Source: Armatimonadota bacterium
GTDB taxonomy: Bacteria; Armatimonadota; HRBIN16
Direction of reading: 5' to 3'
Length of the DNA: 64,000 bases
Assembly (NCBI GenBank): GCA_026003175.1
Contig: BPGT01000002.1
Coordinates: 248,001 to 312,000, forward strand
Shown here: positions 1-64,000 of the stretch, one piece after another
Position numbering within the stretch: the first letter of the stretch is position 1
Layout: each line of letters begins with the position of its first letter
Notes under the pieces: model-generated
Databases searched by the model: none
What the model saw: only the letters and a program-made list of their open reading frames with translations
Told to the model about the DNA's origin: nothing
Translations under genes and position numbers: made by a program

Positions 1-2
1 GC

Positions 3-500
3 ATCTCACCCGCTTCGTTGGGTGCGTTGGTAGCCGGAGTGGCGAAGTTCATCTCGTGCACCCCACTGGGCATTGTGGAACTGCTGGACCGCTACCAGAT
101 TCCCATTGAAGGGCAACGCGCGGTGGTGGTGGGGCGCAGCATCATTCTGGGCAAACCGCTGGCTCTGCTGCTTCTACAGCGTAACGCCACCGTCACCGTG
201 TGCCACACCCGCACGCGCGATCTGCCCTCGGTCACCCGCGAGGCGGACATTCTGGTTGCCGCGTGTGGCAGGGCGGAGTTGATCACCGGAGATATGATAC
301 GCCCGGGTGCAGTGGTGGTAGACGCAGGTTACAATCGCGTGGAGGGGCGCAGTGGCGACGTGGGCGATGTGCACTTCGAATCGGCATCACAGGTCGCCTC
401 ATACATTACGCCGGTGCCGGGCGGGGTGGGTCCCATGACCATCGCAATGCTGCTTTCCAACACGGTACGCGCGGCGGAGATGAGGTTGAAGATGCAGTGA
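3..500 (+). CDS. folD: FolD bifunctional protein, C-terminal part (truncated by window edge)
   Basis: Methylenetetrahydrofolate dehydrogenase/cyclohydrolase, which interconverts one-carbon tetrahydrofolate derivatives in the cytoplasm. The frame is open to the left edge, so the N-terminal catalytic part is missing. Visible family signatures are the NADP-binding GRSIILGKP segment (usually GRSxxVGKP), the CHTRT strand-turn, and the hallmark [10 protein letters not shown] near the C-terminus. The ispA GTG start overlaps its stop codon, so the two are probably co-translated. Identification is secure; only the length is incomplete. Confidence 0.95.
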
Positions 501-1399
501 AAGCTTCGGTGTCATTCGATCTGAATCAGTACCTGTGCGAGCGCGTTCGCTTAATAGATGATGCGCTGGATCGCTATCTGCCAGGCGAAGACGTCCGTCC
601 CCAAAACCTGCACCGTGCGATGCGCTACAGCACCCTGTCGGGCGGGAAGCGGTTGCGTCCGGTACTGGTGATTGCCGGCGCGGAAGCGGTCGGCGGCGAA
701 GCGCAGATAGTGATGCCGACAGCTTGTGCGATAGAGCTGATTCACACCTTCTCTCTCATCCACGACGACCTGCCTGCCATTGACAACGACACCTTGCGGC
801 GAGGGCGACCCACCTGCCATGTACAGTTCGGTGAGGCGACAGCCATACTGGCTGGAGATGCCCTCTTCGCCAGCGCGTTCGAGCTGATAGCGCGCAATGC
901 GCAGATCGTCCCCGCCGAGCGCGTGGTACAGGTGATGGCTCTGGTAGCGGAGGCGTCCGGCACGCATGGTATGGTAGGGGGGCAGATGGTGGACATCGAA
1001 TCGGAAGGCAGAGTAGTGGACGCCGATACGGTGGAATACATCCATCGCCATAAGACCGCCGCGCTCATCCGCGCTGCAGTGGTGTCCGGGGCGATTCTGG
1101 CAGGGGCAGAAAAGTGGCAGGTAGACGCTTTAAGCCGGTATGGTGATCTGGTAGGGCTTGCGTTCCAGATTGCTGATGACCTGTTGAACGTGACCGGCGA
1201 CCCGCGCAAAACAGGCAAAGCGGTGGGCACAGACGTTGCACGAGGCAAAGCCACTTACCCTGCTCTGTTTGGTATGGAAGCCTCACGCCGGCGAGCGCAC
1301 CAGATGGTGCAGGAGGCGGTCGAAATGCTACGCCCCTTTGGCAAGAGCGCAGAACCATTGCGGGCTATCGCCTATCTCATGGTGGAACGGGAGGGATAA
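497..1399 (+). CDS. ispA: Polyprenyl (farnesyl/geranylgeranyl) diphosphate synthase
   Basis: Class-I trans-prenyltransferase of 300 residues that condenses isopentenyl diphosphate with allylic diphosphates. The GTG start overlaps the folD stop (GTGA); the frame stays open further upstream but there runs inside folD. Motifs include GGKRLRP, the first aspartate-rich motif DDLPAID near residue 90 (the DDxxxxD form usual in bacterial FPP synthases), GGQMVDI, HKTAALI, and FQIADDLLN near residue 226. The second motif ends in Asn rather than Asp, a change I believe occurs in other members, so activity is still likely. Product chain length cannot be read from sequence alone. Confidence 0.9.
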
Positions 1400-1405
1400 C
1401 AGAAA

Positions 1406-2050
1406 GTGCCAAAGCCGGTAGGCACGCTAATTGTGATTACGGGAAGCATGTTCGCGGGCAAATCGGAGGAGCTGATACGCCAGGTGCGTCGTGCCCTGTA
1501 CGCCCGCAAGAAAGTGCAGGTGTTCAAATCCGCTCTGGACAACCGGTGGGACAGCGCAGCTATCGCCACGCATAACGGCGTGCGTTTCGAGGCTGTACCC
1601 GTCTCCTCCAGCGCGGAACTAGAACGCCTGGTGGAACCCGATACCGAAGTGATTGCTATCGAGGAGATACAGTTTTTTGACGAGGGCGTTGTAAACCTGT
1701 GCAACCGCTGGGCGAACGAGGGCAGGACAGTGATTGTGGCAGGACTGGACCAGGACTTTCGTGGTCAGCCTTTCGGTTTCATGCCCATCCTGCTCGCTCT
1801 GGCAGATGAGGTGATTAAACTGCGGGCGATTTGCGCACGGTGCGGGCAGCTGGCGAGCAAAACACAGCGATTGGTGGATGGGCGCCCCGCCTCATGGGAT
1901 GAACCCACCATCCTGATTGGTGCTGCAGAGAAGTACGAGGCTCGCTGCCGCCGCTGTCATAAGGTGCTGAATGCTCCCCGCAACGGACATCGCCGGTCCA
2001 GGCGCACTGCTCAAACGCAGACGGTGGAGCAGCAGGAGAGGTTGTTTTGA
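1406..2050 (+). CDS. tdk: Thymidine kinase
   Basis: Type II thymidine kinase, phosphorylating thymidine to dTMP with ATP (pyrimidine salvage). The P-loop GSMFAGKS lies near residues 12-19. The usual DEAQFF motif appears as EEIQFF, and two Cys pairs, CARC near 142 and CRRC near 180, form the structural zinc site. The 214-residue length is normal, with a basic C-terminal tail. The GTG start lies 6 bases after the ispA stop. It heads a tightly packed run with a nucleotidyltransferase, a small protein and a translin-family gene. Confidence 0.93.
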
Positions 2051-2070
2051 ACTATTCAAGGAGAACAGAC

Positions 2071-2338
2071 ATGGTTAGTGATATGGAGCGTGAAGCCATT
2101 ATTCGATGTGCCCGTAAGTTCGGGGCTTCTCGCGTATACCTCTTTGGTTCCTGTGCCCAACGGGAATACGGATACCGCGATATTGACATCGCTGTCGAGG
2201 GTATCCCCCACGTTGTTTTTCAAGTTTTACGCTGAGGTGATGCGCCAGGTAAACCTGCCGGTGGATGTGATAGACCTTTCGGAACCGACCCCTCTGGCAC
2301 AAGTGGTCAAGGAGAGAGGCGTTGTTATCTATGAATGA
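2071..2338 (+). pseudogene. MNT-family nucleotidyltransferase, interrupted by a +1 frameshift
   Basis: Small minimal nucleotidyltransferase domain. The first frame reads VYLFGSCAQREYGYRDIDIA, the GS-x10-DxD active-site signature, then hits a stop at 2233-2235. The rest of the fold (FKFYAEVMRQV, LPVDVIDLSEP, ERGVVIYE) continues in the +1 frame to 2338. Removing one C from the C5 run at 2205-2209 restores a continuous protein of about 88 residues. The ATG at 2071 has AAGGAG seven bases upstream, so I prefer it to 2047. Sequence error, true mutation or slippage cannot be separated here. Such domains act as antitoxins (MntA) or generic nucleotidyltransferases. Confidence 0.75.
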
Positions 2339-2519
2339 ACTATTAGAAGAGCTGCGAATAGAGACGCAAATGGTCTCCGATACCCTCGCTGGATTGGGAG
2401 AAGTATTGAGCGAAGGGAATCTGTCCGCATGGGAAGAGCTTCTTCGGAAGGTCTCAACATACTTGGGGGTTCCTCACGACGCCATCACCCCCTCCGCAGA
2501 TAAGGAGGCATCGCCTTGA
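2331..2519 (+). CDS. Small helical hypothetical protein (62 aa)
   Basis: Unrecognised 62-residue protein starting MNELLEELRIETQMVSDTL, predicted mostly amphipathic helix with a short polar tail. Its ATG overlaps the end of the restored nucleotidyltransferase frame, and its TGA overlaps the TTG start of the translin gene, so it is translationally embedded in the operon. Its position after an MNT domain is where a HEPN partner is often found. However, it is about half the usual HEPN length and has no Arg-x4-6-His motif, so I do not call it a toxin. Confidence 0.6.
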   Translation: MNELLEELRIETQMVSDTLAGLGEVLSEGNLSAWEELLRKVSTYLGVPHDAITPSADKEASP

Positions 2520-3136
2520 ACCACCAGCTACAATCTTTGTCGGAAGCAATACGCGCGGTGCTGGACATCAAGGACTCGGTACGCGAGGAGGCGTTGCGAC
2601 AGTCGCGCGAACTAATACGCCTTTCCGCCACCACCGTACGCAGCATCCACCGCCACGAGTTTGACAGCGCCCAGCAGGGGCTGCAGGAAGCGGCGCAACG
2701 GGCTGCGGAGCTGAACGCCCTGCGCGAGAAGCATCCTGACATCTACTACGCAGGCTACGTGCAGGACGCCCTAAAGGAATATGCCGAAGCCTGCCTGCTC
2801 TATACACTGGTGCAGGGGCAGAATTTACCCTCGTTCAGCGACTTGCATTTGGAAGTACCTGCCTACCTGAATGCTCTGTGCGAAGCCGCCAGCGAGTGCA
2901 GGAGACATATCCTGGACCTTCTGCGCCACGGAGACACCCTGCAGGCAGAGAAACTGCTGGCGGACATGGACGACATCTACTATATGCTGGTTACCTTCGA
3001 CTATCCTGATGCGATTACGGGCGGATTGCGTCGCAGTGTAGACGCCCTGCGCGCCGTGCTGGAGCGTACGCGCGGAGATGTGACCATCACGGCGATACAG
3101 AGGGAGCTGGAGGAGGCGTTAAGACATAACTCATAA
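2516..3136 (+). CDS. Translin family protein
   Basis: All-helical single-strand nucleic-acid-binding protein of the translin/TRAX superfamily (206 aa). Diagnostic segments are YAGYVQDALKEYAEA (residues 78-92) and GLRRSVDALRAVLERTRGD (170-188), matching archaeal translins. In TRAX four acidic residues coordinate catalytic metal. By eye, E88 and E91 of the KEYAEA motif plus E123 and E127 of CEAASEC occupy equivalent places, so ribonuclease activity is possible. The TTG start is supported by AAGGAGG eight bases upstream. It overlaps the convergent aminotransferase gene by six bases. Confidence 0.85.
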   Translation: MNHQLQSLSEAIRAVLDIKDSVREEALRQSRELIRLSATTVRSIHRHEFDSAQQGLQEAAQRAAELNALREKHPDIYYAGYVQDALKEYAEACLLYTLVQGQNLPSFSDLHLEVPAYLNALCEAASECRRHILDLLRHGDTLQAEKLLADMDDIYYMLVTFDYPDAITGGLRRSVDALRAVLERTRGDVTITAIQRELEEALRHNS

Positions 3137-4387
3137 CAGCCCTAGAGATCTCAGCCCCTTCACCGACTCTGCTACCGATTCGGCGAACATCGATACGGCA
3201 GTGTCTATCTGCTCCTTCGAGACGATGAGCGGCGGTTCAAAACGAATCACGCGCGGATTGTTCAGTGTATACGCCGCAATCACCCCGCGACGGGTCATAC
3301 CGCCAATCACCAGCTTCGCTACATCCTCAATGGCGAACTCCACGCCCACCATCAGCCCTTTGCCACGCACCTGAGTGACCACATCAGGATATTGCTGTTG
3401 CACCGCGCTCAGCCCTGTGATGAGCTGCTCGCCACGCTCCGCCGCACGAGCGGGCAGATTCTCCTCCTGCAAAACCTGTAGCGTCGCGATGCCTGCTGCA
3501 CACGCCAGCGGGTTGCCGCCGAAGGTGCTAGTGTGTATTAAGGGGTTATCACCGAACGCCTTCTCCCAGATTTCGGGCGTGGACGAGAACGCCCCCGAAG
3601 GCACTACCCCACCGCCCAGCGCTTTCGCCAGCGTGATGATGTCAGGCTGTACGCCCCAATGTTCTACCGCGAACATCTTGCCCGTGCGTCCCAAACCCGT
3701 CTGCACCTCGTCGATAATCAACAGCGCATTGCGTTCGGTACACAGTTCGCGCAGCTTAGGCAGATAATCGTCGCCAGGCAAAAAAATGCCTCCTTCTCCT
3801 TGAATGGGTTCCAGAATGATGCCTGCAGTATCCTCGTCCATCTCGCGTGCCGCCGCATCCACGTCGCCGAAGGGCACGTGCACGAAGCCGGGCACCAGTG
3901 GGTAGAACGGCTGGCGGTACTGCTCGCGCCCCGTTGCGCTCAGCGACCCCATGCTCTTGCCATGATAGCCGCCGACGGTGGCAATGAATTTGTGCTTGCC
4001 AGTGAACTTGCGGGCGATTTTGAGCGCACCCTCCACCGCCTCCGTGCCGCTGTTACATAAGAAGCTGTACTGCAGGTTGCCAGGCAGCACCTTTGCCAGT
4101 ACCTCGCAGAAATCCGCCACCAGCGCGCTGAAGAACACCTTACTGGAAAGAGGCATCCGGTCTAACTGTATCTTGACCGCCTCTACCACCTTCGGATGGC
4201 GATGCCCCAGCGCGAATGTGCCGTACCCTCCCAGAAAGTCCAGATAGGCGCACCCTTGATGGTCGTAGACAAACATCCCCTCCGCGCGCATCTCCACGCC
4301 GAAGTCGGCAAACTTCATCAGCTGCGCCAGCCCTGGGTTCACGTACTGCAGATACTTCTCGTAGGTCTGTTCCAGAATGTCGCTCAT
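3131..4387 (-). CDS. Class III aminotransferase (putrescine/ornithine type)
   Basis: PLP-dependent fold-type I aminotransferase, 418 residues. It shows the substrate/PLP segments [12 protein letters not shown] (112-123) and GGYHGKS, the phosphate-side [14 protein letters not shown] (223-236) and the Schiff-base lysine K255 in TLAKALGGG. The sequence pattern resembles putrescine or acetylornithine aminotransferases; the exact amino donor cannot be fixed. The ATG has AGGAGG six bases upstream. It lies 10 bases beyond the phosphatase gene on the same strand, so co-transcription is likely. Confidence 0.85.
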
Positions 4388-4397
4388 ACATAGCCTC

Positions 4398-5936
4398 CTA
4401 ATAGACCGACTCGTCCACGATGCGCCGTCCGTCGTAGGCTGGGCGGATACGCTTGTGCTTCAAGATGTATTCTGACACGATGTCCAGCCTTTTCCTGCCC
4501 GTGTCCTCGTAGGCGATACCCATCGGCTGCAGGTAGCGCTGGGCAAAGTAGCTGTTGGTGGACACCAGGTACTGCCTGTCATCCTGTATGGGTTGACCAT
4601 TGACGGTCACTTCTACCAGCTCTCCGCGCTGGTAGCGGTAGCGGATGCCAGATACAGCCGGCCGGGTTCGTCGTAGTAGTTCACGTAGCTGCGTGCCTGA
4701 CGCGCGGAACTTGACCATCGTGTTGCCGAATGGCAGCGCTTTGGCAAGGTCGTAGCGGGTAATTGGTCCGCGCAGGATAGGTGCACGGACGCCTCCCATG
4801 TTTTCCAAATCGGCTTCCGTGCCCAGCATCTCGCGCACAGCATCTGCCACCAGATTATACTCCGCATCGTCGTCGCCGCGATGGGTGAAGTCGTCCTCCG
4901 CCTCTCCAATGACAACGCCGTAGTATGTTTTCATCGGCTTCCAGTAGCGGTCGACGACCGCTTTTACCGCCGGATCATCGGGAATATCCGATGCGACGAG
5001 AATCAAATCGCCGCGATAGCTCATGAACGTCCACTTGCCCGTGTTGGGGTCACGGCGCAGAATAATTTCCAACCTGCCCAGTTCCCCACCCCACTGGAAA
5101 GCCTGTGCAATGACCGTGCCGTTCTTCTGGAATACGCTGGTGAGCTCTCCTGCAGGCACAAAGTCGGGCTTAGCCAACCTTGTGTGCGAGTGCCCGCCCA
5201 CGATGATATCGATTCCCGGCACTTCCTTTGCCAGCCGCTGGTCTATCTCATAACCCAGGTGAGACAACAGCATCACCACGTCCGCTTGCCTGCGCAACTC
5301 GGGTACGAGGCGGCGAGCGGTATCAATGGCGTCCTGTATCTCTATCCCCTCGCGAGTGGCGGGATAGCCGCGCGCGCTTTCGGTCACCAGCCCGAATACC
5401 GCGATGCGAGCTCCTTCCACCTGCAGTATCTCGTAAGGCTTCAAGAGCGGTTGTTTGGTATTGGCGTCCACCACGTTCGCACACACAACGGGGTACTTTG
5501 CCATCTGAATCAGCTTCTGCCACTGAGCGCGCGTGTTGTTGAACTCATGATTGCCGTGCGTGGCGATAGTGTAGCCCAGCGCGTTCATCGCTGCTACGTC
5601 CGCCTCACCACGAAACTCTACCGAGAAGGCGGTGCCATCGCAAAAATCACCTGCATCCGCCACCCACGTTGTGCCGAAGGCGTTTCGTAGCTGGCGCACC
5701 AGCGTCGCGCGGCGGGCGATGCCTCCGATATTACGACGCAGAGCCAGCTGCGCCTCCTGCGTACGGGGGTCAGGCGGATCGGGGTAATTGAAGGGCAACA
5801 GGTTACCGTGCGTATCGTTGGTGTGCAAGATGGTTAGCTTCCAGTAGCGTGGTGGCGCATCGGAAGCGATAAGGGGTAAAGCACCAAACGCCAGAAACAG
5901 AACAATGACCAGCAATCGTTTTGCAAAATTCATCAT
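4398..5936 (-). CDS. Secreted UshA-type 5'-nucleotidase / metallophosphatase
   Basis: Exported two-domain phosphohydrolase of 512 residues. A signal peptide (MMNFAKRLLVIVLFLAFGA) precedes the calcineurin-like metal-binding motifs ILHTNDTHG, DAGD, GNHEF and GGHSHT. The C-terminal 5-nucleotidase domain begins around EYNLVADAVREML and includes LPFGNTMVKF. Family members release phosphate from nucleotides or UDP-sugars in the periplasm. A GAGGAG ribosome site precedes the ATG. It lies in a minus-strand run after the peptidase gene; a second, signal-less member of the superfamily lies at 34150. Confidence 0.88.
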   Translation of the reverse strand: MMNFAKRLLVIVLFLAFGALPLIASDAPPRYWKLTILHTNDTHGNLLPFNYPDPPDPRTQEAQLALRRNIGGIARRATLVRQLRNAFGTTWVADAGDFCDGTAFSVEFRGEADVAAMNALGYTIATHGNHEFNNTRAQWQKLIQMAKYPVVCANVVDANTKQPLLKPYEILQVEGARIAVFGLVTESARGYPATREGIEIQDAIDTARRLVPELRRQADVVMLLSHLGYEIDQRLAKEVPGIDIIVGGHSHTRLAKPDFVPAGELTSVFQKNGTVIAQAFQWGGELGRLEIILRRDPNTGKWTFMSYRGDLILVASDIPDDPAVKAVVDRYWKPMKTYYGVVIGEAEDDFTHRGDDDAEYNLVADAVREMLGTEADLENMGGVRAPILRGPITRYDLAKALPFGNTMVKFRASGTQLRELLRRTRPAVSGIRYRYQRGELVEVTVNGQPIQDDRQYLVSTNSYFAQRYLQPMGIAYEDTGRKRLDIVSEYILKHKRIRPAYDGRRIVDESVY

Positions 5937-5945
5937 GCTCCTCCT

Positions 5946-7040
5946 CTATCCACCTGGGAACTCCATCAGCTCTTTCGGGGCGTGCGTCAGCACTTCGCAT
6001 CCATCTTCTGTAACCAGCACGTCGTCCTCAATGCGCACACCGCCGAAGCCTTCGATATAGATGCCCGGCTCCACAGTAAACACCATGCCCGGCTCCAGCA
6101 CTATCTCCGACTTCTGCGCGAAGCCCATGCCGTCATGCACGCTCAAGCCGATGCTATGCCCCAGTGAGTGGGTGAAGTAATCTCCGTAGCCTGCATCGGC
6201 GATGACCTGTCGTGCGACTGCATCCACATCACAGCCTTTGACTCCGGGCTTAATGGCTTCGATGGCACGCAGTTGCGCCTCCAGCACCGTCTGGTAGATG
6301 CGCCGTTGCTCCTGCGTTGCCCTGCCGATGACCACGGTGCGGGTGATATCCGAGCAGTAGCCGTTGACCTCCGCGCCGAAATCCAGCGTCACAAAGTCAC
6401 CGGGCTGGAAGCGACGCTCGGAGGTTTCTGCGTGGGGCATGGCGGAGTTCTCTCCCGAGGCAACGATGCTTTCAAACGCGGGGCGACGCGCTCCCTGCCG
6501 GCGCATGTAAAACTCCAGCTCCATCGCCACATCCATCTCCACTGTTTCGGGTTGCATGAAGAGCTGGATATGGTTGAAGGCAGCGTCGGCAATGCCGCAT
6601 GCTTCGCGAATGCAAGCAATCTCCTCGGCGTCTTTCACCAGCCTCAGCTCCTCTACCACATCGCTGGTAGCAATCCATTCTACTCCCAGTTCGCCGTACT
6701 TCTCACGCCAGCCCTCCAGCGTTTTCACGGTGATGTGATTCGCCTCGAAACCCACCTTGTGCAAGCCGCGCGTTTCCATCTGGGTTTTCAGGATATCGTC
6801 ATCGGGGTTGTTGGGCACAATCACTTCGAAACCGGGTGCTTCCTTCTGGGCACGCAAGGTGTATCGCTTATCGGTGAACAACACAGTAAAGTTTCTACCG
6901 ATGAGCAAAGACCCCGCGCTGCCGGTGAAACCGCTCAGGTAACGCACATTCGGACGAGAGGTAATCAAAAAGGCTTCGAGAAAAGGTTCATCCATTCGGT
7001 CACGCAGGCGTTCTACTCGGTGAGCAAATCTCAAGCTCAT
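5946..7040 (-). CDS. Xaa-Pro aminopeptidase/dipeptidase (M24)
   Basis: Cytosolic metallopeptidase cleaving X-Pro bonds, 364 residues. An N-terminal creatinase-like domain (residues 1-130) precedes the pita-bread catalytic domain. All five metal ligands are recognisable: Asp in TLDFGAEVNGY, Asp in CSDITRT, His in HSLGHSIG, Glu in TVEPGIYI and Glu in VRIEDDV. The ATG overlaps the upstream aroQ stop by ATGA, as in many genomes where an M24 peptidase follows aroQ. Whether it is aminopeptidase P or prolidase cannot be settled by sequence. Confidence 0.92.
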   Translation of the reverse strand: MSLRFAHRVERLRDRMDEPFLEAFLITSRPNVRYLSGFTGSAGSLLIGRNFTVLFTDKRYTLRAQKEAPGFEVIVPNNPDDDILKTQMETRGLHKVGFEANHITVKTLEGWREKYGELGVEWIATSDVVEELRLVKDAEEIACIREACGIADAAFNHIQLFMQPETVEMDVAMELEFYMRRQGARRPAFESIVASGENSAMPHAETSERRFQPGDFVTLDFGAEVNGYCSDITRTVVIGRATQEQRRIYQTVLEAQLRAIEAIKPGVKGCDVDAVARQVIADAGYGDYFTHSLGHSIGLSVHDGMGFAQKSEIVLEPGMVFTVEPGIYIEGFGGVRIEDDVLVTEDGCEVLTHAPKELMEFPGG

Positions 7041-7483
7041 CGGCGGCTCTCCTCCAGGATAAACTTCACTGCGTCCAATGCCAGAAGATAACTCATCACG
7101 CCGAAGCCGGCGATGACGCCGTGTGCTACCGGTGCAGTCACTGAGTGCCGCCGGAACTCTTCACGTCCATAGATGTTAGAAAGGTGCACCTCCACCGTCG
7201 GCAGACGTACCGCGGTAATCGCGTCCCGAATGGCGATACTATAATGGGTGTAGGCACCGGGGTTAATAACCAGCGCGTCCGCCCACTGCAATGCCTCATG
7301 AATGGCTTCGATGATTTCCCCTTCATAATTGGACTGGGTAATGCGCACCTCCAGGCCCAGCGACTTCGCCCGCTCCAGAATACGCTGGTTAATCTGCTCC
7401 AGGTTGAGGTGACCGTACACCTCTGTCTCCCGTATTCCCAGCATGTTCAGGTTGGGACCGTGAATGACCGCAACTCGTGGCAT
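7037..7483 (-). CDS. aroQ: Type II 3-dehydroquinate dehydratase
   Basis: Shikimate-pathway enzyme converting 3-dehydroquinate to 3-dehydroshikimate, dodecameric in the cytoplasm. The 148-residue length is typical. Signatures include the N-terminal VIHGPNLNMLG, the catalytic Tyr loop VYGHLNL, NPGAYTHYSIAIRDA, and EVHLSNIYGREEFRRHS with the catalytic His. AAGGAGGG lies just before the ATG. It sits between a Trm112-like gene and an M24 peptidase, all on the minus strand with tiny or overlapping gaps. Confidence 0.97.
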   Translation of the reverse strand: MPRVAVIHGPNLNMLGIRETEVYGHLNLEQINQRILERAKSLGLEVRITQSNYEGEIIEAIHEALQWADALVINPGAYTHYSIAIRDAITAVRLPTVEVHLSNIYGREEFRRHSVTAPVAHGVIAGFGVMSYLLALDAVKFILEESRR

Positions 7484-7493
7484 TTTGCCCTCC

Positions 7494-7676
7494 TTACGCT
7501 TGTGCTTGCTGGTCGGTTTCTTCCTCTACCAGCAGCTCGATGATGCCATCGCGGATGGGATAGTGGCGATGGCATTTGTCACAAACCAGGCTCTCCTCGC
7601 TCTCTTGACGCAACGGGGGACGGTCATCGCACGCCGGGCACGCCAGAATACGCAACAGTTCCTCGCTCAAGGGCAT
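7494..7676 (-). CDS. Trm112-like zinc-ribbon protein
   Basis: Sixty-residue zinc ribbon of the Trm112/UPF0434 family, with Cys pairs CPAC and CDKC followed by the family-typical HYPIRDGIIELL. Eukaryotic and archaeal members activate methyltransferases; the bacterial role is less clear. A GAGGAG site precedes the ATG, and the gene ends 10 bases before aroQ begins, so it is probably first in that operon. Confidence 0.85.
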   Translation of the reverse strand: MPLSEELLRILACPACDDRPPLRQESEESLVCDKCHRHYPIRDGIIELLVEEETDQQAQA

Positions 7677-7930
7677 TGTTTCTCTCCTCCTGCCTCAAGG
7701 TCATCTGAGGTATTTTAGCACATTTAGGAGGGGAATCCAAAGTCAAAAAAGCTCCGTTGCAAGCATAGCGGAAGCCGTCCAGATGAAAAGCGAGAAGGTA
7801 TGTGTCCATCGTTGGATCTCTGCACAGAGCGACGGAACGGAATTCTTCAGAGTGACACGTCGCCTTCGAAGTAACAGCGAGGTGAGACCGTCTCAGCATC
7901 GCCCCGAAATCACAACTTAACAGAGCGGTG
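7677..7930. repeat. Intergenic stretch with degenerate SEE/RDP-type palindromic repeat
   Basis: No credible gene was found between the Trm112-like and pectate-lyase-like genes. The part at about 7801-7860 reads on the minus strand as a version of the widespread dispersed repeat beginning GTCACTCTGAAGAATTC and ending GCAGAGATCC. Its spurious translation (CHSEEF...CRDP) is the familiar artefact of that repeat class. The assignment rests on recognition by eye and is approximate at the edges. Confidence 0.45.
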
Positions 7931-9208
7931 CTACGGTGCGGCGCCCACGTTGCCGCTTATCCGCACCGCACCGGAAGAGCGATTGGTGATGCGCACCTCG
8001 CCGGTCATCACGTTATCCGTCACGATCGCGCGACGCACCCCTTCACCGATTTCCACCTGCGGGCGGTCATCGCGAAACTCACAACCGCGCACCAGAACAG
8101 TGCCGCCCCGTGCCTGTATCGCCGAACGCCCTTCCTTGTCCTTATCCCACTGCATGAAGGTACAATCCGAGAAGCCCACCGTTCCACTGCCCTCGATAAT
8201 CGCAATCTGCTTGTTCGGTCCCCAGTAGGCACAGTTGACAAAGCGTACCGTGCCTGAATGGGTAGGTGCGACTCGCACCATCGTGGGGTTGTTGCCCCGA
8301 AAGGAAACGAACTCGCCATTGGTGATGAGGATGCCCATCGGAGCGGTCTGCTCTACCAGCACCGCCACCAGACAGTCGTCCGCGCCGATACCCAGAAAGT
8401 TGCCGTTACACACGCCTGCTTTCGTCTGCGTGAAAAGGTAGCCCACCTTGTAGCCGTAGCAGAAGGTGTTCAGCACATATTGCCAGTCGCTGCGCCCGAA
8501 GATGAACGCCTCGCCGTTTTGCATCTGCCACTCGAAAAGTTTGGGCTTCATGCTGAACCACGGGTTGAAGTGCACGTTCTCGATGCGCCCGATGTCGTAT
8601 ATCTGGTCTACCAGCACACCGCGCCGCAAAGGCTGTCCGTGTACGTTGCGTATCAGGTGGCGTTCGTTTTGCGTGGCGTCGATGCCGTTGTAGGGGTTCA
8701 ACATCTCCACGTCCAGCACGGCAGGGTTCTTGCCACGCATGGCAATCGCCCAGGGATAAGGGACGGGCACATCGTCGGTCTTCTGGTCGGGGTAGTAGAG
8801 CACCACACCCTTGAGCGTACTGTTGGTGTTCAGAGTGATAAACGGTGCTCCGTCTTCACTGCCGGCTCCTTCGGTGATGAGAAAGGTTGTGCCGTCATCG
8901 GTGGGTTTAGGCAAGCCTGCATCACGAATACCGTTATGCGCCGGAACCGATTCCCACACGCCCTTCAGGGTAACGCCGTTCGGCACCACCAGATGACCTT
9001 TGAACAGATAGTTTCCGCGTGGGGCAAACACCACTCCTCCGCCTGCCTTGCCTGCTTCGTCCAGTGCGCGTTGAAAGGCGGCGGTATCGTCGGTCTTGCC
9101 ATCGCCCTTCGCGCCGAAATCGCGCACATTCCATAAGTTGCCTTGTGCCATCACCGATATTCCTCCCAGCAGGATCATGAAGCTGCACAACACGCAAAGC
9201 CTCCACAT
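7931..9208 (-). CDS. Secreted pectate-lyase-like right-handed beta-helix protein
   Basis: Probably exported polysaccharide-acting protein of 425 residues. A short signal peptide (start MWRLCVLCSFMILLGG) is followed by NVRDFGAKGDGKTDDTAAFQ, the hallmark N-terminus of the pectate-lyase-3 superfamily. Short repeating beta-helix turns (GTVLVRGCEF, GTVGFSDCTF, GEVRITN) continue to the C-terminus. The ATG at 9208 has GGAGG six bases before it. A longer open frame reaches 9391, but its extra residues come from the repeat cluster upstream and are rejected. Substrate unknown; no catalytic residues can be assigned. Confidence 0.8.
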   Translation of the reverse strand: MWRLCVLCSFMILLGGISVMAQGNLWNVRDFGAKGDGKTDDTAAFQRALDEAGKAGGGVVFAPRGNYLFKGHLVVPNGVTLKGVWESVPAHNGIRDAGLPKPTDDGTTFLITEGAGSEDGAPFITLNTNSTLKGVVLYYPDQKTDDVPVPYPWAIAMRGKNPAVLDVEMLNPYNGIDATQNERHLIRNVHGQPLRRGVLVDQIYDIGRIENVHFNPWFSMKPKLFEWQMQNGEAFIFGRSDWQYVLNTFCYGYKVGYLFTQTKAGVCNGNFLGIGADDCLVAVLVEQTAPMGILITNGEFVSFRGNNPTMVRVAPTHSGTVRFVNCAYWGPNKQIAIIEGSGTVGFSDCTFMQWDKDKEGRSAIQARGGTVLVRGCEFRDDRPQVEIGEGVRRAIVTDNVMTGEVRITNRSSGAVRISGNVGAAP

Positions 9209-9245
9209 CTTCGTCCTCCATCCACAGTTCTGGGATGGAAGTTCT

Positions 9246-9340
9246 CCGGGAGGACAGGGGTGTCCTCCGGCGGCTCCTGCCGAGCCGTTGGTGTCGTTGC
9301 CCTTTGCAACTAGCCCCCTTCCCTGCGAGGGAAGGGGGAG
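9246..9340. repeat. Cluster of three palindromic repeat elements upstream of the beta-helix gene
   Basis: Three elements lie side by side: a hairpin with GGAGGACA/TGTCCTCC arms (9249-9268), a copy of the CTCCTGCCGAGCCGT motif (9274-9288), and a 25-base palindrome centred on TGCGA (9314-9338) flanked by CCCCC and GGGGG. The last is the reverse-orientation relative of the palindrome repeated five times inside the glycosidase gene near 17.1-17.5 kb. The motif at 9274 also appears at 21648-21672 (inverted) and 35011-35035. Confidence 0.7.
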
Positions 9341-9408
9341 GGGATTGGCAGGTTCGCAAAGACACTTCGAGACCGTGATGAAATGCGACACTCTAAAGGA
9401 TATGCCCC

Positions 9409-9437
9409 TTGACGATACTGGGAAGGCATGCTACACT
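9409..9437 (+). promoter_or_regulatory. Sigma-70-type promoter for the prepilin gene
   Basis: TTGACG at 9409-9414 and TACACT at 9432-9437 are separated by 17 bases, with a TGC extension before the -10. It lies about 45 bases upstream of the prepilin ATG. Confidence 0.65.
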
Positions 9438-9481
9438 ATAAGTAGATTAACCGCATAATCTTCAAAGGGAGGGTGCGAAAG

Positions 9482-10276
9482 ATGAAACAGCGGGGTTTTA
9501 CCCTGATTGAGCTGCTTGTAGTTATCGCGATAATCGCGATACTGGCAGCGATCCTGTTCCCGGTGTTTGCAAGAGCTCGTGAGCGAGCACGTCTTGCGAC
9601 CTGTATCTCTAACTGCAAGCAGATTGGCTTGGGCGCGATGATGTACGTGCAGGATTACGATGAGGTCTTCCCCGTGGCAATGTTTGCTTTCAACTCGCCC
9701 TCGGAGGTCTCACACGTCGGAGGCAACTGGGTCAGCGTGCCGGGCGGACCGACGGGCTGTCATACGCGGTTGGGACAGCACCCCACGCTGGTGGATGTAT
9801 TGATGCCTTATGTCAAGAACGAAGGCATCTTCACCTGCCCCTCGCTGAACGTACCGGTGAAGCGTAACGCACAGGGCGATGTGTGTGAAGACTACTCTGG
9901 CTCTTACGCCTACCGCTGCTACGACGGCTTCGGGCTGCCGGGTAATGTGTCACCCATCCTGCGAGGGGGCAGTGTGTTTGCGGCGGTGATTTTCGGGCTG
10001 TACCCTCCGCCCTATCGCTGCCCGCAGGGGATACAGACCTCCTCGGTAGGGTGGTCAGCGTGCGGAGCGTCGCTGGCTAGCGTCACCAAGCCCGCTGAGG
10101 ATATGCTCATCGTCTGCAACTCGTGGGGCTGGCACTACGGCGCGAAGAATCAGGACGTAGTAGAGGGACGCGCCATAGGAGGTACCCCAACCGTTTACAT
10201 GGACGGACACGCCAAGTTCCAGCCGATTACGATCGGGGGATTTCTAAACTGGATTTGTAACCCGTTGAACGACTGA
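9482..10276 (+). CDS. Type II secretion/DUF1559-like prepilin protein
   Basis: Prepilin-like surface protein of 264 residues. It starts [19 protein letters not shown], a prepilin-peptidase cleavage site (G|F with Glu at +5) plus hydrophobic N-helix, followed by [12 protein letters not shown], a CISNCKQIG segment, [11 protein letters not shown] and a C-terminal DGHAKF motif typical of the H-x-G-D-G family. Such proteins are hugely expanded in Armatimonadota and Planctomycetota; individual functions are unknown. The ATG at 9482 is chosen over a GTG at 9473 because GGGAGG lies about nine bases before it. A good promoter is present upstream. Confidence 0.88.
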
Positions 10277-10335
10277 GAACATCCCTTCGGGCGGAGGTTC
10301 TAGAGCAGCAGAAAACATCCACACGGATCGGTGGT

Positions 10336-12333
10336 TTAGAACCTTATCCCCAGCTTCAACCGTGCCTCGTACTCAGTCTGGTTGGGCTGGAAGATGCGGT
10401 CGCGTTCGTAAGTGGTCAGGGTGCCCTCGAGGCTGATGTTCAGTATGTCGCTCAGTGCGTAGCGGTAGCCCAGGCGGTACGTGTGCGCTGCCAGTTCGCT
10501 GGTGGTCTGCTGGCGGTTCAGACGGTAGCCAGTCATCAGCTCCATCAGCGGCGAGAGGCGGTAGATGAGTGCCACATCCGCGAGCGTGATGTTCGTGTTG
10601 CTGAGCAGGTCGCGCTTTACACCCATGCTCCCCTGCAGAGTGAGCGCATTCAGCCTCGCCAGCAGTTTCAGCTCAGCCTGCTCCTCCTGCTTGATATTGC
10701 CTTTATTGTCTTCCGGGTTGTGCGTATAGCTGCCTGTCAGGCTGAGCGACTGCGAAGGAGTCACGCTCAACGCAACCCCCCATGTCTCCGGCGGCGCACC
10801 ACTATCTATCAGGCGCAGGCGATGCATGGCATCTACACGCCACGTGCGGTTGGGAGCCAGCTGTGCTCGCAGGGTGCGCACGTACCCCTCGCGGTCGCCT
10901 GCGTACATGCCCTGCACACCGGTTTCGAGGCGAATACCCTGCCACGGCTGCAGCGCCAGCAAAACATCCTGTTTCAACGACGCCTGCTCGCCCGTTGTTT
11001 CGAGCAACGCACCGGTCTCCAGCTGTAAAGTCTGGCGAGGAGTGCTGACCACACGCAGGCTGGTGGAGGTAGCGCGATCGCCGAGTTCGCCCTGCCTCTG
11101 CACATAGCTGCCCAGCAACCGGTAGGCAGAAGAGGGTTTCGCCTCCAGTCCGAGGCTCAGCTCCGTCTGCTGTTTTTCGCCGATTTCGTCGTAGCGGATG
11201 CCCGTACGCAGCTGCACCCCCTGTCGCGGTGAGGTAGTGACCCCCAGCGAAGCGGTGGAGCGTTCGTTAGCACCCTGCACACCCTCCAGCCGCTGCTGCT
11301 CCAGCAGAGCCTGCGCCTGCGTGTTGGGGGTGATGTTCACCTGCGCGGTCAGACGGTCCGTGGTCACTTCCGAACGACCCTGAAGCAAGCCCTCCTGCTG
11401 CTGGGTGCGCCGCTCGATACCCGCCGCCAACGCGCCACGCTGCATGGTCACCGCCGTAGAGGTAGTGGTCACGGTTGCCAGCGGGTTCTCCTGGTTCAAG
11501 TAAGATACCACCGCCCGCACGCCCTCAGAGACATCGTACGCCAGCGAGGCAGAGGTCGCTCCGGCACGTGCTCCACCGGTTTCGCTCTGCTGGAAGCCCA
11601 GCGATACATTCATGCGCTGGCTCAACAGCAGTTTGAGCGACGTGCTGAAGGCATCGGTGTCCGGTTTCACCTTCCATGCCTGCGCACCGGAGAAATCGCG
11701 CCCGGCGGTCAGGTAGCTGAGAGTCCACTCTGCGAGTTCGCTTTTGGAGGTCGCCTGTAGGCGCAATCCGCTCTTCTCCTCCAGCCGACCGCGTGCGTTC
11801 ACATCGGTCAGGAAGGTGGCGGAGAGCTGCGTGCTTCCTGTCGGCAGCAGCTCGCCCGTCAACCCCAGCAGAGTGGTCTCTTTGCCGGGTTTGTCCAGCG
11901 GCGCGGAGTACGCTCCCGTCAGCGCGAGCTTGCCTCGCGCGGCATTGAGCAGCTCCATATCCAGAGGCACCTGTAGGGTCCTGGGGTTGCGCTGCGCGGT
12001 TTTGGAGTCTATCTCGTAGGTCACCTGCGCCATGCTCCCGCTGCGCAACGGCTGGGCGAACACCAGTGTACCTGCGGCGTAATCTATCGTGTACTCTTCA
12101 TCGCGCCGGAAGGTGCGTCCATCCACTACCACACGCTCACTATGTGCGCGGATGCCTTTCCAGGACAGCAGGTAGGGACCGCGCGTGTTGCGCCCCATGA
12201 ACACATCGGTATAGCTGAGTTGAGACGAATCCCCACCCGACAGCGCCGCAGGCACATTTGCCGGCTGCTGCGCCGCCGCTGGTGACCATGCTATCAGTAG
12301 ACTGATGATTAGCAGGGCAATCACACCGCGCAT
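10336..12333 (-). CDS. Predicted outer-membrane beta-barrel protein
   Basis: A 665-residue exported protein. A signal peptide (MRGVIALLIISLLIAWSPAA) is followed by a small domain (TYTIDY-like stretch DEEYTIDYAAGTLVFAQPL) resembling the N-terminal region of some cell-surface/outer-membrane proteins. The rest is a long run of alternating amphipathic strands (SLKLLLSQRMNVSLGFQQS, LRLEGVQ-like repeats) ending ARLKLGIRF, a typical barrel C-terminal strand with terminal Phe. The ATG at 12333 has GGAGGGGG before it; a GTG five codons upstream is less likely. Cargo or function unknown. It is divergent from priA. Confidence 0.65.
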   Translation of the reverse strand: MRGVIALLIISLLIAWSPAAAQQPANVPAALSGGDSSQLSYTDVFMGRNTRGPYLLSWKGIRAHSERVVVDGRTFRRDEEYTIDYAAGTLVFAQPLRSGSMAQVTYEIDSKTAQRNPRTLQVPLDMELLNAARGKLALTGAYSAPLDKPGKETTLLGLTGELLPTGSTQLSATFLTDVNARGRLEEKSGLRLQATSKSELAEWTLSYLTAGRDFSGAQAWKVKPDTDAFSTSLKLLLSQRMNVSLGFQQSETGGARAGATSASLAYDVSEGVRAVVSYLNQENPLATVTTTSTAVTMQRGALAAGIERRTQQQEGLLQGRSEVTTDRLTAQVNITPNTQAQALLEQQRLEGVQGANERSTASLGVTTSPRQGVQLRTGIRYDEIGEKQQTELSLGLEAKPSSAYRLLGSYVQRQGELGDRATSTSLRVVSTPRQTLQLETGALLETTGEQASLKQDVLLALQPWQGIRLETGVQGMYAGDREGYVRTLRAQLAPNRTWRVDAMHRLRLIDSGAPPETWGVALSVTPSQSLSLTGSYTHNPEDNKGNIKQEEQAELKLLARLNALTLQGSMGVKRDLLSNTNITLADVALIYRLSPLMELMTGYRLNRQQTTSELAAHTYRLGYRYALSDILNISLEGTLTTYERDRIFQPNQTEYEARLKLGIRF

Positions 12334-12456
12334 GACGTCCCCCTCCACTCATTATTATAGACGCTTTTGGGGAGGAATGCATTACACGAAACTCCGTTTG
12401 CGTGCTGTGCTCGGATTCGATACAATAAGAAGCATGTGGAGAGTGAGGAGAGCCCA

Positions 12457-14943
12457 TTGAACGCAGACGTTTCCCCACAACCTGTGGTAGACGTAGTGAT
12501 AGACCTGCCTGCGGCGTTGCAGGAGGTGTTCACTTACCTGTTGCCTCGCTCGCTGGAGGCGAAGGTGCAGGTGGGCAGTTGCGTGCTGGTTCCGTTTAGC
12601 GGGCAGGAGGTGTTGGGCTACGTCGCGCGTCGCTACATGCTGGATGCTCGCGAAGCGGGCAGGCTCAAGCAGGTCGCCGATGTGGTGGAGGGAAGCCTGC
12701 CTTTGGATGAAAACCGCCTTGCGCTGGCGGGGTGGCTGGCGCGGGAGTACCACTGCGGGCTAGCGGCGGCGGTACGTCTGCTCGCTCCAACCGAGATGGT
12801 GGCGAAGGTGCAGCGGGTGCTTCGCCTGACGCCGCAGGTGCAGCAACAGGAACTGTGGGAGCTCTCCCCGAACGCCCCCGAACGTCGCCTGCTGGAACTA
12901 CTACAATCGGCGGGCGGTCAACTGCCCGAGGCAACGGCAAAGGCACAGCTGGGCGCGACGCTGTTCAACACCGCCATCTACCGACTCAAGCGTCGTGGGC
13001 TGGTGGAGCAAAAGAACGTGCTGGAGGCAGCAACCGCCAGAGCGCGCGTGCTGCGACACGTTCGCCTGAACATCTCACCGGAGCAGGCGGAGAGTCTGGC
13101 GGAAGCGTGTGCACCTCGCGCCCCAGCACAGGCGGCGCTATTGCGTGCACTGGCGGTGGCGGAAGGGGAGATGCTGCCGATGGCGGAACTACTGCGGCAG
13201 GTGGGCGTCTCTGCCAGCGCGCTAAAGAGCCTGCAGGTGCGCGGGGTGGTGGATTTCGCCGACGTGCCCGTGTACCGATCCCCGTTCGGCAGGATACACC
13301 TCTCGCAGGCGGACGCCACTCTGCAGATGACACCCGACCAGGAGCGGTGCCTGAGTGAAATCGGACGGGCGATAGAGTCGGGCGAGCACCGCAGTTTCCT
13401 GCTGTTCGGGGTGACGGGCAGCGGCAAGACGGAGGTGTATCTGCGGGCGGTGTCTATTGCGCTCGCACGCGGACGCAGTGCGCTCATTCTGGTACCCGAA
13501 ATCGCGCTGGCAGCGCAGGTGGTAGAAGCAGTAAAGGCGCGATTCGGTAATCTGGTAGCGGTGCTGCACAGTGCGCTATCGGCGGGCGAGCGGTTCGACG
13601 AGTGGCGCAGGGCGCGTGAACAGCGAGCGCGAGTGGTGGTGGGAGCGCGTTCGGCGGTGTTTGCCCCACTGGATAACCTGGGGCTTCTCGTCATTGATGA
13701 GGAACATGAAGGAGCTTACAAACAGCAAGAGCACGTGCCACGTTACCACGCCCGCACGGTGGCTTTAGAGCGGGCGCGACGGGAGGGAGCGGTGTTGCTG
13801 ATGGGTAGCGCAACACCCTCCGTGGAGACCTTTTATCAGGCGCGACAGGGGATGCATACATTGTTGCACCTGCCTACCCGCGTGGAGGGACGTCCTCTGC
13901 CGAAGGTGCATGTGGTGGATATGCGCGAGTCACCCCGCGCGCGAGGGGGTGTCTTCAGCCAGCAGATGGCGGAGGCGATTGCCGAACGTCTGCAGCGAGG
14001 CGAACAGGTCATCCTCTTCCTCAATCGGCGGGCGTACGCTTCCTTCGTGCTGTGCCGCAAGTGTGGCTATGTGGTGAAGTGCCGTCGGTGTGAAGTGTCG
14101 CTCTCCTATCACAAGGTAGACCATTCCCTGCGCTGCCATCACTGCGACTACCGCCAGAGCGTACCCGCCAAATGCCCATCGTGTGGCGCGGTGCATATCT
14201 ACCCCTTTGGGCTGGGCACGCAGCGGGTAGAGGAAGAGGTGCAGCAGCTGCTCCCTGAAGCGCGCCTGCTGCGCATGGACCGGGACACCACCACCCGCAA
14301 AGGGGCGCATCATGTGCTGCTGGCTCGCTTCCGGGCGCACGAAGCGGATGTGCTCATCGGCACACAGATGGTGGCGAAGGGGCTGGACTTCCCAAAGGTC
14401 ACACTGGTGGGCGTGGTAAGCGCGGACACCGCTTTGCACATCCCCGACTTCCGTGCCGCCGAGCGAGCGTTCCAGCTGCTCACGCAGGTGGCGGGCAGAG
14501 CGGGGCGAGCGCACCAGCCGGGCGAAGTGGTGGTGCAGACCTTCAACCCCGAACACGAGGCGATACAGACCGCCGCCACCCACGACTACCTGCAGTTCTA
14601 CGAACGCGAAATCGTGCATCGTGAGGAACTGCGCTATCCGCCGTTTTCTCGTCTGGCAAACATTCTTGCCACACACCCCGAAGAGGCGAAAGCGGAAGAG
14701 ACCTGCCATCGTGCAGCGGAGCGGCTGCGTGATGTCATCGCGGCGGAGCAGATCGACGCGGAGGTACTGGGACCAGTGCAGGCGCCCATCCCCCGTTTGC
14801 GCGGCTTATGGAGGTGGCATTGTCTGGTGAAGTGTTACCAGCCGGAGGTGTTACCCGATTTACTGCGCAATGCACTGGATGGAGTGTCCTGTCCACAGGG
14901 AGGCACCCTGCAGGTGGATACCGACCCCTATAGCCTGTTGTGA
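12457..14943 (+). CDS. priA: Primosomal protein N' (replication restart helicase)
   Basis: PriA, an SF2 DNA helicase that reloads the replisome at stalled forks, 828 residues. It has an N-terminal DNA-binding domain, Walker A GVTGSGKTEVYLR, the DEEH box VIDEEHEGAYKQQ, GSATPSVE, and the Cys-rich zinc domain (CRKCG, CRRCE, CHHCD, CPSCG) inserted before helicase motifs V-VI (TQMVAKGLDFP, QVAGRAGR). The TTG at 12457 is preferred because GAGGAG lies seven bases upstream; the frame is open further 5' but with weaker homology. A TACAAT -10 element lies at 12421-12426. Confidence 0.95.
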   Translation: MNADVSPQPVVDVVIDLPAALQEVFTYLLPRSLEAKVQVGSCVLVPFSGQEVLGYVARRYMLDAREAGRLKQVADVVEGSLPLDENRLALAGWLAREYHCGLAAAVRLLAPTEMVAKVQRVLRLTPQVQQQELWELSPNAPERRLLELLQSAGGQLPEATAKAQLGATLFNTAIYRLKRRGLVEQKNVLEAATARARVLRHVRLNISPEQAESLAEACAPRAPAQAALLRALAVAEGEMLPMAELLRQVGVSASALKSLQVRGVVDFADVPVYRSPFGRIHLSQADATLQMTPDQERCLSEIGRAIESGEHRSFLLFGVTGSGKTEVYLRAVSIALARGRSALILVPEIALAAQVVEAVKARFGNLVAVLHSALSAGERFDEWRRAREQRARVVVGARSAVFAPLDNLGLLVIDEEHEGAYKQQEHVPRYHARTVALERARREGAVLLMGSATPSVETFYQARQGMHTLLHLPTRVEGRPLPKVHVVDMRESPRARGGVFSQQMAEAIAERLQRGEQVILFLNRRAYASFVLCRKCGYVVKCRRCEVSLSYHKVDHSLRCHHCDYRQSVPAKCPSCGAVHIYPFGLGTQRVEEEVQQLLPEARLLRMDRDTTTRKGAHHVLLARFRAHEADVLIGTQMVAKGLDFPKVTLVGVVSADTALHIPDFRAAERAFQLLTQVAGRAGRAHQPGEVVVQTFNPEHEAIQTAATHDYLQFYEREIVHREELRYPPFSRLANILATHPEEAKAEETCHRAAERLRDVIAAEQIDAEVLGPVQAPIPRLRGLWRWHCLVKCYQPEVLPDLLRNALDGVSCPQGGTLQVDTDPYSLL

Positions 14944-15152
14944 AAGGTGATGTCCCAGGAGCCGCCGTTCGCGAGACAGAAATTGAGGAACGGTTCTACC
15001 TCACGAGCCAGCTCGGGGTCCACGTGCGCCAGCTGCCGCCATATCTGGCGGTTGCGATGCCAGACATGCTCAACCTGGTCGGCTGGCACCTCTACCACCA
15101 CCACCTGCCAGCTGCGCGGAAACAACAAGGGTGTCCATCTGCGGCTTCCCAT
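14928..15152 (-). CDS. Hypothetical protein
   Basis: Short unrecognised protein of 74 residues starting MGSRRWTPLLFPRSWQ, with VVVEVPADQVEHVW and a C-terminal GSWDITFHNRL. The amino-acid makeup (balanced hydrophobic and charged, Trp-rich) looks protein-like, and it reads better than the frames opposite. A weak GGAG lies upstream of the ATG; an in-frame start also exists at 15200. It overlaps the priA 3' end tail-to-tail by 16 bases. Existence as a gene is uncertain. Confidence 0.4.
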   Translation of the reverse strand: MGSRRWTPLLFPRSWQVVVVEVPADQVEHVWHRNRQIWRQLAHVDPELAREVEPFLNFCLANGGSWDITFHNRL

Positions 15153-15273
15153 CGTACCTGCTCCATACCTCATTGCCTGCACACGATATATTCTTGGCAA
15201 GCCCGCAGCAAATGCACATGTTAGTTTTGCGGGGAGTGATGAAAAAGCAGGAAGAACGGACTTAAATGTTCAC

Positions 15274-15312
15274 CTGCGGGCTCGTTCCTCCGGTGACCGG
15301 GCCAGCCCGCAG
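15274..15312. terminator. Inverted repeat downstream of the glycosidase gene
   Basis: Arms CTGCGGGCT (15274-15282) and AGCCCGCAG (15304-15312) are perfectly complementary, with an inner CCGG-TGA-CCGG hairpin. It lies just beyond the minus-strand glycosidase stop and could end that transcript, although no U tract follows. The remaining intergenic sequence up to the hypothetical gene shows nothing recognisable. Confidence 0.4.
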
Positions 15313-15320
15313 TTATTTCC

Positions 15321-18300
15321 TCAGCCAACCGCTAACCGTTCCCCTCCAAACAACCTGCCCAGCCGTGCTTCGAGAATCAACATCAGTCCTTGCGTGACCG
15401 GCGTGTATTTCGTCTTCATCGGGCTGTAGAGGCGCGGCAGGCGGAGGGTGGTGGCATACCTGCCCTTACCCTGCGGCTGCATGTCCCACCAGCGGAAGGC
15501 ATCGGGTACCAGACGCACACGCACCTGCGCGCCGTCGGCGGGTTTGCCGTCGGGTTGCCACACAGAGGCTTGTACATGCAGGTTTTCGCCCGCCCGATGC
15601 GCTGCCGCTTTGATCGCCAGAGCGTGTGTCACGCTGCGTGCCAGAGCGAGCGATTTCGCCAGCCGCTGCGTCTGCAGGTGAGCACGTGCCGATTGGGTCA
15701 ACCACTCCAGCGGGGCGGTATCTACGCCAGCGTTTCTCCAGAGAGCGCACGTCTTCTCCGCCTCGGCTATCGCCCTTTCGCACTCCGAAGGCGTCGTCTG
15801 GCGTTCTATCACCAGCAGGCGTGTGCCGTATGCCTCCAGCGTGACCCGAACGGGCAGATTCGGGCTGAGCACCTCTCCGGTCAGTGCATCACGCACCCTG
15901 TACACTCCTTGCGCAACCTCCAGCAGGCGTGCGGAAAGCGACAGGTGCAGAGCACGAGTGAAGTCTCCCCGATGCAACAACAGTACCACCAGATTCGTGC
16001 CGTCGGTGAGGAGCAAGCACTCTACCCCCTTTGCCCAACCTGTTTCTGGTGAGGAGGTGACCTCTATCGGGCGCAACAGTGCTATCTGTTCCAGTTGTCG
16101 TTCCATCTCCTCCACCGGCAACGGACGTACCTTCGCCGACCATGTGGCGGCTCCGCGGTCGGTGGAGGTCTGGTGGATCACGGTTACGGGCGCGCCCGGT
16201 GCGTCATCAGGCAGGCGGATGACGCCTTCCTGCAACGGCGGAAGGCTGTTGCCATCCTCGTCTCGCTCGGCGAGTGCACCTACCGCCAGTATCTTTCCTC
16301 CTGCCTGCAGATATTCGCTCAACGCGCGGTGCGTCTTCCGGGATAGCACGGGGTTATCCACACTCAGCAACACGGGCACCGCCTGAGCGAGAGAGGCATC
16401 GCACTGTGCGTCGTGCACAAACAGGGTGTTCCAGCCGCGCGAGCAGGAGAGGTCGTAGAGCAGACTCCATCGGTCCTGCCACCAGCGTTGCCACGTGGCG
16501 TCCGAGAGGAAGATGCCCACCTGCGGGTGCAGACGCGAACAGCCCTCCAGCCAGGGTGCCGCCCGTTTCAGCTCCTCAAAGAGCCTCTTGCACTCCGCCT
16601 CAGCGGGCGTGCCCTGAATGCCCCACTCGCCGTCAGGCAGGGAGCCGCGCCACTGCACCAGCCCGATGTGCCATACGCCCAAGCCCAACGCCTCGTACAC
16701 TGCCCGACGTGCGGACTGTGGGGAAAAACTTCTGCCGCCGCCTCGCGCGGTAGGAGAGAGCTGCTTGTTGGCGAGGCGAGGCGCCACTACCGGCACACCG
16801 AACCCCGTTTGCATATCCAGAGTGAGACGGTGGATACGCTCGGCGTCCTCATCGATAGAGATGGGACCGGCTTCGAAGCCGTCTGCTGCGCCGGCGAGGT
16901 CAGCGATGGGAAAGCCCATCTTGCCGCGGAAATCCAGCGCAAAGGGGTTGCCGTGTGTGGGGATGAAGATGGGGCGGGTAGGGTCTAACTGGCGTAGAGC
17001 GGTGGTATAGAGGGCAAACCGTTCGGTCACCGCCGCCTCGCGGAATCGACGCCAGAGGTAACGGTCTTGCTCGGCACCTCTCCCCCCGCCCCTCTCCCAC
17101 AGGGAGAGGGGCGTATCTCCCCCTTCCCTCGCAGGGAAGGGGGCAGGGGGGGTAGGTTCAGTTTCACCTCTCCCCCATGCGGAGAGGAGCGTATCTCCCC
17201 CTTCCCTCGCAGGGAAGGGGGCAGGGGGGTTAGGTTTAGTTTCATCCCTCCCCCATGCGGAGAGGAGCGTATCTCCCCCTTCCCTTGCAGGGAAGGGGGC
17301 AGGGGGGGTAGGTTCAGTTTCACCTCTCCCCCATGCGGAGAGGAGCGTATCTCCCCCTTCCCTCGCAGGGAAGGGGGCAGGGGGGTTAGGTTTAGTTTCA
17401 TCCCTCCCCCATGCGGAGAGGGGCGTATCTCCCCCTTCCCTCGCAGGGAAGGGGGCAGGGGGGGTAGGTTCAAAACCAGCCTCCAGCCACGCGCGGTAGT
17501 GCGCGAGGAACTCCGGTCGGAAGTCGCCTTCAGGGAGACCGAAGTAGTCCGGGTAGCCCTGCTCGCCGCCAATCACCCAGTAGCGCACCCGCTTCTGTCC
17601 GCGCAACAGGGGTACGGTCTCACGCATCTGGCGCAGGGTGGCGTCGGTCAACACCGGGTCATCGAAGGCGATCCAGGGGTTCTCTCCCGCACGGATGATG
17701 TTGCCCTCGCGGTCGCGCATCGCAGCCTGAGGATACATCTGCCAGAACCAGTCCGGGTAGACCACAAAGAAGGCGTTGTTGTGCTCGCCGATACCTGCTC
17801 CCGAGTCCACACGCAGGTTCGCCAGCGTGACAAGGGTAGATGTCCCCAGGGGCACAGGCGTATCATGCCGGGACGAGCGGGTAAGCGGATGTGGGCTTCC
17901 TCCTGCGTCTCGCCACTCGCCGATGATGCCCCATGCGCGCAGGGTCAGGTCGCCCAGACGTACCCGCGTGCCCTCCTGCAACGCCCGCGCCAGCCACACG
18001 TGCGCCTGGGACTTGCGCACCTGAATGTGCACCCGGTATCTCCCCGCAGGCAACGGCTTCGCTGGCTGCAGAATCAGATGCGGCTGGCTACGCGGTTCCG
18101 TCTGCGCACGGGCAAGGGGTGTGGTGGAGGGCTTGAGTGCAAACAGCTCTCCGACCACCTTGGCGTGAGAGTTGGAGGTGCTTACCAGCAGGTTGACCTG
18201 CGCCAGCCCCGTCGGCGCATCGAACTCCAGATCCATTGTGCAGCGGGTAGACACCTGCACGGGCGCGGGCAAAGGGCGGACACCGTAACGGGCGCGTTCG

Positions 18301-18474
18301 TCCCGAAGCAGGTGCAGCGGCAGATGGAACGAGGTGGCGTTGGCACCCGTGCGATGCACGGTCTCGCGCAGGTCTTCGGAACCCGTCCAGTGCCAGAAGC
18401 CGAACATCTCGGCAGGCTGCCGCTGCCAGTGCCAGAAAGCGGGGTGAAGCAGGCGCGGTAGCAGGTGCGGACAT
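15321..18474 (-). CDS. Glycoside hydrolase (GH42-like) with in-frame repeat insertion; probable N-terminal frameshift
   Basis: Large glycosidase-like protein of about 1050 residues. The central TIM-barrel-like part has VYPDWFWQMYPQAAMRDR, RVRYWVIGGEQGYPDYFGLP and PTHGNPF, reminiscent of beta-galactosidase GH42-type enzymes; a glutamine-amidotransferase-like trimerisation domain (CSRLHPQVGIFLSDA onward) follows. Five 26-residue units (PAPFPAREGG...SAWGR) interrupt the barrel at about residues 313-445 of the main frame. The open frame begins at 18407, but the best start is ATG 18474 with GAGGTG before it. Removing one C from the C4 run opposite 18441-18444 joins MSAPATAPASP to AFWHWQRQPAEMFGFWHW. 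No signal peptide is evident. It follows the DUF6785 gene by 8 bases. Confidence 0.65.
17076..17471 (-). repeat. Five tandem 78-bp in-frame palindromic repeats within the glycosidase gene
   Basis: The anchor GCGTAT recurs at 17111, 17189, 17267, 17345 and 17423, exactly 78 bases apart. Each unit contains a 25-base palindrome (CCCCCTTCCCT...AGGGAAGGGGG) starting at 17119, 17197, 17275, 17353 and 17431. Being 26 codons long, the unit keeps the host frame open. Translated units alternate PT.../DETK and PN.../GETE, indicating a 156-bp dimer duplication. The palindrome core occurs alone, inverted, at 9314-9338. Confidence 0.92.
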
Positions 18475-18482
18475 CTTTCACC

Positions 18483-20421
18483 TCACACGGGGAACGGTTT
18501 GTACAACGGGATGCGGAAGAGCCAGCTCGCCAGCGCAAGCACCCCGCATATCGCATAGTCGCCCACGATCAACCCGATGAAGAAAGGCACAGCCCTCTGG
18601 TACAGGCGCAACCCGCCTGCCCGCAGTACCGCCGCTTTGGCGACTCCGGCGATAACGATAGGCACCCACATCCACTCTAACGCCCCACTCTGCGCCATCA
18701 CGAACCCGCCCGGATGCAGCGGGAAACCAGAGGAACTGATGCCTCGCCGCCTGTAGCAACAGCACGAACAGAAAACCCCAGCCCGCTGCCAGCAGTTGTG
18801 ACGCGCCCGGTTGCGGAACCAAACCGTCTACCTGCGAGCGCAGGATATCGAACGCCTGCCTGCCCTGATAGGTGCGCCACTGGTCGGTGATAGCCGACGC
18901 CGCGCCGTAGCGGTAGTACACGTCCAGCGCAATCCACAGGCTGGCAAGGATGCTGAGCACGGAGGCGATACCCAGCGAGAGCAGGAAGGGCTTGCGAGGC
19001 AGGCGCACGGTATCGGCGAGGGTAAGCATCTCCGAGTAGGTGGGGAGAGCGTGCGCGCGGAAATCGCCAAACGAGAACCAGCGCAGATACGCCAGCCCCA
19101 CGCCCTCCGAAAGGGGCATCGGCGAACGCACCAGAGCACGTGTCCACCACGCCACGTCGTTGCCGGGGTTCCAGATGGGTCCCAGCGCAGCCCGCAACCA
19201 GCCAATGCTCACCATGCACAGAAAGAACACCAGAAACAGCGTCACCGCTACCACAGGGCGAAGCCCCAGCGCGATGCCGAAAGCCACCAGCACCGCCAGC
19301 GAGCCAGCGAAAACCAGCCACCACAGCCGCTCAGTGCGATGACGCAGCGATTCCTTCACCCGTTCTCTGGCAGACCATGCCACCACCAGCGCGAACGCCA
19401 CAATCGCCCCCTGAGCTTGCTCGCCTGCATAGGGGAAGCCCGAACCACCTCCGCCCGCCTGATTCAGCCCCCATACCCCCGCCATCAGATTCTCGCCTTT
19501 CATCAGTGCGAAAAAGAAGGCGCAGGAGAAGAGGATGTTCGTGGGAACCAGCGCGAACAGACCGATGACGCTGGGATAAAAGGTAAGATACAGTGTGCCG
19601 ATGCCGTTCCATGGCGGAGGCAGTCGGCTGCCGATTTCGGTGGGCAGCACACGCAGTTCGGGTACCGAGGGAATCATGTAATGCAGGGCGTTCATCCCCT
19701 GCATCCCCACCGCCAGCACAATGCCCGCCCAGAGCAACGGGTTTCTGCCCGATCGCTCGCGGGTCAACACCAGCGGCAGCTGGAGCATGGGGAAGGTCAG
19801 CCTCTCACGCTTCGCCCAGTGCACGCTGAAGACCATCGCCAGGCAGAACTGCGCCACGAGCAATGTGCCGATAAACCCTGTCCACACCAGTACCGGCACC
19901 AGCCATGCCTTCCACACCTGAGGCTGATAGAAGCTGGATTGCCCGACGAAGAACCCTTTCACCACATCGGGCGAGCGTGGAGCGGCCCACGCGGGAATAT
20001 GCGCCCAGAACTCCTCCCACCGATTGCCTGCGTTGGCAAACCAGAAGGGGGCAACCAGCGTGGTCACCAGAAACTGCACCATGCCCATCGTGGAGATGCC
20101 GACTGTGCCTGCCACCACCGCGTATATCCACAGCACCTCCCGTCTGCCCAGAGCAGGTGCCACCAGACGAACCAGCAGCAGCGCAAGCAGCACTACCACT
20201 GCCGCGACAGGTAGGGAGCTGGAGGCCAGGTCCGCCGAGCGGTACAGGATCTCGCTGCGGAACACCCAGATGCACACCAGCGGCGCCAGCAGGATACTGC
20301 TCCAGAAAGCGATGCGCACGGCTGAGGAGAACCGCCTCGCGGAGTCGGTGGTGTCCTGGAGCGAAATGGGATGGGATATGTTTGGTTGGACTGTGTTCAT
20401 AACTACTGGCTTTTCGGACAC
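18483..20421 (-). CDS. DUF6785/DUF6784-type multi-pass membrane protein (frameshifted near C-terminus)
   Basis: Polytopic inner-membrane protein of about 645 residues with a dozen or so hydrophobic segments. The pattern (APFWFANAGNRWEEFW, SSFYQPQVWKAWLVPVLVW, LTFPMLQLPL) is that of the DUF6785 family found with glycosidases in Armatimonadota and Planctomycetota; function unknown, possibly transport. The main frame runs into non-hydrophobic sequence after HQFLWFP. The genuine C-terminus (HPGGFVMAQSGALEWMWVP ... SWLFRIPLYKPFPV) continues in another frame and stops at 18483. One surplus C opposite 18721-18723 explains this. The start is GTG 20421 or ATG 20400; neither has a strong ribosome site. 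Confidence 0.75.
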
Positions 20422-20436
20422 GGTGGCCCAGGTGAG

Positions 20437-21312
20437 TTATGTCCTCAACAGCTGCACTAGGTCTCTCCACAAACTGTCTGAATCCACCTTTTTGATCCAC
20501 CGGACACTGGGATACAGATGTCCCTCGCGCGGCACGAACTCGAAATCCAGGTTGTCCGACAAGTAAGGGCGCGGCAACTTCTCCACCTCCGTCCAGCCCA
20601 GTAGGTGCGCCGTCACGATCTCATCCCAGATGGGCCAGGCATCGTCCCTGCCTGTTACATCCTTCACCACTTTCGGCTGCGATTGCAGCCACCACCGTAG
20701 CAACCTCACCAGATAATCGCCGGTCTCCCCACAGTTCACAAAAAGCGACTGCGCTCTGTCCAGCGTCATCAGCAGGTCGCGCAGGCAGGTAACGGCGGGT
20801 CCAATAGTCAGCGGCACCGGCGCGTCCAGAATCACCTGCCACGCTTTGGGGTCGTTTTGCACGTTGAACTCGCGTCCGCCACCCTCCACGCTGTGAAAAG
20901 CCATCGAAACCATCTGGACACGCTCCGCCAGAGAGGGCTCTAACAACAACGCCGATGCCGCGTCGGTCGCCGCGCCGATGGTGAGCAGGGTCAACGGTCG
21001 GGATGGGGTATGCCGCCGTGCGGTTTCGATGATGAACTCTATCCCCTCATTGCGCTGGGGCTTGTCCACGCTTTCCAGTGGCGTGCTGGAGCCGGGTATC
21101 ACTGGCGGTTTCTCCGCGATGTCCAGATGGCTCAGCACCTCCTGCGCCACCTCCGCCGAACGTTGCGCCGTCAAGTAGGGCGTGTGCGTGGTCACAATGC
21201 CCAACAGGTGGATACGCGGATGCAGGGCGAGGTGCGCAATCGCCCACTGGTCGTCCATCTCCGCGCCCACGTCGGTGGAGAGCACAACATCGATGCGTTC
21301 ACTCCATGTCAC
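20437..21312 (-). CDS. Inosine/uridine-preferring nucleoside hydrolase family protein
   Basis: N-ribohydrolase fold of 291 residues. The N-terminal STDVGAEMDDQWAIAHLAL holds the calcium-binding Asp cluster (DxDxxxDD-like, here TDVGAEMDD). LLGIVTTHTPY, LLTIGAATDAASAL and the C-terminal DEIVTAHLLG (metal Asp and His) complete the active site pattern. Typical members cleave nucleosides to base and ribose, but some secreted or plant-polymer-associated relatives act on other ribosides. GTG start. It precedes the DUF6785 and glycosidase genes in an apparent operon, so a role in carbohydrate use is possible. Confidence 0.75.
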   Translation of the reverse strand: MTWSERIDVVLSTDVGAEMDDQWAIAHLALHPRIHLLGIVTTHTPYLTAQRSAEVAQEVLSHLDIAEKPPVIPGSSTPLESVDKPQRNEGIEFIIETARRHTPSRPLTLLTIGAATDAASALLLEPSLAERVQMVSMAFHSVEGGGREFNVQNDPKAWQVILDAPVPLTIGPAVTCLRDLLMTLDRAQSLFVNCGETGDYLVRLLRWWLQSQPKVVKDVTGRDDAWPIWDEIVTAHLLGWTEVEKLPRPYLSDNLDFEFVPREGHLYPSVRWIKKVDSDSLWRDLVQLLRT

Positions 21313-21367
21313 TGTCTTTTCGGATAACCTCCCCTCTCTGCAATCTGTCAGAGGGCATATTCGGCAT

Positions 21368-21595
21368 CTACTTTTTGCCTGCCTGCTGCTCCAGTCGCTG
21401 CATCACCTCAGGAGTCACGCCGGGCAGTTGTCCTTTGCGGGCGCGCTCCAGCAACTCCTGGCGCATCGCCTGCTCGTTCATTCCCTTATCGGGTTTGGTT
21501 GCCCACCAGTAGGCTACCCCTACGATCAAGAGCACTACCGCCACAATAAGCAACGCCACAGGTGCGGGTACTTCACGTCGCATATCTGCGTTCAC
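21368..21595 (-). CDS. Small single-pass membrane protein (prepilin-associated type)
   Basis: Unrecognised protein of 75 residues (71 if translation starts at ATG 21583). A basic N-terminus with Pro is followed by one transmembrane helix (VALLIVAVVLLIVGVAYWW), a KPDKG linker and a charged helix (NEQAMRQELLERARKG). It lies eight bases downstream of a prepilin gene. A protein of the same architecture at 41822 also neighbours a prepilin gene. It could be a membrane partner, but no family is recognised. Confidence 0.65.
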   Translation of the reverse strand: MNADMRREVPAPVALLIVAVVLLIVGVAYWWATKPDKGMNEQAMRQELLERARKGQLPGVTPEVMQRLEQQAGKK

Positions 21596-21603
21596 CTCAC
21601 TGT

Positions 21604-22110
21604 TTAAACTGTATGGACAAGCGTTGTGGGGGAGGCTTTCTGGACAGACGGCTCGGCAGGAGCCTCACCCTCCCCCACGAAAGGCGTTCGATGTGCGTTT
21701 CCGTACGCGTCGCACAAGAGAATGGTGACATCGCACACACAGCCCTTGCCTCCGATGAAGGGTGACCCCACCCAGAGTGGCCAGTAGAACTCGTTCAGGT
21801 GGCGCGGAGCCGACGGACAGACCCACGCACCTTCGTTCTTGATATAGGGCTGCACCACACAGCGCCAGGTGACGTACGACAGCTCCGGGGTAAACGAGAA
21901 GATACGGTTGAGCGGGAGCGTCTCATCGTAGTCCTGCGCATACATCAGCACTGCCAGCCCTATCTGCTTCATGTTGCTGATGCAGGAGGCTTGCCGCGCC
22001 TTTTCGCGAGCCTGGGCGAACACCGGGAACAGGATAGCCGCCAGTATCGCGATAATAGCGATGACGACAAGCAACTCAATCAGGGTAAAGGCACGTCGTG
22101 ACACTCGCAT
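21604..22110 (-). CDS. DUF1559-like prepilin, short form ending in a dispersed repeat
   Basis: Prepilin-like protein of 168 residues: [20 protein letters not shown] leader and N-helix, [30 protein letters not shown]. The C-terminal DGH motif of longer paralogues is missing. Instead the frame reads into [18 protein letters not shown], which is the translation of the CTCCTGCCGAGCCGT-type repeat at 21648-21672, then stops. The ancestral C-terminus therefore seems to have been replaced by the repeat. The ATG at 22110 has AGGAGG about seven bases before it; the open frame extends 18 codons further into the lacI tail. Confidence 0.8.
21648..21672 (-). repeat. GEAPAEP/GSAGASP dispersed repeat inside the prepilin gene
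   Basis: Inverted copy of the element also seen at 9274-9288 and 35011-35035, with core ACGGCTCGGCAGGAG on the plus strand followed by CCTCACCCTC. In this copy it supplies coding sequence (EGEAPAEP) to the 3' end of the prepilin gene. Confidence 0.7.
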
Positions 22111-22133
22111 GGTTGGAACCTCCTTCTGGAATC

Positions 22134-23171
22134 TCAAGTTTGTGCTTGCAACAGGCTTCCGCACGACTCCCGAATCACGAGCTGCGTGGGAAGCTTAATA
22201 CACTCCACAGGCAAGTCCATGTTCTGCAAGCGGTGCATCAACCGGCGCGCGGCGATTTGCCCCATCTGGCGCGGGTCCTGATGCACTGTGGTCAACCGCA
22301 GGTGACGTCCGACCTCTGTATTCCCATAACCCACGATAGCCAGCTGCTGAGGCACCTGAACACCATGTTCACGAGCCACTTGCATGGCTTCCGCGGCGAG
22401 GTCATCGTTGGCAGCAAACAGAGCGGTGGGCGGCTCGGGCAGGTGCAACAGCTCCGCCACTATCTCGTGGATGCGCTCCACGGGCATAAAGAACGAATCG
22501 CCGCGTATCCACTCGTCGCGAGGTTCTATCCCCGCGCTCTGCAGGGCAAGCAGGTATCCCGCCTGGCGGTCGCGCGCCGCACTCATGTCTGAGCCTGCGC
22601 TTAGATGCACGATGCGACGATGCCCCAGTCGGATGAGGTGCTCTACCGCCTTTCTGGCTCCCGCCACATCGTCAGATACCACGCAATCCGCCTCGCCCTC
22701 AAAGGTGTGCTCATCCACAATCACCAGAGGCACCCCTTCGCGCTTTAACATGCGCACCCAAGTACCAGAAGATGCCCCCGCAACAGCAATAGAGACAATA
22801 CCGTCCACGCGATGCTCTAGCAGCATCTCCACCTGCCTGGTTTCCAGTTCGGCGTTGTGTCGCGAATCGGCAAGCAGCACCCGGTAATCGGTGGCGGTAC
22901 ATACCTCTTGAATGCCGTCCATAATCAGCGCGTGGAAGCTGCTGTCCATACGGGGTATCAGCACGCCGATGGTCTGTGTTGTGCCACGCACCAGTCCGCG
23001 TGCCAGGCTGTTCGGGCGATAGCCCAGCTCCCGCGCTGCCTGCCAGATGCGCTCACGGGTAGACTGCGGGATGACCACGTCCTGACGCCCGCTCAGCACG
23101 TAGGACACGGTAGTCTGAGAAACCCCCGCCCGTTTGGCGACATCCACCATACTCGGTTTGCGTCGAGTCAT
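22134..23171 (-). CDS. LacI-family transcriptional regulator
   Basis: DNA-binding repressor of 345 residues. An N-terminal LacI helix-turn-helix ([20 protein letters not shown]) and hinge helix ([10 protein letters not shown]) are followed by a periplasmic-binding-protein-like effector domain ([42 protein letters not shown]). Effector likely a sugar; identity unknown. ATG 23171 is favoured, with AGAGG before it. Three operator-like palindromes lie in the divergent intergenic region, so it probably represses itself and the hydrolase/glycosidase gene at 23377. Confidence 0.92.
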
Positions 23172-23197
23172 GTCAGCCTCTTTCCATTGTTGAAAGG

Positions 23198-23243
23198 TAT
23201 CACTGATAAGTTTCACTGATACGCTTCAATTGTATCACTGTCA
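23198..23243. promoter_or_regulatory. Three LacI-type operator palindromes
   Basis: TATCACTGATA (23198-23208) is a perfect inverted repeat around a central C. TTTCACTGATA (23211-23221) and TATCACTGTCA (23233-23243) are near copies. They are spaced 13 and 22 bases apart start to start and lie between the regulator gene and the divergent hydrolase gene. Confidence 0.7.
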
Positions 23244-23376
23244 TTGCGTTTCTGTCAAGGGTTTTCAGGGGGATGTTCGAAAAAATTTCTCCCCTTGCAC
23301 ACGCCTTTGTGAGGGCAAACAACAGGAACTTCCTTGCTTCGGCGCTAACATTTTGCTTCAAAAGGAGGGATCTCCC

Positions 23377-25851
23377 ATGAACCAGCAGCTTACCATACGC
23401 CGAATGCGCTTTAACGCTCGCACACCAGCGGAAGCGCGCCGATGGCAGACGCAGGCGCGACAGAAGCTGTTTGAACTGATGATGGGTGGCGCACTACCGC
23501 CGCGTGTTGCGCTCAACCCGCAATCTCTACGGCGCATTGAGGTGCCGGCGGGCGGGTACGTGTTGCAAGAGATCACTCTCCAAACCCTGCCCGACCGCCG
23601 CGTGCACGCTTGGCTTGCCACCCCGCAAAAGGTTTCGGGCAAAGTGCCTGCGGTACTGGCTTTGCACGGTCACGGTGGTACTGGCGAGCAGGTGTTGAAA
23701 GGTGAAGGGCTATACTGGTACGGGCGCGTGCTGACAGAAATGGGCTACGTGGTGCTGGCGCCCGACATCGGCTCGCACGACCTGCAGCACAAGGAATGGT
23801 CTCTGATGGGCGAGCGAGTATGGGATTGCCTGCGGTGTATCGATTATCTGGTCAGCCTGCCGCAGGTGGACGCGAGGCATCTCGGTGTAGTGGGACTATC
23901 GCTGGGTGGAGAGACCACCATGTACGTCGCTGCGCTGGACGAGCGGGTGAAAATCGCCTGCAGCAGCGGCTGGCTGACTACCGTAGAGAACATGAAAAAC
24001 GGTCACTGTCCCTGCTGGAATTTCCCCGGGTTGGAAGAGCACTTTGATTTCGCCGATATCTTTGCCTGCGTTGCGCCTCGCGTGCTCCTCTGCGAACTGG
24101 GAGAGCAGGAGAAGGTGCCGGGTGGCTTCCCCACCTCCATCGCTCGCCAGCCTGCACAGGAGATCGCGCAGGTGTACCGCATTTTCCATGCGGAGGAGAA
24201 TTTCTATCTGGACACCCATCCGGGTGGGCACGTGTTTCGAGGCAACCGCTGGTGGAGGACGTTGCCGAATGTGCTGGGGGCAGCACCACCCTGGCGGGAG
24301 CAGCGCGATGTTGCCCGCGAAGCTCTGCGACGCGGTGAAATTGCCCGACGTGCCTTCCTGCGTGCGCTGGAGGTGCTGGACGGCTGGTGGGCGATACGCG
24401 ATAAAGAGACCGACCTGCTACCTCGCCGCATTGACCAGCGCGTGTGGGCGCCCAATGACAACGCCGCCGACCTCGTGCCCTTCCTGTACCTCACCGCGCA
24501 TTGCCTGGCGCCCGAACGTCTGGCAGACATCAAGCGCATCTTCGACAACGAACGCAGGTTCACCAATCGCCTCGGGGTGTTGCCCGACTGGTATGACCTG
24601 CAAAAGAAGGCGTTCGTGTATCCCGAGGTGGACATCCGCCGACTGGTGTTTGGCGCGGCAGAATACTGCAAAGACGGCTTAATACCGATGACCGAGGTGA
24701 TGGGCAGGGGCTGGTGGACGGAACGCATGACCGAGCTGGTGGAGGCAATCTTCGCACACGCTCCGGTGCGCTCGGAGTGGGGGAACCTGCCCGCCGACGA
24801 TACCGAGGTGAATGGCGAGTGCCTTCAGGTACTAAGCCGCCTGTTCTTCATGACGCGCGACGAACGCTACCTGCGCTGGGCGGAACGTATCGGCGATGCC
24901 TACTGCTTCGAGGTGATTCCACAAAACGGAGGTCTCCCGGCGCACCGCTGGGATTTCATCGCCCACAAGCCGTTGAACGACGTGTTGAGCCTCAACGACC
25001 ACGGCAACGAGATTATCGGCGGACTCTCCGAACTGTACCTGATGATGCGCGAGGCGAACCCCGCGAAAGCAAAGCGTTACGAACGCCCCCTGCGCCAGAT
25101 GTTCCACCGTCTGCTGGAAAGGGCGCGCAATGCGGATGGCTTGTGGTACGGCTTGCTCACCGCATCCACCACCGAGGTACGCAACAGGGACGTGCCCGAC
25201 ACCTGGGGCTATGCACTGAGCGGAGTATACACCTTTGGGCTGGCGACGGCAGACGAACGATTCATCGAAGCGGCGAGGTTCGCGCTGGAACGTATCTATC
25301 AGCCTCAGTATCTATTGTGGGAGGGAGCGGATTCCTTCGCCGACTCCATCGAGGGCGCGTTGCTGTTACTCAACCGTCTGCCCGTTGCCAGTGGCTTTCG
25401 CTGGCTGGAAGCGGTGTTGCCCCACTTGCTGGGCAAGCAACGCGAGGACGGCATCGTGGAGGGCTGGTACGGCGATGGCAACACTGCCCGCACGTTGCTG
25501 ATGGCTGCTTTATACTATAACCAGGGTATTGTGCCTCGCCCCTGGCGTGCCGACCTGCGTGTGGGGGCTGTCCGGCAGGGCAACAGGCTCACCATCGCGC
25601 TTACCGCCGAGCACAACTGGCAGGGCGCGCTACAGTTCGACCGTCCACGCCATCGCGAATACCTGCGTCTACCCATCAATTACCCCCGACTCAACGAGTT
25701 CCCTGAGTGGTTTACGGTAGACGCGAACAGCCTGTATCGTGTGCGAGTGAGGCGCCAGGAGCGTCGATTAAACGGTGAGGAGCTAAGGCGAGGACTGCCG
25801 GTATCCATCCGGCAGGGGCAGACGGTCGTGGTAACGGTGGAAGGTTTTTGA
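23377..25851 (+). CDS. Alpha/beta-hydrolase fused to an (alpha/alpha)-barrel glycosidase-like domain
   Basis: Two-domain protein of 824 residues with no obvious signal peptide. Residues about 60-300 form an alpha/beta hydrolase of the acetyl-xylan-esterase/dienelactone-hydrolase type, with oxyanion region ALHGHGGTG, nucleophile elbow GLSLGGE and a candidate His in THPGGHVF. The remaining part is helical and rich in Trp and acidic residues (WGNLPADDTEVNGECLQVL, LNDHGNEIIGGLSELYLMM, DTWGYALSGVYTFGL), resembling six-hairpin glycosidases such as unsaturated glucuronyl hydrolase-like folds. Deacylation plus depolymerisation of one polysaccharide is a reasonable inference. The ATG has AAAGGAGGG upstream; divergent LacI control is likely. 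Confidence 0.7.
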   Translation: MNQQLTIRRMRFNARTPAEARRWQTQARQKLFELMMGGALPPRVALNPQSLRRIEVPAGGYVLQEITLQTLPDRRVHAWLATPQKVSGKVPAVLALHGHGGTGEQVLKGEGLYWYGRVLTEMGYVVLAPDIGSHDLQHKEWSLMGERVWDCLRCIDYLVSLPQVDARHLGVVGLSLGGETTMYVAALDERVKIACSSGWLTTVENMKNGHCPCWNFPGLEEHFDFADIFACVAPRVLLCELGEQEKVPGGFPTSIARQPAQEIAQVYRIFHAEENFYLDTHPGGHVFRGNRWWRTLPNVLGAAPPWREQRDVAREALRRGEIARRAFLRALEVLDGWWAIRDKETDLLPRRIDQRVWAPNDNAADLVPFLYLTAHCLAPERLADIKRIFDNERRFTNRLGVLPDWYDLQKKAFVYPEVDIRRLVFGAAEYCKDGLIPMTEVMGRGWWTERMTELVEAIFAHAPVRSEWGNLPADDTEVNGECLQVLSRLFFMTRDERYLRWAERIGDAYCFEVIPQNGGLPAHRWDFIAHKPLNDVLSLNDHGNEIIGGLSELYLMMREANPAKAKRYERPLRQMFHRLLERARNADGLWYGLLTASTTEVRNRDVPDTWGYALSGVYTFGLATADERFIEAARFALERIYQPQYLLWEGADSFADSIEGALLLLNRLPVASGFRWLEAVLPHLLGKQREDGIVEGWYGDGNTARTLLMAALYYNQGIVPRPWRADLRVGAVRQGNRLTIALTAEHNWQGALQFDRPRHREYLRLPINYPRLNEFPEWFTVDANSLYRVRVRRQERRLNGEELRRGLPVSIRQGQTVVVTVEGF

Positions 25852-25914
25852 ACCTGTGCCGCTGTTAGGTGGAGAGAATCCACTTTCGTCCAAAAGCGTG
25901 GTAAACTCTTATGT

Positions 25915-27279
25915 GTGAGTAGTTTGCTGGTCGCCATAGACAAGCTGCGCCAGGTCACACGCGGCACGAAATGGGAAGGATGCCTGTATCTGGTGGGCGG
26001 TGTGGTACGCGATGAACTACTTGGTCGCCCTCTACCACCGGATGTGGACATCGTGACCGAGCAAAACGCGCTGGAGCTGGCGCATTGGTTGCACGCGCAA
26101 GGGGTAGCTGACCATCTGCCCGTTACCTATCCGCGCTTCGGCACAGCCATGGTGCACATCGAGGGGGTGCCATTCGAGCTGGTGACCGCGCGACGTGAGA
26201 GCTACTCTGCCGACAGCCGCAAGCCAGTGCAGGTACAGCCTGCCACCCTGCGCGAGGACGCCTTCCGTCGCGACTTTACGGTCAATACCCTCATGCGCAA
26301 CCTGCACACCGGCGAACTGCTCGACCTGACGGGCGTGGGGCTAAGCGACCTGCAGGCGGGGCTGTTGCGCACTCCGCTGGACCCAATGGTGACCTTTGAA
26401 GAGGACCCTCTGCGCGCCATGCGGGCGGTACGATTCGCCGCACAGCTGGACTTCGACATCGAGCTGAACACCCTCGAGGCGATTCGTAAGACCGCGCATC
26501 GCCTGCAGATTATCAGCATGGAGCGCATCCGCGACGAGTTCACCAAGCTGCTGCAGGCGCCGCAAGCGGTAAAAGGCTTGCGGTTGCTGCGGGAAACCGG
26601 TTTGCTGGAGCAGTTCGCCCCCGAGCTGGCGGCGATGCACGGGGTGCAGCAGAACCAGTATCACCTGTACGATGTGTGGGAACATACGTTGAAGGTGGTA
26701 GAGAACCTGCCTCCTGACGCCTCGCTGGTACTTCGTCTGGCGGCACTGCTGCACGACGTGGGCAAGCCTTCCACTCGAACAGAGGACGAACGCGGGGTGC
26801 ATTTCTACGGGCATCAGAACGTCGGGGCGCAGATGGCGTCGCACCTGCTCAGACGATTGCGCTACAGCAACGACATCGTGGAACCGGTGGTAAAGCTGGT
26901 GCGTCTGCACATGCGCCCGGGCGAGTATGACTACTCTTGGAGCGACGCAGCGGTGCGTCGACTGGTTCGTGATGCCAACGGATTGCTGGATCACTTGCTC
27001 ACTCTGGTCAGAGCAGACATCGCGGCAAGCCATCCCGCCTTTCCGAAGGCAGACATCGATGCGCTCGAACAGCGTATCCGGGTGCTCACTTCTCGCGAGG
27101 ATGTACAGCATCTGGACAGCCCCCTGAGCGGGCGGGAGATTATGCAGATCCTGGGCATTCCGCCGGGTAAGCGGGTGGGCGAGTGTAAGGCGTTCCTGCT
27201 GAACGAGGTGATTGAGGGGAGACTCGCCCCGGATGATAAAGAGGGGGCGAAACGGTTGCTGCTGGAGCGATTTGGATAA
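25915..27279 (+). CDS. cca: CCA tRNA nucleotidyltransferase with HD domain
   Basis: Class II polymerase-beta-type tRNA nucleotidyltransferase, or poly(A)-polymerase relative, of 454 residues. The head domain shows YLVGGVVRDELLG and PDVDIVT (catalytic Asp pair), RRDFTVNTLM, DPLRAMRAVRFAAQL and ERIRDEF. An HD phosphohydrolase domain follows (AALLHDVGKPSTR, GHQNVGAQMA). It would add or repair the tRNA 3'-CCA. GTG start nine bases after a TAAACT -10-like sequence at 25901-25906, giving a very short leader. Confidence 0.9.
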   Translation: MSSLLVAIDKLRQVTRGTKWEGCLYLVGGVVRDELLGRPLPPDVDIVTEQNALELAHWLHAQGVADHLPVTYPRFGTAMVHIEGVPFELVTARRESYSADSRKPVQVQPATLREDAFRRDFTVNTLMRNLHTGELLDLTGVGLSDLQAGLLRTPLDPMVTFEEDPLRAMRAVRFAAQLDFDIELNTLEAIRKTAHRLQIISMERIRDEFTKLLQAPQAVKGLRLLRETGLLEQFAPELAAMHGVQQNQYHLYDVWEHTLKVVENLPPDASLVLRLAALLHDVGKPSTRTEDERGVHFYGHQNVGAQMASHLLRRLRYSNDIVEPVVKLVRLHMRPGEYDYSWSDAAVRRLVRDANGLLDHLLTLVRADIAASHPAFPKADIDALEQRIRVLTSREDVQHLDSPLSGREIMQILGIPPGKRVGECKAFLLNEVIEGRLAPDDKEGAKRLLLERFG

Positions 27280-27331
27280 GGCGTTAACGTTTATACCCAA
27301 AAATCTCAAGGATTTTGCCCGCAAAACCCAC

Positions 27332-27356
27332 GAATCCCCCGTTTGGGGTACGATTC
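27332..27356 (+). terminator. Candidate terminator after cca
   Basis: GAATC-CCCC, loop GTTT, GGGG-TAC-GATTC forms a stem with a three-base bulge about 50 bases past the cca stop, followed by a T-rich stretch. The rest of the gap up to the RHS fragment shows nothing recognisable. Confidence 0.4.
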
Positions 27357-27441
27357 TTGCAATTTGCTCGTAGACTTCCTGCTTCTGCTATCTCCATCTT
27401 ATGCCCAGTATAACCCAGCATCTCTGCGAAGCATGGAGTAG

Positions 27442-27921
27442 CAGTATGAACGCCTGAACGGCGCAACCACCAGCTTCGCCTACGACCAGGGTGGCAACCT
27501 GACCGGCTGGGGCAGCGCGACCGGCTGGCAATACACCCAAAACCGCCTGACCGCCGTGACCTCGCGCAACTGGACGTTCACCTACAACCTCAACGGCAAC
27601 CGCGCAACCGCGAACTGGAACGGTACGGTGCATGGCTACGCCTACGACCCGTTCGATAACCTGATTGTGGTATCGGGACCCACCAGCTACCAAGCGGTGT
27701 ATGACGCCTTCGGGCGGCGCACGTGGTATGGAACGCCAGACGACGAGCTAACGTTCATCTATGACGGAGACACTTTGCTTGAGGAAGCCGACCTGGATGG
27801 CTATCGTGCGGTGTACATCTGGGGCTTGTTGGGTCCGATTGCCCGCATCGACTTGCGCTCCCCGGCTGGAACGCGCAGCGGGTTATGGGTGGGCGCCAGC
27901 GACCGGGGCGTACCGCACTAA
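27442..27921 (+). pseudogene. RHS/YD-repeat protein fragment
   Basis: Open frame bounded upstream by a TAG at 27439-27441 and without a convincing start. It encodes typical YD repeats: TSFAYDQGGNLTGW, FTYNLNGNRATANW, HGYAYDPFDNLIVV, YDAFGRRTWYG, FIYDGDTLLEEADLDGY. The usual RHS hyperconserved core and variable toxin tip are missing; the frame ends soon after RAVYIWGLLGPIARI. It is a piece of a large secreted RHS protein left between cca and the kinase gene, whose 3' end it meets tail to tail. Confidence 0.75.
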
Positions 27922-28835
27922 GCCCACATCATGCGCTGGGCGATAAGCAACGCCCCTTCTACCGGTGAATACATGGGTGGCTTGACCTCGCCCTGCCAGT
28001 CCGGTAACTGCTCGCTCAAATGCTGGCGAAATCGCTGCAATACCGCCTGAGATTGCCATACCCCACCGACGATGCATACAGGGAAATCGGCAGGTAGTTG
28101 CAGATGCTGCGCTAGCTGCACCACCAGCTGGGCAAGATGTTCGGCTGCCTGATAGAGAATGCCCTGTGCCGGAGCATCTCCCTGCACCGCCGCTTCGGTG
28201 ACCAGTGGTGCGAGCTGAGCCAGCAACGATTGAGGGTTCTGCGTGCGGTAGAGCGCACTTAGCCAATCACCACAGTTGTCGCTCCCCAGCGTGTCCGAAA
28301 GCATCTTGTACAGCCGGGTTTGCTCACCCCAGCCCTCGTTCGCCGCGAGCACCGCACGAACGGCTTCCCGGCCTATCCAGAACCCGCTTCCTTCATCGCC
28401 TAGCAGGTAGCCCCAGCCACCCGCACGCATCAGCTTGCCCTCGCGGTCACGTCCGCAAGCGATGGAGCCCGTTCCCGCAATTACCAGTACCCCGGGGTTA
28501 CCACCAGTAGCCCCTTCCAGCGCAATGGCATAATCTGCCAGCACGAGAACCCTAGCGCTGGGAAGCATCTGCTGCAGCAGGTGTTCCAACAACGCGCGTC
28601 GGTCGGGCAGGGTGTAGCCGGCAGCACCTGCACACACCACATGTACCGTTTCGTGGTCTACGCCTGCCTGTCGGAACAGCTCTTCCAGCACCTCTTGCCA
28701 GGCGCCGGGCGGCTTGCTAGCGATGTTAATGCCCTGACCCTGTACATGCGCCAGTACTCGACCATCCGGCTGCGCCCACAGCAGGTCGGTCTTGGTGCCT
28801 CCAGCGTCTATCGCCAGAAGGGTTGAGGGTATCAT
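27918..28835 (-). CDS. N-acetylglucosamine kinase-like (BadF/BadG/BcrA/BcrD ATPase family)
   Basis: Sugar kinase of the ASKHA fold, 305 residues. Phosphate-1 LLAIDAGGTKTDLLW, adenosine region VLVIAGTGSIACGRD, WGYLLGDEGSGFWIGREAVRAV and CIVGGVWQSQAV are characteristic of bacterial and mammalian N-acetylglucosamine kinases. It would phosphorylate amino sugars recovered from cell wall or chitin-like glycans. It starts four bases inside the upstream transaminase stop (28832-28835 overlap), so the two genes are co-transcribed. Confidence 0.82.
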   Translation of the reverse strand: MIPSTLLAIDAGGTKTDLLWAQPDGRVLAHVQGQGINIASKPPGAWQEVLEELFRQAGVDHETVHVVCAGAAGYTLPDRRALLEHLLQQMLPSARVLVLADYAIALEGATGGNPGVLVIAGTGSIACGRDREGKLMRAGGWGYLLGDEGSGFWIGREAVRAVLAANEGWGEQTRLYKMLSDTLGSDNCGDWLSALYRTQNPQSLLAQLAPLVTEAAVQGDAPAQGILYQAAEHLAQLVVQLAQHLQLPADFPVCIVGGVWQSQAVLQRFRQHLSEQLPDWQGEVKPPMYSPVEGALLIAQRMMWA

Positions 28836-30157
28836 GATGCCACCTTCTGCAACACGCGCTCTAGCTTTCGCAAAAACAGGCGGATGTCGTCCTTCGTGAC
28901 GCTCAGGTTGGGGCGCAGGCGGATAGTGTCCGTGCCCGCACCGAGCAGTAGCATGTCCTCCTCCTGCAGGGCTATCTCCAGTAGTTGATTGCGCAATTCG
29001 GGACGGCGCAGGCTGAAGCCCTGATACAGCCCCATTCCGCGCACATTGTAAATCAGCTCCGGGTAGCGTTGAGCCAGTACATTCAAGCCTTCTACCAGCA
29101 CCGACGCTTTTTCAGGGACCTGTTCTATCAATCGTTCCTCACGCACAATCTTCATCTCCTGCACAAAGCGCACCATGTCCGCCAGCGTGCCACCCCATGT
29201 GGAGTCCAGCACGCCCCTGTCCTCCATCGGGTAGAGCATGTATACCACCCCGTTGCCCAGCTTCTTGGCGGTTGCCACCGCCTGCGGGGGATAGGGAAGG
29301 TCAAACTGGTCGCAGGCAAAAAGGGTTCCTGTCTGCCCACCGGCGGTCTGCACCTCGTCAAAGCCCAGATACACATCGTATTTGTGCGCCAGCTCACTCA
29401 GCCCGCGGAAAAACTCCGGCAACGCCACCCGATGACCGCCCGCCCCCTGCAGAGGTTCCACGATAATACCTACCACCTCGCCCTGATAGCGCTGCAGGAA
29501 GTCCTCCACGATTTCCAGACTACGCTGGGTGCGGGCACGGTTTTCGGACTCGGGAAGGGAGGTATCTATGGCGGGAAAAGGCACCTGAATGTTGCCCGGG
29601 ATGAAGCCGTGGAAATCTTTGGTCACGATGGGGTCGTGCGCCACCTGCGTTACGTTGAGCGCGAACACTGTGCGCCCATGAAACGCCTGGTCGAAATAGA
29701 TAAATCGCCTCGGGTTAGGTAGCCTGCCTTTCTTCAACAGCTTATGATGGTGCAGGTTGATCAGGTACTTCATCATGTTCTCCACCGCCTCCGCGCCAGA
29801 GTTGATTGCATACACCTCCAGACGCGGGTTGCGCATACATTGTGGGGCAATCTCATGTAGCAAGCGGTAGTACTCCAGACACTCCGGTGTGAGGAAATCG
29901 GGGTTGGCGACCTTATTGTTGGCTGCGCGGACGAGCTTCTTCAGGTATTCGGGCTCGTACAGACGCGGGTGGTTGTGTCCGATGAGCTTAGAGGCATAAT
30001 AGCCTGCCCAGTCGAACACACGCTGACCATCTACCGTTGCCAGCCACATGCCTTCGCTTTTCTCCAGGTCAATCACGAAAGGCTTCGGCTGGGCAATCAC
30101 GTAGCGCGAAAGTTCTTCCAGCGCCTGCTGGCTAACAGGTCCCGGATATTTGCGCAT
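28832..30157 (-). CDS. L-lysine 6-transaminase-like aminotransferase
   Basis: PLP-dependent class III aminotransferase of 441 residues. AINSGAEAVENMMKY, FHGRTVFALNVTQVAHDP, GFDEVQTAGGQTGTLF and the PLP-lysine region ATAKKLGNGVVYM (K298/K299) resemble lysine epsilon-aminotransferases more than ornithine or GABA enzymes. Such enzymes make 2-aminoadipate semialdehyde from lysine. The pairing with a sugar kinase gives no clear pathway hint. Substrate assignment is by pattern recognition only. Confidence 0.8.
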   Translation of the reverse strand: MRKYPGPVSQQALEELSRYVIAQPKPFVIDLEKSEGMWLATVDGQRVFDWAGYYASKLIGHNHPRLYEPEYLKKLVRAANNKVANPDFLTPECLEYYRLLHEIAPQCMRNPRLEVYAINSGAEAVENMMKYLINLHHHKLLKKGRLPNPRRFIYFDQAFHGRTVFALNVTQVAHDPIVTKDFHGFIPGNIQVPFPAIDTSLPESENRARTQRSLEIVEDFLQRYQGEVVGIIVEPLQGAGGHRVALPEFFRGLSELAHKYDVYLGFDEVQTAGGQTGTLFACDQFDLPYPPQAVATAKKLGNGVVYMLYPMEDRGVLDSTWGGTLADMVRFVQEMKIVREERLIEQVPEKASVLVEGLNVLAQRYPELIYNVRGMGLYQGFSLRRPELRNQLLEIALQEEDMLLLGAGTDTIRLRPNLSVTKDDIRLFLRKLERVLQKVAS

Positions 30158-30352
30158 GGACGGTGCATCCTGTCTGTTTTGAAGCGAGCGTATACATCAT
30201 ATCATAAGAAACGGGTGAACGGCTACCTGATAGCAATCTTCTTGGGCGAACTGGTAAATAGTTAGAGGCAAGCCCATCCTGCCCTTTTAGCAGGAATCCC
30301 CCGTCTCGACATAAAACACATCACCAGCGTTTTTCCAGTGGGGTGTAGCGAG

Positions 30353-32521
30353 ATGTCGAACTCCGGTATCGTCTTCGTTTTGTTTATCCTGTCTCTGGCA
30401 ACGCTGGGTGTACAGGCAAACTCCATCCCGGAAGACTTCCCACGCTTTCAGGTGCCCGGGCAGGAAAAGCCGATGGATGTCCTGCGACGCCTGTTCTGGC
30501 TGCACTATCCGGGCGCGGGACCGAAAGCGACCCTGTGGGATGAGTGGCTGTCGTTGGCTTCGCTATGGCCCGCGGTGGATACGAACGGGTATGCCGATTC
30601 CTTCCGCCAGCAGTGGAAGCGCGTATTGAGCGCGCGTGTTATCGACGCGGAGGGATATGTTGCTACCCATCAGCACGCCTCCATTGCCCATCCGCTGGGC
30701 TGGCCCTTCCCGTTCTGGAACCAGGGCAGGCGTACGGCAGGCTGGCACTTCTCGTTCAAAGACACGGTGGGACCCGGCTGGCGCCCCGATACGCTGAACA
30801 CTCCCGAGGGATGGGCACTATCTGGAGCCGAAAGCGCGGGAGTGACGGAAGAGGGCTGGCTCATCCGCCTGACGGGCGCGAATGCCTTGGTGACCGCTCC
30901 TGCGTGCAACGTAGACCCCTATGAGGCACCGTTCCTGCAGCTGCGCTGGAAGGGAAAGGGCATCGAAGATGCCCAGCCGTACATCGAGTGGACAACGCGC
31001 GAGCAAACCGAGTTCTCCCCTGAAAGGCGCATCTACTTCAGCCCGCACACCGGCGACGTCATTCATTACGAGGTGATACCTGTCTACCGCCATCCCCGGT
31101 GGAAAGGCGACATCACACACCTGCGCATCGGCTTCGGCAACGCCAAGCCGGGTGGCGAGGTGGTGATTCAGGCGTTCTTTACCCAGTACGATACTCGCCA
31201 CAACATCAACGCGCAAAACTTCGTGCGGGGATGCGCTACGTACTTCTGGTGGACGCGCGACCTGAACTTCCTGCGACAAAACATCAACCGTATGCGCCTC
31301 GCCATGCGCTATCTAATGACCGAACACCGCACTCTGCAGGAGAAGGTGGTGGATACCCCGTGGGTGGGGCATGAGGGACGTAGCGGTGTGCGCTACACAC
31401 CCGACGGCAAGAAAGAGATAGTTACCGGTAGCGGTATCGGCAGTAACTACTGGGACCTGCTGCCCTTTGGCGCCAAAGATGTGTATGCTACCGTTCACTA
31501 CTATGATGCTCTGCGCAAGATGGCGCAAATTGAGACCGAAATCCTGCGCCACCCCGACTGGAATATGCCTCACGGTGTGTACGCACTAGAGCCCCAGCAG
31601 CTGCTCAAACATGCCGAAGAGGTGAAGCGAACGGGCAACCGCCTCTTTTGGAATCCGCAGACCCGCCGCTTCGCTCCTATCGACGCCGATGGCAAGATGC
31701 ACGACTACGGCTTCACCTTCCTGAACCTTGAGGCAGTAGCTTACGACTTCGCTACGCCCGAACATGCGAAAGACATCCTCAGCTGGATCAGCGGGGAGCG
31801 CATCGTGGGGGGTGACACTGCACAGGGTAAGGATATTTACTTCTGGCGGTTTGCCCCACGCGCCACCACCAAACGCAACATCGATTACTACTTCTGGGCG
31901 TGGAGCGCGCCTGAGAGTATCGCTTTCGGGGACCAGGTGCAGGACGGCGGGGCGGTGCTGGGCTTCTCCTATTACGACCTGATGGCTCGGCTGAAGGTGC
32001 GCGGGCCCGATGATGCATGGAACCGCCTGCAAGAGATCCTGCGCTGGTTCGAGGAGGTGGAGCAGGCGGGTGGTTACCGCAAGTACTACGATGGCTCCCG
32101 TCCGGGTACGTTACAGGGAGGTGGTACTGCTGGCGGTTTAGGGCTGGATATGGAGTTCTTTGAGAGCGTACTGGTGCCGCAGGTGATGCTCTACGGCTTC
32201 CTCGGCTTCCAGCCAATGGGCGACGGTTTTGCCATTGACCCCAGGCTACCCTCTGGCTGGGCATCCCTGCGCGTTGACCGCATCCGCTGGCAGGGGTTCA
32301 CGTTTGCTATCACCGCCACTCACGATTCTATCCGCATCGAAAAGCAGGGGGAGAGCGATGAAACACCTCTGGTGCGGTTGCCCTCCGGCTCGTGGAGATG
32401 CTCAGGCACGACAGTAAACGGGCAACAACGTGTGGTGAGCCTGTACGCAACAGCAGAAGGTCTATATCGCCTTGACTGGAGGGGACTGCGCGAAGTGCTA
32501 CTGGTGCGAGATTCACGTTAG
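30353..32521 (+). CDS. Secreted six-hairpin glycosidase-like protein
   Basis: Exported protein of 722 residues starting MSNSGIVFVLFILSLATLG (signal peptide). An N-terminal beta-rich part (to about residue 270) is followed by a helical barrel containing YFWWTRDLNFLRQNINRM, VDTPWVGHEGRSGV, GSNYWDLLPFGAKDVYATV and a late QGGGTAGGLGLDMEFFES. This layout recalls GH63/GH78-like glycosidases, but I cannot assign a family. The upstream gap of about 190 bases has no recognisable gene. Confidence 0.6.
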   Translation: MSNSGIVFVLFILSLATLGVQANSIPEDFPRFQVPGQEKPMDVLRRLFWLHYPGAGPKATLWDEWLSLASLWPAVDTNGYADSFRQQWKRVLSARVIDAEGYVATHQHASIAHPLGWPFPFWNQGRRTAGWHFSFKDTVGPGWRPDTLNTPEGWALSGAESAGVTEEGWLIRLTGANALVTAPACNVDPYEAPFLQLRWKGKGIEDAQPYIEWTTREQTEFSPERRIYFSPHTGDVIHYEVIPVYRHPRWKGDITHLRIGFGNAKPGGEVVIQAFFTQYDTRHNINAQNFVRGCATYFWWTRDLNFLRQNINRMRLAMRYLMTEHRTLQEKVVDTPWVGHEGRSGVRYTPDGKKEIVTGSGIGSNYWDLLPFGAKDVYATVHYYDALRKMAQIETEILRHPDWNMPHGVYALEPQQLLKHAEEVKRTGNRLFWNPQTRRFAPIDADGKMHDYGFTFLNLEAVAYDFATPEHAKDILSWISGERIVGGDTAQGKDIYFWRFAPRATTKRNIDYYFWAWSAPESIAFGDQVQDGGAVLGFSYYDLMARLKVRGPDDAWNRLQEILRWFEEVEQAGGYRKYYDGSRPGTLQGGGTAGGLGLDMEFFESVLVPQVMLYGFLGFQPMGDGFAIDPRLPSGWASLRVDRIRWQGFTFAITATHDSIRIEKQGESDETPLVRLPSGSWRCSGTTVNGQQRVVSLYATAEGLYRLDWRGLREVLLVRDSR

Positions 32522-32535
32522 CTGCCTCTTGCAGT

Positions 32536-32566
32536 TTGCACAGGGTAGTCGTGCAGTTGGTATAAT
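32536..32566 (+). promoter_or_regulatory. Promoter for kdsD with near-leaderless layout
   Basis: A perfect TATAAT (32561-32566) is preceded by TTGCAC (32536-32541) at a longish 19-base spacing. The -10 ends only ten bases before the ATG, so transcription would start almost at the start codon. Confidence 0.6.
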
Positions 32567-32576
32567 ACCTCTTGGG

Positions 32577-33539
32577 ATGATTGACACAGCGAAAGAGGTT
32601 CTGTACACGGAGGCGCACAGTATCCTGCGCCTGATAGACCGCCTGGATGAGCGATTTGTGCAGGCAGTGCAGATGATTCTCTTCTGCAAGGGCAGATTGG
32701 TCGCTACGGGCATGGGCAAATCGGGCGCGATTGCCCGCAAGGTCGCCGCCACCTTCGCCAGCACAGGTACGCCCAGCTTCTTCCTGCATCCTGCCGAGGG
32801 CGTTCACGGCGACCTGGGCATGGTCACTCCTGACGATGTGGTGCTGGCGCTCTCCACCAGCGGGGAGACGGACGAGCTGTTGGCGATACTGCCTGCGCTG
32901 AAGCGAATCGGCGTCAAGCTCATCGCGATGGTAGGACGCACCGAATCCACGCTGGCGCAGGCGGCGGACGTGGTGCTAGACGTATCGGTGGAGCGGGAGG
33001 CGTGCCCTTATAATCTCGCGCCCACGGCAAGCACCACTGCGATGCTGGCAATGGGCGATGCGCTGGCGATTACGGTGATGCAGGAGCGACGCTTTACCCC
33101 TGAAGATTTCGCGGTGTTCCACCCAGCCGGCACGCTGGGCAGAAGGCTGTTGTTGCGTGTACATGATGTGATGCGCACCGGCGACAGCGTGGCGATCGTG
33201 CATAAAAGTCGCCCCTTGCGCGACGTACTGTTCGCCATTACCAGAGCCAACGCGGGCGCGGCGTGCATCGTGAACGACGATGGCACATTGGCAGGCATCA
33301 TCACCGACGGCGACATCCGCCGACACCTGCTGCGCGACATAGGTAGCCTGGACCGCCCCGCCGAGGAGCTGATGACCCGCACGCCATACGTGGTAGAGGG
33401 CAATCCTCTGGCAATAGAGGCGTTACACCTGTTCGAGAGCCTGCCGGTAAAAATTGGTGAGATGCCCGTACTGGATGAGCAGCGCAAGCCCATCGGAATG
33501 CTGATGCTGAAAGACCTGTTACGAACGGGGATCGTGTAG
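32577..33539 (+). CDS. kdsD: D-arabinose 5-phosphate isomerase (KpsF/GutQ family)
   Basis: Isomerase of 320 residues turning ribulose 5-phosphate into arabinose 5-phosphate, first step to KDO for lipopolysaccharide. The SIS domain carries VATGMGKSGAIARKVAATF, STGTPSFFLHPAEGVHGDLG and LSTSGETDELL; two CBS domains follow (DVMRTGDSVAIV, ELMTRTPYVVEG). kdsC follows immediately, which fixes the pathway. The ATG at 32577 lies just after a strong -10; an open frame further upstream is ignored. Confidence 0.93.
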   Translation: MIDTAKEVLYTEAHSILRLIDRLDERFVQAVQMILFCKGRLVATGMGKSGAIARKVAATFASTGTPSFFLHPAEGVHGDLGMVTPDDVVLALSTSGETDELLAILPALKRIGVKLIAMVGRTESTLAQAADVVLDVSVEREACPYNLAPTASTTAMLAMGDALAITVMQERRFTPEDFAVFHPAGTLGRRLLLRVHDVMRTGDSVAIVHKSRPLRDVLFAITRANAGAACIVNDDGTLAGIITDGDIRRHLLRDIGSLDRPAEELMTRTPYVVEGNPLAIEALHLFESLPVKIGEMPVLDEQRKPIGMLMLKDLLRTGIV

Positions 33540-33541
33540 CC

Positions 33542-34153
33542 ATGATACAACAACACATAGGGGCAGTTTCACCACCTGCTTCAAATTCTCGAACCGACTT
33601 GCCGGGCTCGCTTCTGCAGAGCCTGCAAGCCGTGCAAGCGGTGATTCTGGACGTAGACGGCGTGCTGACCGACGGCGGCATCTACTACGACCCCACCGGG
33701 CGCGAAATCAAGCGGTTCCATGTTGCCGATGGACTCGGCATCGAGCTGTTGCGCCATGCCGGTCTACGGGTGGCGATACTCTCCGGGCGCGTTTCGGAAG
33801 CACTGACCCGCCGCGCGGCGGAGCTGAAGGTCGCTGAGTGTTACCAGGGCGTACGCGATAAGAAGGCGCAGATTGAAAAATTGCGCCAGCAATGGCAGTT
33901 GAAAGCGGAGGAGCTGCTGTACGTGGGGGACGATTTAAACGACCTGCCTGCGTTCGAGGCGGTAGGCGTACGGGTAGCAGTAGCGAACGCTGTCCCTGAG
34001 ATCAAAGAACGTGCGCATTACATCACGCAGGCGACAGGCGGCAACGGCGCAATACGTGAAGTGTGCGAATGGCTGCTCAAGGCGCGCGGGGAGTGGGAAC
34101 AGACGATAGAAAAATACCTGCAGTCTCGCCGCGAGGGTGGCAGCACATCGTGA
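33542..34153 (+). CDS. kdsC: 3-deoxy-D-manno-octulosonate 8-phosphate phosphatase
   Basis: HAD-superfamily phosphatase of 203 residues releasing KDO from KDO 8-phosphate. It lacks a cap domain, as the family does. Motif I is ILDVDGVLTDGGIYY, motif II VAILSGR, motif III/IV YVGDDLNDLPAF, with the tail ATGGNGAIREVCEWLL. About 30 N-terminal residues precede the usual start region. It is two bases after kdsD and overlaps the next gene by GTGA, so all three form an operon. Confidence 0.93.
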   Translation: MIQQHIGAVSPPASNSRTDLPGSLLQSLQAVQAVILDVDGVLTDGGIYYDPTGREIKRFHVADGLGIELLRHAGLRVAILSGRVSEALTRRAAELKVAECYQGVRDKKAQIEKLRQQWQLKAEELLYVGDDLNDLPAFEAVGVRVAVANAVPEIKERAHYITQATGGNGAIREVCEWLLKARGEWEQTIEKYLQSRREGGSTS

Positions 34154-34941
34154 GTCGGCTGGTTATCTTGCATACGAACGACCTGCATAACCGTTTGGTT
34201 CGCCGCCCGGAGCGTGCAGAACGTCTGCGTGAGACGATACAACGGGAACGCGATGCTGGTGGGGGTGGGATGAGGACCCGCCCCAATGGTACCGAAATCG
34301 GTCATATCCTGCTGCTAGACGCAGGTGATGCCGTAGGCTCAGGCAACCTCACCTTTAATCCTGCCGGCGAGCCCATTCTGGATATCATGTCCGACCTTGG
34401 CTACCATGCCATGACCATCGGCAACCGCGAGTTTCACTTCACCGAGCCGGGTTTCGTGGCTACGCTGAACAGGGCACGGTTTCCCGTGCTGTGCGCCAAC
34501 ATCCGCGCGCGGGGGGATGCCCGCCTGCCCGTGCAGTCGCACGTGATCCTGGATACTCCTGTGGGGCGAGTGGGTATCTTCGGTGTAACAGTACCGATGA
34601 TTACTGAACGGATGCTCAGCCAGCACGTCAGCGCATACGTGTTCGACGACCCCATCCGGCGCGGCTGTGAGATGGCGGAAGAGTTGCGCCCGCAGGTGGA
34701 CCTGCTCATCGCGCTGACGCATGTCGGTTTGACGCGCGATGTGGAACTGGCGAAAATCGCTCCGTCCATTGACCTCATCGTGGGTGGACATAGCCACTCT
34801 GTGCTGGAACAGCCCCTGCGGGAGGGGCGCACAGCGATTGTGCAGGCAGGATGCCACGCACGCTACCTCGGACGGGTGGAGGTGGAACTCGACGACCCCG
34901 TTCGGGTGGAGGGAAGTCTCATTCCTCTGGTGTTGGGGTGA
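34150..34941 (+). CDS. Cytosolic metallophosphoesterase of the 5'-nucleotidase N-domain type
   Basis: Protein of 263 residues holding only the calcineurin-like catalytic domain: LVILHTNDLHNR, LLLDAGDAVGS, MTIGNREFHF (Asn-Arg-Glu where Asn-His-Glu is usual), LLIALTHVG and IVGGHSHSV. No signal peptide and no C-terminal nucleotidase domain, unlike the protein at 4398. A Gly/Arg-rich loop (GGGGMRTRPNGTEIG) is inserted before the DAGD strand. The GTG start overlaps the kdsC stop. Possible role in nucleotide (CMP) or sugar-phosphate turnover beside KDO synthesis is inference. Confidence 0.75.
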   Translation: MSRLVILHTNDLHNRLVRRPERAERLRETIQRERDAGGGGMRTRPNGTEIGHILLLDAGDAVGSGNLTFNPAGEPILDIMSDLGYHAMTIGNREFHFTEPGFVATLNRARFPVLCANIRARGDARLPVQSHVILDTPVGRVGIFGVTVPMITERMLSQHVSAYVFDDPIRRGCEMAEELRPQVDLLIALTHVGLTRDVELAKIAPSIDLIVGGHSHSVLEQPLREGRTAIVQAGCHARYLGRVEVELDDPVRVEGSLIPLVLG

Positions 34942-35010
34942 GGTACACTCTGCTTCGAGTGAAGTCGCTTCCTCCCAAACGAAGCCACCCTTCAGGCTGC
35001 GCCACTCTTG

Positions 35011-35107
35011 GAGGGTGAGACTCCTGCCGAGCCGTGCCCTCATCCCCAATCCTTCGCCCAGCGAGAGAGAAGCGCGTCCCCTTCTCCTCTTGGGATAAGG
35101 GGTTTTC
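35011..35107. repeat. Composite dispersed repeat between convergent genes
   Basis: The first part (35011-35035) contains CTCCTGCCGAGCCGT preceded by GAGGGTGAGA, the same element as at 9274 and 21648. The rest (to about 35107) reads, on either strand, as the familiar artefact peptides of a second repeat class (SLSLGEGLGMRA / PSPSEREARP) with CCTTCTC/AAGG arms. No gene is seen between 34942 and 35141. Confidence 0.6.
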
Positions 35108-35141
35108 CCTCCCACTGTGTCACTCTCAGCGATTATGCCTG

Positions 35142-37775
35142 CTACAGACTATCCTCGGGCGCGAGCAGCTCCGCCGGGTGGCGTGCCACAAACGGCGGTA
35201 CATCGTACAGCTCCACTACACACCGCAAACTGCTCAGCGACAACGCCCATATCTGTCCGTCCGCGCCCTTCGGCACGGTGACGGAGAGCTGCTGAGAGGG
35301 CAACGCTGTCTGCTTGGGTATCTCCGCAATGTCACCGTACTGCTTGCGGTCTTCGTCCACGATGATGCACAGCTGGTCGCCGGAGAGGATGTTTTCCCGA
35401 CGCACCACCGTGCCGTCCGCCGTGCGCAACTCTATCGTGGTTTGGGGGAAGCCGCCGTCCACAATACCAATCACAAAGTGGCGCGTGCCCTTCGGCACAT
35501 AGAAATACAACGGCTGGTCCAGACGAGGCAGCCAGAGGCGCAAAGGCGGTTTGCCATGCTGGTCGGCTCGCCCGCACCATACCGAAAGCGGACGACGGTC
35601 AAACTCCAGCTGCGCCGCTTTCCAGTAGTCCGTGCCCGGGTTCAGGGCGTACACGCCCTCTTCGCCCAGCGTTGTTTCCAGTGTAGCAGGTTGTCCACGC
35701 TCTGCTTTCAGTTCGCCTTGCGCGACGGTTTGCCCGTTATACCTCTGCAGGCTCCAGCGACAATCCACCGTGTGACCGCTATCAAACGGAGTGTAGGTCA
35801 GGCGCAACTGCTCGTTGCCTGCGCTCTGGAACAGGTGCAAACCGCTCTCTACGAACAAGGGCGAACGCGGCACGTTGCCCCATGCCTGCACCGCTTTCGG
35901 TAATCGCTCCGACAGCGGCACCAGTTTGCCCGTAAACTGTTTGCCCAGTATTTCCACCGCCTCGGGAACCAGCTCGCTCAGTCGGCGCAGGTCATCCTCG
36001 AAGTGGCGACGTATCTCCACTGCCTGTGGAGGCGACACCGGCTCCCGCTTCCACTCCTCCGTCTGCTCCCAACTGAAGCCGGGTATCTTTTCCAGCCCCG
36101 CGAACCGATAGCGGAACCAGCCGGTGAACACGTGGAAATAGGAGTGCACGATGCCCATATCGGTAATGCTTCGGGTGTACAGCACCAGTTCGCGTGCGCG
36201 ATTCTTCACCTCCTGCGGGTCAAAGACCAGCTTACCGAACTCGTCCCATCGCGCTACGCGGTCATACTCCAGCCACAGGCGCACCCAGTGCAGATACGCC
36301 GCCACCTGATCCAGCCTCGCGCGCACCTGCGGGTCGTTGGTCAGACGGTATGCCTCCCGCAGGTCTTGCAATGCCAACTTGAGACCGCGCGAGGACAAGC
36401 GTTCGCCATTTGCCCAGCGGGTATACAACCGCTTCATCGGCTTGGCAGCGGAGCCGAACGCCTTCTGGAAGAAATCTTCAGCCAGCGTCTTACTATCCAG
36501 TTTGGGGTTCCACATCAGCTGCGCGGCTATCCAATAGCCCGGTCCGCTGGTAATCCAGTCGATGGAAGCCTGCGTGCTGATGGTGTCTAAGCCCATCTGG
36601 TGGTAACGCTTAATGTTCTCCGCCAACGTGTAGAAACGCGCCGCTTGCGGTGCGCCTGGCAAATCCCACGACCATTCGGGCACGCTGTAGTAGTCGTACA
36701 ACCCCACAGCCGCACCGAGGTCACGGATGCGGTTCACCTGCTCCTCGAAGGTGAGTTTGGTATACCGAAAGCCAGTGGTCACCTGCACATACACGCCTTT
36801 CTCTATGGGGAAGCGTGGCGGTTCGCTGTGGTAGGCGTAAGAAAGCAGCCCCACCCACTTATCGGGATAGCGGGCGCGTACCGCCTTCGCCGCCAGGTTG
36901 GCGAGGTAGAACGCCTGGTCACTGGGGTTGCCGATGGCTGCACATTTCTCGCACTCGCAGTGACCGCCGCCGTCGTTGGGTTCTACCGAGACCATCTGCT
37001 CATTCGGGTTGCGCTCGAAGTATTGCAACACTCCCTGTATCACGCGCTGCTGCACTTCGGGGTTGCCCACGCACAGTTGCAGCGGTTGCCGCTTGCCGTC
37101 CACCAGCCCGAACCATTCGGGGTGTTGCTCGAACTCCTTGTAGGGGACGTAATTCTCGTAAGCGTGTCCTGCGCGCACCTTAAAATGCCCACCTTGACGG
37201 TTGCGTTTGAACCACTCCTGATAGTTTTGGCGGAGGGTTTGTGTGGGGGCGCCCCACGTATACCATATCACGCGGTCTTTGAAAGCGGGCTGCTCGCGCC
37301 GGTTGAGGTTCACCCTTAGAGTGGGCTTGTGCGGGATGACCGTCCACACGGGGTCAGCGAAATACCAGCGACAGCCTATCTCATACAACAGCCCCTGCAC
37401 CGCGTGCTGCAGTCCCTGCACCGTGTTCGCCAGCAGCCACAGGCGGTTCGGCTCGGTGCGGATGATGTAGCCTTCCGGTCCCAGCTCCGCGAGCTGATGT
37501 CGCTGAGCGAGGTCGGGGAAGTCGTTGGCGGTAGCCAGTACAATTGCGGGTTGCTGCACTGGTAAGGTCTGGATGGGAATGCTGTCTCCGCGATACACCT
37601 TTTGCAAGGTCTGCGCCAGATCGACGGCGACTGACGTTCTGACCTCCTCTGGCGCGTTCCGAGCAACCGCAATGACACAGCGAGGTTTTGCCTGCATCGT
37701 AATCGTGAACGGTTGAGATTGTACGGGCGTTGCCACTATGGTGCCCAGTGCGATCATGGTCAGGAGACTCTTCAT
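35142..37775 (-). CDS. Secreted DUF4838 domain protein
   Basis: Exported protein of 877 residues (signal MKSLLTMIALGTIVATPVQS). An N-terminal glucuronidase-like beta domain (AELGPEGYIIRTEPNRLWLLA) is followed by the DUF4838 barrel with the marker VSVEPNDGGGHCECEKCAAIG, VGLLSYAYHSEPP and STQASIDWITSGPGYWIAAQ. A C-terminal beta-sandwich (LYFYVPKGTRHFVIGIVD) may bind carbohydrate. Family members resemble alpha-glucuronidases but activity is not established. It stands alone; the stop lies close to a repeat-rich gap. Confidence 0.85.
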   Translation of the reverse strand: MKSLLTMIALGTIVATPVQSQPFTITMQAKPRCVIAVARNAPEEVRTSVAVDLAQTLQKVYRGDSIPIQTLPVQQPAIVLATANDFPDLAQRHQLAELGPEGYIIRTEPNRLWLLANTVQGLQHAVQGLLYEIGCRWYFADPVWTVIPHKPTLRVNLNRREQPAFKDRVIWYTWGAPTQTLRQNYQEWFKRNRQGGHFKVRAGHAYENYVPYKEFEQHPEWFGLVDGKRQPLQLCVGNPEVQQRVIQGVLQYFERNPNEQMVSVEPNDGGGHCECEKCAAIGNPSDQAFYLANLAAKAVRARYPDKWVGLLSYAYHSEPPRFPIEKGVYVQVTTGFRYTKLTFEEQVNRIRDLGAAVGLYDYYSVPEWSWDLPGAPQAARFYTLAENIKRYHQMGLDTISTQASIDWITSGPGYWIAAQLMWNPKLDSKTLAEDFFQKAFGSAAKPMKRLYTRWANGERLSSRGLKLALQDLREAYRLTNDPQVRARLDQVAAYLHWVRLWLEYDRVARWDEFGKLVFDPQEVKNRARELVLYTRSITDMGIVHSYFHVFTGWFRYRFAGLEKIPGFSWEQTEEWKREPVSPPQAVEIRRHFEDDLRRLSELVPEAVEILGKQFTGKLVPLSERLPKAVQAWGNVPRSPLFVESGLHLFQSAGNEQLRLTYTPFDSGHTVDCRWSLQRYNGQTVAQGELKAERGQPATLETTLGEEGVYALNPGTDYWKAAQLEFDRRPLSVWCGRADQHGKPPLRLWLPRLDQPLYFYVPKGTRHFVIGIVDGGFPQTTIELRTADGTVVRRENILSGDQLCIIVDEDRKQYGDIAEIPKQTALPSQQLSVTVPKGADGQIWALSLSSLRCVVELYDVPPFVARHPAELLAPEDSL

Positions 37776-37810
37776 CTTGCGTTTTTTTCCTAAAGCCTCA
37801 AAGTGTATTC

Positions 37811-37840
37811 TTGCGGGCTGAAGCCTGCACTACAAACGTG
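37811..37840 (-). repeat. Dispersed GCAGGCTTcAGCC hairpin repeat
   Basis: On the minus strand TGTAGTGCAGGCTTCAGCCCGC, with near-complementary arms GCAGGCT and AGCCCGC. A related sequence, TGTAGCCGCAGGCTTTAGC, sits at 43023-43041. Both lie between genes. Confidence 0.5.
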
Positions 37841-37878
37841 TAAGCAAACTTGGAGTGCGCACTTCAGTACGCCAAAAC

Positions 37879-37905
37879 AGGGTAGAGCGTTCTACCCTCG
37901 AACCA
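37879..37905 (-). terminator. Terminator-like hairpin at the end of the GH13 gene
   Basis: AGGGTAGA-GCGT-TCTACCCT (37879-37898) is a perfect 8-bp stem that overlaps the GH13 stop codon. On the minus strand it is followed by GTTTTGG, a weak U tract. Confidence 0.5.
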
Positions 37906-39316
37906 CTCTGGCGATGGAATACGAATAAGCCGGTACAGTGATCTGCACCAAGCCATTTTTGACTACATACTTCGTTCCCTCCTGCACATCCTGCAACATC
38001 CTGATATTGCGCCACTTCAGCTTGCGCAGAGAGAAAGGTTGTTCCCACGGCTGGCTGGCGTTGTTCAGCAGCACGAGAAACGCCGCGGTATCGTCCCAGC
38101 GGGCATAAGCGAGCGTATCCCCCAGCGCGAAGAGCACATCGAACTTCCCCGTGCGCCAGGCGGCGCTGCTCTGACGCAGGGTGACCAGCTGGCGGATGTG
38201 CTGGAGCAGTCGGCGGTTCCACTTGCGTCGATCCCAGGGGAAGCAGGCGCGGCAGTGCGGGTCGGCTTCACCCTCCATTCCGATTTCATCGCCGTAGTAA
38301 ATGCAGGGCGCGCCGGGTAACGTGAACAGGACGGTGTAGCCCAGCATCGCACGGCGCACATTGCCTTTGCACACGGTAAGCCAGCGCGGGGTATCGTGGC
38401 TCCCCAGCAGGTTGAGCTGGGCGTAAGTGGCTTCGGCGGGGTAACGCCGAAAGAGGCGCAGTAACCTGAGTGCAAACTCGGGAGCGTGCATCTCCCTCTT
38501 CGCGATAAACTGCACGCACAGGTCGCGCAGAGGGTAGTTCATCACCGCGTCGAACTGGTCGCCCCGCAGCCATCGCCTGGCATCCTTCCAGATTTCACCT
38601 ACGATGTAGGCATCGGGATTGGCTGATTTCACTACCTGCCGGAACTCGCGCCAGAAAGCGTCATCGTCGATCTCGTTCGGCACGTCCAGTCGCCAGCCGT
38701 CCGCACCCTGTTCGATCCAGTAACGCGCCACGCTGAACAGAAACTCGCGCACCTGTGGGTTGTCGGTGTTGAACTTGGGCAGGGAGCGGATGCCCCACCA
38801 GCTTTCGTAGTTCGCTTTTTTGCGTCCATCGTAGGGGTAGATGGGGAACTTCTTGATGTGGAACCACCCCACATAGGGCGAGTGCTCGCCGTTCTCCACC
38901 ACGTCGTGGAAGGGGTAGAAACCTCGCCCGCAGTGGTTGAACACCCCATCCAGTATCAGGCGCATTCCCCGTCGATGCAACTCGTCCACCAGCTCGCGAA
39001 AGTCTTCCATTGTGCCCAGCTTGGGGTCAATGCGGAAGTAGTCGTAGGTGTTGTAGCGGTGGTTAGAGGTTGCCTGAAAGATGGGGTTGAGATAGATGGC
39101 GGTAATCCCCAGCTCCTGCAGGTAGTCCAGCTTCTGCAGGATGCCCTGCAGGTCGCCCCCCATGAAGTTGTAGGGGGTGGGGGAAGTACCCCAGGGCTGT
39201 ACGTTGGCAGGGTCGTTGGACGGGTCGCCGTTGGCGAAGCGGTCCGGGAAAATCTGGTAAAAGACCGCCTGTTTGACCCAGTCAGGGGTATGGAAATCAG
39301 TCACCTGCTGCCTCAC
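37892..39316 (-). CDS. GH13 alpha-glucosidase/neopullulanase-like enzyme
   Basis: Alpha-amylase-family enzyme of 474 residues without an N-terminal carbohydrate-binding domain. The four GH13 regions are clear: LILDGVFNHCG, DGWRLDVPNEI (nucleophile Asp), YIVGEIWKDA (acid/base Glu) and LLGSHDTPRWL (third Asp). IFPDRFANGDPSND and YNFMGGDLQGI at the N-terminus are typical of cyclomaltodextrinase/neopullulanase types. No signal peptide, so it probably acts on imported maltodextrins together with the divergent malQ product. Its start (GTG 39316 or GTG 39304) lies inside the end of hepT. Confidence 0.9.
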   Translation of the reverse strand: MRQQVTDFHTPDWVKQAVFYQIFPDRFANGDPSNDPANVQPWGTSPTPYNFMGGDLQGILQKLDYLQELGITAIYLNPIFQATSNHRYNTYDYFRIDPKLGTMEDFRELVDELHRRGMRLILDGVFNHCGRGFYPFHDVVENGEHSPYVGWFHIKKFPIYPYDGRKKANYESWWGIRSLPKFNTDNPQVREFLFSVARYWIEQGADGWRLDVPNEIDDDAFWREFRQVVKSANPDAYIVGEIWKDARRWLRGDQFDAVMNYPLRDLCVQFIAKREMHAPEFALRLLRLFRRYPAEATYAQLNLLGSHDTPRWLTVCKGNVRRAMLGYTVLFTLPGAPCIYYGDEIGMEGEADPHCRACFPWDRRKWNRRLLQHIRQLVTLRQSSAAWRTGKFDVLFALGDTLAYARWDDTAAFLVLLNNASQPWEQPFSLRKLKWRNIRMLQDVQEGTKYVVKNGLVQITVPAYSYSIARVVRG

Positions 39317-39794
39317 TGCTCCACTGCTCCAGTATCTGTGCGAACTGTTCCAGCTGCTCTGTCACTTCCCTGAACAGGGGGCGTATCCCATCCACCAGCT
39401 GCACCACCCGCTGCGAGTCGATAGAGAACGAGTAGACGTTGCGCACGACGTGCCGAAAGCGCAAGTATTCGTCCAGATGCAGAGCGGTGCCTGCTTGCAG
39501 CACAGCCGGGCGAACCGCAGACATGGGCAGGCGCATCTGCTCCAGCAGGTCACGGTGCCATCGCTCCCCGTCCGGCACGGAACGGTCCACTACTTTGGCA
39601 ATCTGAAGGAAAATTCGCTCCAGCGCGCTGTAGAAGTCATGCAGGTTGTGAACCGCTGCGTCTACGTAGATGTCCTCTCCAGGTTGCTGGCGGATGAGCA
39701 GGGCGGCACGTTCCGCCCTGTCGACAACGCGCCCGATATCCTCCAGCTCAGCCCGAATGCGCGCGGCAAGCACCCGGTAGTCATCGTGGCTCAT
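39297..39794 (-). CDS. hepT: HepT-like HEPN ribonuclease toxin
   Basis: Helical protein of 165 residues of the HepT-like type. HNLHDFYSALERIFLQIAKVVD and ERWHRDLLEQM are conserved, followed by the HEPN active-site segment LRFRHVVRNVYSF (R114...N119-V-Y121). Canonical HEPN toxins have Arg-x4-6-His; here Asn takes the His position, a variant I recall in part of this clade. In MntA/HepT pairs the antitoxin AMPylates the active-site Tyr. It overlaps mntA by four bases and the GH13 gene by twenty. Confidence 0.78.
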   Translation of the reverse strand: MSHDDYRVLAARIRAELEDIGRVVDRAERAALLIRQQPGEDIYVDAAVHNLHDFYSALERIFLQIAKVVDRSVPDGERWHRDLLEQMRLPMSAVRPAVLQAGTALHLDEYLRFRHVVRNVYSFSIDSQRVVQLVDGIRPLFREVTEQLEQFAQILEQWSSEAAGD

Positions 39795-40165
39795 ATATCT
39801 ACCCCTTCACTCTCAATGACACGCAGAATGCCCGGTTTGCAGGTACTCACGTCCACCAGGCTCACCTCGATCTGCTCGTCCAGATAAGCCACCGCGCTCA
39901 TGGCACGCAGAGTATCCTGCGGCTGGATGCCCCATGCAGCAATATCTACGTCCGATCGTTCGCCAAACATACTGGGACGCAACAACGAGCCAAACACCAC
40001 CACGCGCGTGGCACCGAAATCACGTCGGAGCACCTCCGCCGCCTGTCGTGCTAATTGCCACGCACGTTCATAGCGCCGCTGGAGGCGCTCCCTGTCGGCA
40101 CGGTCGCGCTGGCGCAGGGTTTCGATATACGCTTGCCACTGTTCTGGTTCGGTGATATGCTTCAC
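39791..40165 (-). CDS. mntA: MntA-like nucleotidyltransferase antitoxin
   Basis: MNT-domain protein of 124 residues. Helical N-terminus, then VVVFGSLLRPSMFGERSDVD and IAAW, matching the GSx10DxD catalytic motif, followed by EQIEVSLVDV. Expected role is AMPylation and neutralisation of the adjacent HepT-like toxin (type VII toxin-antitoxin). The GTG at 40165 is chosen because AGGAG lies ten bases upstream and homology begins there; the frame stays open to 40312. A TATAAT on the minus strand (40194-40199) may drive it, head to head with malQ. Confidence 0.8.
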   Translation of the reverse strand: MKHITEPEQWQAYIETLRQRDRADRERLQRRYERAWQLARQAAEVLRRDFGATRVVVFGSLLRPSMFGERSDVDIAAWGIQPQDTLRAMSAVAYLDEQIEVSLVDVSTCKPGILRVIESEGVDI

Positions 40166-40244
40166 GGTCGGCTGTCTCCTACGTCCTCTCGTTATTATAG
40201 CATAGCGGGCAGGAAGAGGACAGCAAGTATCGAAAGGATAAAAC

Positions 40245-41744
40245 ATGAACCTCATCAAGCGGTGCGCGGGTATTCTGTTGCATCCCACCTCCCTGCCCGG
40301 TGCGTATGGCATCGGCGAACTGGGGGACGAAGCGTACCGCTTCGTGGACTGGCTGGTACGAGCGTGTCAGGGTATCTGGCAAGTACTCCCTCTCGGTCCA
40401 ACAGGCTTCGCCGACTCGCCTTACGCCGCCTTTTCCGCCTTCGCGGGCAACCCCCTGCTGATCAGCCTGCAACGGCTGTTTGACGAAGGCTTGCTGACGG
40501 GAGACGATTTTGCCGACTATCCGTTCCTCCCGTCGGACCGTGTAGATTACGGAGCGATTATCCCTGCGAAGATGGCGGCACTGCGCCGCGCCTACGAGCG
40601 GTGGAAGGCACAAACCGACGAGGCAGAGCGTTATCGGTTAGACGCCTTCCGTGCCGAGCAAGGATGGTGGCTGGAGGATTTTGCCCTGTTTATGGCTTTG
40701 AAGGGAGCATATGGAGGCAGGGCGTGGACGGAGTGGGACAGAGACCTCATTGTGCGTAAGCCGGACGCTTTGCAGTACGCCCGGCAACAGCTGGCGGACG
40801 AGGTGCAGTTTCACGTGTTTCTCCAGCATTGTTTCGTGACACAATGGTCAGACCTTAAGCACTACGCGAACGAGCGCGGCATCCGCATCATGGGCGATAT
40901 GCCTATCTTCGTAGCGCACGACAGCGCGGATGTGTGGGCGCACCCTGAGATGTTTTATCTGGACACCCAGGGTAATCCGACCTTTGTTGCGGGCGTGCCG
41001 CCCGACTACTTCAGCCCGACAGGGCAGCGGTGGGGCAACCCAGTGTATCGATGGGACGTGCTGAAACGCAGAGGCTACCGCTGGTGGGTAGAGCGATTTC
41101 GCTGGACGTTGCATCTGGTGGATATGGTCAGGGTAGACCACTTTCGCGGTTTCGCAGCGTACTGGCGCGTACCCGCTTCGGAGCCAACGGCGGTTCGAGG
41201 CGAGTGGGTGAAAGTGCCGGGCAAAGAGCTATTTCGGACCTTGAAGCGCGAACTGGGCGAACTGCCTGTTGTCGCGGAGGATTTGGGGACCATCACTGCC
41301 GATGTGGTTAGGCTTCGCCAGTCGCTTGGTTTGCCGGGAATGCGTGTGCTGCAGTTTGCCTTCGACGGCAACCCCGATAACCCCTACCTGCCTTACAACT
41401 ACGAACCCAATACGGTAGTGTACACCGGCACGCATGATAACGATACGCTGGTGGGCTGGTTTGCAGGTTTGAGCGAGCAGGAGAAATGGCGTCTCGCCGA
41501 CTACATCGGGCGCGAAGACTTCAGCGTCCACTGGGAGATGATTCGGCTGGCTTATGCGTCGGTAGCGCGGGTGGCGATTATCCCTCTACAGGACTGGCTG
41601 GGGTTGGGAAGTGAGGCGCGGATGAATATGCCGGGACGCGAAGAGGGCAACTGGCAGTGGCGATGCCAGAAGGAGTACCTCAGCGAGGGATTGGCAGAGG
41701 CGATCGCCAAAATGTGCAGGGTTTATGGTCGGAAAAGGTGTTGA
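40245..41744 (+). CDS. malQ: 4-alpha-glucanotransferase (amylomaltase)
   Basis: GH77 disproportionating enzyme of 499 residues that transfers maltooligosaccharide segments. N-terminal AGILLHPTSLPGAYGIGELG and WQVLPLGPTG are signatures, with GDMPIFVAHDSADVWAHP, VRVDHFRGFAAYW (nucleophile Asp), VAEDLGTITADV (acid/base Glu) and YTGTHDNDTL (third Asp). It is divergent from mntA-hepT-GH13, suggesting a shared starch/glycogen function. The next gene's promoter overlaps its stop. Confidence 0.96.
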   Translation: MNLIKRCAGILLHPTSLPGAYGIGELGDEAYRFVDWLVRACQGIWQVLPLGPTGFADSPYAAFSAFAGNPLLISLQRLFDEGLLTGDDFADYPFLPSDRVDYGAIIPAKMAALRRAYERWKAQTDEAERYRLDAFRAEQGWWLEDFALFMALKGAYGGRAWTEWDRDLIVRKPDALQYARQQLADEVQFHVFLQHCFVTQWSDLKHYANERGIRIMGDMPIFVAHDSADVWAHPEMFYLDTQGNPTFVAGVPPDYFSPTGQRWGNPVYRWDVLKRRGYRWWVERFRWTLHLVDMVRVDHFRGFAAYWRVPASEPTAVRGEWVKVPGKELFRTLKRELGELPVVAEDLGTITADVVRLRQSLGLPGMRVLQFAFDGNPDNPYLPYNYEPNTVVYTGTHDNDTLVGWFAGLSEQEKWRLADYIGREDFSVHWEMIRLAYASVARVAIIPLQDWLGLGSEARMNMPGREEGNWQWRCQKEYLSEGLAEAIAKMCRVYGRKRC

Positions 41745-41770
41745 CAGATTTGCAGAGAATGTGCTAATGT
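41741..41770 (+). promoter_or_regulatory. Promoter for the small membrane protein/prepilin pair
   Basis: A perfect TTGACA (41741-41746) overlaps the malQ stop. TAATGT (41765-41770), extended by TGC, follows after 18 bases. Confidence 0.6.
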
Positions 41771-41777
41771 AGAAGCA

Positions 41778-41791
41778 GGGTAGCGCTACCC
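41778..41791. promoter_or_regulatory. Perfect palindrome just after the promoter
   Basis: GGGTAGCGCTACCC is a 14-base perfect palindrome located where transcription would begin. It could be an operator or a 5'-end hairpin; its arms GGGTAG/CTACCC recur in the hairpin at 37879-37898. Confidence 0.45.
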
Positions 41792-41821
41792 GAAAAGGAC
41801 GGAAAGGGGGTAACACTTTCG

Positions 41822-42055
41822 GTGTCCAGTTGGAAACAGAAGCAGGTGTCGCCAGTGGTTGCGTGGGTGATTATTATCGTGGTGGTAGTTGTTGCGGCTG
41901 CAGTCATCTGGCGATACACCGGTAGCCCGGGACGGAAAGGCTTGACCGAGGAACAGCGTAAGCAGCTCGAGCAGATGTTCGGCAACCAGCCGCCCGGTCC
42001 CGGCAGAGCACCGTCACAGGGCGCGCCTGCGCCTACTGCGCCTCCGACGCGATGA
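41822..42055 (+). CDS. Small single-pass membrane protein (prepilin-associated type)
   Basis: Seventy-seven residues: basic, Pro-containing N-terminus (MSSWKQKQVSP), one transmembrane helix (VVAWVIIIVVVVVAAAVIW), a short RKG linker, a charged helix (TEEQRKQLEQMFG) and a Pro/Ala-rich tail. The same design as the protein at 21368, and it also sits next to a prepilin gene, 49 bases upstream of it. GTG start after AAAGGGGGT. Function unknown. Confidence 0.65.
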   Translation: MSSWKQKQVSPVVAWVIIIVVVVVAAAVIWRYTGSPGRKGLTEEQRKQLEQMFGNQPPGPGRAPSQGAPAPTAPPTR

Positions 42056-42104
42056 AGAGGCGCATTGACCTCGTAACCTAAAACTTGATGAGGAGGGTCT
42101 TTCT

Positions 42105-42932
42105 ATGAAACGCAACGCTTTTACGCTCATCGAGCTGCTCGTTGTGATCGCGATTATCGCGATACTGGCAGCCATCCTATTCCCGGTGTTTGCACAGGCG
42201 CGAGCAACAGCCCGCAAGACTGTCTGCCTGTCTAACATGAAGCAGTTAACGCTGGGCATGTTGCAGTACGTCCAGGACTACGACGAAAGGTTTCCCGGAT
42301 GGCACTGGCAGTTCTTCTGCAACGGTGGCAACAACGGTCTGCCCCGGGATTCCGCCGCCTTCTGGACGATGGCGATTTACCCGTACGTGAAGAACGACGG
42401 TGTATACCAGTGCCAGGATGACCCGCTGCAGTGGAACGACGCCTGGGCGGGGTGTAGCGATGACGGTGGGCGCAACGACCGCTTCGCGCCGATTAACCCC
42501 AGCACCGGGCAGCCCTGCAACTTCTGGGAGTCCTGCAACCCGCGTTTTGTCTCGTATGGGATGAACGAGACGCTGACAGGAGGTCAGTACGGCTTCCCAT
42601 CCAACAAGCTGGGTGGCATTCCAACGCCTGCGAACTGGGCAATGTTCTTCGACAGCGCGAGCCAGCTGGTGGACATCTGGGTCTGGCAGCGACCGGATAG
42701 CAACAACTTCAACTGGATTGCTGCCCGTGCGGCGTTCTCTACCGAAGGTTGCTGCAAGATATGGAGCTGCTGCCGCACGGCGGACTCCTGGATCCAGGAG
42801 TTCGGTCAGGGCACGCTGGACCAGCTTGCACGCCATGCAGGCGGAGAGAACGTCACCTTTGTGGATGGCCACGCCAAGTTCTTCCGCTGGACGCAGTTGA
42901 CGTGGGGTAACATGACTACCGGTAGTCTGTAG
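42105..42932 (+). CDS. DUF1559-like prepilin protein
   Basis: Prepilin-like protein of 275 residues: [20 protein letters not shown] leader with A|F cleavage context, [32 protein letters not shown], and the C-terminal [14 protein letters not shown] motif. The central part has many Cys and Trp (ECC-like pairs CCKIWSCC), suggesting disulphides in an exported domain. AGGAGGG lies before the ATG. It is the second gene after the promoter at 41741, and a strong hairpin follows. Confidence 0.88.
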
Positions 42933-42958
42933 CCTGCGGGTTAGTCACACCGTGTAGC

Positions 42959-42990
42959 CACAGGGCGAGCAAACCGCTCGCCCTGTGTTT
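42959..42990 (+). terminator. Rho-independent-type terminator after the prepilin gene
   Basis: CACAGGGCGAGC and GCTCGCCCTGTG form a perfect 12-bp stem with loop AAACC, followed by TTTGTACTT. It lies 27 bases past the stop codon. Confidence 0.75.
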
Positions 42991-43020
42991 GTACTTCATT
43001 CTTGTCATATCGAAGTAACC

Positions 43021-43045
43021 ATGTAGCCGCAGGCTTTAGCGGAAC
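43021..43045 (+). repeat. Dispersed GCAGGCTTtAGC hairpin repeat
   Basis: TGTAGCCGCAGGCTTTAGC resembles, in the opposite orientation, the sequence at 37811-37840. It contains the small inverted arms CCGC/GCGG. Nothing else is recognisable before the next gene. Confidence 0.45.
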
Positions 43046-43116
43046 CGATTCGCCTGCGCCCCGATAATCACATGTAACGGACTGTTTCGTAGTGGCGAGA
43101 AGGAGGGTAGGAAACT

Positions 43117-45387
43117 ATGTATGGTATACTGATTCCCGCATTATTAGTACTGCTACTTACCGTCAATGCTCAAGGAGGCAATATGTCTATTTCGTCCGAT
43201 GACGTACTTGCCTATTTGCAGCGGTGTAACGTGGTGTGGGATACGCCGTCGCAGGATAGTTCCGGCTCCATGCCTCTGGGTAACGGGGACATCGGTGTGA
43301 ACGTGTGGGTGGAACCCAATGGCGACCTGGTGTTTTACCTCAGCAAAACCGACGCGTGGAGCGAAATCAACCGCCTGCTCAAACTGGGTAAAGTGCGCGT
43401 TACGCTTTCTCCACCGCTTCTCAGTGGTGGCGACTTCTTTCTCCAGGATCTCCGCCTCCTGCAAGGCGAGATAGTCGTACAGGGAGGCAACCCCAGCAAT
43501 CCGACGCTGTTGCGTGTGTGGATAGACGCCAACCGCCCAGTGGTCTGGGTGGATGTAGAAAGCCCGAAGCCTGTGCACGTGCGAGTGCAACTGGAAATTT
43601 GGCGCAAAAGCGACCGCAGGCTGGAGGGGCGAGAGCAGTTCAGCGCATTTGGCCTGATGGGGGCACCTTTCCCTGTCATCGAGCACGCCGATACTGTGCT
43701 GGAGGGGCAAGCTGACCGCATCGTATGGTTTCACCGTAACCCGACCTCCATTTATGAGCAGACTCTGCGCCATCAGGGTTTGGAGAGCTTGATTGGTAAA
43801 CTGCCGGACCCCCTGCTCCAGCGTACCTTCGGCGGCATGATACGCGGCAGAGGGCTGATTCGCGAAGATGCGTACACTCTGCGCAGTGAGAGGGCTGTGC
43901 ACCGGTTGGCTATCGCCGTACACGTTCTCACCGCGCAGACCGATACGCCAGAGGAATGGGTCAGACGGCTCGAAGCGCAGGCGGAGAGAGTGGAAGCGAT
44001 ACCGCGTACGCAGGCGCGAGCGGCGCACCAGCGCTGGTGGCAAAACTTTTGGAGACGCAGCTGGATTGTGGTAAGTGGGAGCCCGGAAGCGCAGACAGTG
44101 ACGCAGGGCTATGCTCTCCAGAGATTCGTCAACGCCTGTGCAGGACGTGGGAGGTATCCCATCAAGTTCAATGGCTCCATCTTCACGGTGGACTCGCGCG
44201 AACCCGACGAGCACTACGACGCCGATTACCGACGCTGGGGTGGGGAGTACTGGTTCCAGAACACACGTTTGCCCTATTGGAGCATGATACCGGCAGGCGA
44301 TTATGAGATGGTGCAGTCGCTTTTCAGGATGTATCTGGATGCCTTGCCTCTGGCAAAAGAACGAACCCACATCTACTTTGGGCACGAGGGCGCCTATTTC
44401 CCAGAGACGATTACCTTCTGGGGAACGTATGCAAACGATAACTACGGCTGGAACCGCGAGGGCAAACCTGTTTCACACATCGACAACCCCTACATACGCT
44501 ATTACTACTCCTGCAACCTCGAGTTGCTTGCACTGGCGCTGGAATACTTCTTCCACACTGGGGACAAACGGTTTTTGAACGATACTCTGTTGCCGCTTGC
44601 CGATGCTTTCGTGACTTTCTACGATCGCCATTTTGCTCGTGACAACGAAGGCAAGTTGCTGCTTAAACCTGCGCAGTCTCTGGAAACCTACCCCGATGCG
44701 GTGAATCCGTTGCCTGACATTGCAGGGTTGCGCTGGACGCTGGAAGGTCTACTGAAGCTGCCTCTCAGCAGCCGAGATACGAACCGACGCAACCTGTGGC
44801 GACGGCTGCTAGCACAGCTGCCTCCCTTGCCGATGAAAACAGAAAACGGGCAAACTGTACTGTTACCTGCTCAACAGATTCTGGCGCAACCGATTAACTC
44901 TGAAGACCCCGAGCTGTACGCAGTGTTTCCTTACCGTCTTTACGGCGTGGGCAAACCCGATATCGAAGTGGCTCGCAACACCTACGCGAGGCGACCTTAC
45001 AAGGGCAACGAGGGGTGGCGACAGGACCCAATATGGGCGGCGATGCTGGGACTGACGGAGGAAGCAAAGCAAATGGTAGCGCAGCGATTCGCCACCAAGC
45101 ACCCGGGTAGTCGCTTCCCCGCCTTCTGGGGACCCAACTACGATTGGATACCCGACCAGGACCACGGCTGCGTGGGCATGATCGCGCTGCAAGCGATGCT
45201 GATGCAGACCGACGGCGAACGAATCCTGCTCTTCCCCGCCTGGCACAGAGAATGGGATGTCTCCTTCCGACTGCACGCCCCTGGCAAGACGGTGGTGGAG
45301 GGCGTGTTCCGCAGTGGCAAACTGCAATCTCTGGAGGTAACGCCCGCCCGCAGAGCGAAGGATGTTACTGTTCTAGAGCCTCGGTAG
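43117..45387 (+). CDS. Secreted DUF5703 domain glycosidase-like protein
   Basis: Exported protein of 756 residues (signal MYGILIPALLVLLLTVNA). It begins with the DUF5703 pattern: CNVVWDTPSQDSSGSMPLGN and GDIGVNVWVE, FYLSKTDAWSEINRLLKLG. This is followed by a helical barrel (ALQRFVNACAGRGRYPIKFN, WFQNTRLPYWSMIPAGDY, TITFWGTYAND) reminiscent of GH95-like enzymes. Substrate unknown, probably plant or microbial polysaccharide. AAGGAGGG lies before the ATG. Confidence 0.8.
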   Translation: MYGILIPALLVLLLTVNAQGGNMSISSDDVLAYLQRCNVVWDTPSQDSSGSMPLGNGDIGVNVWVEPNGDLVFYLSKTDAWSEINRLLKLGKVRVTLSPPLLSGGDFFLQDLRLLQGEIVVQGGNPSNPTLLRVWIDANRPVVWVDVESPKPVHVRVQLEIWRKSDRRLEGREQFSAFGLMGAPFPVIEHADTVLEGQADRIVWFHRNPTSIYEQTLRHQGLESLIGKLPDPLLQRTFGGMIRGRGLIREDAYTLRSERAVHRLAIAVHVLTAQTDTPEEWVRRLEAQAERVEAIPRTQARAAHQRWWQNFWRRSWIVVSGSPEAQTVTQGYALQRFVNACAGRGRYPIKFNGSIFTVDSREPDEHYDADYRRWGGEYWFQNTRLPYWSMIPAGDYEMVQSLFRMYLDALPLAKERTHIYFGHEGAYFPETITFWGTYANDNYGWNREGKPVSHIDNPYIRYYYSCNLELLALALEYFFHTGDKRFLNDTLLPLADAFVTFYDRHFARDNEGKLLLKPAQSLETYPDAVNPLPDIAGLRWTLEGLLKLPLSSRDTNRRNLWRRLLAQLPPLPMKTENGQTVLLPAQQILAQPINSEDPELYAVFPYRLYGVGKPDIEVARNTYARRPYKGNEGWRQDPIWAAMLGLTEEAKQMVAQRFATKHPGSRFPAFWGPNYDWIPDQDHGCVGMIALQAMLMQTDGERILLFPAWHREWDVSFRLHAPGKTVVEGVFRSGKLQSLEVTPARRAKDVTVLEPR

Positions 45388-45402
45388 GAGAAGGAACAGA
45401 CT

Positions 45403-46350
45403 ATGCCACGTGCTGTGGTAACCGGTGGAGCAGGGTTTCTCGGCTCGCATCTGGTAGACAGGTTGCTGGCGGAAGGCTACGAGGTTATCGTGCTGGATAA
45501 CCTCATCACCGGCAGGGTGGAAAACATCGTGCACCTGGCGGGTAACGAGCGCTTCCGCTTTATCAAACAGGATGTGACCGAGTACCTGTATATCGACGGT
45601 CCGGTGGACATCGTGTTCCACTTCGCCTCGCCCGCCAGTCCGGTGGACTTCGCTACCAAGCCCATCCAGATACTGAAGGTAAACGCGCTGGGCACACATA
45701 AGACGCTGGGGCTGGCGAAAGCAAAGCGCGCGCGATACGTGCTGGCTTCCACCTCGGAGGTGTATGGCGACCCGCTGGTGCACCCGCAAACGGAAGATTA
45801 CACGGGCAACGTGAATCCGGTGGGCGTTCGCGGAGCGTATGATGAAGGCAAACGCTTCGCCGAGGCGATGACGATGGCATACCACCGCCATCACGGGCTG
45901 GACACGCGCATCGTGCGCATTTTCAACACCTTCGGCGAGCGGATGCGTCTGGATGACGGCAGAATGATACCGAACTTCATCGGGCAGGCATTGCGCGGCG
46001 AGCCTATCACCGTGTATGGCGACGGGCAGCAGACTCGCAGCTTCTGTTACGTTTCGGACCTGATCGAGGGAATCTGGAGGCTTTCACAACTGCCCGATTA
46101 CCATGAACCGGTAAACATTGGCAACCCGGATGAGCGTACCGTTTTGGAGGTTGCGCAGCTGATTAAGAGATTGGCGCAAAGCAGCAGCGAAATCGTCTTC
46201 CGCCCCCTTTTCTCGCCCGACGAACCTCGCCGGCGCAAGCCGGACATTACCCGCGCCCGCCAGCTGCTGGGTTGGGAGCCGCAGATAAGCATAGAAGAAG
46301 GGTTGAGGCGCACCATCGCTTCCTTCCAGGCGCGCCTCTTGTCACCCTAA
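45403..46350 (+). CDS. UDP-glucuronate decarboxylase-like NAD-dependent epimerase
   Basis: Extended short-chain dehydrogenase of 315 residues. [18 protein letters not shown] is the NAD-binding loop, followed by the ASPASPVDF segment characteristic of UDP-xylose synthase, [14 protein letters not shown], and the catalytic Tyr-Lys in [13 protein letters not shown]. It would turn UDP-glucuronate into UDP-xylose for surface glycans; a dTDP-glucose dehydratase role is less likely because ASPASP is present. It ends tail to tail with the GlcG-like gene, overlapping by four bases. Confidence 0.87.
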
Positions 46351-46808
46351 CCCAGCCCTTCCTCTTCTTCTGCCAGTGCTTCCAGGAAAGCGTCCACGCC
46401 AGCTTGCGCGACGATACGGTCCTGCTCGATCGTGCCGGAGCTAACGCCCACCGCACCGATGACCTGGCCGTTGACGATAATCGGCAAGCCACCACCGAAT
46501 ATCATAAAGCGCCCCTGATTGCTGACATGAATACCGAACGCTGCGCCCCCTTGTGGAGAAGCGATAGTAGCGTACTCGTGCGTACCGCGCCGCGTGCCCG
46601 CTGCAGTAAACGCCTTATTAATAGCGATATCGATGCTGGTGATGCGGGCGTTGTCCATACGACTGAAAGCAATAAGGTTGCCACCCTCATCTACCACCGC
46701 GATATCCATGTCTTGTCCCAGCTCACGCGACTTGGCTTCACATGCCTGAATGATTAACTTTGCTCCTTCCAGTGTCAGTTTGATGCGGTTGCGCTGTACC
46801 AGTGCCAT
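46347..46808 (-). CDS. GlcG/HbpS family protein (DUF336)
   Basis: Protein of 153 residues with the family pattern [53 protein letters not shown] and AEEDR-like [12 protein letters not shown]. Family members include haem-sensing HbpS and GlcG of unknown role. No signal peptide, ending in an acidic tail. It is a monocistronic minus-strand gene divergent from the barrel gene at 46939. Confidence 0.88.
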
Positions 46809-46938
46809 GCGTGCATACCTCCTGTGTTGAAAAATCGCTCCGTTGACAATCGCTGTTCTCAGTATACCACCTTATGTAGCGATGGGCAACCGGGCGAAGG
46901 GCAGGAGATGCTCCGTCCGTACCGAATCCAAACAGCAT

Positions 46939-47937
46939 ATGAAAACCTGGCTACTGGTATGGGCAGGAATAGTTTTCATCTCAGCGGCGGCACGAGGGGA
47001 TAATCGCCTGTCGAGCGGTTGGCGTGCGCCGTTGCCGGTACGCGACGCCGAGCCATTGAATACTCTCTTTCTTCAGGCTCCTCCCGCATCTGCGTCGATT
47101 CTCCCGAGGGACGGCACACGGCTTCAACTGAGTCTGGACGTGGTGAATCATTTACTGTTTGACAGGGCGGGAGACTACCGCTTCGAACAGGACTTCGAGG
47201 TGCAGCGACTCACCGCCGCGTATACGCGAGGCATCGGGCACGATGTGGAAGTGACGTTATACATGTCTCTGCTAGCACGCAACGGTGGTTTTCTAGACGA
47301 TCTCATTAATCTCTGGCATCGCTGGTTTGGGTTCAAAGGGGGGGGACGGGCAAGCCATCGCAATTACCAAGTTCACGAACGGTTGGTACGTGGTGGAAAG
47401 ACCCTCGTTCTGCTAGACACGCCTGCCATCGGGGTGGGAGATGTGGTGGTGGAGGGGCGCAAGTGGTTGCGACAATCCGGGCGGAGTTATTGGGCTGGAC
47501 GGGCGATGCTGAAACTGCCTACCGGCAACGCTGCGCAGCTATTCGGCAGCGGGGCAATAGATGCCGGATTGGGAATCATCTGCACTTACCAGAGCAGCAG
47601 CCGGTTGGCGTGGCATGGGAACCTGAGCCTGGTATGGGGGGGAAAACCCAAGCGTCTTGCCGCCTCTGCCCGTAGTATGGTGCAGTGGGTGATAGCCCTG
47701 GAGTACATGCCTGATGCGCGCACCTCGTTTGTTGTGCAAGTAGACGACAATCGCACTCCGGTGGTGGTTGGTGTACCGTACGCCGATGGCGCACGGCGTT
47801 CGCTCACGGTCGGCGTGGTCAGGCAGATGCGTCCCGGGGTGTATACCGAGCTGGCACTCACTGAAAATCAGTTCGGCTGGCTAGCGCGCATCGCCCCAGA
47901 TTTCCATCTGCACTTTGGCGTGCGCTGGGATTGGTAA
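46939..47937 (+). CDS. DUF3187-like outer-membrane protein
   Basis: Exported 332-residue protein (signal MKTWLLVWAGIVFISAAARG). APLPVRDAEPLNTLFLQAPP, LDVVNHLLFD, the sequence of amphipathic beta strands and the C-terminal HFGVRWDW are consistent with a DUF3187-type outer-membrane barrel. It is followed, 83 bases on, by the phosphate-transport operon, so a role in phosphate uptake is conceivable but unproven. ATG 46939 is selected because it begins the signal peptide. Confidence 0.65.
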   Translation: MKTWLLVWAGIVFISAAARGDNRLSSGWRAPLPVRDAEPLNTLFLQAPPASASILPRDGTRLQLSLDVVNHLLFDRAGDYRFEQDFEVQRLTAAYTRGIGHDVEVTLYMSLLARNGGFLDDLINLWHRWFGFKGGGRASHRNYQVHERLVRGGKTLVLLDTPAIGVGDVVVEGRKWLRQSGRSYWAGRAMLKLPTGNAAQLFGSGAIDAGLGIICTYQSSSRLAWHGNLSLVWGGKPKRLAASARSMVQWVIALEYMPDARTSFVVQVDDNRTPVVVGVPYADGARRSLTVGVVRQMRPGVYTELALTENQFGWLARIAPDFHLHFGVRWDW

Positions 47938-47939
47938 AC

Positions 47940-47956
47940 TTAAAACGCCCTTAACA
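47940..47956 (+). promoter_or_regulatory. Pho-box-like direct repeat upstream of pstS
   Basis: TTAAAA (47940) and TTAACA (47951) repeat with an 11-base period, separated by CGCCC, like PhoP-type boxes. A hairpin GGTTCC-GCAAA-GGAACC follows at 47982-47998 in the leader. Confidence 0.4.
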
Positions 47957-48020
47957 ATTGTGCGCTACCATACCAATAGTCGGTTCCGCAAAGGAACCCA
48001 AACACCGGAGGAAGGAGAAC

Positions 48021-49073
48021 ATGCACTGGAAGCGTGTTGGCACAATGGCGTGGGCGCTGGCGGTAATGGCGGCGCTGGCTATAGCAGGATGTGCACCCAA
48101 GAGGGGAACCACAACCGGTTCTGCTAAGGTTCAGATTACGGGAGCCGGTTCCACCTTCGTGTACCCCTTAATGGCTCGCTGGTCGTCGGAGTACGAGAAA
48201 TTAACCGGCGTACAGGTAAACTACCAGAGCATCGGTAGCGGTGGGGGAATCCAGCAGTTCAAGGAAGGTACTATCGATTTCGGCGCAACCGACGTAGCGG
48301 TCTCAGCAGAGGAGGAAAAAGGGTTTACCCGTCCGTTTGTGCAGTTTCCGGTAGTGGCTGGCACAGAGGCTGTGGTGTATAACCTGCCTGGCATTACCCA
48401 GAACCTGAAAATCACCCCTGCTGTGCTGGCGGACATTTTCCTGGGCAAGATCAAAAAGTGGAACGATCCGCGAATCGCCCAGGTTAACCCCGATGTTCAA
48501 CTGCCTAACATGGACATTGTAGTGGTCCACCGGTCAGATGGTAGCGGTACGACCTACATCTTTACCGATTACCTGTCCGCCATTAGCGACGAGTGGAAGC
48601 AGAAAGTAGGACGTGGGAAGTCGGTGAGCTGGCCTACGGGCGTGGGCGGCAAAGGCAACGAAGGTGTGACCGGTCAGGTGAAGCAGTTGCCCGGTGCGAT
48701 TGGCTATGTGGAGCTGAGTTACGCGTTACAAAACAGTCTGACCTTCGCCGCCATCCAGAACTCTGCGGGCAAGTTTGTGTTGCCAGGCAAAGAGACGGGC
48801 GAGGAGGCGACCCGTGCAGCGGTAGAGCGATTGAAGCAGGACATCCGCAGTAGCGCGGTGAACATGTCCGGTGAGAACAGCTACCCGATAACCGGCTTTG
48901 TGTACGTGTTGCTGGACAAGCAACCGAAGGATGCGACGAAGGCGGCGGAAATGAAAAAGTTCTTCGAGTGGGCGCTGAAGGACGGGCAGCAGATGGCAGC
49001 AGAGCTGGGTTACGTGCCGCTTGCCAAAGAGGTGGTTCAAATGTCGTTGCAGAAACTCGCCGAGGTGCCTTAA
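48021..49073 (+). CDS. pstS: Phosphate-binding lipoprotein PstS
   Basis: High-affinity phosphate-binding protein of 350 residues, exported and lipidated: signal with lipobox AIAGC. Phosphate-binding segments ITGAGSTFVYPL, YQSIGSGGGIQQF, DFGATDVAVS and HRSDGSGTTYIF are intact. A strong GGAGGAAGGAG lies before the ATG. It is the first gene of pstSCAB-phoU. Confidence 0.95.
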   Translation: MHWKRVGTMAWALAVMAALAIAGCAPKRGTTTGSAKVQITGAGSTFVYPLMARWSSEYEKLTGVQVNYQSIGSGGGIQQFKEGTIDFGATDVAVSAEEEKGFTRPFVQFPVVAGTEAVVYNLPGITQNLKITPAVLADIFLGKIKKWNDPRIAQVNPDVQLPNMDIVVVHRSDGSGTTYIFTDYLSAISDEWKQKVGRGKSVSWPTGVGGKGNEGVTGQVKQLPGAIGYVELSYALQNSLTFAAIQNSAGKFVLPGKETGEEATRAAVERLKQDIRSSAVNMSGENSYPITGFVYVLLDKQPKDATKAAEMKKFFEWALKDGQQMAAELGYVPLAKEVVQMSLQKLAEVP

Positions 49074-49076
49074 CGT

Positions 49077-50048
49077 ATGGGGAAAGCGGCAGATGCCTCT
49101 GCGGATGTGCCATTACGCAGACGAGGGGGAGGCGCAACTTTCTGGTCTGACCGCCTGTTTCGAACTGTTGTGGTAACATGCGCCTCCTTGCTGGGGCTGC
49201 TGCTTTTGTTCTTTGCGTACGAGCTGTGGCAGTCCTCCACGCTGAGTATTCGCACCTTTGGCTGGCAATTCTGGGTATCGCGCGAGTGGGACCCTGTGCG
49301 CGAGCGGTTTGGTGCGCTGCCTTTCATCTGGGGCACGCTGGTGACCTCCATTGTCGCATTGATTATCGCCGTGCCGCTCAGTCTGGGGACTGCCATTTTC
49401 ATTGCCGAGGTGGCTCCGCGCTGGTTGCGTCAGCCGATTTCGTTTGTGGTGGAGCTGCTGGCAGCCATCCCTTCCGTCGTGTACGGCCTGTGGGGCGTGT
49501 TCGTGATGGTGCCATGGCTACGTGAGCACGTGCAGAAGCCGTTGGCGGAGCGGTACGGGCACATCCCTCTGTTCGAGGGTCCGCCTGTCGGGGTCAGTAT
49601 GATGGCAGCGATACTGGTGCTGGCGGTGATGATTATCCCCTACATTACCGCCGTGTCCCGCGAGGTGATTCTGGCAGTACCTCAGGCACAGCGCGAGGCG
49701 TCGTATGGTCTCGGCGCGACCCAATGGGAAACCATTCGCCGCGTGGTGTTACGCCATGCACGGGTGGGTATTCTGGGGGCGATTATCCTTGGTTATGGGC
49801 GTGCTGTCGGGGAGACAATGGCTGTGACGATGGTAATAGGCAATCGTCCCGACATCACGTTGTCTTTGCTGCAGCCGGGTTACACGATGGCCAGTGTTAT
49901 TGCCAACGAATTCACCGAAGCTACCTCTCCACTGTATCTTTCCGTGCTCACGGAGATAGGCTTGCTGTTGTTCGTGATTACCCTGTTTATCAATGCGCTG
50001 GCGCGTTTTCTGGTGTGGCGCGTATCTCGAGGGGAGGTACATGGCTGA
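49077..50048 (+). CDS. pstC: Phosphate ABC transporter permease PstC
   Basis: Inner-membrane permease, 323 residues, six predicted helices. The EAA-type loop is REASYGLGATQWETIRRVVL and GRAVGETMAVTMVIGN is a PstC signature. It pairs with PstA to form the channel. It starts three bases after pstS and overlaps pstA by eight bases. Confidence 0.95.
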   Translation: MGKAADASADVPLRRRGGGATFWSDRLFRTVVVTCASLLGLLLLFFAYELWQSSTLSIRTFGWQFWVSREWDPVRERFGALPFIWGTLVTSIVALIIAVPLSLGTAIFIAEVAPRWLRQPISFVVELLAAIPSVVYGLWGVFVMVPWLREHVQKPLAERYGHIPLFEGPPVGVSMMAAILVLAVMIIPYITAVSREVILAVPQAQREASYGLGATQWETIRRVVLRHARVGILGAIILGYGRAVGETMAVTMVIGNRPDITLSLLQPGYTMASVIANEFTEATSPLYLSVLTEIGLLLFVITLFINALARFLVWRVSRGEVHG

Positions 50049-50907
50049 GATGCGCATCTCGCCGACGGTTGAGCTGTGGCGCCGGTTCCTGAACATAGTG
50101 GCTTTAACGCTTACCGGCTTGTGCGCAATTGTGGTGATGGCACCGGTGTTCATCATCCTTTCCTACCTGGTGGTCAACGGTGTTCGCTCCCTGAACATCG
50201 AGTTTCTCACCAGCCTGCCCAGGTCGCCTGGGGAACCGGGTGGTGGTATGGCAAACGCCATCGTGGGCAGTTTCTATATAGTGGGATTGGCAGCGATCAT
50301 GGCACTTCCTTTCGGCGTCGGCGCAGGAGTGTATTTGGCGGAGTTCGGAAGAACTCGCTATGCCAACGTGGTACGTTTCATAGCGGACGTGTTGAACGGT
50401 GTGCCCAGCATTGTCATCGGTGTGTCGGTGTGGGCGTTGCTGGTGGTACCGATGCGCTCATTCTCCGCGCTGGCTGGCGGGGTGGCGCTATCGTTTATCA
50501 TGATCCCCATGATTGCCCGTACCACCGAAGAGATGGTTCGCGCCGTGCCCAACGCCTTACGCGAAGCGTCACTAGGGCTGGGAGCTACTTACGCCCGCAC
50601 TATGTGGAGCGTCGTGTTACCTGCGGCAAGGGGCGGTATCGTGACGGGTGTCATGCTGGCTCTGGCGCGAGCTTTTGGGGAAGCGGCGCCGCTACTCTTC
50701 ACCGCGTTGGGCAACCGGTTCTGGAATCTGTACATAGACCGTCCGATGGCGAACCTGCCTACCCAGATTTACGAGTACGCCAAGTCGCCTTTTGAGGACT
50801 GGCATCGTCAGGCATGGGCAGCTGCACTGGTGCTTATCATAGTGGTGTTAGTGTTGAACGTCATCGCGCGGGTATCTACCCGCGAACGCTACCGTGCCCT
50901 GAGGTGA
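50041..50907 (+). CDS. pstA: Phosphate ABC transporter permease PstA
   Basis: Inner-membrane permease, 288 residues. [20 protein letters not shown] and [20 protein letters not shown] (the ATPase-contacting loop), then [21 protein letters not shown] 50041 follows GAGGGGAGG and overlaps the pstC end; a longer frame upstream lies inside pstC and is not used. Its stop overlaps the pstB start by one base. Confidence 0.95.
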
Positions 50908-51776
50908 TGTATATGCAGGAAGGTGTTTCCGCTTCTACTGTCCAACCTGTTGCAGTGATGCAGGAGGATGCACTCATGGCGACCGTTATTCTTCCGCGGC
51001 GGGAAGAGGCTATTGCACCGCCGTCACCCAAGATCAGCACGCGTAACCTGAACGTCTATTACGGTGGTTTTCACGCTATCAAGGACGTTAGCCTGGACAT
51101 TCTGCCCAATCAGATTACCGCGCTTATCGGTCCCTCAGGATGTGGAAAGTCCACCTTCCTGCGCTGTCTCAACCGCATGAACGACCTGATAGAGGGGGCG
51201 CGTGTGGAAGGCTCGGTGTTGCTGGATGGACAAGACATCAACGACCCGCGCACGGACGTGGTGGCGCTACGAAGGCGTGTGGGTATGGTCTTTCAACGAC
51301 CGAACCCCTTCCCGATGTCTATCTACGATAATGTGGCATATGGTCCGCGTATACATGGCATCCGGCGGCGCAGTGATCTGAACGAGATTGTGGAGCGCAG
51401 TCTGAGACAAGCGGCGCTGTGGGATGAAGTGAAGGATAAGCTGCGGCAGTCGGCTCTGGCATTGTCCGGCGGACAGCAGCAGCGATTGTGTATCGCTCGC
51501 GTGCTAGCGGTAGAGCCTGAAGTCCTGTTGATGGACGAACCAGCTTCTGCGCTGGATCCGACCGCTACCTTCCGCATCGAGGAGCTGATGCAGGAGCTGA
51601 AAAGCCGTTACACGATTGTTATCGTCACGCACAACATGCAGCAGGCAGCGCGTGTTAGCCAGTATACGGGCTTCTTCTACCAGGGGCAGCTATACGAGTT
51701 TGACGAGACCGCCACGATATTCACCAACCCCAAGAGGCGCGAGACCGAGGACTACATTCGCGGACGGTTCGGATAG
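50907..51776 (+). CDS. pstB: Phosphate ABC transporter ATP-binding protein PstB
   Basis: ABC ATPase of 289 residues energising phosphate import. Walker [14 protein letters not shown]-loop [19 protein letters not shown] (a PstB signature), ABC signature [13 protein letters not shown], Walker [15 protein letters not shown] and the switch His in THNMQQAAR. About 40 residues precede the ATPase core, longer than usual, so a start further in (for example Met at 50976) is possible. Confidence 0.95.
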
Positions 51777-51912
51777 AGCCCAACGGTGCGTTAAACCATC
51801 TGCCGAAGGTCTTTGCCAAGCCCGCGGGATTTCGGGTATGCTATTAGCCGAGGAGCAGGGTTCCCCGGTGAATGCCCCGCCGTTGCCGAGGCGGGGGATG
51901 TGTAGCCATGCA
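51777..51912 (+). other. Gene-free, GC-rich stem-loop region between pstB and phoU
   Basis: No credible coding sequence. It ends with GAATGCCCCGCC-GTTGCCGA-GGCGGGGGATGT (51870-51902), a strong stem-loop resembling the 3' end/guide-RNA scaffold left by IS200/IS605-type tnpB elements. No transposase gene is nearby, so this is only a candidate remnant or a structured RNA. Confidence 0.35.
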
Positions 51913-51914
51913 GA

Positions 51915-51943
51915 TTTACAATTCTTGCGTGGAATAATATAAT
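51915..51943 (+). promoter_or_regulatory. Strong promoter upstream of phoU
   Basis: TTTACA (51915-51920), 17-base spacer, perfect TATAAT (51938-51943). It lies about 45 bases before the phoU ATG, so phoU and the following genes can be transcribed separately from pstSCAB. Confidence 0.75.
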
Positions 51944-51988
51944 ATAGCACTTCATTGCCAATGCATAGAAGGAGAAGGATACCCGAAA

Positions 51989-52711
51989 ATGACCGCCGTA
52001 CGCCATGCGTTCGATGAGGAGCTGCAACTACTCCAGAACGAGCTGCTCGAGATGGGCAGTTATGTGGAGCAGATGCTCGATCAGGCTGTACAGTCCCTGT
52101 GCAATCGCGACGAGGAGCTCGCCAAGGAGATTGTGCGCCGTGACGATGAAGTGGACGAGATGGACGTGAACATCGAGATGCACTGCCTGCGCTTGCTGGC
52201 TCTGCAGCAGCCGATGGCACGCGACCTGCGCCTCATCGGTACGGTGCTGAAGACAATCACCGACCTCGAGCGCATTGGGGACCACTCGGTGGATATTGCC
52301 AAGTCAGCGATTAAGCTGAAAGACTACCCCCATGTGATTACCCTGGTAGACGTACCGCTGATGAAGCAAAAGGTGTGTGAGATGATTCGTGGCGGGCTCG
52401 AGTCGTTCACGCAGCATAACATCGAGCTGGCGTACGACGTGTGCGATATGGACAACGAGGTAGATAAGCTATATCGGCGGATGCGGAGCGCCATTATCGC
52501 GGCGACGCAAATCAACCCCGAGAACCTTGAGGCGGCAACTACCATGTTGCTGGTTATCTACTATCTGGAGCGGTGCGCAGACCACGCGGTAAACGTGGCG
52601 GAGCGCGTGGTGTTTGTGGAGACCGGTGTGCTGCGACAGCTTGCGCTCAGCCACCGCGGCGAGTACGTGCCTGAAGAGAACAACAACGGAGACGAAACAG
52701 CCCGACAATGA
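51989..52711 (+). CDS. phoU: Phosphate transport system regulator PhoU
   Basis: Two-repeat helical PhoU, 240 residues, which damps Pst transport and Pho signalling. Metal-binding-type repeats ELLEMGSYVEQMLDQAV, DDEVDEMDVNIE and the second DNEVDKLYRRMRSA, with ERIGDHSVDIAK and ERCADHAVNVAE. The yggS start overlaps its stop (ATGA). It has its own promoter. Confidence 0.95.
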   Translation: MTAVRHAFDEELQLLQNELLEMGSYVEQMLDQAVQSLCNRDEELAKEIVRRDDEVDEMDVNIEMHCLRLLALQQPMARDLRLIGTVLKTITDLERIGDHSVDIAKSAIKLKDYPHVITLVDVPLMKQKVCEMIRGGLESFTQHNIELAYDVCDMDNEVDKLYRRMRSAIIAATQINPENLEAATTMLLVIYYLERCADHAVNVAERVVFVETGVLRQLALSHRGEYVPEENNNGDETARQ

Positions 52712-53385
52712 GCACCGAAATCGCGCGCAACGTGGCTATCGTGCGCGAGCGAATCGCCCGGGCATGTGAACGCGCCGGGCGTAAACCGGAAGAGATTATA
52801 CTCATCGCGGTGTCCAAGACGGTGGATGTGCCTCGTATCGAGCAAGCCATCGCAGCAGGAATAGAGCATTTTGGAGAGAATTACTATCAAGAAGCGCGCG
52901 AGAAAATCCCGCGTATACACGCTCCGGTACACTGGCATTTCATCGGGCATTTGCAGAAAAACAAGGCGCGAGGGGTGGTGCCCCTCTTTGAATGGATACA
53001 CACTGTAGATGATGAGCAGCTGGCGCAGGAGATTAACCGGCGTGCCCAGGCGGTTGGAAAGCAGCAGCGTGTCCTGATTGAGGTGAACGTCGCCCGCGAG
53101 CCGCAGAAGTATGGGGTATCTCCGGAGGAGGCACTGTTGCTGGCAGAACGCATCGCCCAGCTGCCATACGTGAAGCTGGAAGGGTTTATGGGCATGGCTC
53201 CCATTGTCGAAAACGCAGAGCAAGCGCGTCCCTATTTCGCTCAACTGCGCCGCCTGTTCGAGCATCTGCCGGAAGCCTGCCGCGTGCATCTGTCGATGGG
53301 GATGACGCAGGACTACGAGGTGGCTATCGAAGAAGGCGCCACGATGGTGCGAATCGGCACGGCGATTTTCGGTGCGCGCGCTTAA
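52708..53385 (+). CDS. YggS family PLP homeostasis protein
   Basis: PLP-binding alanine-racemase-like barrel without racemase activity, 225 residues, which keeps free pyridoxal phosphate in balance. The PLP lysine is in LIAVSKTVDVPRI; GENYYQEAREK, HWHFIGHLQKNKAR, LEGFMGMAPI, LSMGMTQDYEVAIEEGATMVRIGTAIFG follow the family order. It commonly neighbours proC and sepF, as here. Confidence 0.95.
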   Translation: MSTEIARNVAIVRERIARACERAGRKPEEIILIAVSKTVDVPRIEQAIAAGIEHFGENYYQEAREKIPRIHAPVHWHFIGHLQKNKARGVVPLFEWIHTVDDEQLAQEINRRAQAVGKQQRVLIEVNVAREPQKYGVSPEEALLLAERIAQLPYVKLEGFMGMAPIVENAEQARPYFAQLRRLFEHLPEACRVHLSMGMTQDYEVAIEEGATMVRIGTAIFGARA

Positions 53386-53399
53386 AGGAGGGTGAATCG

Positions 53400-53807
53400 G
53401 TGCAGGAACCATTTGAGGAAGAGGAAGGTCGCTCGTGGTGGTCTCGCTTCAAGGAGCGTCTGTTCGGTACCGCTGATGAAGAAGAGGAAGGTGGCGGTAC
53501 AGTTATACGACTGCATACCCGCCCGGCTCAGCGTGTGAATGTGTTGTATGCCCGCACGATGGAAGATGCCCGTCGCGCCGCCGACGGCTTAAAAGCAGGA
53601 CATCAGCAACTGGTGAACTTCCAATATGCGGACGCCCGCGTACGCGAGCGCGTGGTGGACTTCCTGATGGGTGTGGTATATGCGCTGGAGGGCACGGTGG
53701 AGCGCGTGCACGAGCAGGTGTTCCTGTTTGCGCCTGCCAACGTGCAGGTGGATATGACTAACGCCGACGATTTTCATAACGGTGCATGGGGTGAACGTGA
53801 GCGGTGA
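53400..53807 (+). CDS. sepF: Cell division protein SepF
   Basis: FtsZ-anchoring division protein of 135 residues. An N-terminal amphipathic, acidic segment (SWWSRFKERLFG) would bind membrane. The core follows with VNVLYARTMEDARRAADGL, QLVNFQYADARVRERVVDFLMGVVYALEG and VFLFAPANVQV. GTG start with AAAGGAGGGTG upstream. Its stop overlaps the proC start (GTGA). Confidence 0.9.
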   Translation: MQEPFEEEEGRSWWSRFKERLFGTADEEEEGGGTVIRLHTRPAQRVNVLYARTMEDARRAADGLKAGHQQLVNFQYADARVRERVVDFLMGVVYALEGTVERVHEQVFLFAPANVQVDMTNADDFHNGAWGERER

Positions 53808-54617
53808 GTTTAAATGGGAAAACCATAGCGGTCATCGGCACAGGGGCAATGGGCTCCGCAACCTGCCGCGGGCTATTGAAGGCGAAAGCGGTGCAACCGG
53901 AGCAAATCATTGCCACTGATATTCACCACGAGAAGGTAGAAGCGCTGGTCAGGGAGTTGGGCATCCGCTCTGCATCGTCCAACGTGGAGGCGGCGAAGCA
54001 GGCGGACATCGTGATGCTATGCGTGAAGCCGTATTTGATTCATGATGTGGTAGAAGAGATTTCTGGAGTCATTACGCCGGATAAGCTGATTATTTCGATT
54101 GCTGCAGGTATCCCCATCGCACGCATCGAAGATTTACTCCCCCCCCGGCACCCCGGTTATCCGTGCCATGCCCAATACCTGCGCCATCGTGGGAGCAGGT
54201 GCTGCCGCGTACTCGCGCGGCCGCTACGCTACTGAAGAGCACGCCGCCGCGGCGCATGAGATTTTCACCTCCTTCGGCGAGGCGGTGGAGGTGGAGGAGC
54301 ATCTGCTGAACGCGGTCACTGCCATCAGCGGAAGCGGTCCCGCCTATGCTTACCTGATGATTGAGGCGCTGTCTGACGGGGGGGTACGTGCAGGGCTACC
54401 GCGTGACATCGCTACCTTCCTCGCGGCGCAAACCCTGCTGGGCGCGGCGAAGATGGTGCTGGAGACGGGAATGCATCCCGCCCAGCTGAAGGATATGGTC
54501 ACCACTCCAGCGGGAACCACCATCGCCGCGCTGGTCGTCATGGAGCGGGCAGGCGTGCGCTCCGCACTGATTGAGGCGGTAGCTGCCGCTATCGAAAGGG
54601 CGAACGAGCTGTCCTAG
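53804..54617 (+). CDS. proC: Pyrroline-5-carboxylate reductase, broken by a +1 frameshift at a C8 run
   Basis: NAD(P)H-dependent last step of proline synthesis. The N-terminal Rossmann part (IAVIGTGAMGSATCRGLL) and VMLCVKPYLIHDVVEEI read in one frame and then derail (PPRHPGYP) at the C8 run 54139-54146. PVIRAMPNTCAIVGAGAAAY, NAVTAISGSGPAYAYLMIEAL and HPAQLKDMVTTPAGTTIAAL continue one base over, ending at 54617. With seven Cs a normal protein of about 270 residues results. Left and right halves are otherwise intact, so error or a slippage switch is more likely than decay. Confidence 0.88.
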
Positions 54618-55564
54618 TTCAACGGCGGTAGCGCGCTCGCCTCGTCCAGAATCGCTTTCTCCTCCGCCGGCAGTGGTCCGCTCCACCCGTCCAGAACCAG
54701 ATTCAGCTGCTCCATGTTGCGCGCGCCGATAATGGCGCAGGTCACCGCCGGGTTGCTAATCGTCCATGCGATGGCGGTTTGCACCAGCGGGCGGTCAAAT
54801 CCTTTCAACACCTCCACGATGCGTTGTGCCCGCTCGATGTTATGCGGCTGCGCCCTGCGTTCCAGAAACCATTTGTTCTCGGCGGCGCGGGTGCCGGGCG
54901 GCGGTGGCTCGCCCGGGCGATACTTCCCCGTCAGAATGCCTCCCGCCAGTGGGCTATAAACCATCACGCCCACGCCCTCCGTCTGGCACAGAGGCAACAG
55001 CTCCATCTCTATCACGCGGTCAATCAGGTTGTAGCGTGGCTGGATGCTGTCAAACCGCGCCCAGTCGTGCTTATCGCTGAGCCACAACGCTTTGCACAGC
55101 TGCCACGCGGCGAAGTTGGAGCAACCGATATAGCGCACCTTGCCCTGCCGCACCAGGTCGTTGAGCGTGCTCAGCGTCTCCTCTAAGGGCGTGTTCTCAT
55201 CCCACGAATGCACCTGATAGAGGTCAATCACGTCGGTTTGCAGGCGGCGCAGACTGGCTTCCACCTGCTGCAGGATATGATAACGCGACAGCCCCTCGCC
55301 GTTGGGACCCTCCGCGACACGGGCGCGCACTTTGGTAGCGATGACCACCTTATCGCGGTGCGGGCGCAACGCTTTGCCCAGAATCTGTTCCGATCGTCCG
55401 CCCGTGTACACGTTAGCGGTATCAAAGAAATTAATACCCGCGTCCAGACACCGCTCTACCATGGCGATGGAGGTCTGCTCGTCCGCCTCCCCGCCAAAGG
55501 TCATACAGCCCATGCACAGTTCCGAAACCCACAGCCCCGTTTTGCCCAGACGTTTATAGTTCAT
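54614..55564 (-). CDS. Aldo/keto reductase
   Basis: NADPH-dependent oxidoreductase of 316 residues. Starts MNYKRLGKTGLWVSELCMG; catalytic Asp and Tyr in NFFDTANVYTGGRSEQ, Lys in VVIATKVRA, His in YQVHSWD, with IGCSNFAAWQ and PLAGGILTGKY. Similar to YajO/YghZ-type reductases. ATG 55564 has AGGAGG seven bases upstream. It meets proC tail to tail with a four-base overlap. Confidence 0.92.
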   Translation of the reverse strand: MNYKRLGKTGLWVSELCMGCMTFGGEADEQTSIAMVERCLDAGINFFDTANVYTGGRSEQILGKALRPHRDKVVIATKVRARVAEGPNGEGLSRYHILQQVEASLRRLQTDVIDLYQVHSWDENTPLEETLSTLNDLVRQGKVRYIGCSNFAAWQLCKALWLSDKHDWARFDSIQPRYNLIDRVIEMELLPLCQTEGVGVMVYSPLAGGILTGKYRPGEPPPPGTRAAENKWFLERRAQPHNIERAQRIVEVLKGFDRPLVQTAIAWTISNPAVTCAIIGARNMEQLNLVLDGWSGPLPAEEKAILDEASALPPLN

Positions 55565-55642
55565 TGGGAAGCCTCCTTCTTTTTCCTCGCGCAGATTGTA
55601 CTGGATAAACAAGACGGGAGTCAATCGCGGTGCTCTCTTCTC

Positions 55643-55816
55643 TCATACGAAGATATAGAGGTGTGAAGGAAGTTTTAGACTTTGCCTGCGCACATCCGCT
55701 ACGGAAAGCGAATGCTGTCTCGCCCTTGCCAGTACTGGCAGCAAGAGAGCCGCAAGGCCGGCGATGATGGCTATCACTATGAGCAGTTCCAGAAGAGTAA
55801 ATGCTGCGCGATTCAT
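55643..55816 (-). CDS. Truncated prepilin-like protein (57 aa)
   Basis: Short gene recognised by translation: MNRAAFTLLELLIVIAIIAG followed by LAALLLPVLARARQHS, a genuine prepilin leader and N-helix. The frame then loses the expected Cys-Ser-Asn-Met-Lys segment and stops after SHLYIFV. The ATG overlaps the TGA of the preceding membrane-protein gene (ATGA). Probably a remnant of a DUF1559-type prepilin, or a minimal pseudopilin. Confidence 0.6.
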   Translation of the reverse strand: MNRAAFTLLELLIVIAIIAGLAALLLPVLARARQHSLSVADVRRQSLKLPSHLYIFV

Positions 55817-56130
55817 CTATCCAGTCTCCGAGCCAACATATCATTGAAACCGATGAGCGTCCACGTAAGCCATAAAGCCACGATCAGCGAGACGAAGTCA
55901 TCCAAAGCCATCAGCAAAATGTGCCAGTCAGAGACGAAATTCAATCCACGCCCCAAAAGTATTCCTGCAGCAACGACGACGACATTGAACCATCGCTTTC
56001 TTCGCTTTCGAGCCGAGGCGTCCAAAGGCGAGGTATGTGTCCAGTAGGCTACCAAGCCGATGACTGCTCCTACAACGGCCGCGACATTCCAGATATGAGG
56101 AGGGGGCACAAGAACGAAGCCCGCAGGCAC
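55813..56130 (-). CDS. Hypothetical membrane protein (C-terminal part of an interrupted frame)
   Basis: Predicted three-helix membrane protein of 105 residues (NVAAVVGAVIGLVAYW, FNVVVVAAGILLGRG, LDDFVSLIVALWLTWTLIG), GTG start. The same frame is open upstream to a TGA at 56173-56175 and resumes beyond it as the 39-residue protein at 56173-56292, so the two may be one gene split by a stop. No family recognised. Confidence 0.5.
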   Translation of the reverse strand: MPAGFVLVPPPHIWNVAAVVGAVIGLVAYWTHTSPLDASARKRRKRWFNVVVVAAGILLGRGLNFVSDWHILLMALDDFVSLIVALWLTWTLIGFNDMLARRLDR

Positions 56131-56172
56131 TTCGGCAAAGGCACGGGGTTGGTGAGAGAATATGGAAATCAG

Positions 56173-56292
56173 TCAATCCTTGAGGATCTGGGACAATCGC
56201 AAGGCAATGTAACCCGCGTACTGCCCGACCAGGCCCGCAAGCAGCGCCCATAGTCCTCCCTCTATGCTGCGCGAGCCCATGATACCTTTCAT
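56173..56292 (-). CDS. Small hypothetical protein (39 aa), possibly the N-terminus of the following membrane protein
   Basis: MKGIMGSRSIEGGLWALLAG followed by LVGQYAGYIALRLSQILKD, with one hydrophobic helix. The ATG at 56292 has AAGGAAGGGG upstream, so translation initiation is credible. It ends at an in-frame TGA directly followed by an open frame running into the membrane protein at 56130. Either a real micro-protein or the first piece of a nonsense-mutated gene. Confidence 0.45.
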   Translation of the reverse strand: MKGIMGSRSIEGGLWALLAGLVGQYAGYIALRLSQILKD

Positions 56293-56545
56293 ATACCCCT
56301 TCCTTTCCTTAAACTACGGGCACTGTTGCGGTGTGTTTGGTACGCAGTATACCCGTTGGCGCCACAGCCTCTCTGCTGTGCGCATCCTGTTCCGCCTCCT
56401 TCCTGGACACTGACAAAGAGTAACAATGTCGTTATACTTACTTACAGAGCATCTTCGATATCTTTTCGATTTTTCCTGCTGATGCAGTTTGAAACCCCAG
56501 GGTGGGAGTTCGCCCTCTGCTTTCTGTGATCTCTTTGCGAGAGCT
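56293..56545. other. Gene-free stretch between the small membrane gene and an aldo/keto reductase
   Basis: No coding sequence seen. It contains a small perfect hairpin CACAGC/GCTGTG (56363-56380) and AT-richer sequence around 56420-56475 that could hold the minus-strand promoter of the small gene. Confidence 0.4.
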
Positions 56546-57499
56546 TCAATCTCCCTCTACGAGCCACCGTACCTGTTCGGGTGTCAACCGCACCTCTGCG
56601 GCAGCCATGCACTCGCGCAGGTGTTGCAGATTACCCGTCATGAAGATGGGGATGGTCAAGGGCTTCTGGTGCAGCAGCCATGCCAGTGCCACCTGCGTCG
56701 GCGTGACACCCAGCTGTTGCGCCAGCTGAAGGGCACGTTCGCGTCTTGCAGCGTTTACGGAGTTGCCGAACTGCTCTTCGCCTTTGGGTGCGCCCGCGAA
56801 GTAGCCCTGCGCGGTGCTGGTGTAGGCGGCGATGGGGATGCCTGCCTGTGCATACCACTCAGCATCTTCAGGGGTAACATAGCGGACGGTAGGGTCTTCG
56901 CCCATCTGCCAGTTGGGAACCGCCAGGCTCCACTGCACCTGCGAAATGACGAACCCCTGCAAGCCGCGCTCAGAGGCGTAGCGGTTTGCCTGTTCGATAC
57001 GCTCCCTGCGCCAGTTGCTCGCGCCAAGGTAGCGAATGTGCCCCGCCCGGATGTGCTCATTCAGGGCGTCGACGATTTCATCTACAGGCACGCGCGTGTC
57101 GTCACGGTGCAGGTAGTACAAGTCTATGGTATCTATTTGCAGACGTTGCAGGCTTTCAGCGATATCCTGCGCGACGACTTCCGGCGACATATAGCGGTCG
57201 GGGCGAGGGTATTTGGGTCCTCCATCGGGGTGTGCGCCTTTGGTTGCCAGTACCACCTGCTCACGAACACCCAGCTCGCGCAGGATTCTGCCTATCTCAC
57301 GCTCGCTACAGCCTGCTTCGCCATCGGGTTCCCAGAAGGCGTAACAGTGTGCCGTATCGATAAAGTTCCCGCCGAGGCGCAGGTATTCTTCCACCACACG
57401 GGTGGCGTTATCGCCTTTGATTCGCGCACCAAAGACACCTGTGCCCAGACAGAGTCGGGATACGTTCAGGGAGGTATGAGGGATCGAAACCCGTTGCAT
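56546..57499 (-). CDS. Aldo/keto reductase
   Basis: Oxidoreductase of 317 residues, starting MQRVSIPHTSLNVSRLCLGT. Catalytic residues are visible in NFIDTAHCYAFWEPDG (Asp, Tyr), VLATKGAHP (Lys) and DLYYLHRDD (His); LGASNWRRERI and AYTSTAQGYFAG follow. The nearest pattern is L-glyceraldehyde/sugar dehydrogenase-like reductases. AGGAGG lies 12 bases before ATG 57499, somewhat far. It is distinct in sequence from the reductase at 54614. Confidence 0.9.
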   Translation of the reverse strand: MQRVSIPHTSLNVSRLCLGTGVFGARIKGDNATRVVEEYLRLGGNFIDTAHCYAFWEPDGEAGCSEREIGRILRELGVREQVVLATKGAHPDGGPKYPRPDRYMSPEVVAQDIAESLQRLQIDTIDLYYLHRDDTRVPVDEIVDALNEHIRAGHIRYLGASNWRRERIEQANRYASERGLQGFVISQVQWSLAVPNWQMGEDPTVRYVTPEDAEWYAQAGIPIAAYTSTAQGYFAGAPKGEEQFGNSVNAARRERALQLAQQLGVTPTQVALAWLLHQKPLTIPIFMTGNLQHLRECMAAAEVRLTPEQVRWLVEGD

Positions 57500-57620
57500 C
57501 GCTGCGTATATCCTCCTGTCAGGAAAGGTGAGCACATCTTGGGTTCTGTATTTGCGCTGAGGAGTCCTGTCTTGTCGGTAATAGTTTCGCCACGCCGACC
57601 GGCGCGGTGCATCATACCCC

Positions 57621-58076
57621 TCATTCAGGGCACTGCATTTCGGAGAACTCGATGGCGTCCAGCAGGTGACGCAGCGCGGAGTCCAGTTGCGCTACCTCAC
57701 AAGTAGAACGATGCACCACCGCTCCGTACCGGTCTAGCCCGATCAGGCAGAGTGCTTCGCCTGAGCACTCGTATCGACGGAAGGCATCGCCCTCGCGGTC
57801 TACGAGTACAATCGGTGCGTGTGGTGCCTTAGAAAGCGGTTCGCGCACTATCACCAGCGGGGCGGCGCCCGTGTTGCGGAAGTCGTGCAGTAACGTGCTG
57901 ATGGCTTCCAGTACAGCGGATACGTCCCCTGGTTGAGGAACGAACACGATGCCGACCGGCTGCCTCTGTCGGAATGACCATAAGGAGACCAATGTTCCGT
58001 CGTGCGCCGAAGGCAGGGTAAAGGAGGGCGCAATGGTCTCTTCAATGGTGCCAATAGTGTGTATTCGGTACATCAT
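57621..58076 (-). CDS. Redoxin-like protein lacking catalytic cysteines
   Basis: Protein of 151 residues with a thioredoxin-like fold start (APSFTLPSAHDGTLVSLWSF), the layout of AhpC/TSA or redoxin domains. Where peroxiredoxins have the Cys-bearing T-x-x-C loop it reads IVFVPQPGDVSAVLE, so the peroxidatic Cys is missing. Other Cys (YECSGEALC, STCEVAQL) lie elsewhere. No signal peptide. It overlaps the HtrA-like gene by four bases, last in the ECF-sigma operon. Confidence 0.6.
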   Translation of the reverse strand: MMYRIHTIGTIEETIAPSFTLPSAHDGTLVSLWSFRQRQPVGIVFVPQPGDVSAVLEAISTLLHDFRNTGAAPLVIVREPLSKAPHAPIVLVDREGDAFRRYECSGEALCLIGLDRYGAVVHRSTCEVAQLDSALRHLLDAIEFSEMQCPE

Positions 58077-59212
58077 GGCGGTGTATTTGCCCTCTCACCG
58101 AGTGGGACGGTGATCCGCAGCCGCTGTGCGCCCCGCAGGATATCTATCTGTATCTTATCGCCCGGCTTCATTCGGCGCAGTCGGGCAGATATATCGGCTG
58201 CGCGGTGTATGGGCTGACCGTTGATGGCGAGTATCACATCGCCCAGGCGGATACCTGCACGTATCGCTGGGCTATCGGGTATCACGCGCACCACCTCTGC
58301 GCCTTCCGCCCCATCGCGGTCTGCAGGCACAATGCCCAGGAATGCCCTTCGGACCCTGCCGGTCTGCATTTCTGCTAACACGGCGCGCACATCATTGATA
58401 GGCACAGCCAGCCCCCCGCCCGACGCGCCCAGCAGAGGGGTTTCAATAGGCGGTGCTACCGAGGGGACCGCACCGGAGCGTGGGGAGGCAGCGGGCTCAG
58501 GAACGCGGATGGTAAACCCCGGCGTCAAGGTGGCGATAACTATTCCCACTACCTCGCCCCGCGTGTTTACTACCGCCGCACCACTGCTGCCGGCGCCGAT
58601 GGAACCCGCAATTTGCAGCAGGTTAGAGAGGAACTGTTGCTGACCGATGACGCCGATACGCTCCTTGCCTGCGACGACGCACAGTGCCACCGATCGGTCA
58701 TAGCCTCCTTGCGTGCCCACGCAGAGCACGATACTGCCGGGCTCCAGCTTGTCTGAATCACCCATTGGCAAGACAGGCAAACCCTGCGTTTCTACTTTCA
58801 CCAGAGCGACGTTGGTGGCTTCGTCGATGCTCGCCACCTTGCCTGTTAACCTGCGTCCATCTGCAAGGCGCACGATGCACTGTTCTGCGCCGCGCACCAC
58901 ATCTGCACCGGTGAGCACCCAGCCGCTGCTGTCCACAACGAATCCACTACCTTTGCGGGTGACCGGGTTGGGCAGGTTCAGCATCCGCAACGCCTCGTAC
59001 ACCCGACGAGCAGCTTCGTTGCTCGGGCGCGTCCAAAGGGAGGGGGGCGCGCTGCCCGGAGTGACCAGTGCCCCACCTTCCACGGATACAATCGCGGGCT
59101 GCACTTTGCGGGCGAGCGCGGTAACCTCTCGTTCCAGCGATTCCAGCACGCTCTGCGCATTTGTGGACAGCGCGAACAACAGCAGAGACGACACGATTGC
59201 GATGGAGCGCAT
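58073..59212 (-). CDS. HtrA/DegP-like protein with degenerate catalytic triad and PDZ domain
   Basis: Exported 379-residue protein (signal MRSIAIVSSLLLFALSTNA) with trypsin-like and PDZ domains in HtrA order. The usual TNxHVV reads TGADVV, so His becomes Asp104. The TDLAL motif reads TNVAL, so Asp becomes Asn134. The nucleophile remains as Ser210 in GAGSSGAA. The PDZ domain (about 280-372) is intact: RRAFLGIVPA, VIPDSPAIRAGIRLGDVILAINGQP. This is probably a non-proteolytic sensor or chaperone. It follows an ECF sigma/anti-sigma pair, where DegS-type proteases control anti-sigma stability in other bacteria. Confidence 0.85.
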   Translation of the reverse strand: MRSIAIVSSLLLFALSTNAQSVLESLEREVTALARKVQPAIVSVEGGALVTPGSAPPSLWTRPSNEAARRVYEALRMLNLPNPVTRKGSGFVVDSSGWVLTGADVVRGAEQCIVRLADGRRLTGKVASIDEATNVALVKVETQGLPVLPMGDSDKLEPGSIVLCVGTQGGYDRSVALCVVAGKERIGVIGQQQFLSNLLQIAGSIGAGSSGAAVVNTRGEVVGIVIATLTPGFTIRVPEPAASPRSGAVPSVAPPIETPLLGASGGGLAVPINDVRAVLAEMQTGRVRRAFLGIVPADRDGAEGAEVVRVIPDSPAIRAGIRLGDVILAINGQPIHRAADISARLRRMKPGDKIQIDILRGAQRLRITVPLGERANTPP

Positions 59213-59225
59213 CGGGTAACGCCTC

Positions 59226-59978
59226 CTATTCTACCGCGCCTGCTGTGGCGGGGTAAGCGGCTTCAATCACATAGCCTTCAGGTACAGGGGCGGACGTGAC
59301 CGGCTGTGCCTCTACCACTACCGGCTGCACAGGAACTACCGGCTCCGGCGGCGACTCGGCGACAGGTTTGGTATCTACAGCAGATGTAGCTTCTTCCTGC
59401 TTCGGCTGAGCAGCGATGACGATACGCTTTGGCGGGTGATACGCCGGAGACAACTGGCGCGGTGCCGGAGCGGGCTTACTCTGCCCAGGTGAGGCGGGCT
59501 GCTTCGGTCGTTGCTGTTTGGAGGTGCTGCTTTTCATGGACGAAGTGTTCGCTGGAGGGGCAGGCTCTCTATCCGGCGTTGCCGCCTCCTGCCTCGGAGT
59601 GGTAACCCCCTGTGCTACCTGTGGTGGCGTGCTCACCTCGTCCGCCGGTATGAGCATCCTCTGCCACAGTACAAAACCGAGCACCGCCACCACGACTGCT
59701 GCAATGGGAGCCAGGGCGATCTGTGGCGAGAAAGCCCGCCGCTTGACCGCTCCGCTCACCTGCAGAGGTCGCCATCCCACGGGCGGCGAGTCGGGCATCA
59801 GTCGGGCGTACTGGCGCACTGCCTCGCGGGCGAGGTGATAGGTATGCAACTCCGCCTGGCAATGTGCACATGTTTGCACGTGGCGGCGTACCCAGCTGGG
59901 CAAGCCCCGTTCTATGTCGTTCTCGCACAGGGCGAGGTAATATTCTACCCATCGGCACAGGAGCCGTCTCATCGTCAT
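59226..59978 (-). CDS. Zinc-finger anti-sigma factor, membrane-anchored
   Basis: Protein of 250 residues starting MTMRRLLCRWVEYYL. The N-terminal ZAS-type motif is RRHVQTCAHCQAEL (His-x3-Cys-x2-Cys), then a single transmembrane helix (IALAPIAAVVVAVLGFVLW) and a long Pro/Gln/Lys-rich periplasmic segment ending PEGYVIEAAYPATAG. It should hold the neighbouring sigma factor inactive. The ATG overlaps the sigma gene stop (ATGA). Confidence 0.83.
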   Translation of the reverse strand: MTMRRLLCRWVEYYLALCENDIERGLPSWVRRHVQTCAHCQAELHTYHLAREAVRQYARLMPDSPPVGWRPLQVSGAVKRRAFSPQIALAPIAAVVVAVLGFVLWQRMLIPADEVSTPPQVAQGVTTPRQEAATPDREPAPPANTSSMKSSTSKQQRPKQPASPGQSKPAPAPRQLSPAYHPPKRIVIAAQPKQEEATSAVDTKPVAESPPEPVVPVQPVVVEAQPVTSAPVPEGYVIEAAYPATAGAVE

Positions 59979-60571
59979 CCCCCCAAAAGCACTTCCAGTC
60001 GCTGTTTCAACAATCGTCTGGCGCGGAACAGTCGCAGTTTCACACTGCCCACACTGCACCCTAACGCCTGCGCCATCTCCGAGTAGTCCATTCCTTCCAT
60101 ATCTCGCAACACAATCACCGCGCGGTGGTGGGGAGGCAGGGCGTCTATCGCTTTGCGCACCGTCTCGCGCAGTTCGTTACGCTCGGCAGCGGCGTGTGGG
60201 TCTATATCGGCATATCCTCCGCCTACGTCCCAATCCAGAGACACCTCCGGGTGCGCCTTTTTGCGTTTCACGTGGTCTATTGCCAGGTGTACACCGATGC
60301 GGATGAGCCACGTGCGCAGTTGAGCCTCACCGCGAAAGTTATCCAGAGCGCGATAGGCACGCAAGAAGGCGTCCTGCGTCAGGTCTTCGGCGTCCTGCGG
60401 ATTGCCCACAATACCGAGGATACTGCGAAACACGGCGGTCCGGTGCTGCTCCCACAGTATACCGAACGCCTCCATATCGCCCGCGCGGCAGCGTTCTATC
60501 AGCTGCTGCTCGCCTTCTTGCCGGGGATGCTCTCCGGTAGCCACTCGCCACTCCCATACTTGCGCGTCCAT
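59975..60571 (-). CDS. ECF RNA polymerase sigma factor
   Basis: Extracytoplasmic-function sigma-70 factor of 198 residues. Region 2 reads FGILWEQHRTAVFRSILGIV and DAEDLTQDAFLRAYRAL; region 4 reads IDALPPHHRAVIVLRDMEGM and DYSEMAQALGCSVGSVKLRL. It resembles RpoE-like groups with a cognate zinc anti-sigma factor, which follows directly. It starts the operon sigma, anti-sigma, pseudo-HtrA, redoxin-like. The 240-base gap to the divergent SAM hydrolase gene should hold its promoter; none was clear by eye. Confidence 0.95.
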   Translation of the reverse strand: MDAQVWEWRVATGEHPRQEGEQQLIERCRAGDMEAFGILWEQHRTAVFRSILGIVGNPQDAEDLTQDAFLRAYRALDNFRGEAQLRTWLIRIGVHLAIDHVKRKKAHPEVSLDWDVGGGYADIDPHAAAERNELRETVRKAIDALPPHHRAVIVLRDMEGMDYSEMAQALGCSVGSVKLRLFRARRLLKQRLEVLLGG

Positions 60572-60813
60572 TGCGTCGCTCCTTATCTATTTCGGTGCGA
60601 GCACCGTAGGCTCCCCCTCGCGCCAACCCACACTGCGGAGAGACAGCGGGTGCCCGCACCGTCGTTTACACAGGTGGGCGGGCTCCGCCAGGCGACGAAT
60701 AGGGGCTAGAACGTGCACCTGCCCCGGCGTGAGGCACGCCTGCACTTGCTCGCACGTCCTCCCTCAATCCATTTAGATAGACGATTGCCACACCTTTTTG
60801 TTATCATGTATGC

Positions 60814-61659
60814 GTGAGTACTATCATTACTCTGTTAACCGATTTTGGCACGGTAGACACCTACGTGGGCGTGATGAAAGGGGTCATCGCCTCACTTTGT
60901 CCCCACGCGACGGTGATAGACCTCACGCACGAGGTGCCGCCTCAGGACATCGCCACCGGAGCGTTCCTGCTGGACGTGTCGGTGGATTACTTCCCCGAAG
61001 GGACGATACATGTGGCGGTGGTAGACCCCGGCGTGGGCACGGCGCGAAAGCCCCTCGCCCTGCGCACCGCGAAGGCGTTCTTCGTGGGTCCTGATAACGG
61101 CATCTTCACGCTGGTATTGCAGAGGCAGAAGTTGCTGCAAGCGGTATGTCTGGATAACCCACGCTATCACCTGTCCAGTGTCAGCGCTACTTTTCACGGA
61201 CGAGACATCTTCGCACCGGCTGCAGCGCATCTGGCTCAGGGCGTGCCGTTGGAGGGTTTGGGCACATCGCTCACCCGCCTGCAGAGGTTGCCTTTGCCGC
61301 GCATTCGGGTAGACTGGCTGGGCATCCGCGCCACTATTGTGCATATCGACCGCTTCGGTAACGCTATCACCAACCTCACCCGTGCGGACTACGAGGCTTG
61401 GCGCATTCGCTGGGATGTGCAGGAGCCGGTGGTGGAAGTGGTTTCGGGTAAGGTGTTACTGCCGATATGCCTTACCTACGCCGACATACCTCGTGGGCAA
61501 CCATTGGCGCTGTTCGGCAGCAGCGAGCGGCTGGAGATAGCGGTAAACGGGGGCAGTGCTGCGCAGATATTGCACCTGCGGCGCGGCGATACGGTAAAGG
61601 TGTTAAGACGGGAGAGCACTCCGCCCCCGCGCGTGCAGAGGGTGCTAAATTTGAGGTGA
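60814..61659 (+). CDS. SAM hydrolase/SAM-dependent halogenase family protein (DUF62)
   Basis: Protein of 281 residues that hydrolyses S-adenosylmethionine to adenosine and methionine in characterised relatives. N-terminal ITLLTDFGTVDTYVGVMKGV, VIDLTHEVPPQDI, VAVVDPGVGTARKPLAL, VGPDNGIFTLV and HGRDIFAPAAAHLA give the active-site order; C-terminal barrel with IDRFGNAITNL. The halogenase-specific loop was not seen. GTG start. It is divergent from the sigma factor. Confidence 0.92.
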   Translation: MSTIITLLTDFGTVDTYVGVMKGVIASLCPHATVIDLTHEVPPQDIATGAFLLDVSVDYFPEGTIHVAVVDPGVGTARKPLALRTAKAFFVGPDNGIFTLVLQRQKLLQAVCLDNPRYHLSSVSATFHGRDIFAPAAAHLAQGVPLEGLGTSLTRLQRLPLPRIRVDWLGIRATIVHIDRFGNAITNLTRADYEAWRIRWDVQEPVVEVVSGKVLLPICLTYADIPRGQPLALFGSSERLEIAVNGGSAAQILHLRRGDTVKVLRRESTPPPRVQRVLNLR

Positions 61660-61711
61660 GGTTCTGTCAGTCGTCAATCTTGTCAACGGTCGCGCTACGC
61701 CACCATATGGG

Positions 61712-61750
61712 TGTCGTTGCGAGCCGCGAGGCGGCGAAGTAATCTCTTGC
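61712..61750 (+). repeat. Dispersed GTCGTTGCGAG repeat
   Basis: GTCGTTGCGAGCCGCGAG-GCGGCGAAGTAATCTC matches the very widespread intergenic element of form GTCATTGCGAG...GCGAAGCAATCTC. The sequence between it and the next gene's ATG has no other recognisable feature. Confidence 0.6.
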
Positions 61751-61903
61751 GTCAGACCCACCTCGCCCGTATCTGGGAAGATAGAGCAGTTCCACCGCGG
61801 CGGTAGCGGCTTGAACGTATATGCCCCACCTTACAAGGCAGGAACCTCCATGCTCCCTGCGAAAAGAGAAGTGTCCATTTCAGAGATGCGTCGGAGGATA
61901 ACC

Positions 61904-62893
61904 ATGCGTCGGTTTGTGTACATGTGGAGTCTGCTGGTAGCGCTGGTGCTGCTGTTTTCTGCCTGCGGGAGGCGCCAGACGCCCCCCAGCACTACGACCA
62001 CACCGTCGGGGCAGCTGCGCATCGCGGTCGTGCCCAAGGGCACGGCACATTCGTTCTGGCTGACGGTGAAGGCAGGTGCAGAACAGGCAGGACAGGAGGA
62101 GGGCGTGCAGATTCTGTGGAAAGGTCCCGCCGAAGAGACCGATGTGGAGGGACAACAGCGCATACTCGAGGATTTCATCAACCAGAAGGTAGACGCCATT
62201 GTGATGGCGGCGTGTGATGCGGATGGCATGGTTCCCATCGTCAAGCAAGCGATGGAGGCAGGTATTCCCGTCATCACTATCGATTCGGGCGTGAACTCAG
62301 ACGACCCGCTGAGCTTTGTGGCGACGGACAACGTCGCTGCAGCAGCGAAAGCAGCGGAGGTGCTGTGCCAGCTGGTGGGTGGCAAGGGCAAGGTGGGGAT
62401 GATACCCTTCATCAAAGGCGCAGCCTCTTCCGAGCAGCGCGAGCAGGGCTTCCGTGAGGGCATCAAAAAATGCCCAGGGGTGACGCTGGGACCGGTGCTG
62501 TACTCGCAGAGCCAGGTGGAACGCGCCATGCAGGTCACTGAGGATATGCTCACCGCCAATCCGGACCTGGCAGGCATCTTCGCGGCGAACGAGCCGGGTG
62601 CAGTGGGCGCGGCGACGGTGCTGGAACAGCGCGGGCTGGCAGGCAAGGTGAAACTGGTGGCTTTTGACGCGGCGCAACCCGAGATCGACGCTCTGAGGCG
62701 GGGCACGATCCAGGCGTTGATCGTGCAGAACCCCTTCAAGATGGGTTACGAGGGCGTGAAGCTGGCAGTGCAAGCCATCAAAGGCGACCGTGCCAGCATC
62801 CCCAAGCGCGTGGACACAGGCGTTACCGTTGTCACGAAGGAGAACCTGGATAGCCCCGAGGTGCAGGAACTGCTGAAAGAGAAACAGCTCTGA
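61904..62893 (+). CDS. Sugar-binding lipoprotein of a ribose-type ABC transporter
   Basis: Periplasmic-binding-protein-1 fold, 329 residues. Signal peptide with lipobox LFSAC, then IAVVPKGTAHSFWLTVKAGA, VDAIVMAACDADGMVPIVKQ, PVITIDSGVN, FVATDNVAAAAKAA, GIFAANEPGAVGAA. This is the RbsB/xylose-binding class. ATG 61904 follows GGAGG; an earlier open-frame start is ignored because the signal peptide begins here. No permease or ATPase gene lies inside the window. Confidence 0.88.
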   Translation: MRRFVYMWSLLVALVLLFSACGRRQTPPSTTTTPSGQLRIAVVPKGTAHSFWLTVKAGAEQAGQEEGVQILWKGPAEETDVEGQQRILEDFINQKVDAIVMAACDADGMVPIVKQAMEAGIPVITIDSGVNSDDPLSFVATDNVAAAAKAAEVLCQLVGGKGKVGMIPFIKGAASSEQREQGFREGIKKCPGVTLGPVLYSQSQVERAMQVTEDMLTANPDLAGIFAANEPGAVGAATVLEQRGLAGKVKLVAFDAAQPEIDALRRGTIQALIVQNPFKMGYEGVKLAVQAIKGDRASIPKRVDTGVTVVTKENLDSPEVQELLKEKQL

Positions 62894-62979
62894 GAGCAAT
62901 CGTAGAGAGATGCCTTTTGTGCCATAACACACTCAGTTGCCGCTGAGCGTCTCGAACGCGAGGAGAGATATCTTGCTTC

Positions 62980-63003
62980 GGGCGGGGCAATCGCCTCGCC
63001 CAG
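62980..63003 (+). terminator. Terminator-like hairpin after the sugar-binding gene
   Basis: GGGCGGGGC and GCCTCGCCC form a 9-bp stem with one wobble pair around loop AATC. No U tract follows. It is about 90 bases past the stop. Confidence 0.45.
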
Positions 63004-63030
63004 AACGCTACATCCTCTGTGTTCACCTTC

Positions 63031-63059
63031 TTCACAAGACACTGGAAACGTGATATAGT
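63031..63059 (+). promoter_or_regulatory. Promoter for the last gene
   Basis: TTCACA (63031-63036), 17-base spacer, TATAGT (63054-63059), about 50 bases before the ATG. A GAGGAGG ribosome site lies just upstream of that ATG. Confidence 0.6.
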
Positions 63060-63110
63060 TAACCCGTTGGGAGGCGCACGCTCTGACTCCACATAGAGGA
63101 GGCGAGGGCT

Positions 63111-64000
63111 ATGGTGCAGCAGTTTGCTATATGGTTCTACGCCGCGCTGAACCGTTCCATCGATTTCTTGCGGTCTGTCGCGCCGTGGGTGATACTGCTG
63201 GCAGCACTCGCGGCGGTTCTCGCTCTGGTATTTTATCTACGTGACAGGGATAGCTTCGACCGCTTCTGGAAAGCAGTCTCAGCTCGGCTGGCTGCGCTGG
63301 GGATAGGCGTTATTGCCCTCTTGTTGCTGGTGCTGGAGGTGCTTCTGTTGAACTTCAGCGTCGACGCCGTGGTGGAGCGTCGGAGGATAGAAGCGGCTTC
63401 GCCGTACACGCCCGGAGAAGAGGCGCCGGTCGGGATACTATACCAGTATGGACCCGTTGCCGCATATCTGCACGAGCGAACCTACACCCGCGACTATGTG
63501 TTTCCCGCGCAGGTGGCGCAGGTTCCAATGAAGGGCGGTGTTCCACAGGTGCAAAGTCTTCTGCCGTATTTGCGGGAGCAGGTGCCTTATACCGCCAAAA
63601 CCCCGGAGGTAGAGGTTACCGTGCGCCGAGTCGGCGAGGAGTGGGTGATCACGCGCAAGATAACCATGCTGGAGGAGGTGCCCATAACCATCGAGCGCGC
63701 GGATGTGACCGCCCGCTTCCAGACCCACCGGGACGCTCGTGGGCGGTTTTTCTACCGGCTTACTTTTGCTGGTCGCTATACTTTCCGCAACCCGCTGGAC
63801 TCCGAAGTACAGGCGCGGTTCGTATTCCCGCTGCCAGAGCCTCCTGGCACCATTGAGGGCTTCGAGCTGAAAGTGGGGGACAGTGTAGTCACGGAACCCA
63901 ACCAGTACGGCCAGTACACCTGGGAGGGCAAACTGCCACCGGGTACGTTGGTTACAGCGGTGGCACAGTTTCGAGCAACTCTGGGCGAAGGATGGCACTA
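63111..64000 (+). CDS. Membrane-anchored protein, N-terminal part (truncated by window edge)
   Basis: Open frame of at least 296 codons reaching the window end. MVQQFAIWFYAALNRSIDFL is followed by two transmembrane helices (PWVILLAALAAVLALVFYL and LGIGVIALLLLVLEVLLL). The extracytoplasmic region that follows contains beta-rich sequence such as VTVRRVGEEWVITRK, FFYRLTFAGRYTFRNPLD and ARFVFPLPEPPG, vaguely like inner-membrane CreD-type or vault/Inter-alpha-like adhesion folds; I cannot assign it. Confidence 0.65.
   Translation, partial: MVQQFAIWFYAALNRSIDFLRSVAPWVILLAALAAVLALVFYLRDRDSFDRFWKAVSARLAALGIGVIALLLLVLEVLLLNFSVDAVVERRRIEAASPYTPGEEAPVGILYQYGPVAAYLHERTYTRDYVFPAQVAQVPMKGGVPQVQSLLPYLREQVPYTAKTPEVEVTVRRVGEEWVITRKITMLEEVPITIERADVTARFQTHRDARGRFFYRLTFAGRYTFRNPLDSEVQARFVFPLPEPPGTIEGFELKVGDSVVTEPNQYGQYTWEGKLPPGTLVTAVAQFRATLGEGWH

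Follow-up and report, generated by a model that had tools for sequence, protein, structure and literature searches.

Palindromic DNA elements have been described within bacterial protein genes before. Rickettsia palindromic elements (RPEs) sit in coding genes (PMC2229807), and a guanylate kinase with an RPE insert stays active (Abergel 2006, as cited in PMC2229807). Intragenic REPs of the GTAG/CGTC superfamilies occur in open reading frames as dimers or groups, many of them N-terminal (Di Nocera 2013, PMC3733652); REP clusters encode 43-82 aa in Thauera and R. conorii, and the same study considers many of its N-terminal cases probably non-coding (PMC3733652). The REPINs of Pseudomonas form ordered tandem clusters that include flanking sequence; they were analysed extragenically, and some lie beside RAYT genes (Bertels and Rainey 2011, PMC3116915). 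Borg tandem repeats are in-ORF units divisible by three, prone to disorder and enriched in exported proteins (PMC9879509), and in Yersinia an RU-2 element makes part of the signal peptide of YPO1552 (Delihas 2007, PMC2759123). The passage of mobile DNA into bacterial protein is known mainly from RPEs and scattered REPs, usually as single inserts with no before-and-after series.

We examined a locus of this kind in a 64,000-nucleotide stretch of DNA (the window) from an Armatimonadota bacterium whose close relatives are hot-spring Armatimonadota. The host gene contains a 396-nt in-frame insert (132 aa) with no stop codon, which consists in coding order of four 78-nt units and then one complete 84-nt element. 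TRF placed the array at 17091-17472 with a period of 78, 4.9 copies and 93% matches, in agreement with a first-pass annotation of this DNA that had described five units 78 bases apart, each with a 25-base palindrome. A tryptic peptide predicted from the repeat is EGGDTLLSAWGR. The features of the locus, including a solitary palindrome, are as follows.

15321-18407, reverse strand: host gene, a GH42-like glycosidase relative of 1028 aa (intact ORF).
17076-17471, reverse strand: whole in-frame insert, 396 nt = 132 codons = 84 + 4x78 nt, missing in the orthologues of four congeners.
17076-17159, no strand assigned: complete element copy, 84 nt = 28 codons, with outer stem ACCTCTCCCCCC/GGGGGGGTAGGT and two hairpins inside (DNA fold).
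17089-17111, no strand assigned: first palindrome (P1), of the CCCCTCTCC/GGAGAGGGG type, complete in the 17076-17159 copy only.
17119-17143, no strand assigned: second palindrome (P2), CCCCCTTCCCT-nnn-AGGGAAGGGGG, 25 nt.
17160-17237, reverse strand: unit 4 (78 nt, numbered in coding order), the same sequence as unit 2, with P2 at 17197-17221.
17238-17315, reverse strand: unit 3 (78 nt, numbered in coding order), differing from unit 1 by 2 nt, with P2 at 17275-17299.
17316-17393, reverse strand: unit 2 (78 nt, numbered in coding order), with P2 at 17353-17377.
17394-17471, reverse strand: unit 1 (78 nt, numbered in coding order), with P2 at 17431-17455.
9314-9338, no strand assigned: solitary P2, about 135 nt ahead of the start called for a pectate-lyase-like gene, which is read leftwards.

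The full 84-nt form is the copy closest to the C terminus of the protein, and the other copies lack about 12 nt of P1. Units 2 and 4 differ by 0 nt, units 1 and 3 by 2 nt, and each neighboring pair (1-2, 2-3, and 3-4) by 5 nt. This AB-AB-A alternation fits the duplication of a 156-bp dimer that had been proposed, and it would fit gene conversion too. The solitary palindrome, which had also been noticed earlier, is real and probably lies in leader DNA of the pectate-lyase-like gene: the frame is open there, yet later start codons are available. Three similar genes elsewhere in the window (9482-9664, 21914-22092, and 42105-42295) share a pilin-like leader of 26 residues, and their DNA is 73-83% alike.

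Alignment of copies extended the repeated unit beyond the 25-mer to a two-palindrome element that runs ACCTCTCCCCC, P1 (CCCCTCTCC/GGAGAGGGG), a short spacer, P2, and then GGGGGTTAGGTT. P1 and P2 were adjacent in 70 pairs. As single-stranded DNA, positions 17076-17161 fold at -35.1 kcal/mol (z -7.4) into a three-way junction with an outer stem and two hairpins. The element shares with REPINs and BIMEs the inverted palindromic halves in one fold and the high, chiefly extragenic copy number. A GTAG/CGTC tag at the stem foot is absent from the consensus, which ends in GGGGGTTAGGTT; GTAG appears in variant copies only. We named the element REPIN-like rather than REPIN because it has the two-hairpin anatomy and no RAYT gene flanked by it was found. 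Four or five of its six reading frames are stop-free, and one or two are closed. A search of Rfam gave nothing near any gathering score, and since the matches were low-scoring hairpins alone, the reading as an RNA element was rejected.

The genome (4.1 Mb, 7 contigs) contains 222 P2 palindromes, whereas the reversed-pattern control gave 0, so their abundance is far beyond chance. In a 1.1-Mb sample, 73 of 79 palindromes lay outside called genes although 86% of the sample was coding. A larger sample of 1.90 Mb (46% of the genome, coding fraction 0.846, home-made gene caller) held 158 P2 palindromes, but its stretches were partly picked around known copies, and densities from it are not an unbiased genome average. 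Called intergenic were 65 of the 72 solo clusters, and the palindrome is thus dispersed and found mostly between genes; six of those 65 are really N-terminal captures, because the codon-usage gene caller favors late start codons and miscalled them until orthologues were compared. The remaining 7 of 72 lie in gene interiors, where the window array is the only tandem one and the other six are single half or degenerate elements; gene calls throughout are approximate. Spaced repeats occur in 23 clusters of the 1.9 Mb, and 19 solo clusters are tandem, their units spaced 61-159 nt apart. The element family thus tends generally to grow in tandem, and capture within a gene body is rare. A contrast in divisibility by three between coding and intergenic arrays was dropped, as the intergenic spacings are often multiples of three too. 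Of 201 genomes scanned across the phylum, 18 contain the palindrome; nine of the 18 belong to the genus of the host, and the other finds are sporadic. A second dispersed repeat, with the core GGCTCGGCAGGAGCC, is present in the window at 9275-9290, 21648-21673, and 35010-35035; it has 44 matches in the 1.9 Mb (both strands, at most 1 mismatch), 2 of them within called genes.

Part of the dispersal is accounted for by a carrier. A 186-bp MITE with terminal inverted repeats GAGGGTGTTCG has 54 copies in the 1.9 Mb (e.g., L016, L020, and L074), and 46 of the 54 are bordered by exact target duplications of 8-12 nt, mostly 9-10, so that both the terminal repeats and the duplications expected of a MITE are present. 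It carries 57 of the 158 P2 palindromes, about a third of the element copies in the sample, and all 51 MITE clusters were called intergenic. Around the glycosidase insert no target-site duplication is visible in comparison with the empty sites, but the flanks are diverged and 6 nt shorter. The single Y1_Tnp (RAYT-like) gene found in the genome (L005, G000:C7, 1285-1971) is flanked by a different, GTAG-type REP, GTAGTGCAGGCTTTAGCCTGC. P1/P2 does not border any of the five RAYT loci examined in the genus, and no RAYT was found in G003, G005, and G006, which carry 26-52 element copies. A RAYT-driven family was rejected, since no RAYT is flanked by the element, and no mobilizing enzyme for the element was identified in the searched genome and relatives.

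The history of the glycosidase insert was examined in orthologues. In those of G002, G003, G004, and G007 the site consists of 14 variable codons free of any repeat, so that all four are empty and equally long. The named MAG genes L153, L154, and L155 (Armatimonadetes, Chthonomonadia) likewise lack repeats, but by sequence they appear conspecific with G004, G007, and G002 and are not independent of them. Orthologues without the insert, which the first-pass annotation had proposed to look for, thus exist. In the closest relative, G006 (92% identical), this site is occupied by an in-frame insert of 123 nt, which has two degraded units and the same ACTGAA spacer. This sharing of the site and of a multi-unit insert indicates that the duplication predates the split from G006. 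The dS among units 1-4 is 0-0.10, compared to 0.215 between the host genes of the two species, indicating that growth or homogenization of the array is younger than the split. A filled site with a lone 84-nt element and no tandem growth was not found in any relative examined.

The support for the earlier label of glycosidase is a sub-threshold GH42 match: the window protein scores 17.9 bits against Pfam GH42 (PF02449), under the gathering cut-off of 21. Five of six orthologues match GH42 at E up to 0.1 (best, 2.8e-4), and a solved-structure search with the host protein gave weak GH42 matches alone (E 0.39). The insert comprises host residues 309-440, and the host alignment has zero invariant columns from W307 to W452, which supports the insertion site as a tolerant position. 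By the weak GH42 alignment, the insert would fall shortly past the segment with the likely acid/base glutamate E282. An AlphaFold prediction with the window protein and three orthologues (pLDDT 33) was unusable for placing it; it may form a surface loop or linker, and the one observation that points this way is the local hypervariability. Next to the host gene, at 18478-20421 on the reverse strand, is a DUF6785 gene whose last ~140 residues seem out of frame, possibly through a frameshift.

We attribute the array, with a probability of about 0.86, to one in-frame capture of the REPIN-like element in the common ancestor with G006, followed by tandem duplication and by more growth in this lineage. 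Both in-frame capture and tandem growth had been claimed from the window alone, and the orthologue alignments display both. A dispersed, non-autonomous element of ~84 nt would have entered a hypervariable 14-residue stretch in frame in that ancestor, and as it amounts to 28 codons and is stop-free in that frame, the gene would have remained unbroken. Slippage or unequal recombination between copies would then have duplicated the element together with its spacer (78 nt, 26 codons), single units first and the 156-nt dimer later. Selection on the enzyme would have purged length changes that are not multiples of three, leaving this species with five units and G006 with two degraded ones. This history would involve a single insertion event, near-neutral tolerance of the Pro/Gly-rich peptide, and translation through the array.

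A scan for further open frames through the element turned up captures in six unrelated secreted proteins. In these the element is in frame, placed after the start codon and ahead of the signal peptide's hydrophobic core, and in several of them it has grown in tandem to 3-5 units of 27-38 codons. These repeated captures, like the two-hairpin anatomy and the MITE carrier, had been missed by the first-pass annotation. The loci in the host's own genome (G000) are L181 8535-8931, L193 11678-11893, L058 10654-11048, L081 11692-11848, L019 7353-7407, and L194 7277-7328, and those in relatives are L104/L134 (G001) and L143 (G005). The states of the six genes are listed below; G001 (330 contigs) and G005 (450 contigs) are fragmented assemblies whose array lengths are to be read with care.

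Gene A: five tandem 108-nt units in G001; a single unit each in G000 and G009; no insert in G002, G003, G006, G007, and G008.
Gene B: inserts in G000, G001, G005 (four 99-nt units), G006, and G009; none in G002, G003, G004, G007, and G008.
Gene C: inserts in G000, G001, G005 (frame to start uncertain), and G006; a remnant in G004; none in G002, G003, and G008.
Gene D: five 93-nt units in G000.
Gene E: four 114-nt units in G000 versus one in G006.
Gene F, amylase-like: three ~81-nt units in G000 versus one in G006.

For genes D, E, and F, orthologues without an insert are present in two or more of G002, G003, G007, and G008. In gene A, the start-codon context E-G/S-V-Q/K-A-M is common to insert-bearing and insert-free versions, and in G000 and G009 no ATG, GTG, or TTG is left between the element and the hydrophobic core, so export via that core requires translation of the element. 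Gene D is the weakest case of capture, as later start codons exist. The reading frame of the element differs by gene (NLTPLPPSLRGKG, PNPPAPFPAREGG, TSPPTPLPQGEG, and LSPNPSPTGRGE types), indicating that it is the DNA that spreads and not a conserved peptide. The n-region of a signal peptide needs only flexibility and some positive charge. Several captured elements end in net positive residues, and from these sequences we infer that the element supplies the n-region. The account given for the glycosidase would also serve for these genes, with occasional frame-compatible insertion at a tolerant place, slippage or recombination between neighboring copies, and purifying selection. The same half-element also lies in frame in two related genes (L074 1108-1130 and L182 16224-16246), where its codon position is identical and a PNPACGAEIPL motif follows.

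Among other explanations of the glycosidase array, adaptive growth survives best, but we regard it as unlikely. A length-variable Pro/Gly-rich segment might tune the enzyme through substrate access, stability, or partner binding, comparable to the disordered Borg repeats, and copy number does vary between sister species both here and in other captured genes, with tandem growth in coding sequence recurring. However, intergenic copies form tandem arrays too, so a coding benefit is not needed, and the G006 insert is short and decayed while its gene remained constrained. There is considerably less reason to think that misassembly turned one or two real units into five: more than 200 element copies in the genome could mislead a short-read assembly, but this assembly has 7 contigs only, the units carry phased differences, the multi-unit insert at the site was seen independently in G006, and arrays with other periods occur elsewhere. 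It is highly improbable that the host gene is a pseudogene or not expressed, with the insert irrelevant, as the 1028-aa frame is open and, for the two insert-bearing species, the host sequence without the insert gives a dN/dS of 0.17, the same as for uninserted pairs (0.13-0.20). The host gene is under purifying selection, with its frame preserved across several length changes. The least credible proposal, a functional domain native to this enzyme family (as a binding module or Pro/Gly-rich linker) whose likeness to the intergenic palindromes is secondary, would suit the perfect frame, the unit regularity, and the 36% of Pro + Gly among insert residues, but four congeneric orthologues and the three named MAG genes are without the insert and DNA rather than peptide is what the copies have in common, other genes using other frames of the element; the empty sites led us to reject a native repeat domain for this clade.

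Capture of the REPIN-like element followed by tandem growth is the reading that we carry forward. More tentatively, and with the odds somewhat against it, the element may be a standing supply of coding sequence in the genus that is captured repeatedly in frame at tolerant positions, above all in signal peptides, where its Arg-containing tail would give the n-region and tandem growth would create length-variable segments that vary from one sister species to the next and might be under selection. Captured elements may have an adaptive use. The bias toward signal peptides is a raw observation, uncorrected for any formal background rate. Across several species and seven genes, the genus offers empty, single, decayed-half, and tandem states at matching codon positions, which makes it a natural case of mobile DNA turned into protein sequence. 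This series makes it testable whether such inserts are tolerated or used and why signal peptides accept them readily.

The element resembles RPEs in being a dispersed palindromic element held in frame in conserved protein genes. It differs in belonging to another phylum and, as far as known, to a different sequence family, and in its tandem growth to 132 aa within one gene, with copy numbers that differ between sister species. The evidence supports an element that works like an RPE; it does not make it one. Compared to intragenic REPs, the consensus has no GTAG/CGTC tag, the array is larger, and orthologue alignments show the start codon of the N-terminal cases to be shared and upstream of the element. 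The unit of two inverted palindromic halves and the tandem clusters are similar to REPINs, but no RAYT flanked by the element was found here. Borg repeats are likewise tandem DNA units within ORFs with lengths divisible by three; however, PMC9879509 does not present them as captures of palindromic elements that are dispersed elsewhere in the genome. As in the case of RU-2, a miniature element contributes part of a signal peptide, but at six unrelated secreted proteins in several species each and with tandem growth rather than at one locus. In the open-access literature we found no description of this combination in one family, in which orthologous codons are empty, filled once, decayed, or expanded. 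In-frame palindromic elements (RPEs and intragenic REPs) and tandem REPINs were already known; their combination, its recurrence, and the signal-peptide bias are new.
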